Shown here: piece by piece, positions 1 through 47,996 of the stretch
Layout of the letters: every line of letters begins with the position of its first letter
How positions within the stretch are numbered: the stretch's first letter is position 1
NCBI RefSeq assembly: GCF_944327175.1
Contig: NZ_CALVGT010000059.1
Span: 1-47,996, forward strand
From: an uncultured Lactobacillus sp.
GTDB taxonomy: Bacteria > Bacillota > Bacilli > Lactobacillales > Lactobacillaceae
Reading direction: 5' to 3'
Length of the DNA stretch: 47,996 nt
The notes under the pieces: generated by a model
Seen by the model: the letters and a program-made list of their open reading frames with translations, nothing else
Databases searched by the model: none
What the model was told of the DNA's origin: nothing
Program-made: the position numbers and the translations under genes

Positions 1-119
1 TTGATATTGATGATGTTGTGGTTGACTAAATTATATCAAGCGAACAAAGGGCTTGTGCTTTTTTATTGGCTAAACTATTGAATTTTCAAGGTACAAGCCC
101 ACTTTTGCAAGTGGGAAGT
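1..119. other. Window edge, no gene recognised
   Basis: Positions 3-29 on the plus strand can be read as the last codons of a gene ending DIDDVVVD then TAA, but this is too short to assign. An 8-bp inverted repeat (GGGCTTGT near 49-56 and ACAAGCCC near 93-100) and a small hairpin (CCCACTT / AAGTGGG, about 98-115) follow. They could be a terminator or the border of a rearrangement that removed the end of the neighbouring ABC transporter gene. No transposase or known insertion sequence end is recognised. Confidence 0.25.
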
Positions 120-1610
120 TTAAGTAAGTAAAACATCATGAATTTGTGAGGATAACTTTTCATCAAGAGAACTCGTAGCTTCATCTGCCAGAATAACAGG
201 ACGCTTAGCCTATAATGCTCTAGCAATTTCAACTCTTTGAATTTGTCCTCCAGATAGGTTAGCACCATTTTGCCCAACTGGATAGTCTAATCCTTTTTCA
301 TCAACTAACTTAGATAAACCAGCTTGTTTAATCGCTTCTTGTAATTCTGAATCAGTAAATTTCTTACCTAGAGTAATATTAAATGCGAGGTCGCGATCAA
401 AAATGAAAGGTCGCTGATTGATATATCCAAAATAGTCATGAGCTTTATTCCAATCTCCACTAATATTCTCATCATTAATGAAGATTTTCCCACTAGTAGG
501 GGAGAGTTGCCCGATTAGTGAACGCAGCAAGGTAGATTTACCCCATCCACTGGGGGCAGTGAGTAGAACCTTTTCTCCTGAATTAAGGCTGAAACTCACA
601 TCATTAAAGATAGTTTTATCATTTCTTTTATAGGAAACCTTATCCAATGATAAGTGTGAAAAAGATAGACTAGTCGAAGCTTCAATATTAGGTGTAAAGT
701 TCAACGACCTGTCAACTTTATCCCACATTGGTTTAGTAGATCTAATTTGATTGATCTGGTCCAAAATCATGGTTACAGGATTAATAAAGTCGTTGGATAG
801 TTGAACAATCATGACCAAGGTACCAGCACCAATTTGACCATTAAACATCAAAATGGCACCAACCAAAAATGGAAGAATGAAGCTGAAAATGTCAGCCACG
901 GTGATAATGATGGTTGAGATAGCTCCTTGAGTGAAATTCAAACTTCTCAAAGAATTTTCCATCTTAGTTGTTTGTTTTACAACGTAAGAAACGATTGGAA
1001 TCTGAACATCGTAGAGCATAGCCGTTTTAGAGCCGTTAATAGCATCAGATACCGCCTGAGTATAATTGGCATTGCTTTCTTCCCAAATTGCCGACTTCTT
1101 TTGAATATTCTTAACGAAAAATCTCTGAATAAAACCAGGTATAACAGTTGCTATTACAAAGATTATTGTTAAACTCTATGAGTTTATCAACCCAATTACA
1201 ATTGATGTGATGAAGGCTAGTGTTTCAGAAATGATCATTAACTCATTGGAAATCTTGAGTGTTTCAATCTGCTTAAGATCATTTGTCATCAAATTAAGAC
1301 CATCTTTTTGAGAGTCGCTTTGTTGATATATCAAGTAGGTGATGTTCTTTTTCTTTAACTCAATATTAATGTCATGTATGATATCAAATCGGATGTATCT
1401 ATAGGCAAAATTGGTAAACATGATAACAATTAAAAAGCCAGCACCGATTAATGCAACAGAAATTAATCGGTCTAAGCTGCCTTGATGATATTGAGCACTG
1501 TTCAGCATAATTTTGGTTACATATGCAATAACAACATTTCCGCAGGCACTAACAAAGGCTAGGAGTATATAAAGTAATAATTTCTTTTTGTTAGCATATT
1601 TTAGAGCCAT
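120..1610 (-). pseudogene. ABC exporter (membrane domain + ATPase), broken by two TAG codons
   Basis: A half-size ABC exporter: an N-terminal six-helix membrane domain followed by an ATPase domain. It begins at an ATG behind a strong AAGGAGG. Reading stays in one frame throughout but is cut by TAG at about 1176 (after LINS) and by TAG at 210 (after the signature region LSGGQIQRVEIARAL). Walker A is APSGWGKST; Walker B (VILADEATSSLD) lies beyond the second stop. The frame ends at TAA 120-122 soon after Walker B, so the last part of the ATPase domain is also missing. Each TAG could come from TTG by one change. The family resembles multidrug or bacteriocin/peptide exporters of lactic acid bacteria; the substrate is unknown. 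The region is AT-rich compared with carAB. Confidence 0.85.
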
Positions 1611-1642
1611 ATTTTGACCTCCTTAAAAATAATTTAATAGTT

Positions 1643-1806
1643 TTAACAGTATTTTTCGACCAAGCGGGTATTTTACGGGTAAAAGGCTGGCATAACCATC
1701 TTGTCGATGAAGGTTGGTCCTGGATTTTCAAGCTCTACGACCAGTTTATACTTGCCAACTGCTTTGACGCCTAAGCTGCTTACCGCTTCTTCACACCAAC
1801 CAGAAG
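1643..1806 (-). pseudogene. Fragment of oligopeptide-binding protein (OppA family)
   Basis: The minus strand reads GVKAVGKYKLVVELENPGP followed by a stretch ending MPAFYP, then TAA at 1673-1675, then NTRLVEKY in the same frame. This matches an internal segment of SBP_bac_5 (OppA-type) peptide-binding proteins, where a Gln is expected at the stop (CAA to TAA). Only about 50 codons remain, with no start, signal peptide or ends. It is a scrap lying just upstream of the broken ABC exporter, and the two are probably unrelated in function. Confidence 0.6.
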
Positions 1807-1999
1807 CTCTCTGCAGGTCTCGCCAAAACTACTTTTCCTTTTCAAAGCAATGTTGTTTTGATTTCATGTCTTCTATCTTAATCCTAAAACTGAGAAAATC
1901 AACGGTAAATGGCAAAAAAGTTAAGCCAAAGTTATAAATTCCGGAAAGAATTTTAACGCTGTGTTAAACTAAAACTATTAATTACGTGGAGGAAAAACA

Positions 2000-2752
2000 A
2001 TTACGAACTATCAAGACATCAACGCTGAAACGATTGACCGCTGGGTCAAAGAAGGCTGGGAGTGGGGCAAGGCGATTGACCACGACACCTTCCAAGCCGC
2101 TAAAAAAGGAAAGTGGGAGATCAAGTTAACCCCGGTTAAGTATGTCCCGCACAGCTGGTTTGGTGACTTACAAGGAAAAAAGGTTCTTGGCCTAGCCAGC
2201 GGGGGTGGCCAGCAGATGCCGATCTTGACTGCCCTGGGGGCAAAATGCACAGTCCTGGACTATTCTGACCAGCAGCTGGAAAGCGAGCGCCTGGTTGCTG
2301 AGCGAGAAGGCTACGATATCGACATTGTCAAAGCCGATATGACCCAGCCTTTGCCTTTTGTTGACGAAAGCTTCGACATGATCATTCAGCCAGTTGCCAA
2401 CTGCTACGTTGAAAAAGTCAAGCCGATCTGGAAAGAATGCTACCGGGTCTTGAAAAAAGGCGGAGTCCTCTTGCTTGGCCTGGATAACGGGATCAACTAC
2501 CTGTTTGATAGCGATGAAGAAAAGTATGTCGTCAACTCCTTGCCTTTTAATCCGCTGAAAAATCCTGACCAGATGCTGCAGCTGGAAAAAGATGATTCTG
2601 GTGTCCAATTCTCTCATACCCTGGATGAACAGATCGGCGGCCAGCTAGAAGCGGGATTTACTTTAACCAATCTCTATGAAGATACCAATGGCGAAGGCCA
2701 CCTGCACGAATTGAATATCCCGACTTTCATCGCGACCAGAAGCGTGAAATAG
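2000..2752 (+). CDS. Class I SAM-dependent methyltransferase, non-ATG start
   Basis: A Methyltransf_11-type Rossmann methyltransferase of about 250 residues. SAM-binding motif I is VLGLASGGGQQ, followed by the acidic strand end VLDYSD, then a KADM segment and the post-I FDMIIQPVANCYVEKV region; a late strand reads VLKKGGVLLLGLDNG. The target is not predictable. The frame is open back to a good ribosome binding site (GGAGG, 1988-1992), but no ATG, GTG or TTG follows it. The in-frame candidates are ATT (2000-2002, 7 nt from the site) and ACG (2003-2005), the ACG lying where NYQDINAETIDRW would follow an initiating Met. The next ATG is at 2216, inside motif I, and would give a dead protein. Either a rare start codon is used or the start codon has mutated. 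A terminator follows directly. Confidence 0.75.
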   Translation: MTNYQDINAETIDRWVKEGWEWGKAIDHDTFQAAKKGKWEIKLTPVKYVPHSWFGDLQGKKVLGLASGGGQQMPILTALGAKCTVLDYSDQQLESERLVAEREGYDIDIVKADMTQPLPFVDESFDMIIQPVANCYVEKVKPIWKECYRVLKKGGVLLLGLDNGINYLFDSDEEKYVVNSLPFNPLKNPDQMLQLEKDDSGVQFSHTLDEQIGGQLEAGFTLTNLYEDTNGEGHLHELNIPTFIATRSVK

Positions 2753-2756
2753 TAAA

Positions 2757-2785
2757 AGCCACCAAGTTTGAGCTTGGTGGCTCTT
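2757..2785 (+). terminator. Terminator of the methyltransferase gene
   Basis: A perfect 10-bp stem, AGCCACCAAG with CTTGGTGGCT around a 6-nt loop, starts 5 nt after the stop codon. The following T-tract is short. Confidence 0.7.
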
Positions 2786-2813
2786 AATGTATCTAAAATG
2801 ATTTGCATTTTTC

Positions 2814-3011
2814 TTATTCTTCACCATGTTCAAACTGTGATTGGTAAAGGTCGGCGTAAAAGCCCTTCTTTGCCATCAAACTGTCATGGTCGCCGACTTC
2901 CACTTGCTGATGTCCTGGCCGCCAATCGTGACTTCCCGCTGTTTAACTCATAAAAGCTCATCAAGAGCTTGACCAGGGTGGTCTTGCCGCCCCCAGTAGG
3001 CCCGACGATTA
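2814..3011 (-). pseudogene. ABC exporter ATPase fragment (MsbA/LmrA type)
   Basis: The minus strand reads [16 protein letters not shown] (Walker A) through a MSFYELNSG segment, then after a frameshift [12 protein letters not shown] jump follows to the normal C-terminal end of such ATPases, [19 protein letters not shown], and a stop at 2814-2816. The signature, Walker B and whole membrane domain are gone, so this is a decayed gene with an internal deletion. It lies immediately downstream of the carB terminator. Confidence 0.75.
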
Positions 3012-3058
3012 ATGTGCTAAGTTATTACAAGTGGAAATCTAGAAACTTTTTCAAAGAA

Positions 3059-3082
3059 AAACGCCAGCAAATGCTGACGTTT
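3059..3082 (-). terminator. Terminator of carAB
   Basis: The stem AAACGTCAGC / GCTGGCGTTT (one G-U pair) has a 4-nt loop and a T-rich tail when read on the minus strand. It lies 30 nt past the carB stop codon. Confidence 0.8.
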
Positions 3083-3111
3083 AAACTATTGAGTAGTGAG
3101 GAATACAGTTT

Positions 3112-6100
3112 CTACAGCTTGGTGATGTCGACCAAGGAGATTTTGTTGTCGTGCTTGGCTTCTAAGGCGTGGATCAAGGCACGCGCCGTATCAAGGGAAG
3201 TGTAGATCGGCACTCCGGCTTCTACGGCAAAGCGGCGGATTAAGAAGCCGTCCTTCAAGTTGTTGTTTCTGGTTGGGATGTCGATAACCAGGTCGACCGT
3301 TTCCGTCAAGATCAAGTCAAAGATGGTGTTCTCCTTGTCATTGATCCGGTTGACCAAGCGGGCAGGGATTCCATGACTCTGCAGGAAGTCGTATGTTCCT
3401 TGGGTCGCGTAAAGATCGTAGCCGAAGTCGTGGTATTCCTTGGCGATTGGCAGGAATTCTTCCTTAGCTGAATCCTTGACCGTGCAGATGACCTTCTTGT
3501 GCTTAGGCAGGTCCAGCCCAGTCCCCATAAATGCCTTGTACATGGCTTCTTCAACGTCTTCAGAAATCCCCAGAACTTCACCGGTTGACTTCATTTCCGG
3601 CCCCAAGGCAATTTCCGCCCCGGTAATCTTTTCAAAGGAGAAGACTGGCATCTTGACGGCAACTGTCTTCTTTTCTGGAGCCAGGCCGTAGTCATAGCCT
3701 TGTTCCTTGATGGACTTGCCGATGATGACGTTGGTGGCCACATCAACCAGGGGAATCCCGGTTACCTTGGAGATATAAGGGATGGTTCTGGAGGAGCGGG
3801 GGTTGACTTCGATCACGTAAACTTCATTTTCGTAAACGATAAACTGGATGTTCATCAAGCCCTTGACCTTCAAGGCCTTGGCCAGGCGCTTGGAGTATTC
3901 AACGATCCGTTCTTTCATCTCCTGGGAGATCTTTTGCGGCGGGTAGATGGAGATAGAGTCACCAGAGTGGACACCAGCTCTTTCTACGTGTTCCATGATC
4001 CCAGGAATCAAGATGCCTTCGTCATCGCAGATGGCGTCAACTTCACATTCCTTGCCGGCCAGGTACTTGTCGATCAAAATCGGGTGATCTTCAATGTTGA
4101 ACTGGGATGTAATGTGGTCGATGAAGCGCTTGAGGTCGCCGTCGTTTAAGGCAATTTCCATCCCGGCCCCGCCTAAAACGTAGGAAGGACGAACCAAAAC
4201 CGGGTAACCCAAGTTGCTTGCGGCCTTTAAGGCTTCTTCAGCAGTAAAGACGTTTTGCCCCTTCGGCCGGTCGATCTGGCACTTTTCCAAAATCTCGTCG
4301 AATCTTTCCCGGTCTTCAGCCGCGTCAACACTGTCGGCAGAAGTGCCAAGGATTGGCACGCCCATCTTCATCAAGTCCTGGGAGAGCTTGATGGCGGTTT
4401 GTCCGCCGAATTGGACGATAGCCCCGTCTGGCTTCTCGAGTTCAATGATGCTCTGGACGTCTTCAGCGGTTAAAGGTTCAAAGTAAAGACGGTCGGCGAT
4501 GTCAAAGTCGGTTGAAGCAGTTTCCGGATTGTTGTTAACGATGATGGTTTCGTAGCCAGCTTCCTTCAAGGCCCAGACGCTGTGCACGCAGCAGTAGTCA
4601 AATTCAATCCCTTGCCCGATTCTGATTGGGCCGGAGCCGAAGACGATCACTTTTTTCTTGGACTGGTCTGGCTGGATTTCATGTTCACCGCCATAGACGC
4701 TGTAGAAGTATGGAGTTTCCGCGTCAAACTCAGCCGCACAGGTGTCAACCGTCTTGAAGGCAGCCGTAATCTTCAAGCCCTTTCTGAGGTAGTAGACTTC
4801 ATCAGCCGTTTTGCCAGTCAAGCTGGCGATGACCCGGTCTGGGAATTCGCAGTGCTTGGCCAGTTTCAAAAGGTCTGGGGTCAATTCTTCGCTCTTCAGC
4901 CGGTCTTCAATTTCAACCAGGTGCTTGATCTTGTCGATAAACCAGACATCGATCTTGGTGATGGCGTGAATTTCCCGGATGGAGACACCCTTTCTCAAGG
5001 CTTCAGCGATTCTGAAGGCCCGCTTGTCGTCAATCTTGCGCAGGTCTTTTCGGAGTTCATCGGCTGACAGCTGAGCAATTTCTTCATTATAAAGATAGTA
5101 ACTGTCTTGTTCCAGAGACCGGAGTGCCTTCATGAAGGCACCTTCAAAGTTGTTGCAGATGGCCATGACTTCCCCGGTCGCCTTCATCTGCGTGCCCAGC
5201 TTGCGGGAAGCGTCGTAGAACTTGTCAAAAGGCCACTTAGGAATCTTGCAGACGATGTAGTCAAGAGTCGGTTCGTACGAAGCATAGGTCTTGCCAGTCA
5301 CGGCGTTGACGATTTCGTCCAGGGTATAGCCAAGGGCAATCTTGGTCGCAAGCTTAGCGATAGGGTAGCCGGTTGCTTTTGAAGCCAGGGCAGAAGACCG
5401 GGAAACCCGAGGATTAACTTCAATGACGCAGTATTCAAAGGAGTCTGGGTTAAGGGCAAACTGAACATTGCAGCCGCCCTTGATGTTTAAGGCAGTGATG
5501 ATATTGAGGGCGGAAGACCGGAGCATCTGGTAGTCCTTGTCTGACAAGGTTTGAGATGGTGCAACCACAATACTGTCACCGGTGTGGACGCCGACCGGGT
5601 CCATGTTTTCCATGTTGCAGACGGTGATGCAGTTGCCAGCACCATCGCGCATAACTTCGTATTCAACTTCCTTCCAGCCGGCAATTGATTGTTCAATCAA
5701 ACATTCAGTAACTCGGGAAAGGCGGAGGCCGTTAGAACAGATTTCATGCAGTTCTTGTTCGTTGTGGGCGATCCCGCCGCCAGTACCGCCCAAAGTGTAG
5801 GCCGGGCGGACAACTACTGGGTAGCCGATTTCTTTGGCAAAAGCGATGGCGTCTTCAACGTAGTTGACGACAACTGACTTGGCAACCGGTTCACCGATTC
5901 TTCCCATCAAGTTCTTGAATTCCAGCCGGTCTTCAGCCATCTTGATCGTGTCGGTGTCAGTACCGATCGTCTTGACATGGTGCTTTTCCAAAAAGCCTTC
6001 ATCAGCTAAAGCCATGGCAATGTTCAAGCCATTTTGCCCACCCATGGTTGGCAGGAGGGCGTCCGGCTTTTCCTTTTCTATCAATTGCTTAACGACTGGG

Positions 6101-6312
6101 ACAGTCAAAGGTTCGATGTAGACGTGGTCAGCCATGTCACCGTCAGTCATGATCGTGGCCGGATTGGAGTTGATCAGGACAACTTCGATGCCTTCTTCTC
6201 TGAGGGCCCGGCAGGCCTGGGTACCGGCATAGTCGAATTCAGCGGCTTGGCCGATGATGATCGGGCCGGAACCAATCACTAAAACTTTTTTGATATCGTC
6301 ACGCTTAGGCAT
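3112..6312 (-). CDS. carB: Carbamoyl-phosphate synthase large subunit
   Basis: The 1066-residue ammonia-dependent synthetase makes carbamoyl phosphate from bicarbonate, two ATP and ammonia channelled from CarA, feeding pyrimidine and arginine synthesis. It shows the full two-fold repeat. The N-terminal half (about 1-400) starts MPKRDDIKKVLVIGSGP and has the ATP-grasp signature VRPAYTLGGTGGG. The second half (about 550-930) repeats this with KKVIVFGSGPIRIGQGIEFD and VRPSYVLGGAGME. The last ~130 residues form the MGS-like allosteric domain (DLYATQGTYDFLQSHGIP and later VDLVIDIPTR). Its start overlaps the carA stop by 8 nt, so the two are translationally coupled. Length and motifs are normal and the gene looks intact. 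Both classical effectors, UMP and ornithine, act on the C-terminal domain in this family; which applies here cannot be read from sequence. Confidence 0.97.
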   Translation of the reverse strand: MPKRDDIKKVLVIGSGPIIIGQAAEFDYAGTQACRALREEGIEVVLINSNPATIMTDGDMADHVYIEPLTVPVVKQLIEKEKPDALLPTMGGQNGLNIAMALADEGFLEKHHVKTIGTDTDTIKMAEDRLEFKNLMGRIGEPVAKSVVVNYVEDAIAFAKEIGYPVVVRPAYTLGGTGGGIAHNEQELHEICSNGLRLSRVTECLIEQSIAGWKEVEYEVMRDGAGNCITVCNMENMDPVGVHTGDSIVVAPSQTLSDKDYQMLRSSALNIITALNIKGGCNVQFALNPDSFEYCVIEVNPRVSRSSALASKATGYPIAKLATKIALGYTLDEIVNAVTGKTYASYEPTLDYIVCKIPKWPFDKFYDASRKLGTQMKATGEVMAICNNFEGAFMKALRSLEQDSYYLYNEEIAQLSADELRKDLRKIDDKRAFRIAEALRKGVSIREIHAITKIDVWFIDKIKHLVEIEDRLKSEELTPDLLKLAKHCEFPDRVIASLTGKTADEVYYLRKGLKITAAFKTVDTCAAEFDAETPYFYSVYGGEHEIQPDQSKKKVIVFGSGPIRIGQGIEFDYCCVHSVWALKEAGYETIIVNNNPETASTDFDIADRLYFEPLTAEDVQSIIELEKPDGAIVQFGGQTAIKLSQDLMKMGVPILGTSADSVDAAEDRERFDEILEKCQIDRPKGQNVFTAEEALKAASNLGYPVLVRPSYVLGGAGMEIALNDGDLKRFIDHITSQFNIEDHPILIDKYLAGKECEVDAICDDEGILIPGIMEHVERAGVHSGDSISIYPPQKISQEMKERIVEYSKRLAKALKVKGLMNIQFIVYENEVYVIEVNPRSSRTIPYISKVTGIPLVDVATNVIIGKSIKEQGYDYGLAPEKKTVAVKMPVFSFEKITGAEIALGPEMKSTGEVLGISEDVEEAMYKAFMGTGLDLPKHKKVICTVKDSAKEEFLPIAKEYHDFGYDLYATQGTYDFLQSHGIPARLVNRINDKENTIFDLILTETVDLVIDIPTRNNNLKDGFLIRRFAVEAGVPIYTSLDTARALIHALEAKHDNKISLVDITKL

Positions 6313-7381
6313 TCTTATGTTCTCCCATCATTTCAATAAAGTTGTCAAAGAGGTATTCCGCGTCATGCGGTCCGCCGCAGGCTTCCGGGTGGAACTGGAT
6401 GGACTTGATGTTTTCATTTAAGTATTCCAGGCCTTCGATGGTCTTGTCGTTGACGTTCTTGAACCAAACCTTGGCTTGCTTTGGATCAATTGTGTCTTCC
6501 TTGATCACGTAATTGTGGTTTTGCGTGGAGATGTAAACCCGGCCAGTGGTCAGATCCTTGACTGGGTGGTTGCTGCCGTGGTGGCCGTAGACCATTTTTT
6601 CCGTCTCAAAGCCGTGGGCTAAGGCCAAAAGCTGGTGGCCCAGGCAGATGGCGAAGATCGGGATACTGGAGGAAGCCAGGATCTTCAGCTGGTCAATGAT
6701 TTCCGTGCATTCGCTTGGGTCGCCAGGGCCGTTTGACAGCATGATCCCGTCAAAGTTGTGGTCTATTACATATTGGGCAGGGGTATCAGCCGGCAGGACT
6801 GTGACATGGCATCCTCTTTTAGCTAATTCTCTGGCGATATTGCGCTTGGCACCGAAGTCGTAGAGGGCAACTTCGTAGTCACCTTGACCGACATGGTAGG
6901 GTTCAAGGCAGCTGCATTTTTCAACGACGCCTTGGATCTTGAAGGCCTTGATCTGGTCGATTACTTCACTGACTTTGTAATCTTTAGTGGTAATCATCCC
7001 GTTCATGCAGCCTTCTTTGCGCAGAATCCGGGTGATGGCCCGGGTGTCAACGCCTTGGATGCCAGGTATGTTGTTTTCAATCATGTAGTCGTTCAGACTC
7101 ATGTTCATGCGGAAATTGGATCCCAGCCGGGAAAGCTCGCTTACTACAAAGGCTTCGACAAAGGGGTGGGCGGCTTCCTGGTCATCCAGGGGAACGCCGT
7201 AGTTGCCGATTAGGGGATAGGTCATGACCACGCTTTGGCCAGCATATGACGGGTCGGTCAAGACTTCCACATAACCAGTCATCGCCGTGTTGAAGACGAA
7301 TTCGCTGATAACATCATGGACCGCGCCGAAGCTTTCGCCTTCAAAAACGTGTCCATCTTCCAGTATTAAACGCGCTTTCAT
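6305..7381 (-). CDS. carA: Carbamoyl-phosphate synthase small subunit (glutamine amidotransferase)
   Basis: The 358-residue glutaminase subunit hydrolyses glutamine and passes ammonia to CarB. The N-terminal CPSase domain begins MKARLILEDGHVFEGESFG. The C-terminal class I amidotransferase has the nucleophilic Cys in FAICLGHQLLALAHG and the catalytic His-Glu in IQFHPEACGG. The start at 7381 was chosen because it gives the family's normal N-terminus and follows TAGGAGTC. A longer in-frame reading would run into the terminator hairpin upstream. It is the first gene of carAB, behind the leader and attenuator described separately. It appears intact. Confidence 0.96.
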   Translation of the reverse strand: MKARLILEDGHVFEGESFGAVHDVISEFVFNTAMTGYVEVLTDPSYAGQSVVMTYPLIGNYGVPLDDQEAAHPFVEAFVVSELSRLGSNFRMNMSLNDYMIENNIPGIQGVDTRAITRILRKEGCMNGMITTKDYKVSEVIDQIKAFKIQGVVEKCSCLEPYHVGQGDYEVALYDFGAKRNIARELAKRGCHVTVLPADTPAQYVIDHNFDGIMLSNGPGDPSECTEIIDQLKILASSSIPIFAICLGHQLLALAHGFETEKMVYGHHGSNHPVKDLTTGRVYISTQNHNYVIKEDTIDPKQAKVWFKNVNDKTIEGLEYLNENIKSIQFHPEACGGPHDAEYLFDNFIEMMGEHKNA

Positions 7382-7395
7382 AGATTGTTTGACTC

Positions 7396-7524
7396 CTATA
7401 AAAAAAGACATATCAACGAGTGACATGTCTTAAGTGATGAAATATTAATAATTTGAAAAAATAGAAAAGAAACAGCGAATGAAGCTGGGCAGATATTGGG
7501 ATTAACGTTAATAAATGCGGTCAT
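7396..7524 (-). CDS. carA leader peptide (42 codons)
   Basis: A short ORF starting ATG 16 nt after an AAAGGAAG ribosome binding site and about 28 nt after the predicted transcription start. It begins MTAFINVNPNICP and ends LICLFL. It runs through a very U-rich stretch (about 7451-7476) and the whole terminator hairpin, and its TAG overlaps the carA ribosome binding site (TAGGAG). It has no Arg codon, which argues against arginine-dependent attenuation. Its position fits a leader peptide whose translating ribosome prevents terminator formation, as in enterobacterial pyrBI. Expression is inferred, not shown. Confidence 0.6.
   Translation of the reverse strand: MTAFINVNPNICPASFAVSFLFFQIINISSLKTCHSLICLFL
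7399..7431 (-). promoter_or_regulatory. Attenuator (intrinsic terminator) upstream of carA
   Basis: Read on the minus strand, AAGACATGTCA, a 5-nt loop and TGATATGTCTT form an 11-bp stem (one G-U pair), followed at once by seven T. It sits inside the leader ORF, 18 nt before the carA start, so transcription must pass it to express carAB. A smaller hairpin, CAGC-N7-GCTG, precedes the U-rich stretch and could be a pause hairpin. Confidence 0.8.
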
Positions 7525-7553
7525 TTTGGCTGCTTCCTTTCTGTTTTTTCAAT

Positions 7554-7582
7554 AGTATAAAGGATAGATGCAAGGCTTGCAA
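7554..7582 (-). promoter_or_regulatory. Promoter of leader-carAB
   Basis: On the minus strand TTGCAA, a 17-bp spacer and TATACT. The resulting transcript has only about 28 nt ahead of the leader ORF, which leaves little room for the long PyrR-type leader seen in bacilli. A 12-bp palindrome (ATTAACGTTAAT, 7501-7512) lies within the leader ORF. Confidence 0.75.
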
Positions 7583-7746
7583 GTGGTTTTCTTGATCTTC
7601 ATTAAGAAAGGTGTATATTTTGTATGCATTTTAACAAGATATGGGTAAGAAAACCAAAAGAAGCAGCACATTAGTTGATAATCACGAACATTCAGTTTTC
7701 AGAAAGCAAAAAGATGTACATAATTGAAAATGGAATGGGAAAGTAA
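7583..7746. other. Non-coding gap upstream of carAB
   Basis: AT-rich sequence between the carA promoter and the terminator of the next gene. No gene, repeat or structured RNA is recognised. Confidence 0.4.
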
Positions 7747-7778
7747 AACTAGCCTATGTCGAATGACATAAGCTAGTT
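7747..7778 (-). terminator. Terminator of the secreted-protein gene
   Basis: The stem AACTAGC-TATGTC / GACATA-GCTAGTT has one internal mismatch and a GAAT/ATTC loop, with TTTTAC following on the minus strand. Confidence 0.7.
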
Positions 7779-7820
7779 CTTGGTGGATTCCGCTATGCTT
7801 CGCTTGAGAAGCACAACGAA

Positions 7821-8342
7821 TTATCTCTTTTTGACAAAATAGTCTTTTGAATAAACATTTAAAAACATTAAGCGACCCTTTTTTACGCTTAAGCCACCGC
7901 TGTTTGAACTTTCATATCCATGTAACCAATATTCATAAAAATCAAAACCCGTTTTACTTCCATGTCTCGGACTAAGCCATTTATGTTTAGTAGCATATTT
8001 TTCTGCTGCAGCCATTTTCTTCGATGACATTTCCTTATATGTTTTCTTAGTGCTCTCGTAAAAAGTATAACGTCCAGACAACCCGGCTCTTTTACGCTTG
8101 GTAAACGTAATTGTATGAGCAGTAATCTTGATCTTTTTGTACAAGTGCTGATATTTTGCTGGAACATCTTGAGTATCAACTTTTCCAGCTTTTGCAAAGT
8201 ACCAGGTTCCTCGTATAGCTTTTGGAGTGGTATATAATTTAGCACCATAAGCTGCAGCGTTTGCATTGCTTGAATTGGATAACAATCCAAAGCTGAGAAC
8301 CAAACCCAGGCTCACTAAGAATGTTATTAACTTCTTTTTCAT
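7821..8342 (-). CDS. Small secreted protein of unknown function
   Basis: The 173-residue protein starts with a clear signal peptide: MKKK, a hydrophobic stretch to about residue 22, then cleavage near ANAAA. The mature part is basic and aromatic-rich, starting YGAKLYTTPKAIRGTWY and ending YSKDYFVKKR, with no cysteines or sorting signal seen. The TTPKAIRGTWY pattern followed by a lysine-rich region is like small secreted proteins peculiar to lactobacilli; no function is known to me. It is a single-gene unit with its own promoter (8394-8422) and terminator (7747-7778). It is intact by reading frame. Confidence 0.8.
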   Translation of the reverse strand: MKKKLITFLVSLGLVLSFGLLSNSSNANAAAYGAKLYTTPKAIRGTWYFAKAGKVDTQDVPAKYQHLYKKIKITAHTITFTKRKRAGLSGRYTFYESTKKTYKEMSSKKMAAAEKYATKHKWLSPRHGSKTGFDFYEYWLHGYESSNSGGLSVKKGRLMFLNVYSKDYFVKKR

Positions 8343-8393
8343 TTTTCCTCTCCATTCATATATTAATATATTAGATTTAAAACATCCACTTTG

Positions 8394-8422
8394 ATTATAG
8401 CTATGTGAACATTCTAGGTCAA
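8394..8422 (-). promoter_or_regulatory. Promoter of the secreted-protein gene
   Basis: On the minus strand TTGACC, a 17-bp spacer and TATAAT, a near-consensus promoter. An 11-bp direct repeat, CTTTGATTATA, overlaps the -10 (8389-8399) and recurs about 50 bp further upstream, which may mark a regulator site or a second start. Confidence 0.75.
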
Positions 8423-8557
8423 CAAAGTATCTTTATTGTGCTTTGATTATAACCAACCTACTTCAAATATCTACTCTAAACGATTAAGTGTTATTAAAAT
8501 GATATTTAAATTAAAAATCCTGCCTCCTATGCTATACTTTTGACTGAGGTGAAACAC

Positions 8558-9283
8558 ATGCCAGGAATCGGAACTATAATCAATGTCACCGCCATCATCT
8601 GTGGTGGCTTACTAGGCCTTAATTCTGGCCACTTACTAAAAGCCCGGGTGCAAGAAACATTAATGGTTGCCTGTGGACTGGGGACTATGTTCTTAGGAAT
8701 TGCCGGTACAATGGAAAAAATGTTACAGGTCAAGGCTGGTCATCTGACCAGCAACTCCAGTTTGATGATGATCCTGTCCTTGGCTATCGGTGGCCTGGTG
8801 GGAGAACTGCTTAATATTGAGGCCTATTTTGAATCTTTTTGCCACTTTCTCAAGCGCAAAACTGGAAACAGCAAAGACCCAGCCTTCACTACGGCTTTTG
8901 TCGATGCATCCCTGGTTGTGTGCATTGGTGCTATGGCGATTGTTGGCTCAATCAATGATGGGATTTATCATAAGCCAGATACCTTGATCGCTAAAGCGAT
9001 TCTCGACTTCGTTATTATCATGGTAATGACCAGTGCCAAAGGAAAGGGCTGCATCTTTTCCTTTGTGTCTGTCGGCCTTTTGCAAGGAAGCTTAACTTTA
9101 CTGGCTCACTATATCAAGCCAGTTATGACCACTGCTGCCTTAGCAAATATTTCCTTGGTCGGCTCTGTTTTGATTTTCTGCGTTGGGGTTAATCTGCTTT
9201 GGGATAAAAAAGTCCGGGTTGCCAACTTTTTACCAGCTTTTGTCGTCGCCTGGATTTTTGCCTTCTTGCCTGTGATTGGCTAA
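8558..9283 (+). CDS. DUF554 family membrane protein (YqgA/YdfK-like)
   Basis: About 241 residues, strongly hydrophobic, with roughly six membrane segments. The N-terminus MPGIGTIINVTAIICGGLLG and the motif CIGAMAIVGSINDG are typical of DUF554 proteins, a family of unknown transport or regulatory role in the cell membrane. ATG 8558 is preferred over the TTG 18 nt upstream because GAGGTG sits at the right distance before it. A -10-like TATACT lies only 20 nt before the ATG, so the leader would be very short. The gene looks intact. Confidence 0.85.
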   Translation: MPGIGTIINVTAIICGGLLGLNSGHLLKARVQETLMVACGLGTMFLGIAGTMEKMLQVKAGHLTSNSSLMMILSLAIGGLVGELLNIEAYFESFCHFLKRKTGNSKDPAFTTAFVDASLVVCIGAMAIVGSINDGIYHKPDTLIAKAILDFVIIMVMTSAKGKGCIFSFVSVGLLQGSLTLLAHYIKPVMTTAALANISLVGSVLIFCVGVNLLWDKKVRVANFLPAFVVAWIFAFLPVIG

Positions 9284-9302
9284 TAAGTTCGGACAAGACA
9301 TG

Positions 9303-9552
9303 TCCTTCCGCTTCGGCGGAGATGATTTTTTAGAAATCGCCTTGGACGAACCGTTAGACCAGGTCCAGGAAAAGTGCGATCAATTGCTTTTGAACCTGAA
9401 AAAAGCAAGGCTACTATATATCGCTGGGGATCAAGCAAGAGAAAGCTGACCACGTGAACATCAGCGACCTGCTCTACTAAGCAGACAAGGCCATGCGGAA
9501 ATCCAAAGAGGAATTCTACAAGAAAGCAGAGAACGACCACCGGGCCCGGTGA
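9303..9552 (+). pseudogene. Relic of a GGDEF-domain protein (diguanylate cyclase-like)
   Basis: One frame reads FRFGGDDFLEIALDEP and a helical stretch; after a frameshift the text continues SLGIKQEKADHVN, ISDLLY, stop, ADKAMRKSKEEFYKKAEN. These are the active-site loop (GGDDF in place of GG[DE]EF) and the C-terminal end (S-x-G-x-x-x ... A-D-x-A-M-x-x-x-K) of a GGDEF domain. The N-terminal part is missing. It lies directly after the DUF554 gene and ends next to a shared terminator. Confidence 0.7.
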
Positions 9553-9589
9553 AACTTCCATTTTACATATCTCTGTTATGACTACAGAC

Positions 9590-9615
9590 AAAAAGCCGGT
9601 ATTAACCGGCTTTTT
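9590..9615. terminator. Bidirectional terminator between GGDEF and MATE relics
   Basis: The sequence AAAAAGCCGGT, ATT, AACCGGCTTTTT forms a perfect GC-rich stem with A/T tracts on both sides. Confidence 0.85.
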
Positions 9616-9790
9616 CTGTTGCTTCCAAGTGTTTCATTTCTTTAATAACGAAGATGGTTGACCCTAAGACGCAGATGATTCTGGCTCCCAGGTAGCGGCC
9701 AATGATGGCCATGTCAATGACGCTGTAGAGCTGCTGGACAAAAAGCTTGCTGATCATCGGGAGGCTGTAGGACCAGACTTTCTTTTTCAA
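9602..9790 (-). pseudogene. MATE efflux pump, internal deletion
   Basis: This 62-codon ORF joins the N-terminus of a MATE family drug/sodium antiporter (MKKKVWSYSLPMISKLFVQQ and then VIDMAIIGRYLGA) directly to a short C-terminal tail (VIKEMKHLEATEKAG). Normal length is about 450 residues. A large in-frame deletion has removed almost all transmembrane helices, so no transport is possible. It is divergent from the MerR-type relic, a layout usual for an efflux pump and its regulator. Confidence 0.7.
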
Positions 9791-9829
9791 TTCTTCTGTT
9801 ATATTTTACCTACTTTCAAATTGCATACC

Positions 9830-9858
9830 TTTAGGGTAAACTATGTCCTAAGGGAACA
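9830..9858. promoter_or_regulatory. Dyad between MATE and MerR relics
   Basis: CCTTTAGG and CCTAAGGG form an imperfect inverted repeat (7 of 8) around 11 bp in the space between the two divergent relics. MerR-type regulators bind such dyads between widely spaced promoter elements. The promoter hexamers could not be placed with confidence. Confidence 0.4.
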
Positions 9859-9903
9859 GTCAAGAGCTGAGGAATTTTTGCAAAGAAAAATGACGAAACT
9901 GGC

Positions 9904-10549
9904 ATGGACGAGGAATTGGTCAAGACCGGTAATTTTGCCAAAATGTGCTCTGTCACTAAGAAGGCACTTTACATATATAAGACGAAAGGACTTTTGAAGC
10001 CGGCGGTCGTCAAAGATATGGCTACCGCTATTATCGCCTAGAACAAGTTGACCAGGTTGCAACGATTCGCTTGCTGGAAAAAATGGGCAGCAGTCTGCAG
10101 GAGGTCGGGTACTTTTTTGCCTTAAAGGATTTGGCCGACCGGCAAAAATATCTGGTTAAGCAGCAGGAGGCTGTTGCAAAAGAGATTGCTGAGCTGGAGA
10201 AGATCAAGTCTAGTGACCAGAGAATCAGTGATTTAAAACAGACCGGTTTTAAAAAAATGACGGTTGAGACTTGTCTGGAAGAATACCTGGAAGTCAGTCC
10301 CTTTAGACATGGCGTTTCTTTAAATTTAAATCCAATCAACTTTGGAGCCAGAAAGTGGCAGGGGAATACGCCTGCTTTTACCAGGAAATGAAGAATGACG
10401 AAGTTGCTAGAAACGGGCTGCAGGCACTAGATTTTTTGAAAAGCGCGGCAAAAGTTGTCCCGCCTTTTTACCAGGAAGACTTCAGCAGTTCTGTTTTAGG
10501 TCATGACGGATCGGTGATCATCAAGTATTCGGCCAAGCTGGATTTGTGA
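9904..10549 (+). pseudogene. MerR family regulator, two frameshifts
   Basis: The first frame gives the HTH region (KTGNFAKMCSVTKKALYIY, then KGLLKPAVVKD). A frameshift near 10010-10015 moves into YGYRYYRLEQVDQVATIRLL, a typical MerR wing and helix. A coiled region follows (KYLVKQQEAVAKEIAELEKI), and the effector domain shifts frame again near 10350 before ending SVIIKYSAKLDL. A restored protein would be about 210 residues. Multidrug-sensing MerR proteins that control MATE pumps have this build. The partner pump alongside is also dead. Confidence 0.75.
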
Positions 10550-10560
10550 AGCAAGTAAGT

Positions 10561-10602
10561 AGCATCCCTGCAGATTTTTGCGTGAGGGGATGCTGCTTTT
10601 TT
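10561..10602 (+). terminator. Terminator after the MerR relic
   Basis: AGCATCCC pairs with GGGATGCT across an 18-nt loop, followed by GCTTTTTT. The GCATCCC/GGGATGC stem recurs in two other terminators of this window. Confidence 0.8.
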
Positions 10603-10632
10603 AGTTTAAAGTTTGCTTGACTTCTTTTTGAC

Positions 10633-10688
10633 CTCATTTGCGGGAAAAAGGGCAAGTAATCATCTCTATAAATTTGGGCGCAAATGAG
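10633..10688. repeat. 10-bp inverted repeat in recombinase upstream region
   Basis: CTCATTTGCG (10633-10642) and CGCAAATGAG (10679-10688) are perfect inverted copies 36 bp apart. There is no T-tract, so this is not an obvious terminator. The ~270-bp stretch 10603-10874 contains no gene. Confidence 0.6.
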
Positions 10689-10730
10689 AGCTTTTCTCAG
10701 CAGTTTAAGCAAAAAATCTTCGTTTTACCT

Positions 10731-10851
10731 AATGCGTAGAAATAAGCATTTTTACGCATTCAAATCTTGATTAGTTAGGACGGAATTTTGGACAATTTTC
10801 CCGCTTCAATGCACCATTATGATAGAATGAATAAATAAAGACGCATTCAAA
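10731..10851. repeat. ACGCATTCAAA repeats before the recombinase gene
   Basis: AATGCGTA (10731-10738) and TACGCATT (10753-10760) are inverted copies around 14 bp. The second is extended to ACGCATTCAAA (10754-10764), and this 11-mer recurs as a direct repeat at 10841-10851, just before the ribosome binding site of the recombinase. Three related half-sites near a recombinase gene suggest binding sites for the recombinase or an autoregulator. Confidence 0.55.
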
Positions 10852-10874
10852 GAGGGGAGGATTTTAACAGCAAA

Positions 10875-11516
10875 ATGGGCAGAAAAGTCAAAAAAACCGA
10901 GAGCAGCAGAAATATCCGGCCGCTGAAAACTGCTAAGGAAATCAATGCCATGAAACGGGCCCTGCAATTTGGGACAGGAACAGTAACTGGGCAAAACAGG
11001 AACGGCTTGCGGAATGCCATGATTTTCGTCTTTGGGATCAACACGGGTCTCCGGATCTCCGACATTGTCAAGGCCAAGGTCTCAGACATTGAGGACGGGG
11101 AATGGTATAACCTAGTTGAAACCAAGACCCACAAGAACCGGCATGCCTACATTGGCAATATCAGCCGGGACTTGGAAAATTATATTGAGCAGATGCAGCT
11201 GAAGCCAAGTGACTGGCTCTTTCCTTCTAGAAAAGGGGAGGGGCATATTGAAGGAAAGTCATTCTATAAAGATTTGAAGCGGGCCGCCCGGCAGTGCGAG
11301 ATTGATCCCAACACTGTTGGTACCCACACCTTGAGAAAGACTTTTGGCTATCACTACATCAAGAGCGCGACGACACCAGCAGGTGATCCAGATCCCCGGG
11401 CCCTGTATAAGCTACAGAAGATGCTAAACCACAGCAGCCCAACCACCACCTTGCGCTACATTGGCCTAGAAGACGAAAGCATGGAGGAAGATCTGAAATC
11501 TTTCCGCTTAGGGTAA
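10875..11516 (+). CDS. Solitary tyrosine recombinase (catalytic domain only)
   Basis: The 213-residue protein matches the catalytic domain of phage integrase/XerC-type recombinases. It has the catalytic Arg in INTGLRISDI, a Lys in the ETKTHKNRHAYIG hairpin, H-x-x-R in THTLRKTFGYHY, His in LNHSSPTTTLRYIG, and the Tyr nucleophile in that same segment. The usual N-terminal arm or SAM-like DNA-binding domain is missing; only about 30 residues precede the catalytic fold. ATG 10875 lies 14 nt after GGGGAGG, a long gap, but no nearer in-frame start exists. No phage, plasmid or att duplication is seen around it. Inverted and direct repeats lie just upstream. It looks intact. Confidence 0.85.
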   Translation: MGRKVKKTESSRNIRPLKTAKEINAMKRALQFGTGTVTGQNRNGLRNAMIFVFGINTGLRISDIVKAKVSDIEDGEWYNLVETKTHKNRHAYIGNISRDLENYIEQMQLKPSDWLFPSRKGEGHIEGKSFYKDLKRAARQCEIDPNTVGTHTLRKTFGYHYIKSATTPAGDPDPRALYKLQKMLNHSSPTTTLRYIGLEDESMEEDLKSFRLG

Positions 11517-11583
11517 AAAGCAAGAATTTACCAAATCGCATTCTGTTGCATTTAAACGTGCAGTTAACCATCTTTGGATATTT

Positions 11584-11604
11584 GAGAGCGATAGAATCGC
11601 TCTC
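11584..11604. terminator. Probable terminator of the recombinase gene
   Basis: A perfect 9-bp stem, GAGAGCGAT, AGA, ATCGCTCTC, lies 67 nt past the stop. The T-tract is weak. Confidence 0.55.
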
Positions 11605-11675
11605 TCAGCACGCTGCTTTTGTATAAAAGTAAAACTACATAACTTAGTTTATGTAAAGTTTAATGATAAAAAATA

Positions 11676-11707
11676 ATCCCGGTCTCAGCAGTTGTGAGAT
11701 CGGGATT
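11676..11707 (-). terminator. Terminator of the GNAT gene
   Basis: A 12-bp stem, ATCCCGGTCTCA / TGAGATCGGGAT, with one G-U pair, a 7-nt loop and A/T tracts on both sides. Confidence 0.8.
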
Positions 11708-11713
11708 TTTAGC

Positions 11714-12184
11714 TTACAAGATATATTCCATGGTTGTTTCTTTAGTCTTTAAACCATTTTTCTCATAAAAGCGAATTGCTGAATCATTTCCTGCCCACAC
11801 ATTGAGGGTAAGCTCATAGCAGCCCAATCTTTTCGCTTCTTGTTTGACAAAATTGAGTAAAGCCTTGCCAACCCCTTGTGAGCGGGCTGAGCTGTCAACG
11901 CATAGGTCGTCAATAAACAAAGATTTAAACTGAACCATATTTGTTGAGAAAGGCTGCTCTTGCAGTTGGGTAAAGGCGTAACCCAATACTTCATCATTCT
12001 CATCAACAGCCACATAGACTGGCTTTTGATTGTCATTTAGAATTTCAGTTAGTTCCTCAGCAGTATACTTGGTCGTTCCTGGAATAAAAATGTCTGGGCG
12101 AATAGCTGCATGGATTTCCAGTACCTCACCCAGTAACTTTGAAATTGCAGGGATATCTTTGCCTTGTGCACGTCGTATTTTCAT
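11714..12184 (-). CDS. GNAT family N-acetyltransferase
   Basis: About 156 residues, beginning MKIRRAQGKDIPAISKLL. Acetyl-CoA binding motif A is visible as LCVDSSARSQGVGKALLNFV, and the C-terminal part NDSAIRFYEKNGLKTKETTM is the usual motif B region. Start 12184 is chosen because GAGGTAGC precedes it and it gives the family's usual first strand; a longer reading adds 18 unlikely residues. The substrate cannot be predicted. It is a single gene with its own terminator. Confidence 0.85.
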   Translation of the reverse strand: MKIRRAQGKDIPAISKLLGEVLEIHAAIRPDIFIPGTTKYTAEELTEILNDNQKPVYVAVDENDEVLGYAFTQLQEQPFSTNMVQFKSLFIDDLCVDSSARSQGVGKALLNFVKQEAKRLGCYELTLNVWAGNDSAIRFYEKNGLKTKETTMEYIL

Positions 12185-12350
12185 AATAGCTACCTCACAA
12201 TGATCTTTTACGACCATTCTACCATGTGTACGTAACATTTTCGCTACAACTCAGCGGCGTATTTTTGCATCTTACCAAGATTTAACCCAAGAAAATGCTA
12301 GTAGCTGTAAAATTGACTCAGAAATATAAATAGAAAGCGGTGGTAAAGCA

Positions 12351-13265
12351 ATGAATAACGCTATTGAAGTTAAGAACCTTTCTAAGTCCTATGGCAACTT
12401 GAAAGTTGTCAATGACATCTCCTTTACTGTTCGTGAAGGCGAGCTTTTCGCCTTCCTTGGCCCAAATGGAGCCGGCAAGTCAACAACGGTCGACTGTCTA
12501 TCAACTTTGACCAAGTTCGATTCTGGCGAGATCAAGCTAGCCGGGATCGATATGAAGTCTCAAGCCCAAGCGATCAAGCAGAAGATCGGAATTGTTTTTC
12601 AAGAAGGACTGCTGGATAAGCGGCTTACAGTACTTGAGAACTTAACTCTTCGTGCAGGCTTTTACTATCACAGCAAAGCAGAGGTAAAAGCAGCTGTTGC
12701 CCGGGCAAGCGAATATACGGAGATTGAAGATCTGCTTAAGCAGCAATACGGAAAATTGTCCGGAGGACAGAGGCGGCGGGTGGATATCGCCAGAGCGCTC
12801 TTAAATACGCCGAAAATCCTTTTCCTAGATGAACCAACGACGGGTCTTGATCCACAAACCAGGCAACACATCTGGGAGACAATCCGGCGCTTGCAAAAAG
12901 AGCAGGGGATGACCATCTTTTTGACGACGCACTATATGGCAGAAGCTGCTGCGGCTGACTATGTGGTAATACTGGATCACGGGAAGATTGTCGCTGAAGG
13001 CAGTCCGATCAGCTTGAAAGAGCGCTATAGCTATGACCGGCTGAAGCTGTATCCTAAGGCAGGAAATAATCTGGATAACATGCTGACTGCTCTTTCGCTC
13101 AAGTGGGATAAGGTAGCAGACTACTATGAAGTTGAATTAACGAATACCATGGATGCCATCGATATCGTAGAAGGAATTAGGGACCGGCTGCAAAGTTTTG
13201 AAGTCCTGCACGGAACGATGGATGACGTCTTCTTGAACATTACAGGGAGGAGGCTAAGAGAATGA
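12351..13265 (+). CDS. ABC-2 type exporter ATPase (DrrA-like)
   Basis: The 304-residue ATP-binding subunit has Walker A GPNGAGKST, signature LSGGQRRRVDIARAL, Walker B ILFLDEPTTGLDP and the H-loop LTTHYMAEA. The C-terminal ~80 residues (after about 220) match the extension seen in daunorubicin/multidrug-type DrrA ATPases. Its stop overlaps the next gene's ATG by 4 nt, so the pair is one operon forming a drug, lipid or peptide exporter at the membrane. The substrate is unknown. It is intact. Confidence 0.92.
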   Translation: MNNAIEVKNLSKSYGNLKVVNDISFTVREGELFAFLGPNGAGKSTTVDCLSTLTKFDSGEIKLAGIDMKSQAQAIKQKIGIVFQEGLLDKRLTVLENLTLRAGFYYHSKAEVKAAVARASEYTEIEDLLKQQYGKLSGGQRRRVDIARALLNTPKILFLDEPTTGLDPQTRQHIWETIRRLQKEQGMTIFLTTHYMAEAAAADYVVILDHGKIVAEGSPISLKERYSYDRLKLYPKAGNNLDNMLTALSLKWDKVADYYEVELTNTMDAIDIVEGIRDRLQSFEVLHGTMDDVFLNITGRRLRE

Positions 13266-14122
13266 GCGCGATGGTCAAAAGAAATCTCAAGATTTACTTT
13301 AGAGACAAAGCTTCGGTTTTCTTCTCAATGCTGAGCGTCATTATTATTTTTGCCCTCTATATCTTATTTATTGGTGACTCGGTGAACAGCGGATTAAAGT
13401 TTCTGCCACATCCCAATCGTTTGATGCGGGCTTGGATGCTAGCGGGGATGCTGGCTTCGGCGTCGATCACGACCAGTTTAGGAGCATATGGGGTAATGAT
13501 CAGCGACCGGGAGAATAAAGCGATTAAGGACTTTTACTCATCTCCGATCAGCAGAAGACAGGTCGCGGGCGGCTATATCGTGACCGGCTTCATCATCAGC
13601 ATCATCATGTCCATTTTTACCTTAATTTTCGGGGAAATCTACCTGGGCTTGTCCGGCGGAGCAGTACTGGATATAGAGACTTTACTAAAGTTATTTGGTG
13701 TAATTGTCTTGTCAGCCTTTGCTTCATCGGCGATTGCTTCCTTCATAATTTCTTTTTTGAAGACCAACAGCTCCTATTCTGCCGCCAGCTCGATTGTCGG
13801 AACTCTGATCGGCTTTTTGGTCGGGGCATATATTCCAATTGGGAGTCTGCCAGACAACGTTCAATGGCTGGTCAAGTATTTCCCATGTGCTCACTCAGCA
13901 GTACTTTACCGGCAATTGTTGATGAAAGCAGCGATTAAGGAGAATTTTGCCAAGCAGCCGGCAAGTGTATTAAAAGAAATCAAGGAAATGTTCGGGATTG
14001 TCTTCGTCTATGATGGCCATACCGCCCCAGCTTGGGTGTCAGTAGTTGTCCTGTTGCTTACTGGAATAGTCTTCTATTCACTGGCAGTTTTAGTAATAAC
14101 CCGGAAACAAAATGAAATCTAA
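13262..14122 (+). CDS. ABC-2 type exporter permease (DrrB-like)
   Basis: The 286-residue membrane subunit has about six hydrophobic segments. It starts MSAMVKRNLKIYFRDKASVF, the usual cytoplasmic amphipathic start of ABC-2 permeases, and contains the conserved cytoplasmic loop SDRENKAIKDFYSSPISR. It works with the ATPase encoded immediately upstream through the 4-nt overlap. It appears intact, ending just before a terminator. Confidence 0.9.
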   Translation: MSAMVKRNLKIYFRDKASVFFSMLSVIIIFALYILFIGDSVNSGLKFLPHPNRLMRAWMLAGMLASASITTSLGAYGVMISDRENKAIKDFYSSPISRRQVAGGYIVTGFIISIIMSIFTLIFGEIYLGLSGGAVLDIETLLKLFGVIVLSAFASSAIASFIISFLKTNSSYSAASSIVGTLIGFLVGAYIPIGSLPDNVQWLVKYFPCAHSAVLYRQLLMKAAIKENFAKQPASVLKEIKEMFGIVFVYDGHTAPAWVSVVVLLLTGIVFYSLAVLVITRKQNEI

Positions 14123-14154
14123 ATACAATTTAACATAATTTTAGATATGGAGAA

Positions 14155-14181
14155 CCACATACGGTTGTATGCGGCTTTTTT
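14155..14181 (+). terminator. Terminator of the DrrAB-like operon
   Basis: CCACATAC, GGTT, GTATGCGG forms a stem with one mismatch, followed by CTTTTTT. Confidence 0.75.
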
Positions 14182-14281
14182 GCTTAAAGCCTTTTTATTG
14201 ACGGATTTTAGGGATATGATCAAGTTGGATGTTTAAGTTAGGAAAGGTGAATAACTTGAGAAGAAATAACAGGAGAATATC

Positions 14282-14680
14282 ATGACCAAAGCAAAAGTAG
14301 CTTTTATTTGCACCCATAATTCCTGCCGCAGTCAAATTGCAGAAGCCTTAGGCAAAAAGTTGGCCGGAGATGTCTTTGAATCCTATTCAGCCGGCACGGA
14401 CTTAAAAGATCGGATCAATCCCAACGCGGTTCGGCTGATCAAAGAGCATTATGGCATCGATATGCTGGCAAATGGTCAAAAGCCTAAGACACTCGCTGAC
14501 CTGCCAAACGTTGATTACGTAGTCACCATGGGATGCGGAGTACGCTGCCCTTACTTGCCTGCTAAAAAGCGGGTAGACTGGGGACTCGAGGATCCAACGG
14601 GCCAGGATGATGAGGCCTTTATGCAGGTGATTAAAGAAATCGAAGATAAGGTTCTCAAGCTGAAACAGGAGTTGAGTTAA
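14282..14680 (+). CDS. ArsC-type arsenate reductase / low-molecular-weight phosphatase
   Basis: The 132-residue protein has the CX5R phosphate loop at Cys10 (FICTHNSCRSQIAEALG), the segment TMGCGVRCPYLP giving Cys85 and Cys89, and the W-x-L-x-DP motif (VDWGLEDPTG). This is the thioredoxin-coupled ArsC/LMW-PTP family, in which three cysteines relay electrons to reduce arsenate to arsenite. A phosphatase role is also possible. No arsenite pump or ArsR regulator gene is adjacent. Start ATG 14282 follows CAGGAGA at good distance. It is intact. Confidence 0.85.
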   Translation: MTKAKVAFICTHNSCRSQIAEALGKKLAGDVFESYSAGTDLKDRINPNAVRLIKEHYGIDMLANGQKPKTLADLPNVDYVVTMGCGVRCPYLPAKKRVDWGLEDPTGQDDEAFMQVIKEIEDKVLKLKQELS

Positions 14681-14731
14681 TCATGGTAGATAATGATGAC
14701 AAGTTTTTAACAAAGTTACTCTCTTGACTCA

Positions 14732-14897
14732 CAGAAGCCAGACCACATCCGTGACAAGTTCAATATCTTTGACTTGCAGCTGACTGACGAAGAAATGACT
14801 GGAATTGCCAAGCTGGAAAAAGAGCACTCCATACTACAAAGCAACCCCGGAATTGTTGGTAAGATATGCTTCAACTCCGCTGGGTGAAGATTTGTAA
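14732..14897 (+). pseudogene. C-terminal fragment of an aldo/keto reductase
   Basis: The text KPDHIRDKFNIFDLQLTDEE and a following IAKLEKEHS segment, then after a one-base frameshift YYKATPELLVRYASTPLGED and L-stop, is the normal end of aldo/keto reductases. The TIM barrel and catalytic tetrad are absent. It follows arsC without a promoter. Confidence 0.75.
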
Positions 14898-14928
14898 AGC
14901 ACCCAAACAACTCTGCCATTTATGCCGA

Positions 14929-14972
14929 AACAGGCGAAGCTTTCTATCAAAGAAAAGTTTCGCCTGTTTTTT
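14929..14972 (+). terminator. Terminator after the aldo/keto reductase fragment
   Basis: AACAGGCGAA pairs with TTCGCCTGTT across a 20-nt loop that has its own short pairing, followed by a run of T. Confidence 0.8.
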
Positions 14973-15006
14973 GTTACAACTTTTTTATAAATCGCTAAAA
15001 TTCCTA

Positions 15007-15060
15007 TTGACGATTCTAAAAGACTTCAGTATTATTTAGTGTATCACAACAGTAATACAC
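15007..15060 (+). promoter_or_regulatory. Promoter and operator-like dyad of the BceAB-like operon
   Basis: TTGACG (15007-15012), a 17-bp spacer and TATTAT (15030-15035) make a good promoter. The inverted repeat GTGTAT-N10-ATACAC (15039-15060) covers the predicted transcription start, where a repressor would block initiation. The dyad resembles operators of GntR-type regulators, but no regulator gene is adjacent. Confidence 0.65.
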
Positions 15061-15083
15061 CGATACGATTTAGGGGGGTAAAT

Positions 15084-15836
15084 ATGGAAAAAGTGATGAC
15101 TGTCAACAACGTTACGAAGACTTACGGTAAGAAAGGGGAGAAGCAGTTCCAGGCCTTAAAGGGCGTGTCTCTTAGCGTGGACAAGGGCGAATTCGTCGCT
15201 ATCATGGGGACTTCCGGGTCTGGTAAGACTACTCTTTTAAACATCATGTCGACCTTGGACAAGCCAAGTAGCGGCGAGGTTACGATCAATGGTAAAAACA
15301 TTGCCAAGCTGAAGAAGAACCAGATGGCCGACTTCCGGGCTAAAGAAATTGGCTTTATCTTCCAGGACTTCAACCTCTTGGACAACCTAACCGCTAGAGA
15401 AAACATTGCCCTGCCTTTGTCTTTACAAGGGGTAAAAAGCTCAGAAATCGATTCTAAGGTCGATAAGATCGCCGCCAAGCTCAACATCAGCGAAGTCTTG
15501 GAAAAATACCCGGCAGCCATCTCCGGTGGGCAGAAGCAAAGAGTTGCTGCTGCCAGGGCTTTAGTTCATGAACCAGCAATCTTGATGGCGGACGAGCCAA
15601 CTGGGGCGCTTGACTCCAAGTCTTCCAGAGCCTTGCTGGATACGATGGAGCTGCTTAATGAGAAGGACCAGGTTTCAATCTTGATGGTCACTCACGACCC
15701 GTTCTCAGCATCATTTGCTGACCGGATCCTCTTTATTAGGGACGGCTTGATTGATGAAGAGATCAAGCGCGGAGGTATGAAGCGGCAGGACTTTTACAAG
15801 AAGCTGATCAGCCAGCTCAGCGAAAATGCCGACTAG
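15084..15836 (+). CDS. ABC transporter ATPase, BceA/peptide-resistance type
   Basis: The 250-residue MacB/BceA-type ATPase has Walker A MGTSGSGKTTLLN, signature ISGGQKQRVAAARALV and Walker B ILMADEPTGALDS. It begins MEKVMTVNNVTKTYGKKGEK behind a strong GGGGGG ribosome site at 15084; an upstream GTG would fall in the operator dyad. It partners with the FtsX-type permease 22 nt downstream. Systems of this type pump or release peptide antibiotics such as bacitracin from their cell-wall targets. The usual two-component regulator genes are not next to it. Confidence 0.9.
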   Translation: MEKVMTVNNVTKTYGKKGEKQFQALKGVSLSVDKGEFVAIMGTSGSGKTTLLNIMSTLDKPSSGEVTINGKNIAKLKKNQMADFRAKEIGFIFQDFNLLDNLTARENIALPLSLQGVKSSEIDSKVDKIAAKLNISEVLEKYPAAISGGQKQRVAAARALVHEPAILMADEPTGALDSKSSRALLDTMELLNEKDQVSILMVTHDPFSASFADRILFIRDGLIDEEIKRGGMKRQDFYKKLISQLSENAD

Positions 15837-15858
15837 TTGAGTAAAGAAAGGGATTAAC

Positions 15859-17733
15859 ATGATTTTTAAACTGTCAATGACCGGGCTGAAAAGCCGGCTA
15901 AAAGACTACCTGGTCCTGTTTTCCGGCCTTAGCGCCGCCAGCATGATCTTCTACATGTTCTTGACTCTGGCCGCTAACCCGTCTTTCCTGAAGTCCAGCG
16001 TAGCGGGCCAGCTGACCATGCAATCGACCAAGTTTATTTTTTCCTTTGGGATCGTCCTTTTGGCCATCTTAACCCTGGTTTACCTGGCATATGCTAACAG
16101 CTTCCTCTTGAGCATGAGAAAGCGGGATTATGGCATGTATATGATGCTGGGGGCAAAAAGCAGCAAGATCGGCCAACTGATCTTTGCTGAAACCTTGGTA
16201 ACCGGCCTTCTGGCAACCGGGATCGGAATTGTTTTAGGCGTAGGCTTAACTGAACTGGTTTCAGCTTTGATGGTTAAGCAGCTGGGGCTGACTCTGGCTC
16301 ACTTTAACCCGCTCTACCTGCCAGCGGTTCTCTGGACCTTACTCTTCTTTGTTGCCTTGTTCTTCCTGGCCGCTTCCTGGAATGCGGTTAGGCTGACCAA
16401 GACTACTCTGATCAATCTCTTAAAAGAAGACCAAAAGCCAAGCAAGCTGAAGAGCCGGCCAGTCTTGCGGACTATCCAGGCTATCGCTGGTGTTGCCTTA
16501 ATGGCCACCGGCTACTGGGCAATGTGGCATGTGTCTACTTTGCAACTGAAGGCAATTCCAATTGCTTTAGTCACTATCGTTTTAGGCAGCTTTTTCATCT
16601 TTGACGCCTTCTTTGTGGCTGTGATCGACTTTTTACGGAAAAGACATGGCTTCCTCTACAAGGGGATGCGGCCATACACTCTGGGACAATTAAAGTTCCG
16701 CCTGCATGGCTACACCAGAATCCTGTCAGCCATCTCAATTATGCTGGCCCTGGCCCTTGGCGCTATTACAGTCGGCATTAACTTTGACAACTTGAAGAAT
16801 GCCATGACTGATGTTATGTACTACGACTTTGTCTTGGTTGGCAAGCAGAAGAAGCTGGCTGACAAGGTTGAAAAAATCGGTACAGAAGAGAAAGTCACTT
16901 ACAGCTACAAGGCAGATGAGAAAAAAGGCGTTCTCTATGTCAATAAAAGTGAAATTGACCGGACGCCGCTCAAGATCAAAATGTATAATGCGGCATCTTC
17001 AGACAAGAAGAAGGCGATTGATAAGGAAGGGCAGATCTACCACACGGTTAAGGTTACTTCCAAGACCTTAACTGGCAAGCAGACTACAGCCACGATCAGA
17101 AATTCTGCTCAAGCCGCCAGACTTTTCCCAGAAGATTCCAGCAAGGGTTTTGTAGCCTTGTCAGATGCAGCTTTTGCCAAAAAGAAGCTGACGACCAAGG
17201 TAATTGCTTTTTACAAGGTTGAGGATTTTGCCAAGAACAACAAGAAACTGCTGAAACTTATTGATCAAGAAATGCAGCTTTTCAGCAAGAACTCCATGAC
17301 TTACGGCTACCTGGAATTTACCAAGCCGGTTCTTTACCAGCAGATCGCGGCAATGTGCTCAGGCTTTGAATTCATGGGCCTATTCCTCGGCTTGTCCTTC
17401 TTGATGATGCTGGCTTCAACTCTGATGTTTAAGATCCTGTCAGCCGCTGCCAGTGATAAATTGCGCTACAAGATGCTCTACAAGCTTGGGGCTAGAAACA
17501 GCGTCTTGAAGTCAGCGATCAGAAAAGAAATTGCCATTCTGTTTGTGGCACCAGCGGTACTTGGCAGCCTGGACGTGCTCTTCGGCTTGAAGTTCTTCAC
17601 GCTTCTCTTGCCAGACCCCTACTTCCGTATTTGGATTCCTTTCTTGGCCTTCTTCCTCTTGTACCTGGTTTACTACCTAGTTACTGTTAAGCTTTACCAG
17701 GGGATCGTTTTAGAAGAGACCAAGCAAGACTAG
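15859..17733 (+). CDS. ABC transporter permease, BceB/FtsX type
   Basis: The 624-residue membrane protein starts MIFKLSMTGLKSRLKDYLVL. Its arrangement (one helix, three FtsX helices, two more, then a soluble stretch from about 330 to 500, and a final group of helices) is that of BceB-type permeases, which use about ten helices and one large extracellular domain to sense peptide antibiotics. The extracellular domain is lysine-rich. It forms one operon with the upstream ATPase. It is intact and ends before a terminator. Confidence 0.88.
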   Translation: MIFKLSMTGLKSRLKDYLVLFSGLSAASMIFYMFLTLAANPSFLKSSVAGQLTMQSTKFIFSFGIVLLAILTLVYLAYANSFLLSMRKRDYGMYMMLGAKSSKIGQLIFAETLVTGLLATGIGIVLGVGLTELVSALMVKQLGLTLAHFNPLYLPAVLWTLLFFVALFFLAASWNAVRLTKTTLINLLKEDQKPSKLKSRPVLRTIQAIAGVALMATGYWAMWHVSTLQLKAIPIALVTIVLGSFFIFDAFFVAVIDFLRKRHGFLYKGMRPYTLGQLKFRLHGYTRILSAISIMLALALGAITVGINFDNLKNAMTDVMYYDFVLVGKQKKLADKVEKIGTEEKVTYSYKADEKKGVLYVNKSEIDRTPLKIKMYNAASSDKKKAIDKEGQIYHTVKVTSKTLTGKQTTATIRNSAQAARLFPEDSSKGFVALSDAAFAKKKLTTKVIAFYKVEDFAKNNKKLLKLIDQEMQLFSKNSMTYGYLEFTKPVLYQQIAAMCSGFEFMGLFLGLSFLMMLASTLMFKILSAAASDKLRYKMLYKLGARNSVLKSAIRKEIAILFVAPAVLGSLDVLFGLKFFTLLLPDPYFRIWIPFLAFFLLYLVYYLVTVKLYQGIVLEETKQD

Positions 17734-17745
17734 TTTTTATAGCAA

Positions 17746-17784
17746 AAAAAGCGGTCGGAAATGATGCAGTTTCGGTCGCTTTTT
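17746..17784. terminator. Terminator between BceB-like gene and minus-strand ORF
   Basis: AAAAAGCG-GTCGGAA and TTCGGTCGCTTTTT pair imperfectly, with A/T tracts on both sides, so it may serve both directions. Confidence 0.65.
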
Positions 17785-17792
17785 CCATAGGA

Positions 17793-18137
17793 TCAGAAGG
17801 TGAAGGCTTTTTGGAAGATCGGCATTTGCCACAAGTCATAGACGAAACCGTCAGTTGGGGTGATTTCAAAAGGCCGGAGCAGTTTCCGGCGCTCAGAGTC
17901 AGTTTTGTTGATCTCCAGCATTTCGAGATGCTGGTCATAGATCTTGTCCAGATAGGAAAGGTCGACTTCTTTAACAGTTCCATTCAAGGCAAAGCCAACG
18001 CTGGACATGGTCTCTTCGCCTTTAAGAGCGGTGATGGAGAAGTAAGGCTGAGTGCTTATTTCGCTTTCAGTTTCATGAAATATCGATGGTGGACCAAACA
18101 AGATGACGTTAGCTGAGGTAAAAGAAGCATATGCCAA
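17793..18137 (-). pseudogene. N-terminally truncated protein, possibly FMN-binding split-barrel
   Basis: A ~114-codon frame with no convincing start: the only start-like codon is a TTG reading (L)AYASFTSANVILFGPP, which looks like the middle of a protein, and an in-frame TAG lies about 12 nt upstream of it. The C-terminal half (GTVKEVDLSYLDKIYDQH, then RRKLLRPFEITPTDGF) vaguely recalls pyridoxamine-phosphate-oxidase-like flavin proteins, but I do not recognise it firmly. It is probably the remains of a longer gene cut off at the 3' end of the LysR gene. Confidence 0.45.
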
Positions 18138-18152
18138 GGGTGAAAGAATCTA

Positions 18153-19001
18153 CTAACTTTTTTGGGCAAGATCAATAAATTCTTGTACTAATTTGGGAAT
18201 TGGTTTACGACAGTAGAAGCCATAGCTGGTTGTAAAGGACCAAGAGACCGGCTTAACAATATATGGATGGCACAATTCTGAATAAGCCTCTGGAATTAGT
18301 AACAGATGCTTTATCAGCTGTGCTTGATTGACCACTGCTTTGTTAAACACGCTATAATAGTGCAGTTTAACTGCCGGGCGAACATTTAGAAGTTTGCTTA
18401 ACATCGCATCCTCAAAGCCTGCAATAGATGGAGCCACGATTTCTAAATCCTGTGCTGCCAAGTCTTGCAAAGACAGTTGCTTTTTCTTGGCTAAGGGATG
18501 ACTTGCTGGCAAAGCTACTCGAAGAGGCGATGGCGCAATGGATATGAAAGAAAATTCGTGTTCACTCAGCGGCTCTTTCGCATAAGCCATTTCTAAAATG
18601 TCTACTTCAGCAGGTATTTGCTGATAATCATTTATCTCTATAAAAGATATTTGTGCTTTAGGATGGTTCTTTTGAAATTGTGGAATTAGGTGACTACTTA
18701 AAGTTTGCCCATTTAAATATCCAGATGCAAAAACAATTTTTTGCTGATATTTTCCTAATGTCTTCTCCGCCTGTTGGCAATCAAAAATTATCTGTCTGCT
18801 CCATTTAATAAATTCAATTCCTGCTGGAGTAAGTGTTACACCATGGGTATTCCTAACAAAAAGCTGGACATTTAACCGCTTTTCCAAAAGATTCATTTGC
18901 TGAACAACAGCTGGTGTAGATATATATAATTTTTTTGCTGCTTTACTAAAACTTCCAGCTTCTGCAACTGCTAGAAATGTATCAAGTTCATAATTGTACA
19001 T
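18153..19001 (-). CDS. LysR family transcriptional regulator
   Basis: The 282-residue regulator has an N-terminal winged HTH at residues 1-60 (FLAVAEAGSFSKAAKKLYIS, TPAVVQQMNLLEKRL) and a periplasmic-binding-like effector domain from about 85. It is divergent from the flavoprotein gene at 19132, the standard layout for LysR proteins controlling a neighbour. The space between them (19002-19131) contains inverted copies ACCTTAA / TTAAGGT about 70 bp apart, possible binding half-sites. The effector is presumably the flavoprotein's substrate or product. It is intact. Confidence 0.9.
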   Translation of the reverse strand: MYNYELDTFLAVAEAGSFSKAAKKLYISTPAVVQQMNLLEKRLNVQLFVRNTHGVTLTPAGIEFIKWSRQIIFDCQQAEKTLGKYQQKIVFASGYLNGQTLSSHLIPQFQKNHPKAQISFIEINDYQQIPAEVDILEMAYAKEPLSEHEFSFISIAPSPLRVALPASHPLAKKKQLSLQDLAAQDLEIVAPSIAGFEDAMLSKLLNVRPAVKLHYYSVFNKAVVNQAQLIKHLLLIPEAYSELCHPYIVKPVSWSFTTSYGFYCRKPIPKLVQEFIDLAQKS

Positions 19002-19131
19002 GCTAACTTCCTTTTGATATTAAGTTTAACCTTAACACAGTATAATCTCAACAAAGAAAGCGGTATCCTCATATCGTGTTATGCTGTAAATATAGTGATT
19101 AAGGTAACTAAGCTATTTTAAGGAGAACAAA

Positions 19132-20601
19132 ATGAACTTTGATATCGTAGTAGTAGGAGCTGGTGCTTCTGGCATCAGTGCAGCATTAACTGCATCAGAA
19201 TGCGGAGCAAAAGTAGCACTATTGGAAAAAGGCGACAAATTTGGCGGTGCAGGGATGTTTGGTGCCCAAGGACTATTTGCGGTTGAAAGCAGGGCTCAAA
19301 AAGAAGCTGGAGTGAAATACAACCTAAAAGATGCCTATGAGGAAATCATCAATTATACTCACCATTCATCTAACGCGTTAATGGTTAAGGCCATTCTTGA
19401 AGAATCAGCAGCTACAATCGATTGGATGGCTGAATCAGGTTTGGAGACTGAATTAGTGACCAACACTCAAGAAGTCCACCAGGAGCATCCCAGAACCTAT
19501 CACCAATTTATCGATAAGTTTAACGGATTTAAGCGAGTAATGAACAAGTTTTTAGAAAACGGCGGAGTCCTTATGACCGAAACTTCAGCCGAAAAAATTG
19601 TTCAAGAACAGGGGAAAGTAACTGCCGTTAAAGCAAACAGAAAAGGCGAAGAAATCACCTTGGAAACTAAAGCCGTAATCTTGGCTGATGGGGGATTTGT
19701 TGGCAATAAGGACGAAATTAAGCGTACTTTAGCAATTGATCCAGATGACCTGTACTCAATGGGTGAACGGAAAGCTACCGGTGATGGCCTGCAGATGCTA
19801 AAAGAAGCTGGCGGCGTTAGCGATTACAAGAGAATTTTTGAAAACCATGCGGCAACTGTCTACTCAAAGACGGATCCAAAGTGGCACAACGCAAGTCTTT
19901 TTGACTTGACCAACATCCCACTCTTATGGGTTAGCCGGGAAGGCAAGCGATTTACTAATGAAGACGTAGTATATGATTTCGCCTTATGGGGTGATTCAGT
20001 CTACCAGATCGGTGGGTACTACTACTTCCTTTTTGACCAAGCAACTGTCGATTATCTCCGTCAACAAGCCTTGGACTGGACAAGTTCATTTGAAAGAACC
20101 TTCCGCTTGCTCGATAAAAAGCCAATGACTTATCAAGTTGGTCCATATCCGCAACTAGATCAAGATTTAAATGAGGGTATCAGCCAAGGCGCTGTCTTCA
20201 AGGCAGATAGCATTCAAGATTTAGCAGAAAAGATTGCGGTTGATCCAGCAAATCTTACTGCAACTGTTAACCGATACAATGAACTGGTGGTAGAAGGCAA
20301 AGACCTGGACCTTTACAAAGATGACCATTTCATGACTTTGCCAGTCAAAGAGGGACCTTTCTATGCAGTTCGTGCTAATTCAACTACCCTGGGGACTGTC
20401 GGTGGGGCATTAGTCAATGAGCATTTTGAAGCTCTAAATGTGACGAGACAAGTAATTGACGGTATTTATGCGGTCGGAAATGACGCATCGGGCCTTTATG
20501 ACTCATCTTATCCAACAATTGAAGGTTTAAGCAATGCCTTTGCCTGGAATTCAGGTCGAATTGCTGGCCGGTATGCTAGTGCTTATTCAACAAAGAATTA
20601 A
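19132..20601 (+). CDS. Fumarate-reductase-like FAD flavoprotein
   Basis: The 489-residue soluble flavoprotein belongs to the flavocytochrome c / fumarate reductase family. It has the FAD site IVVVGAGASGISAALTA near the start, EKGDKFGGAGMF, and the late FAD motif GIYAVGNDASGLYDSS. It lacks a signal peptide and the N-terminal FMN-binding domain carried by the other flavoprotein in this window (40174). The C-terminal segment, SYPTIEGLSNAFAWNSGRIA, replaces the GxNRLGGNA motif with the substrate Arg in true fumarate reductases, so the substrate is likely another enoate or related acceptor. AAGGAG precedes ATG 19132. The divergent LysR protein probably controls it. It is intact. Confidence 0.85.
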   Translation: MNFDIVVVGAGASGISAALTASECGAKVALLEKGDKFGGAGMFGAQGLFAVESRAQKEAGVKYNLKDAYEEIINYTHHSSNALMVKAILEESAATIDWMAESGLETELVTNTQEVHQEHPRTYHQFIDKFNGFKRVMNKFLENGGVLMTETSAEKIVQEQGKVTAVKANRKGEEITLETKAVILADGGFVGNKDEIKRTLAIDPDDLYSMGERKATGDGLQMLKEAGGVSDYKRIFENHAATVYSKTDPKWHNASLFDLTNIPLLWVSREGKRFTNEDVVYDFALWGDSVYQIGGYYYFLFDQATVDYLRQQALDWTSSFERTFRLLDKKPMTYQVGPYPQLDQDLNEGISQGAVFKADSIQDLAEKIAVDPANLTATVNRYNELVVEGKDLDLYKDDHFMTLPVKEGPFYAVRANSTTLGTVGGALVNEHFEALNVTRQVIDGIYAVGNDASGLYDSSYPTIEGLSNAFAWNSGRIAGRYASAYSTKN

Positions 20602-20608
20602 ATAAAGC

Positions 20609-20647
20609 AACAAGAGCTCTACCTAAAGTTTTGGTAGGGCTCTTGTT
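20609..20647. terminator. Bidirectional terminator (flavoprotein / antitoxin)
   Basis: AACAAGAGC-TCTACC pairs with TGGTAG-GGCTCTTGTT around an 8-nt loop. It separates two convergent genes. Confidence 0.8.
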
Positions 20648-20661
20648 ATCTATAAAAGCGT

Positions 20662-21585
20662 TTACTCTTCTAAGCCATTACTGAATGTATCAAAAATCAA
20701 TTGATCCTTGATAATCTGGCCGTCGTCAGTTAAAGACCATGGAGATCCTGGTTGATGCGTTTTTTGGCTTAATCCAGATGCACTATAATTAATGTAGGCT
20801 TCATTAACTAATCTCAATAGATGAGAGATATCGCTATCTTGAGAAACCAAATTGTAATCATCAAAGGCTTCTTTACTAGGCTTTCCAGTATCTAATACCG
20901 TAAGACCATTAAATTTGCTATGTACTTCTGTAATTACAGGGCCGTACTTTAAGTGCACTATTGGGGACGTAAATAATTTGTTGTGCGTTTTCACCAAATA
21001 GCGTCCATACGCAAAATACAGTAGCTTTAATAGCTTCATTTGCGTCAATGGCTCAAAATTTTCATCTAATTCTCGGCCAAAATAATTTTCAACTCTTAGC
21101 CAATTTGCCAGTTGTACAGCAGTGAACTTTGGTTGGAAGCTTTGGTCAATAACAACAATATCTTCTTGCTGAAGATATGCTCTGACCTTAGCAACAAGAT
21201 CATTTGAGTAATTATTAGTGTCATCTATTATGTATTGACGCAACAATTCATCGTCATTGATCAAGTACTTTAACATTTTATTGTTTGCCGGTGTAGGAAA
21301 TGCACCAGCTTCGTACAGAGCAATAGTGTTTGGACTAAGTCCTGTCAATTCTGCTAAATTACGTTGCGAAAGACCAACTTTAGCCCGATATTTTTTGAGA
21401 TCTGTTGGCGAGAGAAGACCCATGTCGTCGCGATACGCTTGTCTTGCCATTTCAGTTGCACGTTCATCAAGTTCAGCATCGTAAATTGGCTGATTTGTTT
21501 CATCATCGAAGCGAGCTGGCGCAGTAATCTCGTAGTTTCGGTTTCCGATAGTGTAGACTGTCGTAAAATCTTTTACGTATGACAT
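20662..21585 (-). CDS. Antitoxin: MqsA-like HTH fused to Panacea (DUF4065) domain
   Basis: About 307 residues. Residues 1-60 resemble the region just before the HTH in MqsA/YgiT proteins (APARFDDETNQPIYDAELDE, GLLSP) but without the CxxC zinc finger. An XRE-type HTH follows at about 63-105 (YRAKVGLSQRNLAELTGLS, NTIALYEAGAFPTP). Residues 150-300 are a DUF4065/SocA-like Panacea domain (LTQMKLLKLLYFAYGRYLV, then KYGPVITEVHSKFNG). It should bind and neutralise the toxin encoded just upstream and repress the operon through the HTH. ATG 21585 is chosen over a start 9 nt upstream that overlaps the ribosome site AAAGGAG. The gap to the toxin gene is 18 nt. Confidence 0.8.
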   Translation of the reverse strand: MSYVKDFTTVYTIGNRNYEITAPARFDDETNQPIYDAELDERATEMARQAYRDDMGLLSPTDLKKYRAKVGLSQRNLAELTGLSPNTIALYEAGAFPTPANNKMLKYLINDDELLRQYIIDDTNNYSNDLVAKVRAYLQQEDIVVIDQSFQPKFTAVQLANWLRVENYFGRELDENFEPLTQMKLLKLLYFAYGRYLVKTHNKLFTSPIVHLKYGPVITEVHSKFNGLTVLDTGKPSKEAFDDYNLVSQDSDISHLLRLVNEAYINYSASGLSQKTHQPGSPWSLTDDGQIIKDQLIFDTFSNGLEE

Positions 21586-21603
21586 AGAAAACATCTCCTT
21601 TTG

Positions 21604-21897
21604 CTAATTTGAATCAAGGTGAAAGCTGATAAAGACTACAAGATGACCATTTTCTGCAAAAACAAACTTAATATAGTATGTTTGATCATACTCAGTTTTA
21701 AATACCCAAATAAATTGAGTATAATTATTGCGATTTCGCTCATGTTTTACAAAGTCTTCTGACGATAACTTCTCAATGATTGTCTTTGCTAACATGCGAG
21801 AAACAGGCTCTTTCATTGTGCCTCGTCTTGCAACCAATTTAAATCTATCATGACTGACCAGAAATTTTAGCTTTGCCAGTGCTTCAGCGACTTCCAT
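21604..21897 (-). CDS. MqsR-like toxin (mRNA interferase family)
   Basis: From the ATG at 21897 the product is 97 residues, beginning MEVAEALAKLKFLVSHDRFK; E. coli MqsR is 98. The C-terminal half, NNYTQFIWVFKTEYDQTYYI then KFVFAENGHLVVFISFHLD, follows the W-x-x-x-Y ... VYLKI ... V-x-x-SF pattern of MqsR, a RelE-fold ribonuclease. A longer reading to 21948 would cross the -10 box and AAGGAG, so it is rejected. Toxin-first gene order matches mqsRA. RNase activity is inferred from the family; catalytic residues were not confirmed. Confidence 0.7.
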   Translation of the reverse strand: MEVAEALAKLKFLVSHDRFKLVARRGTMKEPVSRMLAKTIIEKLSSEDFVKHERNRNNYTQFIWVFKTEYDQTYYIKFVFAENGHLVVFISFHLDSN

Positions 21898-21930
21898 AGG
21901 CTCCAATATCTCCTTGATTTTTGTATCACT

Positions 21931-21976
21931 ATTATAGCATCTCCTCAAAAGTTATGCTACTAATTAGTAGCACAAC
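21931..21976 (-). promoter_or_regulatory. Promoter and palindromic operator of the toxin-antitoxin operon
   Basis: On the minus strand TATAAT (21931-21936) lies 17 bp from TAGCAT. The -35 is covered by a perfect 18-bp palindrome, TGCTACTAATTAGTAGCA (21955-21972), extended by GTT/AAC flanks to 26 bp with one mismatch. This fits autoregulation by the HTH antitoxin. Confidence 0.8.
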
Positions 21977-22097
21977 TAAAGACCTCACCCCAACGAGCGG
22001 GGGAGGGAATAGGGGAGGCAGCATCTTGCCGCCTTCTGTACAAACTGGCGAGATTGTGCTTACATTAAATAATTGTAAAAGGAAGTCGATATCATAC

Positions 22098-22935
22098 ATG
22101 AAGCACGTTTTTCTAATCAAGCCAAGTCCGGATCAGTCCAAAAGTGATTCCTTAGTCAAAAATATTGCTAGGGTGATGAAGGGGAGAGACTACGAGATCT
22201 ACTTTAGTGAGTACAAGGACCACGTAATGGAAATCGTTAATAACTACCCGGAAAAAAACCGATTATACTCAGTTGGCAGAGATGGCTTTTTCAACCAGGT
22301 CATCCAAAACCTCGTGCATACATACCACGAAGTCGTTTGCCTGCCATTTGGGACGGGCAATGACTTTTACCACGCGATTCACCGTCATATGAGTCTTGAA
22401 GCATCCTCAAAGCGACTTTAGACCGGCCAGCGATTCCAATTGACACGATTTTAGTCAATGTTGAGCGCTACTGCGTCAACGTTGGTTGCTTTGGACTTGA
22501 CGCCTTGATTGCCAATACGGTACATGACGTTAAAACGCCTAAAAGCGAGGCATATGTGGCTTCAATCCTGCGCAATATCAGCCGCTATAAGTTTGCCAAA
22601 GTGAAGGCCATGGGCCAAAATGGCCTGCTTTTTAACGACCATGTCACGCTTTGTGCCTTTTGCATGGGCGTTTTTACGGCAGAGGCTTCCAAATTTCACC
22701 CAAATCAAAGATTAACGACGGTCTGATTGACATGGTTATCCTGCCAAAAGCGAACCGCTTATTTGCGCCATATTATATCTATAAAATTCTGCGAAAGAAC
22801 CTGAATAGCTGCAAGGATGTAGTGGTGAAGCAGGTAAAAGAATGCAAAATTACAACGCCGGTAGCAATGAATCTTGATGGCGAAAAGAAGGAGGCTGCCA
22901 AGTATCATCTGGTCGTTCAGCCGAAAGCCATCTGA
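22098..22935 (+). pseudogene. Diacylglycerol/lipid kinase family protein, two frameshifts
   Basis: Frame one gives MKHVFLIKPSPDQSKSDSLV, then YSVGRDGFFNQVIQNLV and PFGTGNDFYHAI, the DAGK catalytic signature (GGDG- and GTGNDF-like). It breaks near 22410; a second frame runs NVGCFGLDALIANTVHDVKT and on, and a second break near 22690 leads to KINDGLIDMVILPKANRLFA and VAMNLDGEKKE, the family's C-terminal part. A restored protein would be about 280 residues. GGDG is VGRDG here, so activity may have been lost before the frameshifts. Confidence 0.8.
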
Positions 22936-22952
22936 CAAGGCTTAGCTAGTGA

Positions 22953-22980
22953 ATCTGCTGCAAATACCGGCAGATTTTTT
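22953..22980 (+). terminator. Terminator after lipid kinase relic
   Basis: ATCTGC and GCAGAT pair across an 11-nt loop and are followed by TTTTTT. Confidence 0.65.
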
Positions 22981-23014
22981 CTGTAGCTTGATAAATTTTC
23001 TGTAGCTTGATAAA
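22977..23014. repeat. Perfect 19-bp tandem repeat
   Basis: TTTTCTGTAGCTTGATAAA occurs twice with no gap (22977-22995 and 22996-23014), in the non-coding stretch after the terminator. It looks like a recent slippage duplication. Confidence 0.8.
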
Positions 23015-23045
23015 AAAGAAATCAAAAACAGAAAAGAAAAAGAAA

Positions 23046-23105
23046 AAATGCTCAAAAACTCAGTAAACTTGCCAAAAAGCAAATCCTTGAGCCAAAAGAG
23101 CATTT
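23046..23105 (-). terminator. Terminator of the RimL-like gene, nested stem
   Basis: AAATGCTC and GAGCATTT pair at the base. Inside are nested pairings (CTCA/TGAG and TTGC/GCAA). On the minus strand the outer stem is followed by TTTTTTC. Confidence 0.6.
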
Positions 23106-23190
23106 CGAACTTCTGTCATTAAAATTACAGTTTTAAACTAACACACACAAGAAAACAGCGCTAAAACTTTGATCTCTAAGCAAGGGTAGC

Positions 23191-23748
23191 TTAGTACTTT
23201 TCCTGCAAATCAGGCCATTCTTCAGCAAGCACCGCGTACTCATTGCTGTCGTGATAGCCGTCTCTAAGGATCAGCCGGCCCTTATGGCAGCCTTCAAACC
23301 GCATCCCCAGCCGTTTAGCCACATTATTGCTTGGCTGATTGTCTACTGCGCACTGCAGCTGAATTCTGTGCAGGCCATATTCCTCAAAAGCGATATCAAT
23401 AATTGCCCGGGTAGCCAGCGTCATAATCCCACGTCCGCGGAATTCTTTGCCTAAAAAGTAGCCGATATCTGCCTCAGAATATCTAGCATCAATTGAATTC
23501 AAGCTGACTTTACCAGCTAAACGGCCATGATACCAAATGTGCAGGTCTAAGGCTTTGCCTTCAGCAAACCTGACTAAACCACGTCTAATAGCGTCAGTCT
23601 CAGCTTGCATGTCATGAACGTGGTCAACCCAAGGCAAGTAGTAGGATAAATTGTCCCGGTTTCTGTCAATTAAGTCATACAGAGCTTCACCGTCGGTCAG
23701 TCTTGGCACGGCTAACTCTAATTCATCGTTGATCTTGTAGCTAAACAT
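23191..23748 (-). CDS. RimJ/RimL-like N-acetyltransferase
   Basis: The 185-residue GNAT protein of the ribosomal-protein-serine acetyltransferase group begins MFSYKINDELELAVPRLTDG. It contains YYLPWVDHV near residue 40, the acetyl-CoA loop GKEFRGRGIMTLATRAI and the conserved VDNQPSNNVAKRLGMRFEG tail. Whether the target is ribosomal protein L12 or another N-terminus is unknown. GGAGATTAG precedes ATG 23748. The 200 bp upstream (23749-23949) hold no gene. It is intact. Confidence 0.87.
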   Translation of the reverse strand: MFSYKINDELELAVPRLTDGEALYDLIDRNRDNLSYYLPWVDHVHDMQAETDAIRRGLVRFAEGKALDLHIWYHGRLAGKVSLNSIDARYSEADIGYFLGKEFRGRGIMTLATRAIIDIAFEEYGLHRIQLQCAVDNQPSNNVAKRLGMRFEGCHKGRLILRDGYHDSNEYAVLAEEWPDLQEKY

Positions 23749-23942
23749 AAACTAATCTCCAATCTAAAAGTAATTGCGTAAAAGATTATCATAATTATAT
23801 CAAAGCGCAGTATTAAATACTACCGGACTAAATTACCATCTGGGGCTAATCAGCGTCCTCTCTTCCAGATTTCACTACTTAGCTTTACATAATATGTATT
23901 ATTCGAACTATAAGTAAAAAACGAAATCCAGTCCCCTCTAAA

Positions 23943-23969
23943 CAAAAAAAGCACTGCATTTGCAGTGCT
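23943..23969 (-). terminator. Terminator of ppiB-SLAP operon
   Basis: A perfect stem AGCACTGCA / TGCAGTGCT with a 2-nt spacer; seven T follow on the minus strand. Confidence 0.85.
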
Positions 23970-23974
23970 CAAGT

Positions 23975-24511
23975 TTAAGATGTTTGCGGTTCAGTTGTTT
24001 GATTCTGCGTGTTTGGATCGCTGGTAACTTCGCCTTTAGGCGTTTCGATATTGCTTGCCTTGACATACAAGCCGACACCGATTGCCCAGTACTTGCGGCC
24101 ATTGATCTTTTTCTTGCCGCCATAGACAGTTACCGAGCCATTCTTCAGCAAAACACAGGAATTCTTCATTCGTTTGCCTTTGCTGGAATAAATGTAGCTG
24201 TTATGATTCAGCTGGCAATCCAGGCCAATCACATTCATATATGCCACGTACTTGTTTTGACCAATCATAATATATGGCTTGTCGTCAACATAATTTATCA
24301 TGCTGTAGCAGCCAACAGCTTTACCGGCCAAGATCTTCTTGTCCTTGGTCCGTTTGCCTTTTTCGTCGTACACGTATGTGTTGACCATGGCATTCTTGTA
24401 AAACGGTTTGTCAGCATCTGAAGCTGCCGTAGTCTTTGCCTTTGGCGCCAAAATAATGGCAAAAGCCAGTACAAATATTAACTTAACGAGCCAAACCCGT
24501 TTTAACTTCAC
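23975..24511 (-). CDS. SLAP-domain surface protein
   Basis: The 178-residue secreted protein has a basic start and one hydrophobic segment to about residue 25, then two SLAP repeats, the cell-wall-binding module of lactobacillar S-layer proteins. The first has NTYVYDEKGKRTKDKK and the second NSYIYSSKGKRMKNS, each ending in a short aromatic/hydrophobic strand (NKYVAYMNVIG and LYVKASNIE). The C-terminal tail is Thr/Gln-rich and short, so little is present beyond wall binding. The start is a GTG at 24511 with a weak ribosome site. It lies only 31 nt after ppiB and is probably cotranscribed with it. Confidence 0.78.
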   Translation of the reverse strand: MKLKRVWLVKLIFVLAFAIILAPKAKTTAASDADKPFYKNAMVNTYVYDEKGKRTKDKKILAGKAVGCYSMINYVDDKPYIMIGQNKYVAYMNVIGLDCQLNHNSYIYSSKGKRMKNSCVLLKNGSVTVYGGKKKINGRKYWAIGVGLYVKASNIETPKGEVTSDPNTQNQTTEPQTS

Positions 24512-24542
24512 TCTCGTTCACGCAAGCCTTTCTCACTTACTT

Positions 24543-25130
24543 TTAGTCAGCAATTTCAACAGTCGTGATTACCACGTCTTCAAGTGGCTTATCGTTGCCG
24601 TCCTTGGCTACCTTGGCAATTTCGTCAACGACATCCATGCCTTCAGTTACATGGCCAAAAACAGTGTGTCTGTGGTCAAGCCATGGCGTACCACCTTGCT
24701 TGTAGGCCTTAACAACTTCTTCTGGATATTGGGCATCGCGCAATTGTTGGATAAACCGCTTTGGCATATTCTTGTTTTGCACGATGAAGAACTGTGAGCC
24801 GTTGGTGTTTGGACCAGCATTAGCCATTGACAAAGCCCCGCGCAAGTTGAAGAGTTCGTTTGAGAATTCGTCTTCAAAGTTATGGCCCCAGATGCTTTGA
24901 CCGCCAGCACCAGTACCTTCCGGGTCCCCGCCTTGGATCATGAAATCGCTGATCACCCGGTGGAAAGTCACGCCGTCGTAGTAGCCCTTTTGTGCCAGGC
25001 GGACGAAGTTTTCAACAGTCATTGGTGCTTCTTCTGGGAAAAGCTGAATGACGATGTCGCCGTGGTTGGTCTTGATAGTTGCCTTTGGGCCCTTGGCTTG
25101 GTCAAGGTTAAGTTGTGGGTATTCAGACAT
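24543..25130 (-). CDS. ppiB: Peptidyl-prolyl cis-trans isomerase, cyclophilin type
   Basis: A 195-residue cyclophilin that catalyses proline isomerisation in folding proteins. Signature residues are clear: [20 protein letters not shown] (catalytic Arg, Phe, Gln), [20 protein letters not shown], and [17 protein letters not shown] near the end. No signal peptide is present, so it is cytoplasmic. AAGGAG precedes ATG 25130. A SLAP surface protein follows 31 nt downstream, a pairing that may simply be operon chance. It is intact. Confidence 0.93.
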
Positions 25131-25191
25131 TATTTATATGCTCCTTGTCATACTAATTCTTTAGATTCTTTCTAAATTATATCATTCGGTA

Positions 25192-25218
25192 TAAAAAAAG
25201 ACAGCAAACTGCTGTCTT
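25192..25218 (-). terminator. Terminator of the dap operon
   Basis: AAGACAGCA, AAC, TGCTGTCTT is a perfect 9-bp stem with a seven-T tail on the minus strand, just after patA. Confidence 0.85.
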
Positions 25219-25228
25219 AGTAAAAATA

Positions 25229-26410
25229 TTAGAGCTGAGCAACGTATTCACCAAGCCGCTTGACTACTTCCGCCAGCTTGTCATCAGCTGCCGCGTAAGA
25301 GAAGCGGACATAGCCAGCTGATCCCTTCCCAAATACACTGCCTGGAATCAAGCCAACATGGGCTTTTTTAGCTACATCTTTGGCAAAGGCAAAGTCATCG
25401 CTGCCAAACTTCTCCGGAATCTTGGCAAAAATATAAAATGCCCCTTGCGGTACGGCCATTTCAAAGCCCAGCTTAGTCAGATTATCAACCATAAAGTCCC
25501 GCCGGCGCTGGTAGGCCGCCTTAAATTCCTTTGGATCGTCAAGCCCCTTGGTCAAGGCTTCAATTGCCGCGTCCTGCGCAATATTGTCCACGCAGGTCAC
25601 CATGAAACTATGCGCCTTAGCCACATTTGGCAGTAAACTTGCTGGAGCCGCGATATATCCGAGCCGGTAGCCAGTCATAGCGTGTGACTTTGATAAACCG
25701 CTGATCAAGATTACCTGTCCCGGCAGTAAAGTAGCCAAAGAGAAATGTTCTTGGTCATAAGTCAGTTCGCTGTAGATTTCATCACAGATTGCCAGCAAAT
25801 GGTGCTTCTTGATCACTTCTGCCAAAGCAGTTAACTCAGCTTTGGCAGAAGTCCGCCCTGTTGGGTTGCATGGGTAGTTGAGCATGATTGCCTTAACCTG
25901 GTCGCCGGCCGCCTCAATCTCCGCTTCCAAGCTCTCTGGCGTCAAGTTGAAGCCAGTATCTGAGGTGTCGATCATCACCACTTCCCCGCCTGCCATTTCA
26001 ATGTTGGTGAAATAAAGGGAAAAGACTGGTGTTGGCACTAAAACCTTGTCACCTGGATTTAAAAGTCCCAGTAAAGTTGCTGTAATTGCTTCAGTTGCCC
26101 CGTCAGTGACAATAACTTCAGTTTCCGGGTCATAGTCAACCTGTCTGCTTGCCGCGAGATACTTGCTGATGGCTTGACGCAGGGCCAGCTTCCCTTTTGA
26201 TGGCCCGTAGTGGGAGTCGTCCGCTTCGATTCCCCGAATAGCAGCCATTTTAACATGGTCTGGTACCGCGAAGTCTGGTTCTCCCAAGGTGAGCTTGATG
26301 ATTCCTGGGATCTGGGAGATTTCTTCGTCAAAAGCCCGGATGGCTGAAGGCGCGATTTTAGCAAGCTTTCTGTTGCCTAAATCCCGCAAATTAGGATCTG
26401 TTTCTGGCAT
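25229..26410 (-). CDS. patA: N-acetyl-LL-diaminopimelate aminotransferase (class I)
   Basis: The 393-residue PLP aminotransferase of fold type I has LNYPCNPTGRTS, the Asp-Tyr pair region AICDEIYSELTYD and the PLP lysine in LISGLSKSHAMTGYRLGY. In the acetylase branch of DAP synthesis this enzyme converts N-acetyl-2-amino-6-oxopimelate to N-acetyl-LL-DAP. The function is taken from its place as last gene of the dapD-dapL-dapA-dapB operon; by sequence alone it could be any aspartate-type aminotransferase. It starts 36 nt after dapB. It is intact. Confidence 0.85.
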   Translation of the reverse strand: MPETDPNLRDLGNRKLAKIAPSAIRAFDEEISQIPGIIKLTLGEPDFAVPDHVKMAAIRGIEADDSHYGPSKGKLALRQAISKYLAASRQVDYDPETEVIVTDGATEAITATLLGLLNPGDKVLVPTPVFSLYFTNIEMAGGEVVMIDTSDTGFNLTPESLEAEIEAAGDQVKAIMLNYPCNPTGRTSAKAELTALAEVIKKHHLLAICDEIYSELTYDQEHFSLATLLPGQVILISGLSKSHAMTGYRLGYIAAPASLLPNVAKAHSFMVTCVDNIAQDAAIEALTKGLDDPKEFKAAYQRRRDFMVDNLTKLGFEMAVPQGAFYIFAKIPEKFGSDDFAFAKDVAKKAHVGLIPGSVFGKGSAGYVRFSYAAADDKLAEVVKRLGEYVAQL

Positions 26411-26446
26411 GATGATCGTCTTTCTATAAAAAACAAAGAATACTTT

Positions 26447-27226
26447 CTACAAAATGTTTTCCAGGCCGACATAGAGCTGGTCTAAGCCAGCTGCCTTTTC
26501 CAAGGCAACCTTGACCCCGCTCATGAAGGATGACCGGTCAAAGGAGTCCTGCCGGATGGTCAAGGCTTCCCCCTTGCCCCCAAAAAGCACCTGTTCATGA
26601 GCGACGTAGCCTGGCAAGCGAACCGCGTGCAGCTTGATGCCTTGGTAATCGCCCCCTCTTGCACCTGGCAGACTTTCTGTCGTGTCTGCTGCAGTTTGGT
26701 GGGGCTCGCGGACTTCAGCGATCAGCTTGGCTGTGGCCAAGGCCGTGCCTGATGGAGCATCCTTCTTATCTTCGTGGTGCATTTCGATGATTTCCACGTC
26801 TGGGAAGTATTTAGCTGCTTCCTGGGCGAACTTCATCAATAAAACAGCTGACATGCCAAAGTTAGGAGCGATCAAGCCGCCAATACCCTTCTTCTTGGCC
26901 AATTGCTTCAACTCAGCTTCTTGCTGGTCAGTCAAGCCAGTCGTCCCTACGATTGGCCGGTAGTCGTTTTCCAAGGCGTAGCGGACGTTTTGGTAGACAG
27001 AGGCTGGAACAGTAAAGTCAATCCAGATATCTGCTGCGTCGGCTGGAATTTCATCCAGGCTGGTGTACAGCTTAGTATCTGCCGGTAAGCCATAGTCTGC
27101 TGGATCGCTGCTCTTTAAACGGTGGGCCAGGCCGGCAGTTATTTCAAAGTCTGGCAGGCTTGCTATTAATTTAACGACTTGCTGGCCCATTGAGCCGGCA
27201 AAACCGGCCAATAAAATTCTTGGCAT
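26447..27226 (-). CDS. dapB: 4-hydroxy-tetrahydrodipicolinate reductase
   Basis: The 259-residue NAD(P)H reductase of lysine/DAP synthesis has the N-terminal dinucleotide fold [35 protein letters not shown], and the catalytic motif [20 protein letters not shown] (His-His, Lys). It begins 1 nt after the dapA stop, sharing the AGAAGGAGAATAAG ribosome site, so it is coupled to dapA. Its product goes to DapD. It is intact. Confidence 0.95.
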
Positions 27227-27227
27227 C

Positions 27228-28157
27228 TTATTCTCCTTCTAACATATCACGCGTCAGCTGACCAGCTAATGCATCCTTTGGCAGCTTCAAAGCAGTGGCG
27301 AGTTCTTCCTTTTCTTCACCGTTCAAAGCTACAAGCGGCAACCGTAAGCCCCCTACTTGGTAGCCCATGGCAGCTAAAGCCGCCTTAACCGGTGATGGTG
27401 ACGGGAACATGAACAAGGCGTTCATCCGCGGGGTCAGCCAGCGCTGCAAGCTGCCGGCCAAGGCAAAGTTGCCCGCGTAAAGATCATCGTACATTTCCCG
27501 CATTCTTGGGGTGTACAGGTGACTGGCAACTGAGATGACCCCGTCAGCGCCCAAAACTCTGGCAGTCAGCGCCTGGGCATCTTCACCGGTAAAGACGGCA
27601 AAGTCTACTGGCCGGCCGGAAACGATCTCTTCGATTTCTTCCAGGCTGGCGCACTGCTTGATACCGGCAATATTGGGATGCTGGGCCAGCTGTAAAATGG
27701 TTGACACTTCCATTTTAACCCCAGTCCGGCCCGGAATGTTGTAAATGACTACTGGAATGTGAACCTGGTCAGCAACTGCCGTAAAGTGAGCGATCATTGA
27801 CCGCTGGTTTGGCTTGTTGTATGGCGGAACGACAACCAGAGCATAGTCGATGCCCGGAATCTGGGCAACTTCTTCAGTAAAAGCGATAGTTTCCGCTGTG
27901 TTATTGCTGCCAGTACCGGCAATAACCGGTACACGCCCGTTTACAATCTGGCCAAAGCGGGTGTACAAGGCGATCTTTTCATCATGGGTCAAGGTAGGCG
28001 TCTCCCCGGTTGTCCCGCCGATTACAAAGCCGTTAGAGCCCTGGTCAATCAAATTGTTGGTTAATTCAGTCAAGCTGGCAAAGTCGATCTGTCCGTCTTC
28101 CGTAAAAGGCGTAATGATTGCTGTCAGTAAGTCCGCGTTTTGTAAGTTTTGGTTCAT
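27228..28157 (-). CDS. dapA: 4-hydroxy-tetrahydrodipicolinate synthase
   Basis: The 309-residue aldolase condenses aspartate semialdehyde with pyruvate, the committed step to DAP. It shows [15 protein letters not shown] (the substrate-binding Thr-Thr), [14 protein letters not shown] (catalytic Tyr) and the Schiff-base Lys in [14 protein letters not shown]. It is the third gene of the riboswitch-led operon, 26 nt after dapL. Length and motifs are normal. Confidence 0.95.
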
Positions 28158-28183
28158 TGTCTTTGCCTCTATTGTTTGTTTCC

Positions 28184-29338
28184 TTATTCTTCTGTCATCC
28201 GGTATTCTAAAAAGCCGGTAATTGCCGCGATGCCGCGGCTGATTGAACTTTCCTGGGGGGTTAATGTTGCTGAGTGCAGGGGTGAGTCGTCTTCAACGCC
28301 CAGCCAGAACATGGTTCCCGGAATCTGGGCCAGGAGGTAGCCGAAGTCTTCCCCGGTCATGGCTGGGGATGTTTCGACATACTCAACTCCGACAGCCTGC
28401 TTCATGTAATTAATGAAGTTTTCCGTCAATTCAGGGTTATTCTCAACTGGCCAGTAGCCGCCCTGGTTAAGCTCCAGCTTGACTTTGACGCCAAAGCTCA
28501 GCTCAATTCCCTGGCAGACTTCAGCCAGCCGCTTGTCAATCAGTTCGATCATGCTTTGGGTCAGTCCCCGGATCGTGCCTTCAATTCTGGCTGAATCAGC
28601 AATTACGTTTCTGATCTTGCCAGCAGTCACCTTGCCTAAGGTGATAACTCCGCTTTGAATTGGATCGATATTTCTGGAAATGATGGTCTGGACCTGCATA
28701 ATCAAGGCCGCTGCCGCGACAACCGCGTCATTTGACAATTGCGGAAAGGCGGCGTGCCCGCCCTTGCCTTGAATGTCAATGTTGATTTCAGTCGTTCCGG
28801 CAAACAAAGTGCCATTACGGCAGCCAATTGCCCCAGCCGGCAGACTTGGATTGTCATGCAGGCCGTAGAATTCATCGACCTTCCACTTGCCAGTAAAAAG
28901 TCCCAGCTGGTAGGCCTTCATGCCGCCGCTCTCGCTTTCTTCAGCTGGCTGGAAGAAGAACAAGAGGTTATCGCTTGGCTGATGTTCACTAAAGTAGCTG
29001 AGAATACCCAAAGCAACCGTCATATGAATGTCGTGCCCGCAGGCGTGCATCACTCCCTGGTGCTTGGAAGCAAATGGCAGGCCGGTTGCTTCAGTAACTG
29101 GTAAAGCATCGATATCCGCCCGGTAGCCGATGGTCCGTTTGGCCTTTGACCCCTTAACCAGAACCAGGAGGGCAGTTGGCAATTCTGCTGGCTCCCTGAT
29201 TTCCAGGTAGTCTTGCTTCATCTGCTTGATCACATCCAAGAGATAAGCGTGAGTTTGATATTCTTCTAAAGCCAATTCCGGAATCTGGTGGAGTTGGCGC
29301 CGGATTTGAAGCAACTCGGCTTCGGTCAATACTGCCAT
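28184..29338 (-). CDS. dapL: N-acetyldiaminopimelate deacetylase (M20 family)
   Basis: The 384-residue M20-type amidohydrolase shows the metal ligands in [35 protein letters not shown] and [13 protein letters not shown] (catalytic Glu-Glu). It removes acetate from N-acetyl-LL-DAP after the aminotransferase step. The family also contains hippurate and IAA-amino-acid hydrolases; the operon context settles the role. The gene symbol follows YkuR-type deacetylases, for which naming varies. It lies 60 nt after dapD. It is intact. Confidence 0.88.
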
Positions 29339-29398
29339 TGAAAAACTTCCTTAATGTGGACTAACTTTTATTTCTATCTGTTTTGTCGGCTTTGATCT

Positions 29399-30112
29399 TT
29401 ACAGCTTGCGCAAGTCTTCTTCCAGACCAGTCTTGCTTTCGGTCTTGGCATCGACTTCCTTGATTACCTTGGCTGGAACACCGGCAACAACCGTGTGCGG
29501 AGCAACATCCTTAGTTACGACCGCGCCAGCTGCGACAACCGCGCCTTCACCAACGTGGACGCCTTCCAAAACAACCGCGTTGGCCCCAATCAAAACATCA
29601 TCGTCAACACGGACTGGCAAGGCAGAAGCTGGCTCAACCACACCAGCTAAGACCGTACCAGCACCGATGTGACAGTTCTTGCCAACGATTGCCCGGCCAC
29701 CTAAGATGGCCCCCATGTCGATCATTGAGCCAGTACCGATTTCCGCACCGATGTTGATTACTGCCCCCATCATGATGACCGCATTGTCACCGATCAAGAC
29801 TTGGTCACGGATAATAGCGCCTGGTTCGATCCGGGCATTGATTTCCTTAAGGTCCAGCAAAGGAACAGCTGAATTGCGAGCCGTGTTTTCCACGCGTACA
29901 GATTCAAAGTCAGCTTCGTGTTCTGCTAAAAACGGCTTAAGAACTTGCCAGTCGCCGAAGACTACGCCGGCTTGACCGCTGACAAAAGGATCCGTGCCTT
30001 CCGGGAAAGTGACCTTATCAAGACTTGCTCCTCTCAAGTAAACCTTAACCGGGGTCTTCTTTGGTGCTGAACCAATGTAGTTGATAATGCTTTGCGCGTC
30101 TAATTCTGCCAT
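29399..30112 (-). CDS. dapD: Tetrahydrodipicolinate N-acetyltransferase
   Basis: The 237-residue left-handed beta-helix acetyltransferase (also called DapH) has a mixed N-terminal domain to about residue 90, then hexapeptide repeats such as [37 protein letters not shown] and [15 protein letters not shown]. It acetylates tetrahydrodipicolinate to open the acetylase branch of DAP synthesis. It is first in the operon behind the lysine riboswitch, so lysine would shut off the whole set. The ribosome site before ATG 30112 is weak. It is intact. Confidence 0.93.
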
Positions 30113-30162
30113 AGTATCTTTCTCTTTCTAATCTGCATCTGTTTCTGTTACTTCGAAGAGGC

Positions 30163-30404
30163 AAAGAAAAAGCTCCAGATCGCTTTAACAATCTGGAGCC
30201 CGAATAAATTCAAAATTAAATTCTCTCGTCAAATTGCAAGCGCAACGCAGGTACCTTCCCTGCGACAGTCCATGACCTCTTAAGCCATAGCCCAGCCAAT
30301 CCGCCTTGCCAAAACGGATGCTTCGGCAACCTCCCCTTTCTTGCAAGTTCTCCGCCTGGCTGGCTTCCTTGCCTTACTCTTGTCGGTTGCGCCTCTTCAA
30401 TTTG
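30163..30404 (-). ncRNA. Lysine riboswitch (L box) of the dap operon
   Basis: The minus strand carries L-box hallmarks in order: GAAGAGGCGCAACC, AAGAGTAAGGCAAGG, GGGGAGGTTGCCGAAGC, GGATTGGCTGGGCTATGGC and the closing GTTGCGCTTGC. The P1 helix pairs CAAATTG/GCGCAAC with GTTGCGC/CAATTTG (aptamer 30230-30404). The expression platform is a terminator, GCTCCAGAT / ATCTGGAGC (30172-30199), followed by TTTTTCTTT, just ahead of dapD. This is the transcription-termination design: lysine bound means the terminator forms. Confidence 0.92.
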
Positions 30405-30409
30405 TAATC

Positions 30410-30438
30410 AGTCTATAATATTGGACTCATCTTGTCAA
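30410..30438 (-). promoter_or_regulatory. Promoter of the riboswitch-dap operon
   Basis: On the minus strand TTGACA is followed by a -10-like TATAGACT (TATAGA at spacing 15, TAGACT at spacing 17), directly ahead of the riboswitch aptamer. Confidence 0.7.
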
Positions 30439-30541
30439 CAGCTTTTTCGCTTTTTATTTGCATATTTTTATTTCAAGCTTCCTCAAGCACTGATATCACA
30501 GTGTTTAGAAGACGATTATCATGAATCTCCAGAATCTTTCT

Positions 30542-30570
30542 TTGCATTTTCCAGAGAAAAATGGTAAAGT
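30542..30570 (+). promoter_or_regulatory. Promoter of lysC-dapF
   Basis: TTGCAT, a 17-bp spacer and TAAAGT. The leader to lysC is about 50 nt with no riboswitch or terminator visible, so lysC-dapF escapes the lysine riboswitch that governs the divergent dap operon. Confidence 0.6.
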
Positions 30571-30625
30571 CCATTCTGATTAAACTTAAATTATGATTAA
30601 AGACAAACACGAAAGAGAGTAGCCC

Positions 30626-31999
30626 ATGAAAGTTGTTAAGTTTGGTGGCAGTTCCCTGGCTAGCGGCCCTGCTGTAGAAAATGCTTTGAAGATTATTACC
30701 GCTGAAGCTGAAAGACAAGTTGTCGTTACGTCTGCCCCAGGCAAACGCTTTGACGATGACGTCAAGGTCACTGACCTCTTGATCAAGTACGCCCATGAAA
30801 TCAACCATGGCAGAAACGGGCTTGAAGTTGCTGACCAGATCTTCCAGCGCTACGTTGAAATCGGCGAGTACTTTAGCTTGCCGCTTGAAGAAATCCTGCC
30901 CTTGAAAGAAATCCTGCTGGATTTGCCAAAGGAGCACTATCCAAACAAGAACTATCTGCAGGCAGCCTTTAAGGCCCACGGCGAGCGCCTTAACGCTAAG
31001 TTAATCGCCAAGATTCTGCAAAGCAAGGGAGTAAAGGCCCGCTACGTTGACCCTAAAGAAGCCGGGATCATCGTTACTGGAAGTCCAAATAACGCATCTG
31101 TTAATCCGGAAAGCTACCAGCTCCTGGAAAACTTTGCCTATGATTCAGACGAAAAGCTGATTTTCCCAGGCTTTTACGGCTATACTCTGGCTGGTCACAT
31201 CGCCACCTTCTCAAGAGGTGGTTCAGACATAACCGGGGCAATTTTAGCCAGAGGCTTCCACGCTGATTTATATGAAAACTTTACTGATGTCGATGCTATT
31301 TTCTCTGCTAACCCGAAGGTTGTTGACGATCCGCAGCCGATTCACACGATGACTTATCGGGAGATGCGGGAGTTGTCCTATGCTGGTTTCTCTGTCTTCC
31401 ACGATGAAGCCTTGATCCCGGCCATTCAAGGACAGATTCCGATCAACGTCAAGAACACTCAGCATCCGGAAAAGCGCGGAACCATGATCGTGCCGGAAAA
31501 AGGCTTCAAGCCGGAAACTATTATTACCGGGATCGCCAGTGGCAAGCACTTTGGTGCTCTCTACCTGCACAAGTACCTGCTCAACAAGGAAGTCGGTTTC
31601 ACCCTCCGTATCCTGCAGATTCTGAGCAAGCACAAACTTTCCTACGAACACATGCCAACTGGGATCGACGACTTGACGATCATCTTTGACAGAGACACTT
31701 TAAACGATGAATTAATCGATCAAGTCTGCAACGAAATTCAAACTGAAGTCGATCCCGACCACCTGGAATGGATCAGCGACTACGCGATCATCATGCTGGT
31801 CGGTGAAGGGATGCGGGCCCGGATCGGGGTCATGCGGGACATTGCTACACCTGTATCTAGAGAAGGCATTTCCCTCCGGATGGTCAACCAAGGGGCTTCC
31901 GAAATTTCCATCATGCTGGGCACGGCAGCTAAAGATGCTGACCGGGCAGTAGCAGCGATTTACGATTACTTTTTCAAGCAAGAAGCACAAGGAGAATAA
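30626..31999 (+). CDS. lysC: Aspartokinase
   Basis: The 457-residue aspartate kinase makes aspartyl phosphate for lysine/DAP, threonine and methionine. It starts MKVVKFGGSSLASGPAVE with the kinase motif KFGGSS, contains TFSRGGSDITGAILARG and FTDVDAIFSANPKVVD, and ends with two ACT regulatory domains (from about residue 300, e.g. IIMLVGEGMRARIGVM and RMVNQGASEISIML). Which amino acid inhibits it cannot be read out; it may be lysine, alone or with threonine. It forms an operon with dapF, 1 nt downstream. It is intact. Confidence 0.94.
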   Translation: MKVVKFGGSSLASGPAVENALKIITAEAERQVVVTSAPGKRFDDDVKVTDLLIKYAHEINHGRNGLEVADQIFQRYVEIGEYFSLPLEEILPLKEILLDLPKEHYPNKNYLQAAFKAHGERLNAKLIAKILQSKGVKARYVDPKEAGIIVTGSPNNASVNPESYQLLENFAYDSDEKLIFPGFYGYTLAGHIATFSRGGSDITGAILARGFHADLYENFTDVDAIFSANPKVVDDPQPIHTMTYREMRELSYAGFSVFHDEALIPAIQGQIPINVKNTQHPEKRGTMIVPEKGFKPETIITGIASGKHFGALYLHKYLLNKEVGFTLRILQILSKHKLSYEHMPTGIDDLTIIFDRDTLNDELIDQVCNEIQTEVDPDHLEWISDYAIIMLVGEGMRARIGVMRDIATPVSREGISLRMVNQGASEISIMLGTAAKDADRAVAAIYDYFFKQEAQGE

Positions 32000-32000
32000 G

Positions 32001-32987
32001 ATGACTAAATTATTGAAAGTCCATGGCTCACAGAATTCCTTCTTCATTCTGGACCAGACTGAACTGGAAAATCCGCTGACTGATAGTGAATTGCGGCAAT
32101 TGACCCAGACGCTGACTGACCGGGAAAACGGCCTGCTTGGCGGCGCCGACGGCATCTTGTCTGTTGAAGGATCAGGCCACCCTGGCGTTTTAGGCAAAAT
32201 GCGGGTTATCAACGCTGACGGCAGTGAAGCTTCAATGTGCGGCAATGGTCTTAGAACGGTTGCCCGCTACCTGCACGAAAAGACCGGTGAAAGCCATTTT
32301 AAAGTGGAAACCATGTACGCTGACCTGGCCGTCCGGCAAGCTGATGACTTTGCAGAAGGAGTGCCGGCTTTCGGGGTAGAAATCTCCCCTGTCCGCTTTA
32401 ACAAAGAGTCTTTGCCTTTTGACAACCTGGGTCATGACCGCCTGCTGGACACACTGGTTCCGGAACTGGTTCCAGGCTGGCGTTTTAGCGCTCTGGCCGT
32501 GCCTAATCCCCACCTTATTGCCTTTATCAAAGAAGAGGACCTGGACAGCCCGGTCTTAGGAGAGCTAGGTGCCTACTTGAACGGCGAAAATCCCTACTTC
32601 TCAGATGGGGTCAACATCAACTACACCGTTATCCGCGGCGATAGCCAGCTTTTTGTCAGAACCTACGAACGGGGCGTTGGCTTTACTAACGCCTGCGGGA
32701 CGGGGATGTCAGCCAGCTCTCTGGCCTTCGCCTTAACGCACCCGGACCTGGGCCACTTTGAAAAAGAGATCTCTGTCTACAATCCTGGCGGTATGGTCAA
32801 GACCGTCTTGCACCAAAAGGACCACGGCTACTGGATCGAACTGATCGGCAACGCGACCGAAACCCATACTGTTGAAATTCCAGAAGACCAGCTGCATAGC
32901 GGCCAGGTTAAACTGGATGAGGTAAAGACTGAAGAAACTGGTGAGCAAGAATCATACCTGGCCTTTGTTGACCAGCTGACCAAGTAG
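32001..32987 (+). CDS. dapF: Diaminopimelate epimerase
   Basis: The 328-residue PLP-independent epimerase converts LL-DAP to meso-DAP for lysine and, where used, the peptidoglycan. The two catalytic cysteines are in NADGSEASMCGNGLRTVARY and GVGFTNACGTGMSASS. It starts MTKLLKVHGSQNSFFILD. It is somewhat longer than the usual ~280 residues, owing to a C-terminal extension of about 30 residues. It is coupled to lysC (TAA-G-ATG). It is intact. Confidence 0.94.
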   Translation: MTKLLKVHGSQNSFFILDQTELENPLTDSELRQLTQTLTDRENGLLGGADGILSVEGSGHPGVLGKMRVINADGSEASMCGNGLRTVARYLHEKTGESHFKVETMYADLAVRQADDFAEGVPAFGVEISPVRFNKESLPFDNLGHDRLLDTLVPELVPGWRFSALAVPNPHLIAFIKEEDLDSPVLGELGAYLNGENPYFSDGVNINYTVIRGDSQLFVRTYERGVGFTNACGTGMSASSLAFALTHPDLGHFEKEISVYNPGGMVKTVLHQKDHGYWIELIGNATETHTVEIPEDQLHSGQVKLDEVKTEETGEQESYLAFVDQLTK

Positions 32988-33030
32988 CATCCCTCCAAAA
33001 AACAGAATTAAATACTATATACTAATTACT

Positions 33031-33077
33031 AAGCATCCCCCAATCAAGCATTCACCGCTTGGCCAGGGATGCTTTTT
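33031..33077 (+). terminator. Terminator of lysC-dapF, inside the convergent gene's end
   Basis: AAGCATCCC pairs with GGGATGCTT, with an inner CAAGC/GCTTG pairing, followed by TTTTTT. It overlaps the last ~11 codons and stop of the minus-strand gene that ends at 33044. Confidence 0.8.
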
Positions 33078-34309
33078 TCTGCATCCCCCTCCAAGAGCAG
33101 GCGAAGATACTTCTTGGTAAACTTGTTGGTCGTCAGCTGTAGGCGGGTCTTCAAGTATTCTCTCGCCAAGTCATGCTGGTCGATAAAGGCTTGATAACTC
33201 TGGTCAACGCAAACCAGGGCGGGATGCTGTAGAAGTTCCTGGCTTAATTTGACAACGTTAAAAGCAGAAAGATCAGTCTTATTCGCAGACTCATTAAGTT
33301 CCTTCAGCAAGGCAAGATCTGACCCTTCAGCTGCTTCCGCATTCAGAAATTCCTCAGTCAAATCAGTTGGCACCAATTCATGGTAATAGACATGATAGTC
33401 GGAATAAAAGCGTTCCTCAGCCGCGATCAGTCCATCTTTTTGCATCTCCTCAATTACCTGCAGAATCTCCTGGTTTGGCAGCAGGCGAAAAAGTTTGTCA
33501 TAGTCGCTATGGTTAATAACGTCATAATCTGGATAAGACAATCCCCGCAGAATCTTCAGACAGTTATTTGGCGTAATCCGCGTATCATTTCTCATGGCAA
33601 GCTGAGCAATTGCCCGGGCTAAAAGGTCCCCCCGCAGGCTGGAAGAAGCAACCTTTTCTTTGATTTTTTTCTTGTAATTTACCTCTTTCTTCTTCGAATT
33701 GGCCAAAAACTTGTCATACTCCTCTTCCATCGCCTCTGGATCTTTTAAGGCAAAAGCATGCTCGTGATCCTTTCTCCCCGTCAAAGTCACTTCCAGTTTG
33801 GACTGGTTCTTGAAATGCCAATTGATCGACAGGTCAGCATGATTTGCCTGGATATGATAAATCAGCTTTTGCCAGGACTGGCAATTAGCCAAACTAGTCT
33901 TAAAGTGCTGAAGCTGCTGGCGCTTGTTGCTTGGTAAGAGAAGTTTCTTTTTATCAGCTGTCAGTTCCAGGTAAGCCTGCTTGTCTCCTGGAAACAGGTA
34001 GTCGCTGGCCAGGTCCCAATCTTCCTTAGGCAAATAATTCTTCAACTCACCAGATTCCAGGTAAATGCGCTGATTCTCATTTTCAAGGAAAGACTCTTCC
34101 TTAAGCTTGTCTTTCAGCCACTCCTTAGTCAGCAATTGGTAAGCCAGGCAAACCTTTAAGCTGCTCGGCCGGAGATACTGCTTAGCCAGGGGTTGGGCCA
34201 ACACATCCAGGTAATATGGCCGGTTAAAGTAGCTCCCGTAATTCTCAAAGAAATCGCTAACCAGCTGGTCAGTTTCCTTTTCAGTTAAGACTTTGCTTTC
34301 TTCTTTCAT
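33044..34309 (-). CDS. Unrecognised protein of the MoxR-VWA module
   Basis: About 421 residues, soluble, mostly charged helical sequence, no signal or membrane segment; I recognise no domain. It starts MKEESKVLTEKETDQLVSDF; a basic KKK-rich stretch lies near residue 225 (NSKKKEVNYKKKIKEKV), followed by a helical region LARAIAQLAMRNDTRITPNN. ATG 34309 is preferred because GAGG lies 6 nt before it; other possible starts at 34315 and 34321 are too close to it. It follows the VWA gene with overlap and is third in an operon with the MoxR ATPase. By analogy with MoxR/VWA ternary systems, it may be the substrate or adaptor protein. That is inference. Confidence 0.75.
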   Translation of the reverse strand: MKEESKVLTEKETDQLVSDFFENYGSYFNRPYYLDVLAQPLAKQYLRPSSLKVCLAYQLLTKEWLKDKLKEESFLENENQRIYLESGELKNYLPKEDWDLASDYLFPGDKQAYLELTADKKKLLLPSNKRQQLQHFKTSLANCQSWQKLIYHIQANHADLSINWHFKNQSKLEVTLTGRKDHEHAFALKDPEAMEEEYDKFLANSKKKEVNYKKKIKEKVASSSLRGDLLARAIAQLAMRNDTRITPNNCLKILRGLSYPDYDVINHSDYDKLFRLLPNQEILQVIEEMQKDGLIAAEERFYSDYHVYYHELVPTDLTEEFLNAEAAEGSDLALLKELNESANKTDLSAFNVVKLSQELLQHPALVCVDQSYQAFIDQHDLAREYLKTRLQLTTNKFTKKYLRLLLEGDAEKSIPGQAVNA

Positions 34310-34317
34310 CTTCATCC

Positions 34318-35968
34318 TCAATTCTGCAATTCACACAAAAATTTGATCAAAGAGGCCGTATTAGTAACCTCAGCCAGTTCACTGACATATGGGGTATATC
34401 TGCCAATGACAGAGTCTCCGGTATTCCATTTGCTTTTAGCTTCAGGATTAAGCCAGTAGCATTTCTTCACCCGCTGGCATAAGTCCTTGAAGATCTTTTC
34501 CTCGCTTGACAAGTGGTTGTTTCTGGCATCCCCCATCCAGAGCATAATGGTCCGCTTGTTTAACTGTCCCTGCTTAGCCTTGTATTCTCTTAACGGCTTG
34601 CCGTAGTCCGAGTAGACACCAATGGTTGGCACCTTACGCAATACTTCTGTAAGTTCGCCATAGGACATCCCTGCCTTTAAGTCATTTGAGAGATCCACCA
34701 AGTGGTCAACAAAGGCATAGATCTCACAGCCTGTCGGGAAAATCTCCCTTAAGCAGCAGGCGAATAAGAAGAGGGGTTCTGCCGCCTTGATGCAGGAGCC
34801 CGACACGTCCAAGAAGATAACCAGCTTGCAGGGGCGCTTTTTATGGTGCTGGTATTGCAGCTCAAGTGGGACACCACCACTTTTGCAGGCCAGTTTGATG
34901 CTGGCCGCAAGGTCAATCCGGCTTTTCCTAGGACTGATCAACCTTTTAGCGACTTGAGCTTTGAACTTATAGGCGTACAAATTGACATAGTCACTGATCT
35001 GTTCACGCTCAAGCTTGGACAAGCTGGCAAAGGGCTTGGCTAACAGGCCGGTATTGTCGATGAAGTTCATCGTTCCTTGATTTGCTTCTTTGCTCCACTC
35101 CCGCTTTCCCGGGGATGCTAACCTGTTTTGCAGTTCGTTAATCCGCATCTGCAGGCGATCAGCTTCTTGTCTGGCATCTTCCCGGCTCTGCTCTAAGTCG
35201 CCTTGTTTTTGCTCCTGCTTGCTCCCTGCTCTTTTCAGTCGCTTGTCCTGGAGGTCAATTCTTTTCAAGATCTTGCCCAGCTCTTCTAAGAGCTGCATGC
35301 CGGCCAAGGGATTTAGCAAGTCAATAAGTTTATCAGCCGCTTCTCCTAAATCAGCAAGCAGATCTTGCCGTTTATCAAAAAGCTCTCTGTTGCCAGGCTG
35401 ATCATTGTCAGCTAGAGTTTTAGCCATTTCTGCAAATAATTTCTGGTTAGGACTATCCTAATTTCTGGTTAGGACTATCCGCAAACAGTATTTTGAAGGC
35501 TTCAGCATTCTCGGTCTGCAGCTTAGCCAATTTTTTAAGCCAGGTCTTGGGAATCTTAAAGCTACCCGGCAAGCTTTCCTGCTCTTGGGCCAATTGCCTG
35601 CTTTCTGCTTTCAGACTGGCCACTTCTTGGTCAAATTTCCGCATAACACCAGCAAGTTCCTCATGATTTCTGGCCAAGTCCTCTTCTTTATCCCGCAAGC
35701 TGTTTTTCAGCTGCAGATAATTCCTCAAGTCTTCTTGAAAGTGCTGGGCTTCAGCCGGGCTTTTGACCATTAATGGCTTTAGCAGCAATTGGTAATTCCA
35801 CAGGCTGACATCGGGCTGATCAAAGTAGCTGTCTGCCAGTAATGCCAAAGTCTCCTCGGCGTAATTCGGCATCAGCTGGTAGCCCCGCTTAAGCAGGTAG
35901 TCGCCAAAGGCTAAGAGGTCTGGCAAAAAGCAGTCTTTCAGTTCAATCGTTTCCGCTGTCGTCTTCAT
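34318..35968 (-). pseudogene. VWA-domain protein (MoxR partner), frameshifted by a 22-bp tandem duplication
   Basis: The gene should encode about 540 residues: a helical N-terminal part (MKTTAETIELKDCFLPDLLA to FADSPNQKLF) and a C-terminal VWA domain. The MIDAS motif is VIFLDVSGSC, with the later Thr in PTIGVYSDYGKPLR and Asp in MLWMGDARNNH. An exact tandem duplication (35437-35458 and 35459-35480) adds 22 nt and shifts the frame so that translation stops at FADSPNQKLG. Removing one copy joins both halves perfectly. The second half has its own ATG (35427) but no good ribosome site. It overlaps moxR by 26 nt. A BatA/CoxE/ViaA-like metal-dependent scaffold role with MoxR is family knowledge. 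Confidence 0.85.
35437..35480. repeat. Exact 22-bp tandem duplication in the VWA gene
   Basis: Two identical 22-bp units lie at 35437-35458 and 35459-35480. In the minus strand each encodes DSPNQKL. As 22 is not a multiple of 3, one extra unit destroys the frame, and loss of one unit would restore it. Confidence 0.95.
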
Positions 35969-36881
35969 CGTTACTGCCTTTGCTCCAGATCTCCCCGCCA
36001 TGCTTCAAGAGCAAATTCCTTCCCCGGTCATAGTCCCGGTTGTCCTTAAGTAAGATGCTCAAGGCTGAAAGGGCGGTTTCTTTGCTGATATCTTCTTGCT
36101 GACTGAGGAATCTCGCGTAGTCAATCGCTTCAGCGAGTGACGGTTGATAGTGCAGATTGGTCATTTTAGAAACCACCAGGGCAATACCTAATGCCAGGCT
36201 GCGGTCAGCATTTGTCTTCAGAGCCAAAATTTTGGCCATCTCAGCCGTCTTCTTCCGCTTTAAGTAAAGATAGTTACACCGCCGGCGCAAGGGGCCAGAG
36301 AGCTCACGACAGCCGTTTGAAGTAATGATGACGATGGGCCGCTGGTCGGGCGTGCAGGTAACCATGCCATATTGTGGGATGGACAGAGAATAATTCTCTA
36401 AAAACTCATAGAGCATGTATTCAGTAGCTTCATCTGCCTTGTCAAGCTCATCAATGCAAAGGACAGTCTGCTTTTCCGACCTAATCGCCTTTAACACAGG
36501 ACGCGACAGGAGAAAGTCATCCCCATAGAAATCAAGCTTGCTAAGAGCGTACTGCTCAGCTTCCTTGAGATTCATCTCCTTGCAATCTTCCATCAGACGC
36601 GGCTTAAGCATCTCAATAACCAGCAGCTGTTTTTGGTAGTCGTAGTCATACAGAATCTTGTCATCGCTCAATCCCTCATACATCTGCAGCCGCTGGTAAG
36701 GCAGGTTTAAACCGTCTGCCAATGCCTTAGCCAGACTGGTCTTACCGGTCCCAGCTGCACCTTCTAAAAGCAAGGGCCGGCCCCGGCTCACGCTGGCCCA
36801 CAGGGCGGTCGTGATTTCGTCATTAGCCACATAGCCAGCATTCTCTAAGCCCTTCCGGATCTGCTGAATTGAATATGTCAT
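35943..36881 (-). CDS. MoxR family AAA+ ATPase
   Basis: The 312-residue AAA+ ATPase has Walker A LLLEGAAGTGKTSLAKAL, Walker B TVLCIDELDKADEATEYM, sensor 1 PIVIITSNGCRELSG and the arginine pair PLRRRCNYLYL, followed by a helical lid. MoxR ATPases act as chaperones that mature or remodel partner proteins together with VWA-domain proteins, here encoded downstream with a 26-nt overlap. ATG 36881, after AAGGA, is taken as start. The partner VWA gene is currently frameshifted, so the complex may be off in this strain. It appears intact. Confidence 0.9.
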   Translation of the reverse strand: MTYSIQQIRKGLENAGYVANDEITTALWASVSRGRPLLLEGAAGTGKTSLAKALADGLNLPYQRLQMYEGLSDDKILYDYDYQKQLLVIEMLKPRLMEDCKEMNLKEAEQYALSKLDFYGDDFLLSRPVLKAIRSEKQTVLCIDELDKADEATEYMLYEFLENYSLSIPQYGMVTCTPDQRPIVIITSNGCRELSGPLRRRCNYLYLKRKKTAEMAKILALKTNADRSLALGIALVVSKMTNLHYQPSLAEAIDYARFLSQQEDISKETALSALSILLKDNRDYDRGRNLLLKHGGEIWSKGSNDEDDSGND

Positions 36882-36884
36882 CAA

Positions 36885-37096
36885 TTTTTCCTTTCTGTCT
36901 TCTCATACATCACCTAAATTTACTGCTTAACTTTAAGCAATCCGACCAAACGTTCGAAGCTCAGTTTTGATTAAAGCAGATTTTTCCCAATGGAAAAAGT
37001 CGCAGGTCAGTCCTGATAAAGCCTGGTCTGACGGGCTTTTTACAGGCAGATCAATCTGTAAAAGCAGTCAATTTTCAATCCCCGGGCAAAGAAAAA
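36885..37096. other. Intergenic region with several small hairpins
   Basis: No gene is seen. Structures include a dyad CTGCTTAACTTTAAGCA (about 36921-36937), TTTTCC-CAAT-GGAAAA, a GTCAG/CTGAC pairing and AAGCC/GGGCTT followed by TTTTT on the plus strand (about 37026-37053), and CAGAT-CA-ATCTG. This may contain the moxR promoter and operator on the minus strand, and the plus-strand hairpin with T-tract could end a small plus-strand RNA. Confidence 0.35.
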
Positions 37097-37117
37097 AGCA
37101 AAGGATAAACCTTTGCT
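37097..37117 (-). terminator. Terminator of the disulphide-reductase-like gene
   Basis: AGCAAAGG, 5 nt and CCTTTGCT form a perfect stem, with TTTTTTC following on the minus strand. Confidence 0.85.
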
Positions 37118-37155
37118 CGAATTCAAAATTTTCAAATTCTGCTTGCTAACAGCTT

Positions 37156-38487
37156 CTAGCGGAATAAAACGTCCAGTTTGTTGGCTAAAGTCGGGAAAGC
37201 GAAGCCTAAATTATTCATGGCAAATTCAGCCGGGTCCTTCTTCCCAATCAGCGGGGCGAAGAGATTGATGTCATCCCCAGCATTGATGCTGATTTCTGAA
37301 GCACCGACCACTTCGCCATCCTTGTTGAAGATGACTTTTAATTCCGCCTCTTCATCGCCTTCGCCCATGGAGGCAAAAGTCGCCCCCAGCTTCATTCTTC
37401 TAACCGTATCTCCTTCTGCCATTTCACTTTCCTGCTTGCCAACCTGGGCGACTTGCGGGTAGGTGAAGGTACTAGTAGCCACGGCAGGATACTTAATTCC
37501 TTCAGTAAGGCCATTTTCGACAAAATCATAAATGTGGTAAGAATCAACCCAGGCAACAGGCGTCAGATTCATTTGCCCATTATCAGCGACATCCCCGGCG
37601 GCAAAAATACTCGGGACATTGGTCTGCAAGTGCTCATTAACCGCCACGCCCTTGACCGGATCAAACTTGATCCCTAATTTTTCCAGGCCCAGGCCGTCGA
37701 CGTTAGCCCGCCGCCCAGAGGCGTCGATCACCAGATCAGTTTCAAACTTTTGTCCGTTTTCCGCGGTCACTTCATAGCCAGCAGGCTTTTTGGCGATGGC
37801 CTTAACTGACGTGTTCAGATGAATCGCAATGCCGCGCTCTTCCATCATTTCCGTCAATTTCTCGACGTATTCCTGGTCAAAAGGTCGCAGCAACTTCTCA
37901 GAGTGCTGCAAGACCGTGACTTCACTCCCAGCTGCCTGCAAGATTGTGGCCAATTCCAGGGCAACATAGCCGCCCCCAATGACGACCGCCTTTTTCGGCA
38001 ATTCATCCAAGTCAAAAAACTCATCGTTAGTGATGGCATACTCACTGCCGGGCACTTCCAAGTGGTGAGGTAGAAGACCCGTCGCGATGACAATATTTTT
38101 GCCCTCATATTCCTCGCCAGCAGCTTGAACAGTATGCGGACCAGTGATCACCCCGCTGCCAAAGACAGTATCCACCTGGCCATTTTCGATGCTGGGCCGC
38201 TCTTCTGCGCGAAATTCTGCCCAGATCGCTTTCTTGCGCTTGATCAAAGTCTTCCAGTCCAGCTGGGCGGCTGCTTTTACTCCCTTGCCAGTCAGATAAT
38301 GCGTATTCAAAATCGGCCGGACGGCGCCTTCAAGAAAAATCTTCGGCTGGCAGCCGGTATTTGGGCAGGTTCCGCCCCACAAGTTGTTTTCAATGACCAG
38401 GGCGGTCCGGTCAGTTCTTGCTAACTTGAAGAGCAGGTGGTTGGCCGCCGGGCCGCTGCCGATAATAATGTAGTCGTATTTTTTCAT
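37156..38487 (-). CDS. Pyridine-nucleotide disulphide oxidoreductase family flavoprotein
   Basis: The 443-residue FAD/NAD(P) enzyme resembles glutathione reductase and dihydrolipoamide dehydrogenase. FAD site YDYIIIGSGPAANHLLFKL; redox motif GGTCPNTGCQPK, which keeps the Cys-x4-Cys pair but has PNT...QPK instead of VNV...VPKK; NAD(P) site KAVVIGGGYVALELATIL; second FAD motif IFAAGDVADNG. The C-terminal H-P-T motif that supplies the catalytic His across the dimer in reductases reads FAFPTLANK, with Phe instead of His. This suggests it is not an ordinary disulphide reductase. The substrate is unknown. The gene is single with its own terminator. Confidence 0.85.
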   Translation of the reverse strand: MKKYDYIIIGSGPAANHLLFKLARTDRTALVIENNLWGGTCPNTGCQPKIFLEGAVRPILNTHYLTGKGVKAAAQLDWKTLIKRKKAIWAEFRAEERPSIENGQVDTVFGSGVITGPHTVQAAGEEYEGKNIVIATGLLPHHLEVPGSEYAITNDEFFDLDELPKKAVVIGGGYVALELATILQAAGSEVTVLQHSEKLLRPFDQEYVEKLTEMMEERGIAIHLNTSVKAIAKKPAGYEVTAENGQKFETDLVIDASGRRANVDGLGLEKLGIKFDPVKGVAVNEHLQTNVPSIFAAGDVADNGQMNLTPVAWVDSYHIYDFVENGLTEGIKYPAVATSTFTYPQVAQVGKQESEMAEGDTVRRMKLGATFASMGEGDEEAELKVIFNKDGEVVGASEISINAGDDINLFAPLIGKKDPAEFAMNNLGFAFPTLANKLDVLFR

Positions 38488-38584
38488 TGCACTAGCTCAC
38501 ATTTCTATAGATTTAATCTAAAAGATATACAAACAATACTACTTATTTTTTACAAGTTCAACTTTCTTGTTTATACGAAAAAAC

Positions 38585-38608
38585 AAGACTGGAATTTCTT
38601 CCAATCTT
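38585..38608 (-). terminator. Terminator of the YdcF-GNAT region
   Basis: On the minus strand AAGATTGGAA, 4 nt and TTCCAGTCTT (one G-U pair) are followed by TTTTTT. Confidence 0.75.
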
Positions 38609-38617
38609 GCCTAATAG

Positions 38618-38907
38618 CTACTTTTTCAGCTGCTTGATCCGGTCGTTCATCTGCTGGGCCAGCTTCTTTTCCTGCTGGTAAAAAATCAGCCAGACGATAA
38701 AGGCGACGGCGATTTCACCGGCAATAGTCAAGAAGGCCGGCCAAAAGCCGGCTTTAGCTGGGATCCAACTATAATTTTTGCGAGGAAATTAGCACTTTTC
38801 AAGGGAACTTCAAGATAATAGTCATCACCATTCTTCTTGAAGCCATAGGCGGCCAGCTTATTAAACCTGCACTGTCTTTTAGAAAAAATCTCTTCTTCTA
38901 CGTTCAT
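38618..38907 (-). pseudogene. Fused remains: YjbR/MmcQ-like start and membrane-protein tail
   Basis: One frame starts at ATG 38907 behind GAGGTG and reads NVEEEIFSKRQ, then CRFNKLAAYGFKKNGDDYYL, like the N-terminus of YjbR/MmcQ-type proteins, ending soon at a stop. A second frame carries IPAKAGFWPAFLTIAGEIAV, a single hydrophobic segment, and a KKLAQQMNDRIKQLKK tail, then stop at 38618. The two parts look like remains of different genes joined by deletion. Neither part is certain. Confidence 0.45.
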
Positions 38908-38920
38908 TTTTCACCTCAAA

Positions 38921-39694
38921 CTAGCTCTTATATGCCGGGTTAGCCTGGCGGACAGAGCCGCCGAATTCCTTAAGCAGGCGGGCAAAAGCCCCTTCAACCG
39001 AAGATGGCAGATCCACATGCGCTATATAGTTCTTCCCAAGCGGCCCATAGCCATCTATATCGTCTCTTAAGCGCGGAATCTCGCCCATGAGCAGGCTGAT
39101 ATAACGATCCATTGGCCACATGCCAGGGATCTCCTTATCATAAGCCAGCTGTCCGTCTTTTTCCAAGACATGAACCTGGTAAGCCGCGCAATTAATGATG
39201 GTCAGCTCTGGCCGGTACTTGCGCAACACGGCGCTTAAGCGCAGCTGCATGGTCGCGTCCTGGCAGAGGATGACCGATGACAGGTCAATATTATGCCGGT
39301 TAAGCAGGTCTAACAAGTAAGTGATGTTGTTGCCTGAATTGGTCGACTGGCATTCAAGCAAGTCAGCAGTAATTTGGTACTTTCTCTGTAAATAGGCGGC
39401 AAAAATCTCCGCTTCTGACAAAGAATCCACTTCCAGATCAGGAAAGACAGCTTTTGCCTGGGTCCGCAAGCCATCAGTCGTGTGGCCATGCCCACCGACG
39501 ATGATATACTTTTTGGCAATCCCCGCCTTTTTAGCCGCGGCAAAGATATCTCCGCCGGGCAAAATACTGCCGCCAAATAAAACGAAAGCATCGGCCTGGG
39601 GGATGCCATATTTCTCTACTAGTGCTGCCCGGGTCAAGGCCGGCAAGTCGCGGGGGCCTAAGTAGTCAGCCAGGGTATTGATGTCGTTAATCAT
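38921..39694 (-). CDS. YdcF/ElyC family protein (DUF218)
   Basis: The 257-residue protein has the DUF218 signature: AFVLFGGSILPGGDIF, YIIVGGHGHTTDGLRTQAKA, the Glu-containing ECQSTNSGNNITYLLDLL, and VILCQDATMQLRLSAVLRKY. No signal or membrane helix is seen, unlike many family members. SAM binding is reported for E. coli YdcF and cell-envelope roles for ElyC/SanA; the role here is unknown. It overlaps the small GNAT remnant upstream by 8 nt. It is intact. Confidence 0.88.
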   Translation of the reverse strand: MINDINTLADYLGPRDLPALTRAALVEKYGIPQADAFVLFGGSILPGGDIFAAAKKAGIAKKYIIVGGHGHTTDGLRTQAKAVFPDLEVDSLSEAEIFAAYLQRKYQITADLLECQSTNSGNNITYLLDLLNRHNIDLSSVILCQDATMQLRLSAVLRKYRPELTIINCAAYQVHVLEKDGQLAYDKEIPGMWPMDRYISLLMGEIPRLRDDIDGYGPLGKNYIAHVDLPSSVEGAFARLLKEFGGSVRQANPAYKS

Positions 39695-39983
39695 TTTTCA
39701 TCTCCTGAAAAGGAATAATCGCTGGTGCAGGCACGGTATGCTCACCCAGCATCTTTTCCATCCAAACCATGTCATACCAGCGGCCGAATTTATAGCCGCA
39801 CTGGCAGAAACGGCCGACAAAGTTGTAGCCTAAGTGCTCATGGAAGCAAATGCTGTTGTCGTCTAGGTATGGGTCTTCACCGATAAGGGCAGCGATGCAG
39901 GCGTTCAAGTTTAAAAAAACTGCTTCTTTAAGCAATCTTTCCGCGTCCCCAACGTTAGCCCTTCTTAACTCTAATTCTGCCAT
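39687..39983 (-). pseudogene. Acetyltransferase (GNAT) remnant with internal deletion
   Basis: The ~98-residue product joins a GNAT N-terminus (MAELELRRANVGDAERLL) to the C-terminal part (FLNLNACIAALIGEDPYLDD, then FHEHLGYNFVGRFCQCGYKF and RWYDMVWMEKMLG). Full-length members are about 170 residues; the central acetyl-CoA-binding motif A (Q/R-x-x-G-x-G) is missing, so it cannot bind acetyl-CoA. The frame has been kept, so the transcript may still be translated and coupled to the downstream YdcF-like gene. Confidence 0.7.
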
Positions 39984-40173
39984 AACCATCTCTATAAAAA
40001 ATCAAGCACTTACTTCTAACAGCTTTATTTTACCATGGAGCTAAAATAAGCTGATTTATTATTTTTTGCTTATAAATTAAATAATATATGGTATCATAAA
40101 CTTTGTAAGCGTAACCAACACTGCTAGGAAAAAGATAAGTGATATTAGCATTGTGTTTTAAGGAGAAAAAATC

Positions 40174-41931
40174 ATGATCGAATACAGAGCTAAAGCCCAT
40201 GGTTTCAACTCAGAGATCACGGCAATCGTTGATGTCGAAAACGGTAAGATTGTCAAGGTCAAGGCAGAAGGCGAAGTGCCCAACACTGTCGGTGCCCTTG
40301 GGGTTGACACCTGGCTGGAAGAAGCCAACGCTGAGCATTCAGTCGAGGTAGATGCTATTTCCGGTGCCTCAGTTTCAACCGGTGCCTTAAGAAAGGCAGC
40401 TCAAATGGCTTATGCGGAAGCTACCAGCGGGGATGTTGACGCTATCTCTTCTGCTTCTATTCATAACCAGCCTAACAACTATCCCCTCCTCAAGGAAAAG
40501 TTCTATGAAGGCGACATTGAATTCGACGACGAATATGATGTGATCGTTGTCGGTGCAGGTGGTGCCGGGCTTTCTGCTGCAGCAACGGCTGCGGAAAATG
40601 GTGCCAGCGTCTTGGCGATTGAAAAGCAAGGTATTCCTGGCGGGACGACCAGCCTTTCCGGCGGCGTTATGCAGGCGGCTGGCACTAAGTATCAAAAGGA
40701 ATTCACTGACTACAAGGACGATACGCCTGAAAAGTACGAAGCTGAATATCTGGCTGCTGGTGAAGGCCGTTTATATGAACCGCTTGTTCGTGACTTTACT
40801 CAAAATGCTGGCAAAAATCTGGAATGGCTGGAAGACAAAGTTGGCGTTAAGTGGACCAGCGTGTATGGCCACACTGAAATTCCTTACGCCAAGGATTCCT
40901 TTGCAGACAGAATCCACGTCTATGAAGGCGGCGGTGCTGGCGGCAACGGGATTATCGCAACCCGTAAGCTCTACGAATACGCCTTAAATCAAGGGGCAGA
41001 ATTCCAATTCGACACAGCTGTCGTTGCTTTGGTCTTAAAGAACGAGACCTCTAGTGAAGTAGCCGGGGTGATTGCTGAACAAGACGGCGTGCTCTACGCT
41101 TTTAAGGCCAACCGTGGGGTAATTCTGTCAGCTGCCTCAATTGACCAAAACGTAGAACTGGCCAAGGACCTCAGTCCGCAGCATTATGAAGACGTTAAGC
41201 GCCACCTCTGCTGGTCTGTTGCTTCTGACAGAGGCGACGGGATCGTGATGGGCATGAACATTGGCGCGGCTGTCACTGGCTTTGGCGGCACGATTGACTT
41301 TGATGCCCGGACGGGCAACGGGACTGACGACCGCCTGCCGACGATCCCGTCAATTTTTGTCAACGGGCAGGGCCTGCGCTTTGTCAATGAAGACGCCACC
41401 TACGCTTATGGCTTCCGGGCAATTTTCAACGAAGAGAAAAAACTGGGCAAGCCGACCTACCAGATTTTTGGCAAGGACTCGATTACCGCGCCGGCTTCTC
41501 CATGGAATGAAGCAAGCCTGGCCAAGGACGTCGAAAGCGGCTTGGTTAAGACTGCCGACAGTTTGGAAGAACTGGCGGAAAAAATTGGCGTTCCAGCTGA
41601 AAACCTAGTCAAAAGCGTGGAAACCTGGAATAAGCACGCGGATGAAGGCAGAGACCCGGAATATGAACGGACCATGGGCGTTAAGCCATTTAGCGGGCCA
41701 TACTATGCCTACACTAACACGCCTGGCAATCTGGGCGCGATCGGCGGCTTGAAGATCAACGCGCAGTGCAATGTCATCGACAACTTTGGGCAACCGATTC
41801 CTGGCCTTTACGCGGCCGGGATGAACGCCGGCGGCTGGATCGGATCCTACTACCCAGGCTCGGGCACGGCGGTATCTGGGGCTATCCACCAAGGCCGCAG
41901 AGCAGCTAAGTCGATTCTTGGCTTGAGCTAA
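40174..41931 (+). CDS. FMN-binding / fumarate-reductase-like flavoprotein
   Basis: The 585-residue fusion has an N-terminal FMN-binding domain (1-95) with the flavinylation-type motif VDAISGASVSTGAL, followed by a flavocytochrome-c-like FAD domain (YDVIVVGAGGAGLSAAATAA, KQGIPGGTTSLSGGVMQAAG, GLYAAGMNAGGWIGSYYPGS). A second look-alike, VDAISSASIHNQ, follows about 35 residues after the first. No signal peptide is seen, so unlike secreted urocanate or fumarate reductases it appears cytoplasmic. Covalent FMN would require an ApbE enzyme, not found here. The substrate is unknown. It starts behind AAGGAGAAAAAATC. It is intact and ends at a bidirectional terminator. Confidence 0.88.
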   Translation: MIEYRAKAHGFNSEITAIVDVENGKIVKVKAEGEVPNTVGALGVDTWLEEANAEHSVEVDAISGASVSTGALRKAAQMAYAEATSGDVDAISSASIHNQPNNYPLLKEKFYEGDIEFDDEYDVIVVGAGGAGLSAAATAAENGASVLAIEKQGIPGGTTSLSGGVMQAAGTKYQKEFTDYKDDTPEKYEAEYLAAGEGRLYEPLVRDFTQNAGKNLEWLEDKVGVKWTSVYGHTEIPYAKDSFADRIHVYEGGGAGGNGIIATRKLYEYALNQGAEFQFDTAVVALVLKNETSSEVAGVIAEQDGVLYAFKANRGVILSAASIDQNVELAKDLSPQHYEDVKRHLCWSVASDRGDGIVMGMNIGAAVTGFGGTIDFDARTGNGTDDRLPTIPSIFVNGQGLRFVNEDATYAYGFRAIFNEEKKLGKPTYQIFGKDSITAPASPWNEASLAKDVESGLVKTADSLEELAEKIGVPAENLVKSVETWNKHADEGRDPEYERTMGVKPFSGPYYAYTNTPGNLGAIGGLKINAQCNVIDNFGQPIPGLYAAGMNAGGWIGSYYPGSGTAVSGAIHQGRRAAKSILGLS

Positions 41932-41946
41932 TAACTAAATAGACGC

Positions 41947-41994
41947 AAAAATGCATCCCTGGTATGAAAGATCATACTTAGGGATGCATTTTTT
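41947..41994. terminator. Bidirectional terminator (flavoprotein / restriction system)
   Basis: AATGCATCCCT and AGGGATGCATT pair perfectly, with an inner TATG/CATA pairing, A-tract before and TTTTT after. It separates two convergent units. Confidence 0.85.
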
Positions 41995-41996
41995 GC

Positions 41997-42731
41997 TTAT
42001 TCTTTGTTTGAATCAACTAACTCTTCTTTGTAGACGTCAATAATTTGAACGGACTTATATTGGAGATAAGAATCCTTCGATTTTACCTCATGGGTATCTG
42101 GATCAAAATCAGCAAATAAGTCGAGCTGTGAATCTTCTGGAACGACTAAGCCATTATCGGTCTGCTCGCCTTCTACAATTGACTCAAAAGTCTGAGTTGT
42201 GCGCTTAACCCAAATCCGACCATCTTGCTTATATGAAGCCCATTCACTGAAAATGATAGGCTGATCATAAACATTCTTATAAGTCAGAGTGTTGCCTTGA
42301 ACCATGTTGGCATAAATGATAGTTTTAGCACTTTTCAAAACCTTACGCTTACCATGTTCTGGTTGTCCCTTTGCCTTGAGTCCTCTAAGATACTCGACTA
42401 CAAAAGTTTGGTACATGTTGTGCCGAAGCATTTTATAGTTATCTTCCATCAGTTCGATGCCGTAAAGAGACGAAAGTGCCGATAGAATTCTATCTTCATA
42501 GTTATCAACTGAAGTACTGCCTTCAAGAGCTACTTGCATCTTACGTGTAAGTAGTTCTGTTAAGAAAGCTCCCTCACCAGCTGCCGGCTCTAAAAAAGTG
42601 GCAGTTAGGTCATTTACTTTAACACTAATTTCCGGTTGATCCAGCATCAGATCAACTATGTTCTTTGGTGTAAATACTTCACCGAAATCCTTGACCCGAT
42701 CTGCTGATTTAATCAATCGTTCATCAGTCAT
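41997..42731 (-). CDS. Restriction-system partner: N6-adenine methyltransferase-like protein without NPPY
   Basis: The 244-residue protein has methyltransferase motif X (FGEVFTPKNIVDLMLDQ) and canonical SAM motif I (TATFLEPAAGEGAFLTELL). The later segment MVQGNTLTYKNVYDQPIIFS ends where FDVIIGNPPY would be expected, and no N/D/S-PP-Y/F motif occurs anywhere. It thus has a good SAM site but no catalytic motif. Its ATG shares one base with the stop of the 1482-residue gene (TAATG), so the two are coupled. It is likely the methyltransferase partner subunit of that enzyme. Function is inferred. Confidence 0.8.
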   Translation of the reverse strand: MTDERLIKSADRVKDFGEVFTPKNIVDLMLDQPEISVKVNDLTATFLEPAAGEGAFLTELLTRKMQVALEGSTSVDNYEDRILSALSSLYGIELMEDNYKMLRHNMYQTFVVEYLRGLKAKGQPEHGKRKVLKSAKTIIYANMVQGNTLTYKNVYDQPIIFSEWASYKQDGRIWVKRTTQTFESIVEGEQTDNGLVVPEDSQLDLFADFDPDTHEVKSKDSYLQYKSVQIIDVYKEELVDSNKE

Positions 42732-45700
42732 TAATCCATTGCCTGCACTTTCGTTTCAATAAAGTTGATTTCGTCCTCAGTGAGATTATATTTCTTGTAT
42801 AGCTGTTGATCAATTTCTGGGATTGACTTTGTCCAGTCAATGTCAGAGTTAAGGGTAAAGTCTTGAAGAGGGACGTACTCCCACTTTGCTCTAGTATTAT
42901 CTTGAGTTGTTTTCAAAACACCTAACATTACTCTAGCAAACTTACCCTTGATATAGTTCAAACAATTTGCAGCTTCGATTTTAGTAGAGAAATCACCAAT
43001 TGAAATAAAGGTTTCAGTCGCCCCGATTAGGGGTTCCCCGATTAGGGGTGTTGTTAAAGTTTCACCTAACGAACCGCTACCATTTGCTTTTGGTACAAAA
43101 ACCTTATAGTGATAAAAGCTATCTGGAACATCTTGATATATCTGCCGACCCCACCAATATTCACGCGTCCTATTAGATAGGCCTAGAAATCTAACATAAT
43201 CATCATGTCCATCACTTGGCTTATCTTTGAAGAAAACTACATCTTTTAGAACTCTGAAGGCACCTGAACCAACGTCTTTTTTGTGTCCCTTCGATTGTAA
43301 TTGTTCTATTTCAGGATGATCTACCAGTGCTTTGTCTGACAACTTATAAACGCCACGCCCAGTTATTATTTCTGACAGAGATCTGCTAATTTTTGGAAGT
43401 GCTTTTTTGAGAATGCCATTTAATTCTGGAAATGCAGTAAAAATTTCAATAGGCTCAAATTCTTGATGCGTATCTCTCAAAGAGACAGCAACTCCACCTT
43501 TTATATCCGTGCGTGGAAAAACTACATCACTCTTTGCTTCATACAAAACAACCTTGAAATGAGGATCATTCAACATCTTCTTATTCCACTGTTTAGATGT
43601 GCCACCTGCATTAAACAAAAATCTAGCAGGTGTAATCAGTGTCACCAAATCAGATAGCTTATATGAGAGATCCATAAAGTCGCTGTAAATCGGTGCAGCA
43701 TAGTTGTCATTATCACCTGTTGCAGAATCTTGATATGGCGGATTACCGATTACGACGTCGAATTTCATGTTTCCAAATAGCCCCTCAATCTTTTTAGCTT
43801 CAGCATCAACGTCGGTCTTGGCGTCCTTAATAATATTCTCGACGTATTCCGCGTTAACATCCCAATCCGCATTATATCCTCTAAGAGTCCGAATCGCGAT
43901 TTCCTTTGCCATCGGCGTCTTCGCCACAACAAAGATGTTTTCCCGCAGAATCTTCTGCCAAATGAACTGCTCGTCGATCAAACTAAACTTACCAGCCGTC
44001 TGATCATTCATCTTCTGGAATTCCTTCCAGTACAGGGATGCAGCCGCAAACAACGGATAAAGCCCGGTCTTGGCGTTGATTTCTAAAATACGGGTATTCT
44101 CATGATAAACCCGCTCTGTATCTTCAGATGATACCCAGTGCATCGCAGATTTACCATCAACATACTGGGTCTCATAATCGTCGTCATAATAGACAAGTCC
44201 GCCTATCGTCTTACCCAAATGCATGTTAACTACGCGCCATGGCGTAAGCACGGTTTCCTTATCAGGATTTCTAAAAGTCCCGAAAATATCCGCGATCTTC
44301 TCAACCCGGTCAAGCGGATCAGCCTTATCGATCTCTTTTACTCGTCTTCTGATGATCTTCCCAGCTTCAATGAAGATCTCCGAATCGTAGTACGGGATAA
44401 ACTGCTTGAACATTTCCTTCGTGACGCCAGCAGGCATGAATTCTTTCCAAGATACGTCGTCAACCCGGTTCATGAATTGCTGAATTGACACGTCTTCATC
44501 AAAGTCGATGTCCATCCCGTAGATCATCATTGGTATTCTAATCGAAATACCACGCAAAATCGAGATCAAAGCTCGCCGCTGGCGCTTAAGAGCATTAACC
44601 TTGTCGAGAGCTTCTTGCTCTTCTTTGGTACGCTCTCTTGGCTTTTTCTTCTTGGCCTTTCTTGCAGTCTCTGACTCTTTGTCTGTCAACCCTTGCTTGT
44701 TGATGTCAATCTTTGTCTCTTGCTTTTCTTTCTTGGTCGTCCCAACAATTGCCTTCAGCTTGTTGAACTTATCAAGAATGTCTTGACTCTCAATATTCAA
44801 GAGCTTGTCTGAGTAGATAGAATTATCATCAAAACCAGAGCGAACCGCTCTTTCTGCGTAAGCCTTCTTGAGCTTGGTGAGCAGCATGTTTACGTTGTAG
44901 ACGTGCATCTTATTGCCCTTCTCACCGATTATCGGCAAGAAGTTGAGCAACTTGGTCATCCGCTCTTCCTGTTCATCGCTATTCAGCTTACCAGCCCCCG
45001 TCGACAAACTGCTTGCTTCGGCCATAACTGTCAAAGCCCGGTCTGGCGCAAAGTCGAAAATGTAGCAGTTGGTTTTCTGACCGAAAGTCTCTGACGCGTA
45101 TGGCGTCTGTGCTCTAAAGGCAGCCTGCAGATATTGCATGGCACTGTTGGTGTTTGACAAGAACAAGACACCAGTCCAAGGCTTAATCGTTACCCCAGTG
45201 GTCATCTTCCGCACTGTTAAGGTAATCGTCTTAGTTGTTGCTGGATCTGGATCCATCGCCCGGTTAACACGTTCTACATCGCTTTGACTGGCTTCTTCAT
45301 CAGCTGTCTTGTCTCCGCGAACCACGTTAACTACTTTGTATCCTTCTTCGTGGAAAACTGTGCCTGGTTCATTAAGCAGGTCTTCCAAGGCGTTACATTC
45401 TTTAATCCCTGGCAAAATCCATAAAGTATGCCGCAAGTTGTTCCGGAAAGATCGGTTGGCAAATGGATAATTTGTTGGACCAGGTGAAGTAATGTTCTTT
45501 AAGAACTGGCGAACATTCTTCTCATGCACGAACTTACCATTCTCATCAGTCCGGAAGAACTCCTTGAAGTTAAATGAGTATCTCCCTAAGCCATCCCCGG
45601 TAAAGTTGATGTCCTTGAAATGGTCACTCATCTCAAAGGTGTACATGGAAACCTTTGGCAGACTCTCGTATGGGTTGATTTCATTCGGGTGTTCTTCTGA

Positions 45701-47179
45701 CCAGGCAAGCTTAGCTTCCTGCTCCATGGTGTAGTCCCAAGTGAAAATCTGCTCTTCGTCATAGTCGGAAAGCAGGTTGAACGGAGTGCCAGACAATTCC
45801 AAGAGCTTGGTAGTCCGTTTGTTTCTTAATACAGCATCTAGGACATTTTGTGCCAGGTCAGTCTGCGTCCCTTCGTGGGCTTCATCAACAATAACCAAGT
45901 CCCAGGCAACTGAGAAAACATCATGGTTCTTGTCACTGACCTTGCCGCCGATTTCCGTTGACCCCCGCAGGTCCTGAATGGAAGCAAAGTAAACGTATGG
46001 CTGGTCTAAGTTTTCCAGTTCCTCAACTGATCTGTGGCCCCGGTTTCTAGAGCCATAGAGATAGCCAACCTTGGTCATGCCAATCTTGTTAAAGTCTTCA
46101 AACCAGCCCTCGTTGACCACCGGCCGGTGAGTCATAATAAGGACCTTCTTGTACTTAGACTCTTTAACCAAGCTCAAAGCAGTGATGGTCTTACCAAAGC
46201 GCATCTTTGCGTTCCAAAGCATACGGTTGTAGTGCTTGTATGCGGCCTTGGTCTTGTCGATTGCATCCCTCTGCTCTGGTCTAAGAGTGATCTTAACCTC
46301 AATTGGTTTTTGCTGCTTAGGAACTTGGTTATCCAGCTCAATGGCACTCTTGCCGTCTTTAACCGCCTGAATCGCCTTTTTCGCAGTTTCAAGATCGACC
46401 GTGTACCACTCATTGCCTTCCAGTCCTTCAGCGTGCTTTATACCAGACCGTTCTAAGACATCATGAACTGCCTCATCACCAAACCATCTTTTGGTAACTG
46501 GTGAGTAGCCCAATTCAGCCCATTCAATGACGTATGGTACACCACCTGTTCCCATGTACTGCTTAACTCGCTTATCAGCACGAATACGCAGATAATCACT
46601 ATTAGGTCTTAAGTCATTGTTAAAGTCTTCTTCAATAGATGCCTTGCCAACTTTTCGTGCCCCAATATAGGCTGGCCAATTTCCACTTGAATTATCAGCA
46701 GTTTGAATGTAAACCAGTCTTCTCTCAGAAGAAGAGTAATTAGTTTCTCTTTCCGGCTCAATAAACTCATCTGAACTGGTATTGACATGGATGTCGTAAT
46801 ATTTGTGGGCAAAATCAGCGAGCAGGTAGCGAATGTTTTTCAGCTCTTTTAAGCCGCTTTCTTTAGTGGCCGTTTCTTTCAAAGCATGTGCTTGAACATT
46901 CCCACTGCGCTTAACTTCGTAAAAGGCGCTAATAGCCTGGTCAGTCACATAGGCACCCTTCCGCAAGCGAGTCAAATTATCGTTAAAAGTCGCGCGCTCG
47001 TCAACCTGCAAGTATTCCAAATCCATGATGTCTTTAGTAAGCTCTTCCGCGATCTTTCTAACGTTGATCACTTCTTCAGAATAGTATCCATCTGCATACA
47101 GCCTTTCAGCATTTACTGCATTGGCATAATACTTTTGGAGATCATCCTCATTTTTTAAAAATTCGAAATTACTCTTCAT
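42731..47179 (-). CDS. Restriction-modification enzyme: nuclease-like, helicase, N6-adenine methyltransferase in one chain
   Basis: 1482 residues. Order: about 10-130, DUF4145/HEPN-like helices (EVKRSGNVQAHALKE); about 150-275, a T5orf172/GIY-YIG-like region (YIGARKVGKASIEEDF, then EAVHDVLERSG, NEWYTVDL); 295-710, SF2 helicase with NAKMRFGKTITALS, VIVDEAHEGT, LELSGTPFN and a motif VI region MQYLQAAFRAQTPY; 970-1150, methyltransferase with motif X (TVLTPWRVVNMHL), a degenerate motif I (ILEINAKTGLYPLF) and catalytic FDVVIGNPPYQ; about 1200-1482, probable target recognition. This resembles single-chain Type I-like enzymes but with GIY-YIG-type in place of Mrr nuclease. Lower GC than neighbours suggests horizontal transfer. 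Partner gene at 41997. Confidence 0.88.
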   Translation of the reverse strand: MKSNFEFLKNEDDLQKYYANAVNAERLYADGYYSEEVINVRKIAEELTKDIMDLEYLQVDERATFNDNLTRLRKGAYVTDQAISAFYEVKRSGNVQAHALKETATKESGLKELKNIRYLLADFAHKYYDIHVNTSSDEFIEPERETNYSSSERRLVYIQTADNSSGNWPAYIGARKVGKASIEEDFNNDLRPNSDYLRIRADKRVKQYMGTGGVPYVIEWAELGYSPVTKRWFGDEAVHDVLERSGIKHAEGLEGNEWYTVDLETAKKAIQAVKDGKSAIELDNQVPKQQKPIEVKITLRPEQRDAIDKTKAAYKHYNRMLWNAKMRFGKTITALSLVKESKYKKVLIMTHRPVVNEGWFEDFNKIGMTKVGYLYGSRNRGHRSVEELENLDQPYVYFASIQDLRGSTEIGGKVSDKNHDVFSVAWDLVIVDEAHEGTQTDLAQNVLDAVLRNKRTTKLLELSGTPFNLLSDYDEEQIFTWDYTMEQEAKLAWSEEHPNEINPYESLPKVSMYTFEMSDHFKDINFTGDGLGRYSFNFKEFFRTDENGKFVHEKNVRQFLKNITSPGPTNYPFANRSFRNNLRHTLWILPGIKECNALEDLLNEPGTVFHEEGYKVVNVVRGDKTADEEASQSDVERVNRAMDPDPATTKTITLTVRKMTTGVTIKPWTGVLFLSNTNSAMQYLQAAFRAQTPYASETFGQKTNCYIFDFAPDRALTVMAEASSLSTGAGKLNSDEQEERMTKLLNFLPIIGEKGNKMHVYNVNMLLTKLKKAYAERAVRSGFDDNSIYSDKLLNIESQDILDKFNKLKAIVGTTKKEKQETKIDINKQGLTDKESETARKAKKKKPRERTKEEQEALDKVNALKRQRRALISILRGISIRIPMMIYGMDIDFDEDVSIQQFMNRVDDVSWKEFMPAGVTKEMFKQFIPYYDSEIFIEAGKIIRRRVKEIDKADPLDRVEKIADIFGTFRNPDKETVLTPWRVVNMHLGKTIGGLVYYDDDYETQYVDGKSAMHWVSSEDTERVYHENTRILEINAKTGLYPLFAAASLYWKEFQKMNDQTAGKFSLIDEQFIWQKILRENIFVVAKTPMAKEIAIRTLRGYNADWDVNAEYVENIIKDAKTDVDAEAKKIEGLFGNMKFDVVIGNPPYQDSATGDNDNYAAPIYSDFMDLSYKLSDLVTLITPARFLFNAGGTSKQWNKKMLNDPHFKVVLYEAKSDVVFPRTDIKGGVAVSLRDTHQEFEPIEIFTAFPELNGILKKALPKISRSLSEIITGRGVYKLSDKALVDHPEIEQLQSKGHKKDVGSGAFRVLKDVVFFKDKPSDGHDDYVRFLGLSNRTREYWWGRQIYQDVPDSFYHYKVFVPKANGSGSLGETLTTPLIGEPLIGATETFISIGDFSTKIEAANCLNYIKGKFARVMLGVLKTTQDNTRAKWEYVPLQDFTLNSDIDWTKSIPEIDQQLYKKYNLTEDEINFIETKVQAMD

Positions 47180-47208
47180 TTTTCCTTACCTCAAATTAGC
47201 TATTTACC

Positions 47209-47214
47209 ATTATA
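47209..47214 (-). promoter_or_regulatory. -10 box of the restriction operon
   Basis: TATAAT on the minus strand, about 30 nt before ATG 47179. No good -35 is present, so assignment is tentative. GAGGTAAGG is the ribosome site. Confidence 0.4.
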
Positions 47215-47249
47215 AAGTAATAAAGCAATTTTGGCGACACACCTAAAAA

Positions 47250-47281
47250 AGGCTAGGACCAACACAATGTCAGTCTAGCCT
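47250..47281 (-). terminator. Terminator upstream of the restriction operon
   Basis: On the minus strand AGGCTAG pairs with CTAGCCT across an 18-nt loop, followed by TTTTTT. The stretch 47282-47421 before it contains no gene I recognise, so the transcript it ends is unclear. Confidence 0.6.
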
Positions 47282-47421
47282 CTGTTTAATACCATGTTTT
47301 ACTCCAGCCCCAACCATTTTCTGTTTCTTTCCTCGATCTCCCAGGTCTTCTCCATAGTCAAGCCGCCCGGTCAACCAGTCTGTATTCGTATTCCATAATC
47401 TTCTCTGCTTCAAAATAAAAA

Positions 47422-47448
47422 CGCGGTCTGGCATTAATCCAGTCCGCG
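47422..47448 (-). terminator. Terminator of the small membrane protein gene
   Basis: CGCGGTCTGG, 7 nt and CCAGTCCGCG, GC-rich with a T-mismatch, followed on the minus strand by TTTTTATTTT. Confidence 0.8.
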
Positions 47449-47463
47449 CTTATTTTCCGCCCG

Positions 47464-47658
47464 TCATACCCCAAAACGATGGTTGTGTTTCAACCAGTCC
47501 TTGACCAGTTCCTTAGCTACAGCATAAATGCCGATCAAAAGAACGGTCGCGATCAACAATGCAAACATTTCCTCTGGATAGATAGAAACAACAATTGCAA
47601 ATACAACGAATGCTACAAAACATACTAACAAGTCAATAATCTTCTCGCTAAGCATCAT
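47464..47658 (-). CDS. Small membrane protein of unknown function
   Basis: From ATG 47658 the product is about 64 residues: MMLSEKIIDLLVCFVAFVVF and a second hydrophobic segment MFALLIATVLLIGIYAVA, then a basic end LKHNHRFGV. So two membrane helices and a short basic cytoplasmic tail. A -10 box (TATAAT on the minus strand, about 47704-47709) lies ~50 nt upstream, which rules out the longer in-frame start. No family is recognised. Confidence 0.65.
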   Translation of the reverse strand: MMLSEKIIDLLVCFVAFVVFAIVVSIYPEEMFALLIATVLLIGIYAVAKELVKDWLKHNHRFGV

Positions 47659-47704
47659 AATCACCCGATTTCTACGGGGCTTAGCGGGCGGTTTTATACT
47701 TATA

Positions 47705-47996
47705 TTATACGCCAAATCCCTTGAAAGCGCACTCTTGCCCCAGCCTTATTGCCTTAGCATCCGGCCGGTGGCCAATAAATTCCGTCTTGGCGATTGGAAG
47801 ATTTGCTGGCAGCAGGTCTAAGAGAATTTCTTCTGGCAACCGGCTTTCCTTTAACTTGTCCAGCTCACTGAATGTCCCCAGCAAAACGCCGCTGATCTGG
47901 TTAAAAATCCCGGTCTCCCGGCACTGCTCAAGTAAACTAGCCACCAGCTCCGGCTTCCCCCTGTAGGCTTCCAGCAGCAAGATACTACCAGTAAAA
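47705..47996 (-). CDS. LD-carboxypeptidase (S66), C-terminal part, runs off the window
   Basis: The last ~96 codons of an S66 family peptidase (MccF/LdcA type), which cut L,D-peptide bonds in murein peptides or process microcin C. Visible are the segment FTGSILLLEAYRGKPELV with the catalytic Glu region, GVLLGTFSELDKL, and IAKTEFIGHRPDAKAIRLG with the catalytic His. The nucleophilic Ser lies outside the window. The 3' end is normal (stop at 47705). Confidence 0.8.
   Translation of the reverse strand, partial: FTGSILLLEAYRGKPELVASLLEQCRETGIFNQISGVLLGTFSELDKLKESRLPEEILLDLLPANLPIAKTEFIGHRPDAKAIRLGQECAFKGFGV

Follow-up and report, generated by a model that had tools for sequence, protein, structure and literature searches.

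The carAB operon of an uncultured Lactobacillus is preceded by a leader that is best explained as a ribosome-coupled, UTP-sensing transcription attenuator with a kinetic lock on the Shine-Dalgarno sequence (SD) of its leader ORF, and we consider this reading likely. Sequence comparison makes it very probable that the leader is a conserved RNA device acting as a ribosome-coupled attenuator; UTP is the probable signal. The operon lies in the window, the whole stretch of 47,996 nucleotides analysed here, from a genome of 1.72 Mb (assembly 96% complete).

Results

The leader upstream of carA

The leader and the genes behind it are composed of the following elements, with positions in the window.

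7577..7582, minus strand: -35 box TTGCAA; similar boxes in relatives
7554..7559, minus strand: -10 box TATACT, 17-nt spacer from the -35 box; TATACT in most relatives displayed
7529..7547, minus strand: 5' arm of the SD-sealing helix; pairing species-specific
7533..7542, minus strand: SD of the leader ORF, AGAAAGGAAG, within the 5' arm
7396..7524, minus strand: leader ORF, 42 codons, passing through the terminator to the carA SD
7456..7476, minus strand: 3' arm of the helix, the U-rich anti-SD, GCUGUUUCUUUUCUAUUUUUU
7432..7476, minus strand: U-rich tract (58% U) leading up to the terminator, the proposed UTP-sensitive pause zone
7400..7431, minus strand: intrinsic terminator, 11-bp stem at 7405-7431 plus T-run
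6305..7381, minus strand: carA, carbamoyl phosphate synthase small subunit (NCBIfam PRK12838, 546 bits, cut-off 221)
3112..6312, minus strand: ORF overlapping the carA end, which from its sequence we take to be carB, the large subunit

Much of this had been read from the DNA by the initial annotation. The promoter TTGCAA-N17-TATACT is found at 7582-7554 (-). The 42-codon ORF with a ribosome site (7524-7396, -) does end in a TAG overlapping the SD of carA, whose ATG is at 7381-7379 (-); the 11-bp terminator (stem 7431-7405) lies inside that ORF with its seven T, two of them within the stem; and the window leader holds no Arg codon, as had been claimed. The annotation had also described a small hairpin followed by a U-rich tract. 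The tract stands, but what was read as a small hairpin is a long helix pairing the SD with the tract. This SD-sealing helix, the likely horizontal origin of the genes, and the sub-threshold PyrR matches at pyrB and a permease rather than at carAB had been overlooked.

The promoter match by itself is not above chance (4 in the region against 2.5 expected); it is taken as real because it is conserved in relatives, and a transcript start is predicted near 7547. Single-genome features of this kind, such as a promoter score near chance, would suit a constitutive leader, in which a terminator and a chance small ORF stand before carA without any regulation. This is extremely unlikely, as frame, stop position and SD pairing are conserved in three gene sets despite sequence divergence.

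The window genome also carries a second, divergent carA/carB-like pair (G000:C53:16396-20642; L265 6397-10643), whose large subunit starts GAGSALVGN, while the usual ones start GSGPIIIGQ. The Rfam search returned no family near the gathering score at 7300-7700, and elsewhere in the window the lysine riboswitch alone (89 bits, 30229-30405, -), with an ORF downstream of it that resembles a lysine/diaminopimelate pathway gene. At 41997-47179 (-), large neighbouring ORFs resemble a helicase/DNA methyltransferase fusion (DEAH and NPPY motifs); together with a further methyltransferase-like protein there, they are perhaps a restriction system.

Origin of carA

The carAB genes look foreign, and sequence comparison suggests that the leader was apparently brought in with them from gut bacteria of the order Erysipelotrichales, the order of Kandleria, called the donor order below. 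The closest named carA is that of L. delbrueckii subsp. delbrueckii (97%), and the window therefore probably comes from this species or a close relative. Next, in the donor order, are Kandleria vitulina (81%), Sharpea and Eggerthia (75-76%), and Massilimicrobiota, Thomasclavelia and Stoquefichus (70-73%). The nearest carA of other Lactobacillus having one is 40-46% identical, and a second type in the genus about 30%. In a tree of 56 proteins, the three L. delbrueckii-group rows nest inside the Kandleria-order clade and share a 96%-support fork with Kandleria and two relatives; a constraint uniting all Lactobacillus carA was rejected (p 0.012). This is a quick tree, for which the Lactobacillus and 'other' rows were thinned and L117 and six 'other' loci left out.

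Within the genus, a DNA search found the leader in 3 of 75 genomes, namely the window genome, L. nasalidis and L. delbrueckii DSM 20074, with the DSM 20074 match in two pieces and four genomes with short matches excluded; the leader model found it in 2 of 75. In DSM 20074, the carA leader is split across two contig ends inside the terminator (L084 1-240, L003 1-125). At each contig end the leader passes into sequence that has a GGGGGTCA-type end and resembles an insertion element in the attenuator; such an element may relieve attenuation in that strain.

Distribution of the leader

Among 294 genomes of the donor order, 40 carA are at least 63% identical to that of the window, and in 36 of these 40 loci a script detected the -10 box, SD, ORF and terminator. 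The same layout was seen by eye in L130, while L129 is degenerate and L128 and L131 are without a leader. The initial annotation had let its reading depend on conservation of the leader ORF across relatives; this holds in 36/40 Erysipelotrichales carA and in L. nasalidis, but not in other Lactobacillus, where the nearest carA is a different gene.

A leader model built on 25 of the carA leaders and run against 315 genomes of the order gave 66 matches, spread over 42 genomes. Of these matches, 37 lie at carA. The other 29, in 29 genomes, each directly precede a carB-like gene with no carA in between (L236-L264). Among these carB-like genes, the frame of L238 is broken near the start, that of L260 is open over a short distance, and L252 is truncated by the end of its contig. 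The leader ORF reaches the terminator in 29/29 carB-like loci; as these were found by a model of carA leaders, their layout is partly built in. Two loci viewed more widely, L267 and L268, have a carB-like gene without an adjoining carA, and L268 also has carAB.

A class-wide sample of 395 genomes gave one further real case, before a probable uracil permease (NCBIfam uracil permease 269 bits, cut-off 477; NCS2 264 bits, cut-off 292). In the family of that genome, another family of Bacilli, the permease is present at E up to 1e-60 in 8 of 18 genomes. In all eight permease loci (L280-L287; L286 used in the layout reading only), a U-rich run-up leads to a terminator, and a leader ORF stops at this terminator or inside it. 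Of the 14 other frames scored in this set, 3 likewise get past the stem or as close as 15 nt to it. Seven of the eight were found by protein and are thus independent of the leader model, and their terminator stems differ from those of most car leaders.

Since the model search scored about 10 candidates per genome (44 in the genus), absence elsewhere weighs little. Two of the three class-wide matches in new genomes (L272, L273) look like chance, as do the model matches L275-L279 (E 0.02-0.04). By eye, the leader was seen in 0 of 14 parsed donor-order pyrB loci (of 27). Most of the 30 distant Erysipelotrichales carA read (of 75; 45-53% identical) stand directly behind another gene and are leaderless. 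Three distant loci, L154, L155 and L156, have their own leader ORF ending at a terminator; the L156 leader, with three Arg codons and no U-tract, is perhaps an arginine-type relative.

Frame, stop and codon content of the leader ORF

The frame tests used 37 nonredundant car leaders, 25 from carA and 12 from the carB set. All 37 keep frame 0 open until at most 15 nt remain to the stem; frame +1 is open that far in 7/37 and frame +2 in 8/37, and shuffles would leave 9.8 of 37 open. The first stop falls at most 7 nt before the stem in 27 leaders in frame 0, and in 1 and 2 leaders in the other frames. The limit for reaching the terminator was 12 or 15 nt, depending on the test. The start was taken as the ATG behind an SD whose ORF nears the terminator; every kept leader had one and five starts were reset by hand, and this rule, by demanding such an ORF, is biased towards the result.

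Stop position was scored in 38 carA leaders (36 from the donor order, the window and L. nasalidis). Five of the 43 carA leaders (40 donor order, 3 Lactobacillus) were excluded, namely L053, where the contig ends inside the leader, L130, where the script wrongly located the terminator, L128, L129 and L131. The terminator lies 64-93 nt after the ATG in the 38, and the stop codon starts 1-10 nt before the stem in 29 of them. In the remaining 9, the window included, the ORF enters or crosses the terminator; the L. nasalidis ORF ends 6 nt before the stem. These leaders have the make-up of the pyrBI type: their ORF reaches the terminator (37/37), this terminator is intrinsic and precedes a pyrimidine gene, and a U-rich tract lies shortly upstream of it. 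The control of carAB by coupled transcription and translation that the initial annotation had suggested gains support from this conserved layout of ORF, U-tract and terminator, and is kept here as a proposal.

A Phe- and Tyr-rich leader peptide (108 Phe and 41 Tyr among 444 codons near the leader end) is also what classical amino-acid attenuation would have, with ribosomes stalling at Phe, Tyr or, for the arginine branch, Arg codons. This reading is highly improbable, because the same nucleotides are read in different frames: a CUCAUUUUU-like U-tract anchor occurs in 26 of 37 leaders, and the three frames are used 11, 10 and 5 times. Reading in all three frames means that the RNA is conserved and the peptide is not. 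Moreover, the 37 car leaders have no in-frame conserved codon run, Arg accounts for 5 of the 444 codons, and carAB lies outside Phe/Tyr synthesis.

The U-rich tract as anti-SD

The window leader folds at -34.6 kcal/mol against a shuffle mean of -17.6 (z -5.6; 0 of 200 shuffles as good), a score that takes in both the long helix and the terminator. In the long helix AAAACAGAAAGGAAGCAGC, which contains the SD, pairs with the anti-SD arm of the U-rich tract. Since the main helix joins these two regions, the tract is predicted to be the anti-SD of the leader ORF. RNAalifold on alignment A1 recovered the terminator alone; it missed the helix because the U-tracts are misaligned in A1, hence a swap test was used, with the SD region and the 55 nt upstream of the terminator as partners.

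In the 25 carA leaders, the SD/U-tract duplex has a mean of -14.6 kcal/mol within species and -11.8 kcal/mol when swapped, and 0 of 100,000 species reassignments reach the native mean, also with the window left out. Native pairing is better than the median of its own swaps in 24 of 25, and the helix contains the SD in all 25. For the carB set, 37 of 100,000 reassignments are as good; for the permease leaders, where the partner could lie anywhere in nearly the whole ORF, 3 of 5,040. Taken singly, only 11 of 25 leaders pass the 5% level against shuffles of their own tract (before five starts were reset; L097 and L101 are the worst), which weighs against the SD-lock model.

Folding of the growing RNA gives an SD that is 0.72 unpaired before the tract emerges and 0.12 after, with a drop in 36 of 37 leaders. 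Once the tract is out, 33 of 37 leaders have a less open SD than with a shuffled tract (27%); the other four shut the SD no better than with a shuffled tract, which counts against the model. For the window, with the start site inferred and 12 nt assumed to be hidden in RNA polymerase (RNAP), the SD is predicted to be 0.3-0.7 open at about +35 to +90, and this only partial opening also counts against the model. Its opening is 0.33 with RNAP at +90 and 0.01 at +95; thus the SD is predicted to shut as RNAP crosses the end of the U-run (+87 to +92).

The gate on the SD could also respond to an input other than UTP, such as a protein, another RNA or general translation capacity. Indeed, SD complementarity is the most sharply matched element, and the uridines of the 3' arm are explicable by pairing alone. 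The 5' UTR is 51% A and 34% G (25 carA leaders). The arm is U-rich in part because it must pair with a purine-rich SD. The terminator stem could further be a recognition site. Its ACATATC/GATATGT is nearly invariant in the car leaders (L092-L127), beyond the need of a bare terminator, and the SD-lock model leaves this unexplained. Against such an input, L117, the exception among the car leaders, and the permease set have other stem sequences, and the target genes indicate pyrimidines. The U excess also goes beyond the arm. The 40 nt upstream of the terminator contain 55.7% U and 21.8% A, with U above A in 25/25 carA leaders; U stays at 62-69% from -25 to the terminator, and the helix ends at least 10 nt earlier in 16 of 25, so the excess is not merely the arm. 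We therefore regard a signal other than UTP as unlikely.

PyrR and the arginine question

The window genome encodes PyrR (247 bits, cut-off 138) and has two PyrR-site matches, neither of which reaches the gathering score; one precedes pyrB, the other a permease resembling a uracil permease. These would speak for PyrR-dependent attenuation of the usual lactobacillus kind at carA too, but RF00515 gave no match there at E up to 0.001 in the genome or E up to 10 in the leader, and the PyrR binding-loop consensus has no leader match within 3 mismatches. The PyrR loop, which the initial annotation had not seen either, was thus not found by these searches. PyrR is present in 3/3 Lactobacillus genomes tested, but above cut-off in only 1 of 40 genomes of the donor order (best match of the others at most 51 bits), and RF00515 was unmatched in 7/7 donor genomes tested, with 150 of 179-285 candidates scored per genome. 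Neither the site searches of the carA leader nor the protein matches of the donor order thus fit a PyrR regulon, and under the proposed mechanism the device would act independently of PyrR. We give PyrR control of carA very little credence; the window genome probably uses PyrR for its other pyrimidine genes, beside the carAB leader.

Carbamoyl phosphate also supplies arginine. The transcarbamylase search of the window genome found pyrB only and no second transcarbamylase (assembly 96% complete), so carbamoyl phosphate would go to pyrimidines only, unless the missing part contains an ornithine enzyme. Two related genomes show a second, weaker transcarbamylase match, as do most genomes of the donor order, where the genes may also serve arginine. 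Pyrimidine supply is the common theme of the leader's targets, which are carA, carB-like genes and a probable uracil permease. A regulon reconstruction in lactic acid bacteria, as far as the excerpt of PMC3616900 goes, places Lactobacillaceae carAB in the ArgR regulon.

Discussion

We propose the following mechanism. RNAP would make a short leader in which the SD is open at first. The U-rich stretch would then have two roles, slowing RNAP under UTP shortage and, after its emergence, pairing with the SD. When UTP is plentiful, the tract would be made fast, the SD sealed before a ribosome loads, the terminator formed and carAB kept off. With scarce UTP, RNAP would linger in the tract, allowing a ribosome to load and trail closely; this ribosome, at the foot of the terminator, would prevent the hairpin from folding, and carAB would be transcribed. 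The tract that is slow to synthesise without UTP would thus be the tract that closes the SD, and this would make the lock. Comparison of the leaders shows the SD, the ORF open to the terminator with its stop at or in it, the U-tract and the SD/U-tract complementarity; UTP as signal, RNAP pausing in the tract, ribosome loading and prevention of termination by translation are steps that we infer.

The geometry is compatible with such a race. With the terminator 64-93 nt from the ATG and the stop at its foot in 29 leaders, an undelayed polymerase should win; a delay in the U-tract should let the ribosome win. In E. coli, an excerpt of PMC4824070 describes a terminator several bp behind a gene as almost completely repressed, and one within the first 100 bp of a coding region as able to work efficiently.

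Several known systems share parts of this layout. The E. coli pyrBI leader (pyrL) likewise has a leader ORF over a U-rich stretch, a terminator and a pyrimidine target, and excerpts of PMC3641672 and PMC5021804 state that tight ribosome-RNAP coupling is required there, as we suppose for carAB. The leader described here belongs to a different phylum, stands before carA, carB and a probable uracil permease, and is like pyrBI in layout. In contrast to pyrBI, its U-rich tract doubles as anti-SD of the leader ORF, and most of its ORFs end at the terminator foot. The pyrBI leader is not known to have such an SD lock.

The PyrR leaders (RF00515) also place a terminator before Gram-positive pyrimidine genes and have sub-threshold matches elsewhere in the window genome, whereas the carA leader is without a detected PyrR site. 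In the start-switch of E. coli pyrC/pyrD, a pyrimidine-dependent hairpin hides an SD, and a similar dependence would apply here. In pyrC/pyrD the hidden SD belongs to the gene itself and the start site is what switches; in the carA leader the SD of a leader ORF is hidden and the output is termination. The B. subtilis pyrG attenuator is repressor-free, nucleotide-sensing and Gram-positive, as the present leader would be, and adds G residues at the start site (PMC4448216, in excerpt). A-runs occur near the presumed start in the window and Kandleria; the other leaders, whose start positions are likewise estimated, show no shared homopolymer. The carA (SRC-12-1) motif of betaproteobacteria, named for its place upstream of carA, is an extended imperfect hairpin found mostly in Polynucleobacter, with no leader ORF or terminator described in the excerpt of PMC8632094.

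With moderate confidence, we propose that these leaders form a so far undescribed, PyrR-independent class of pyrimidine sensors in Bacilli, in which the U-tract would be both pause zone and anti-SD, a one-way lock through which the speed of U incorporation would determine if a ribosome is able to load. The class would control carAB, further carB genes and a uracil permease, have arisen or spread in at least two families, and have moved with carAB into L. delbrueckii and L. nasalidis, beside PyrR. In the open-licence literature, no earlier report of the leader was recognised from titles and the beginnings of abstracts, and the excerpts of PMC6429828 and PMC12820379 hold nothing bearing on the carAB leader.

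If true, this adds a further route of pyrimidine control in genomes that mostly have no PyrR above the cut-off. Pyrimidine control in low-GC Gram-positive bacteria is usually told as PyrR plus pyrG-type initiation. The SD lock would offer a simple way to probe the strength of coupling between transcription and translation in these bacteria. Furthermore, a gene and its cis-regulator seem to have moved jointly into a host that keeps a different regulator for the other genes of the pathway.
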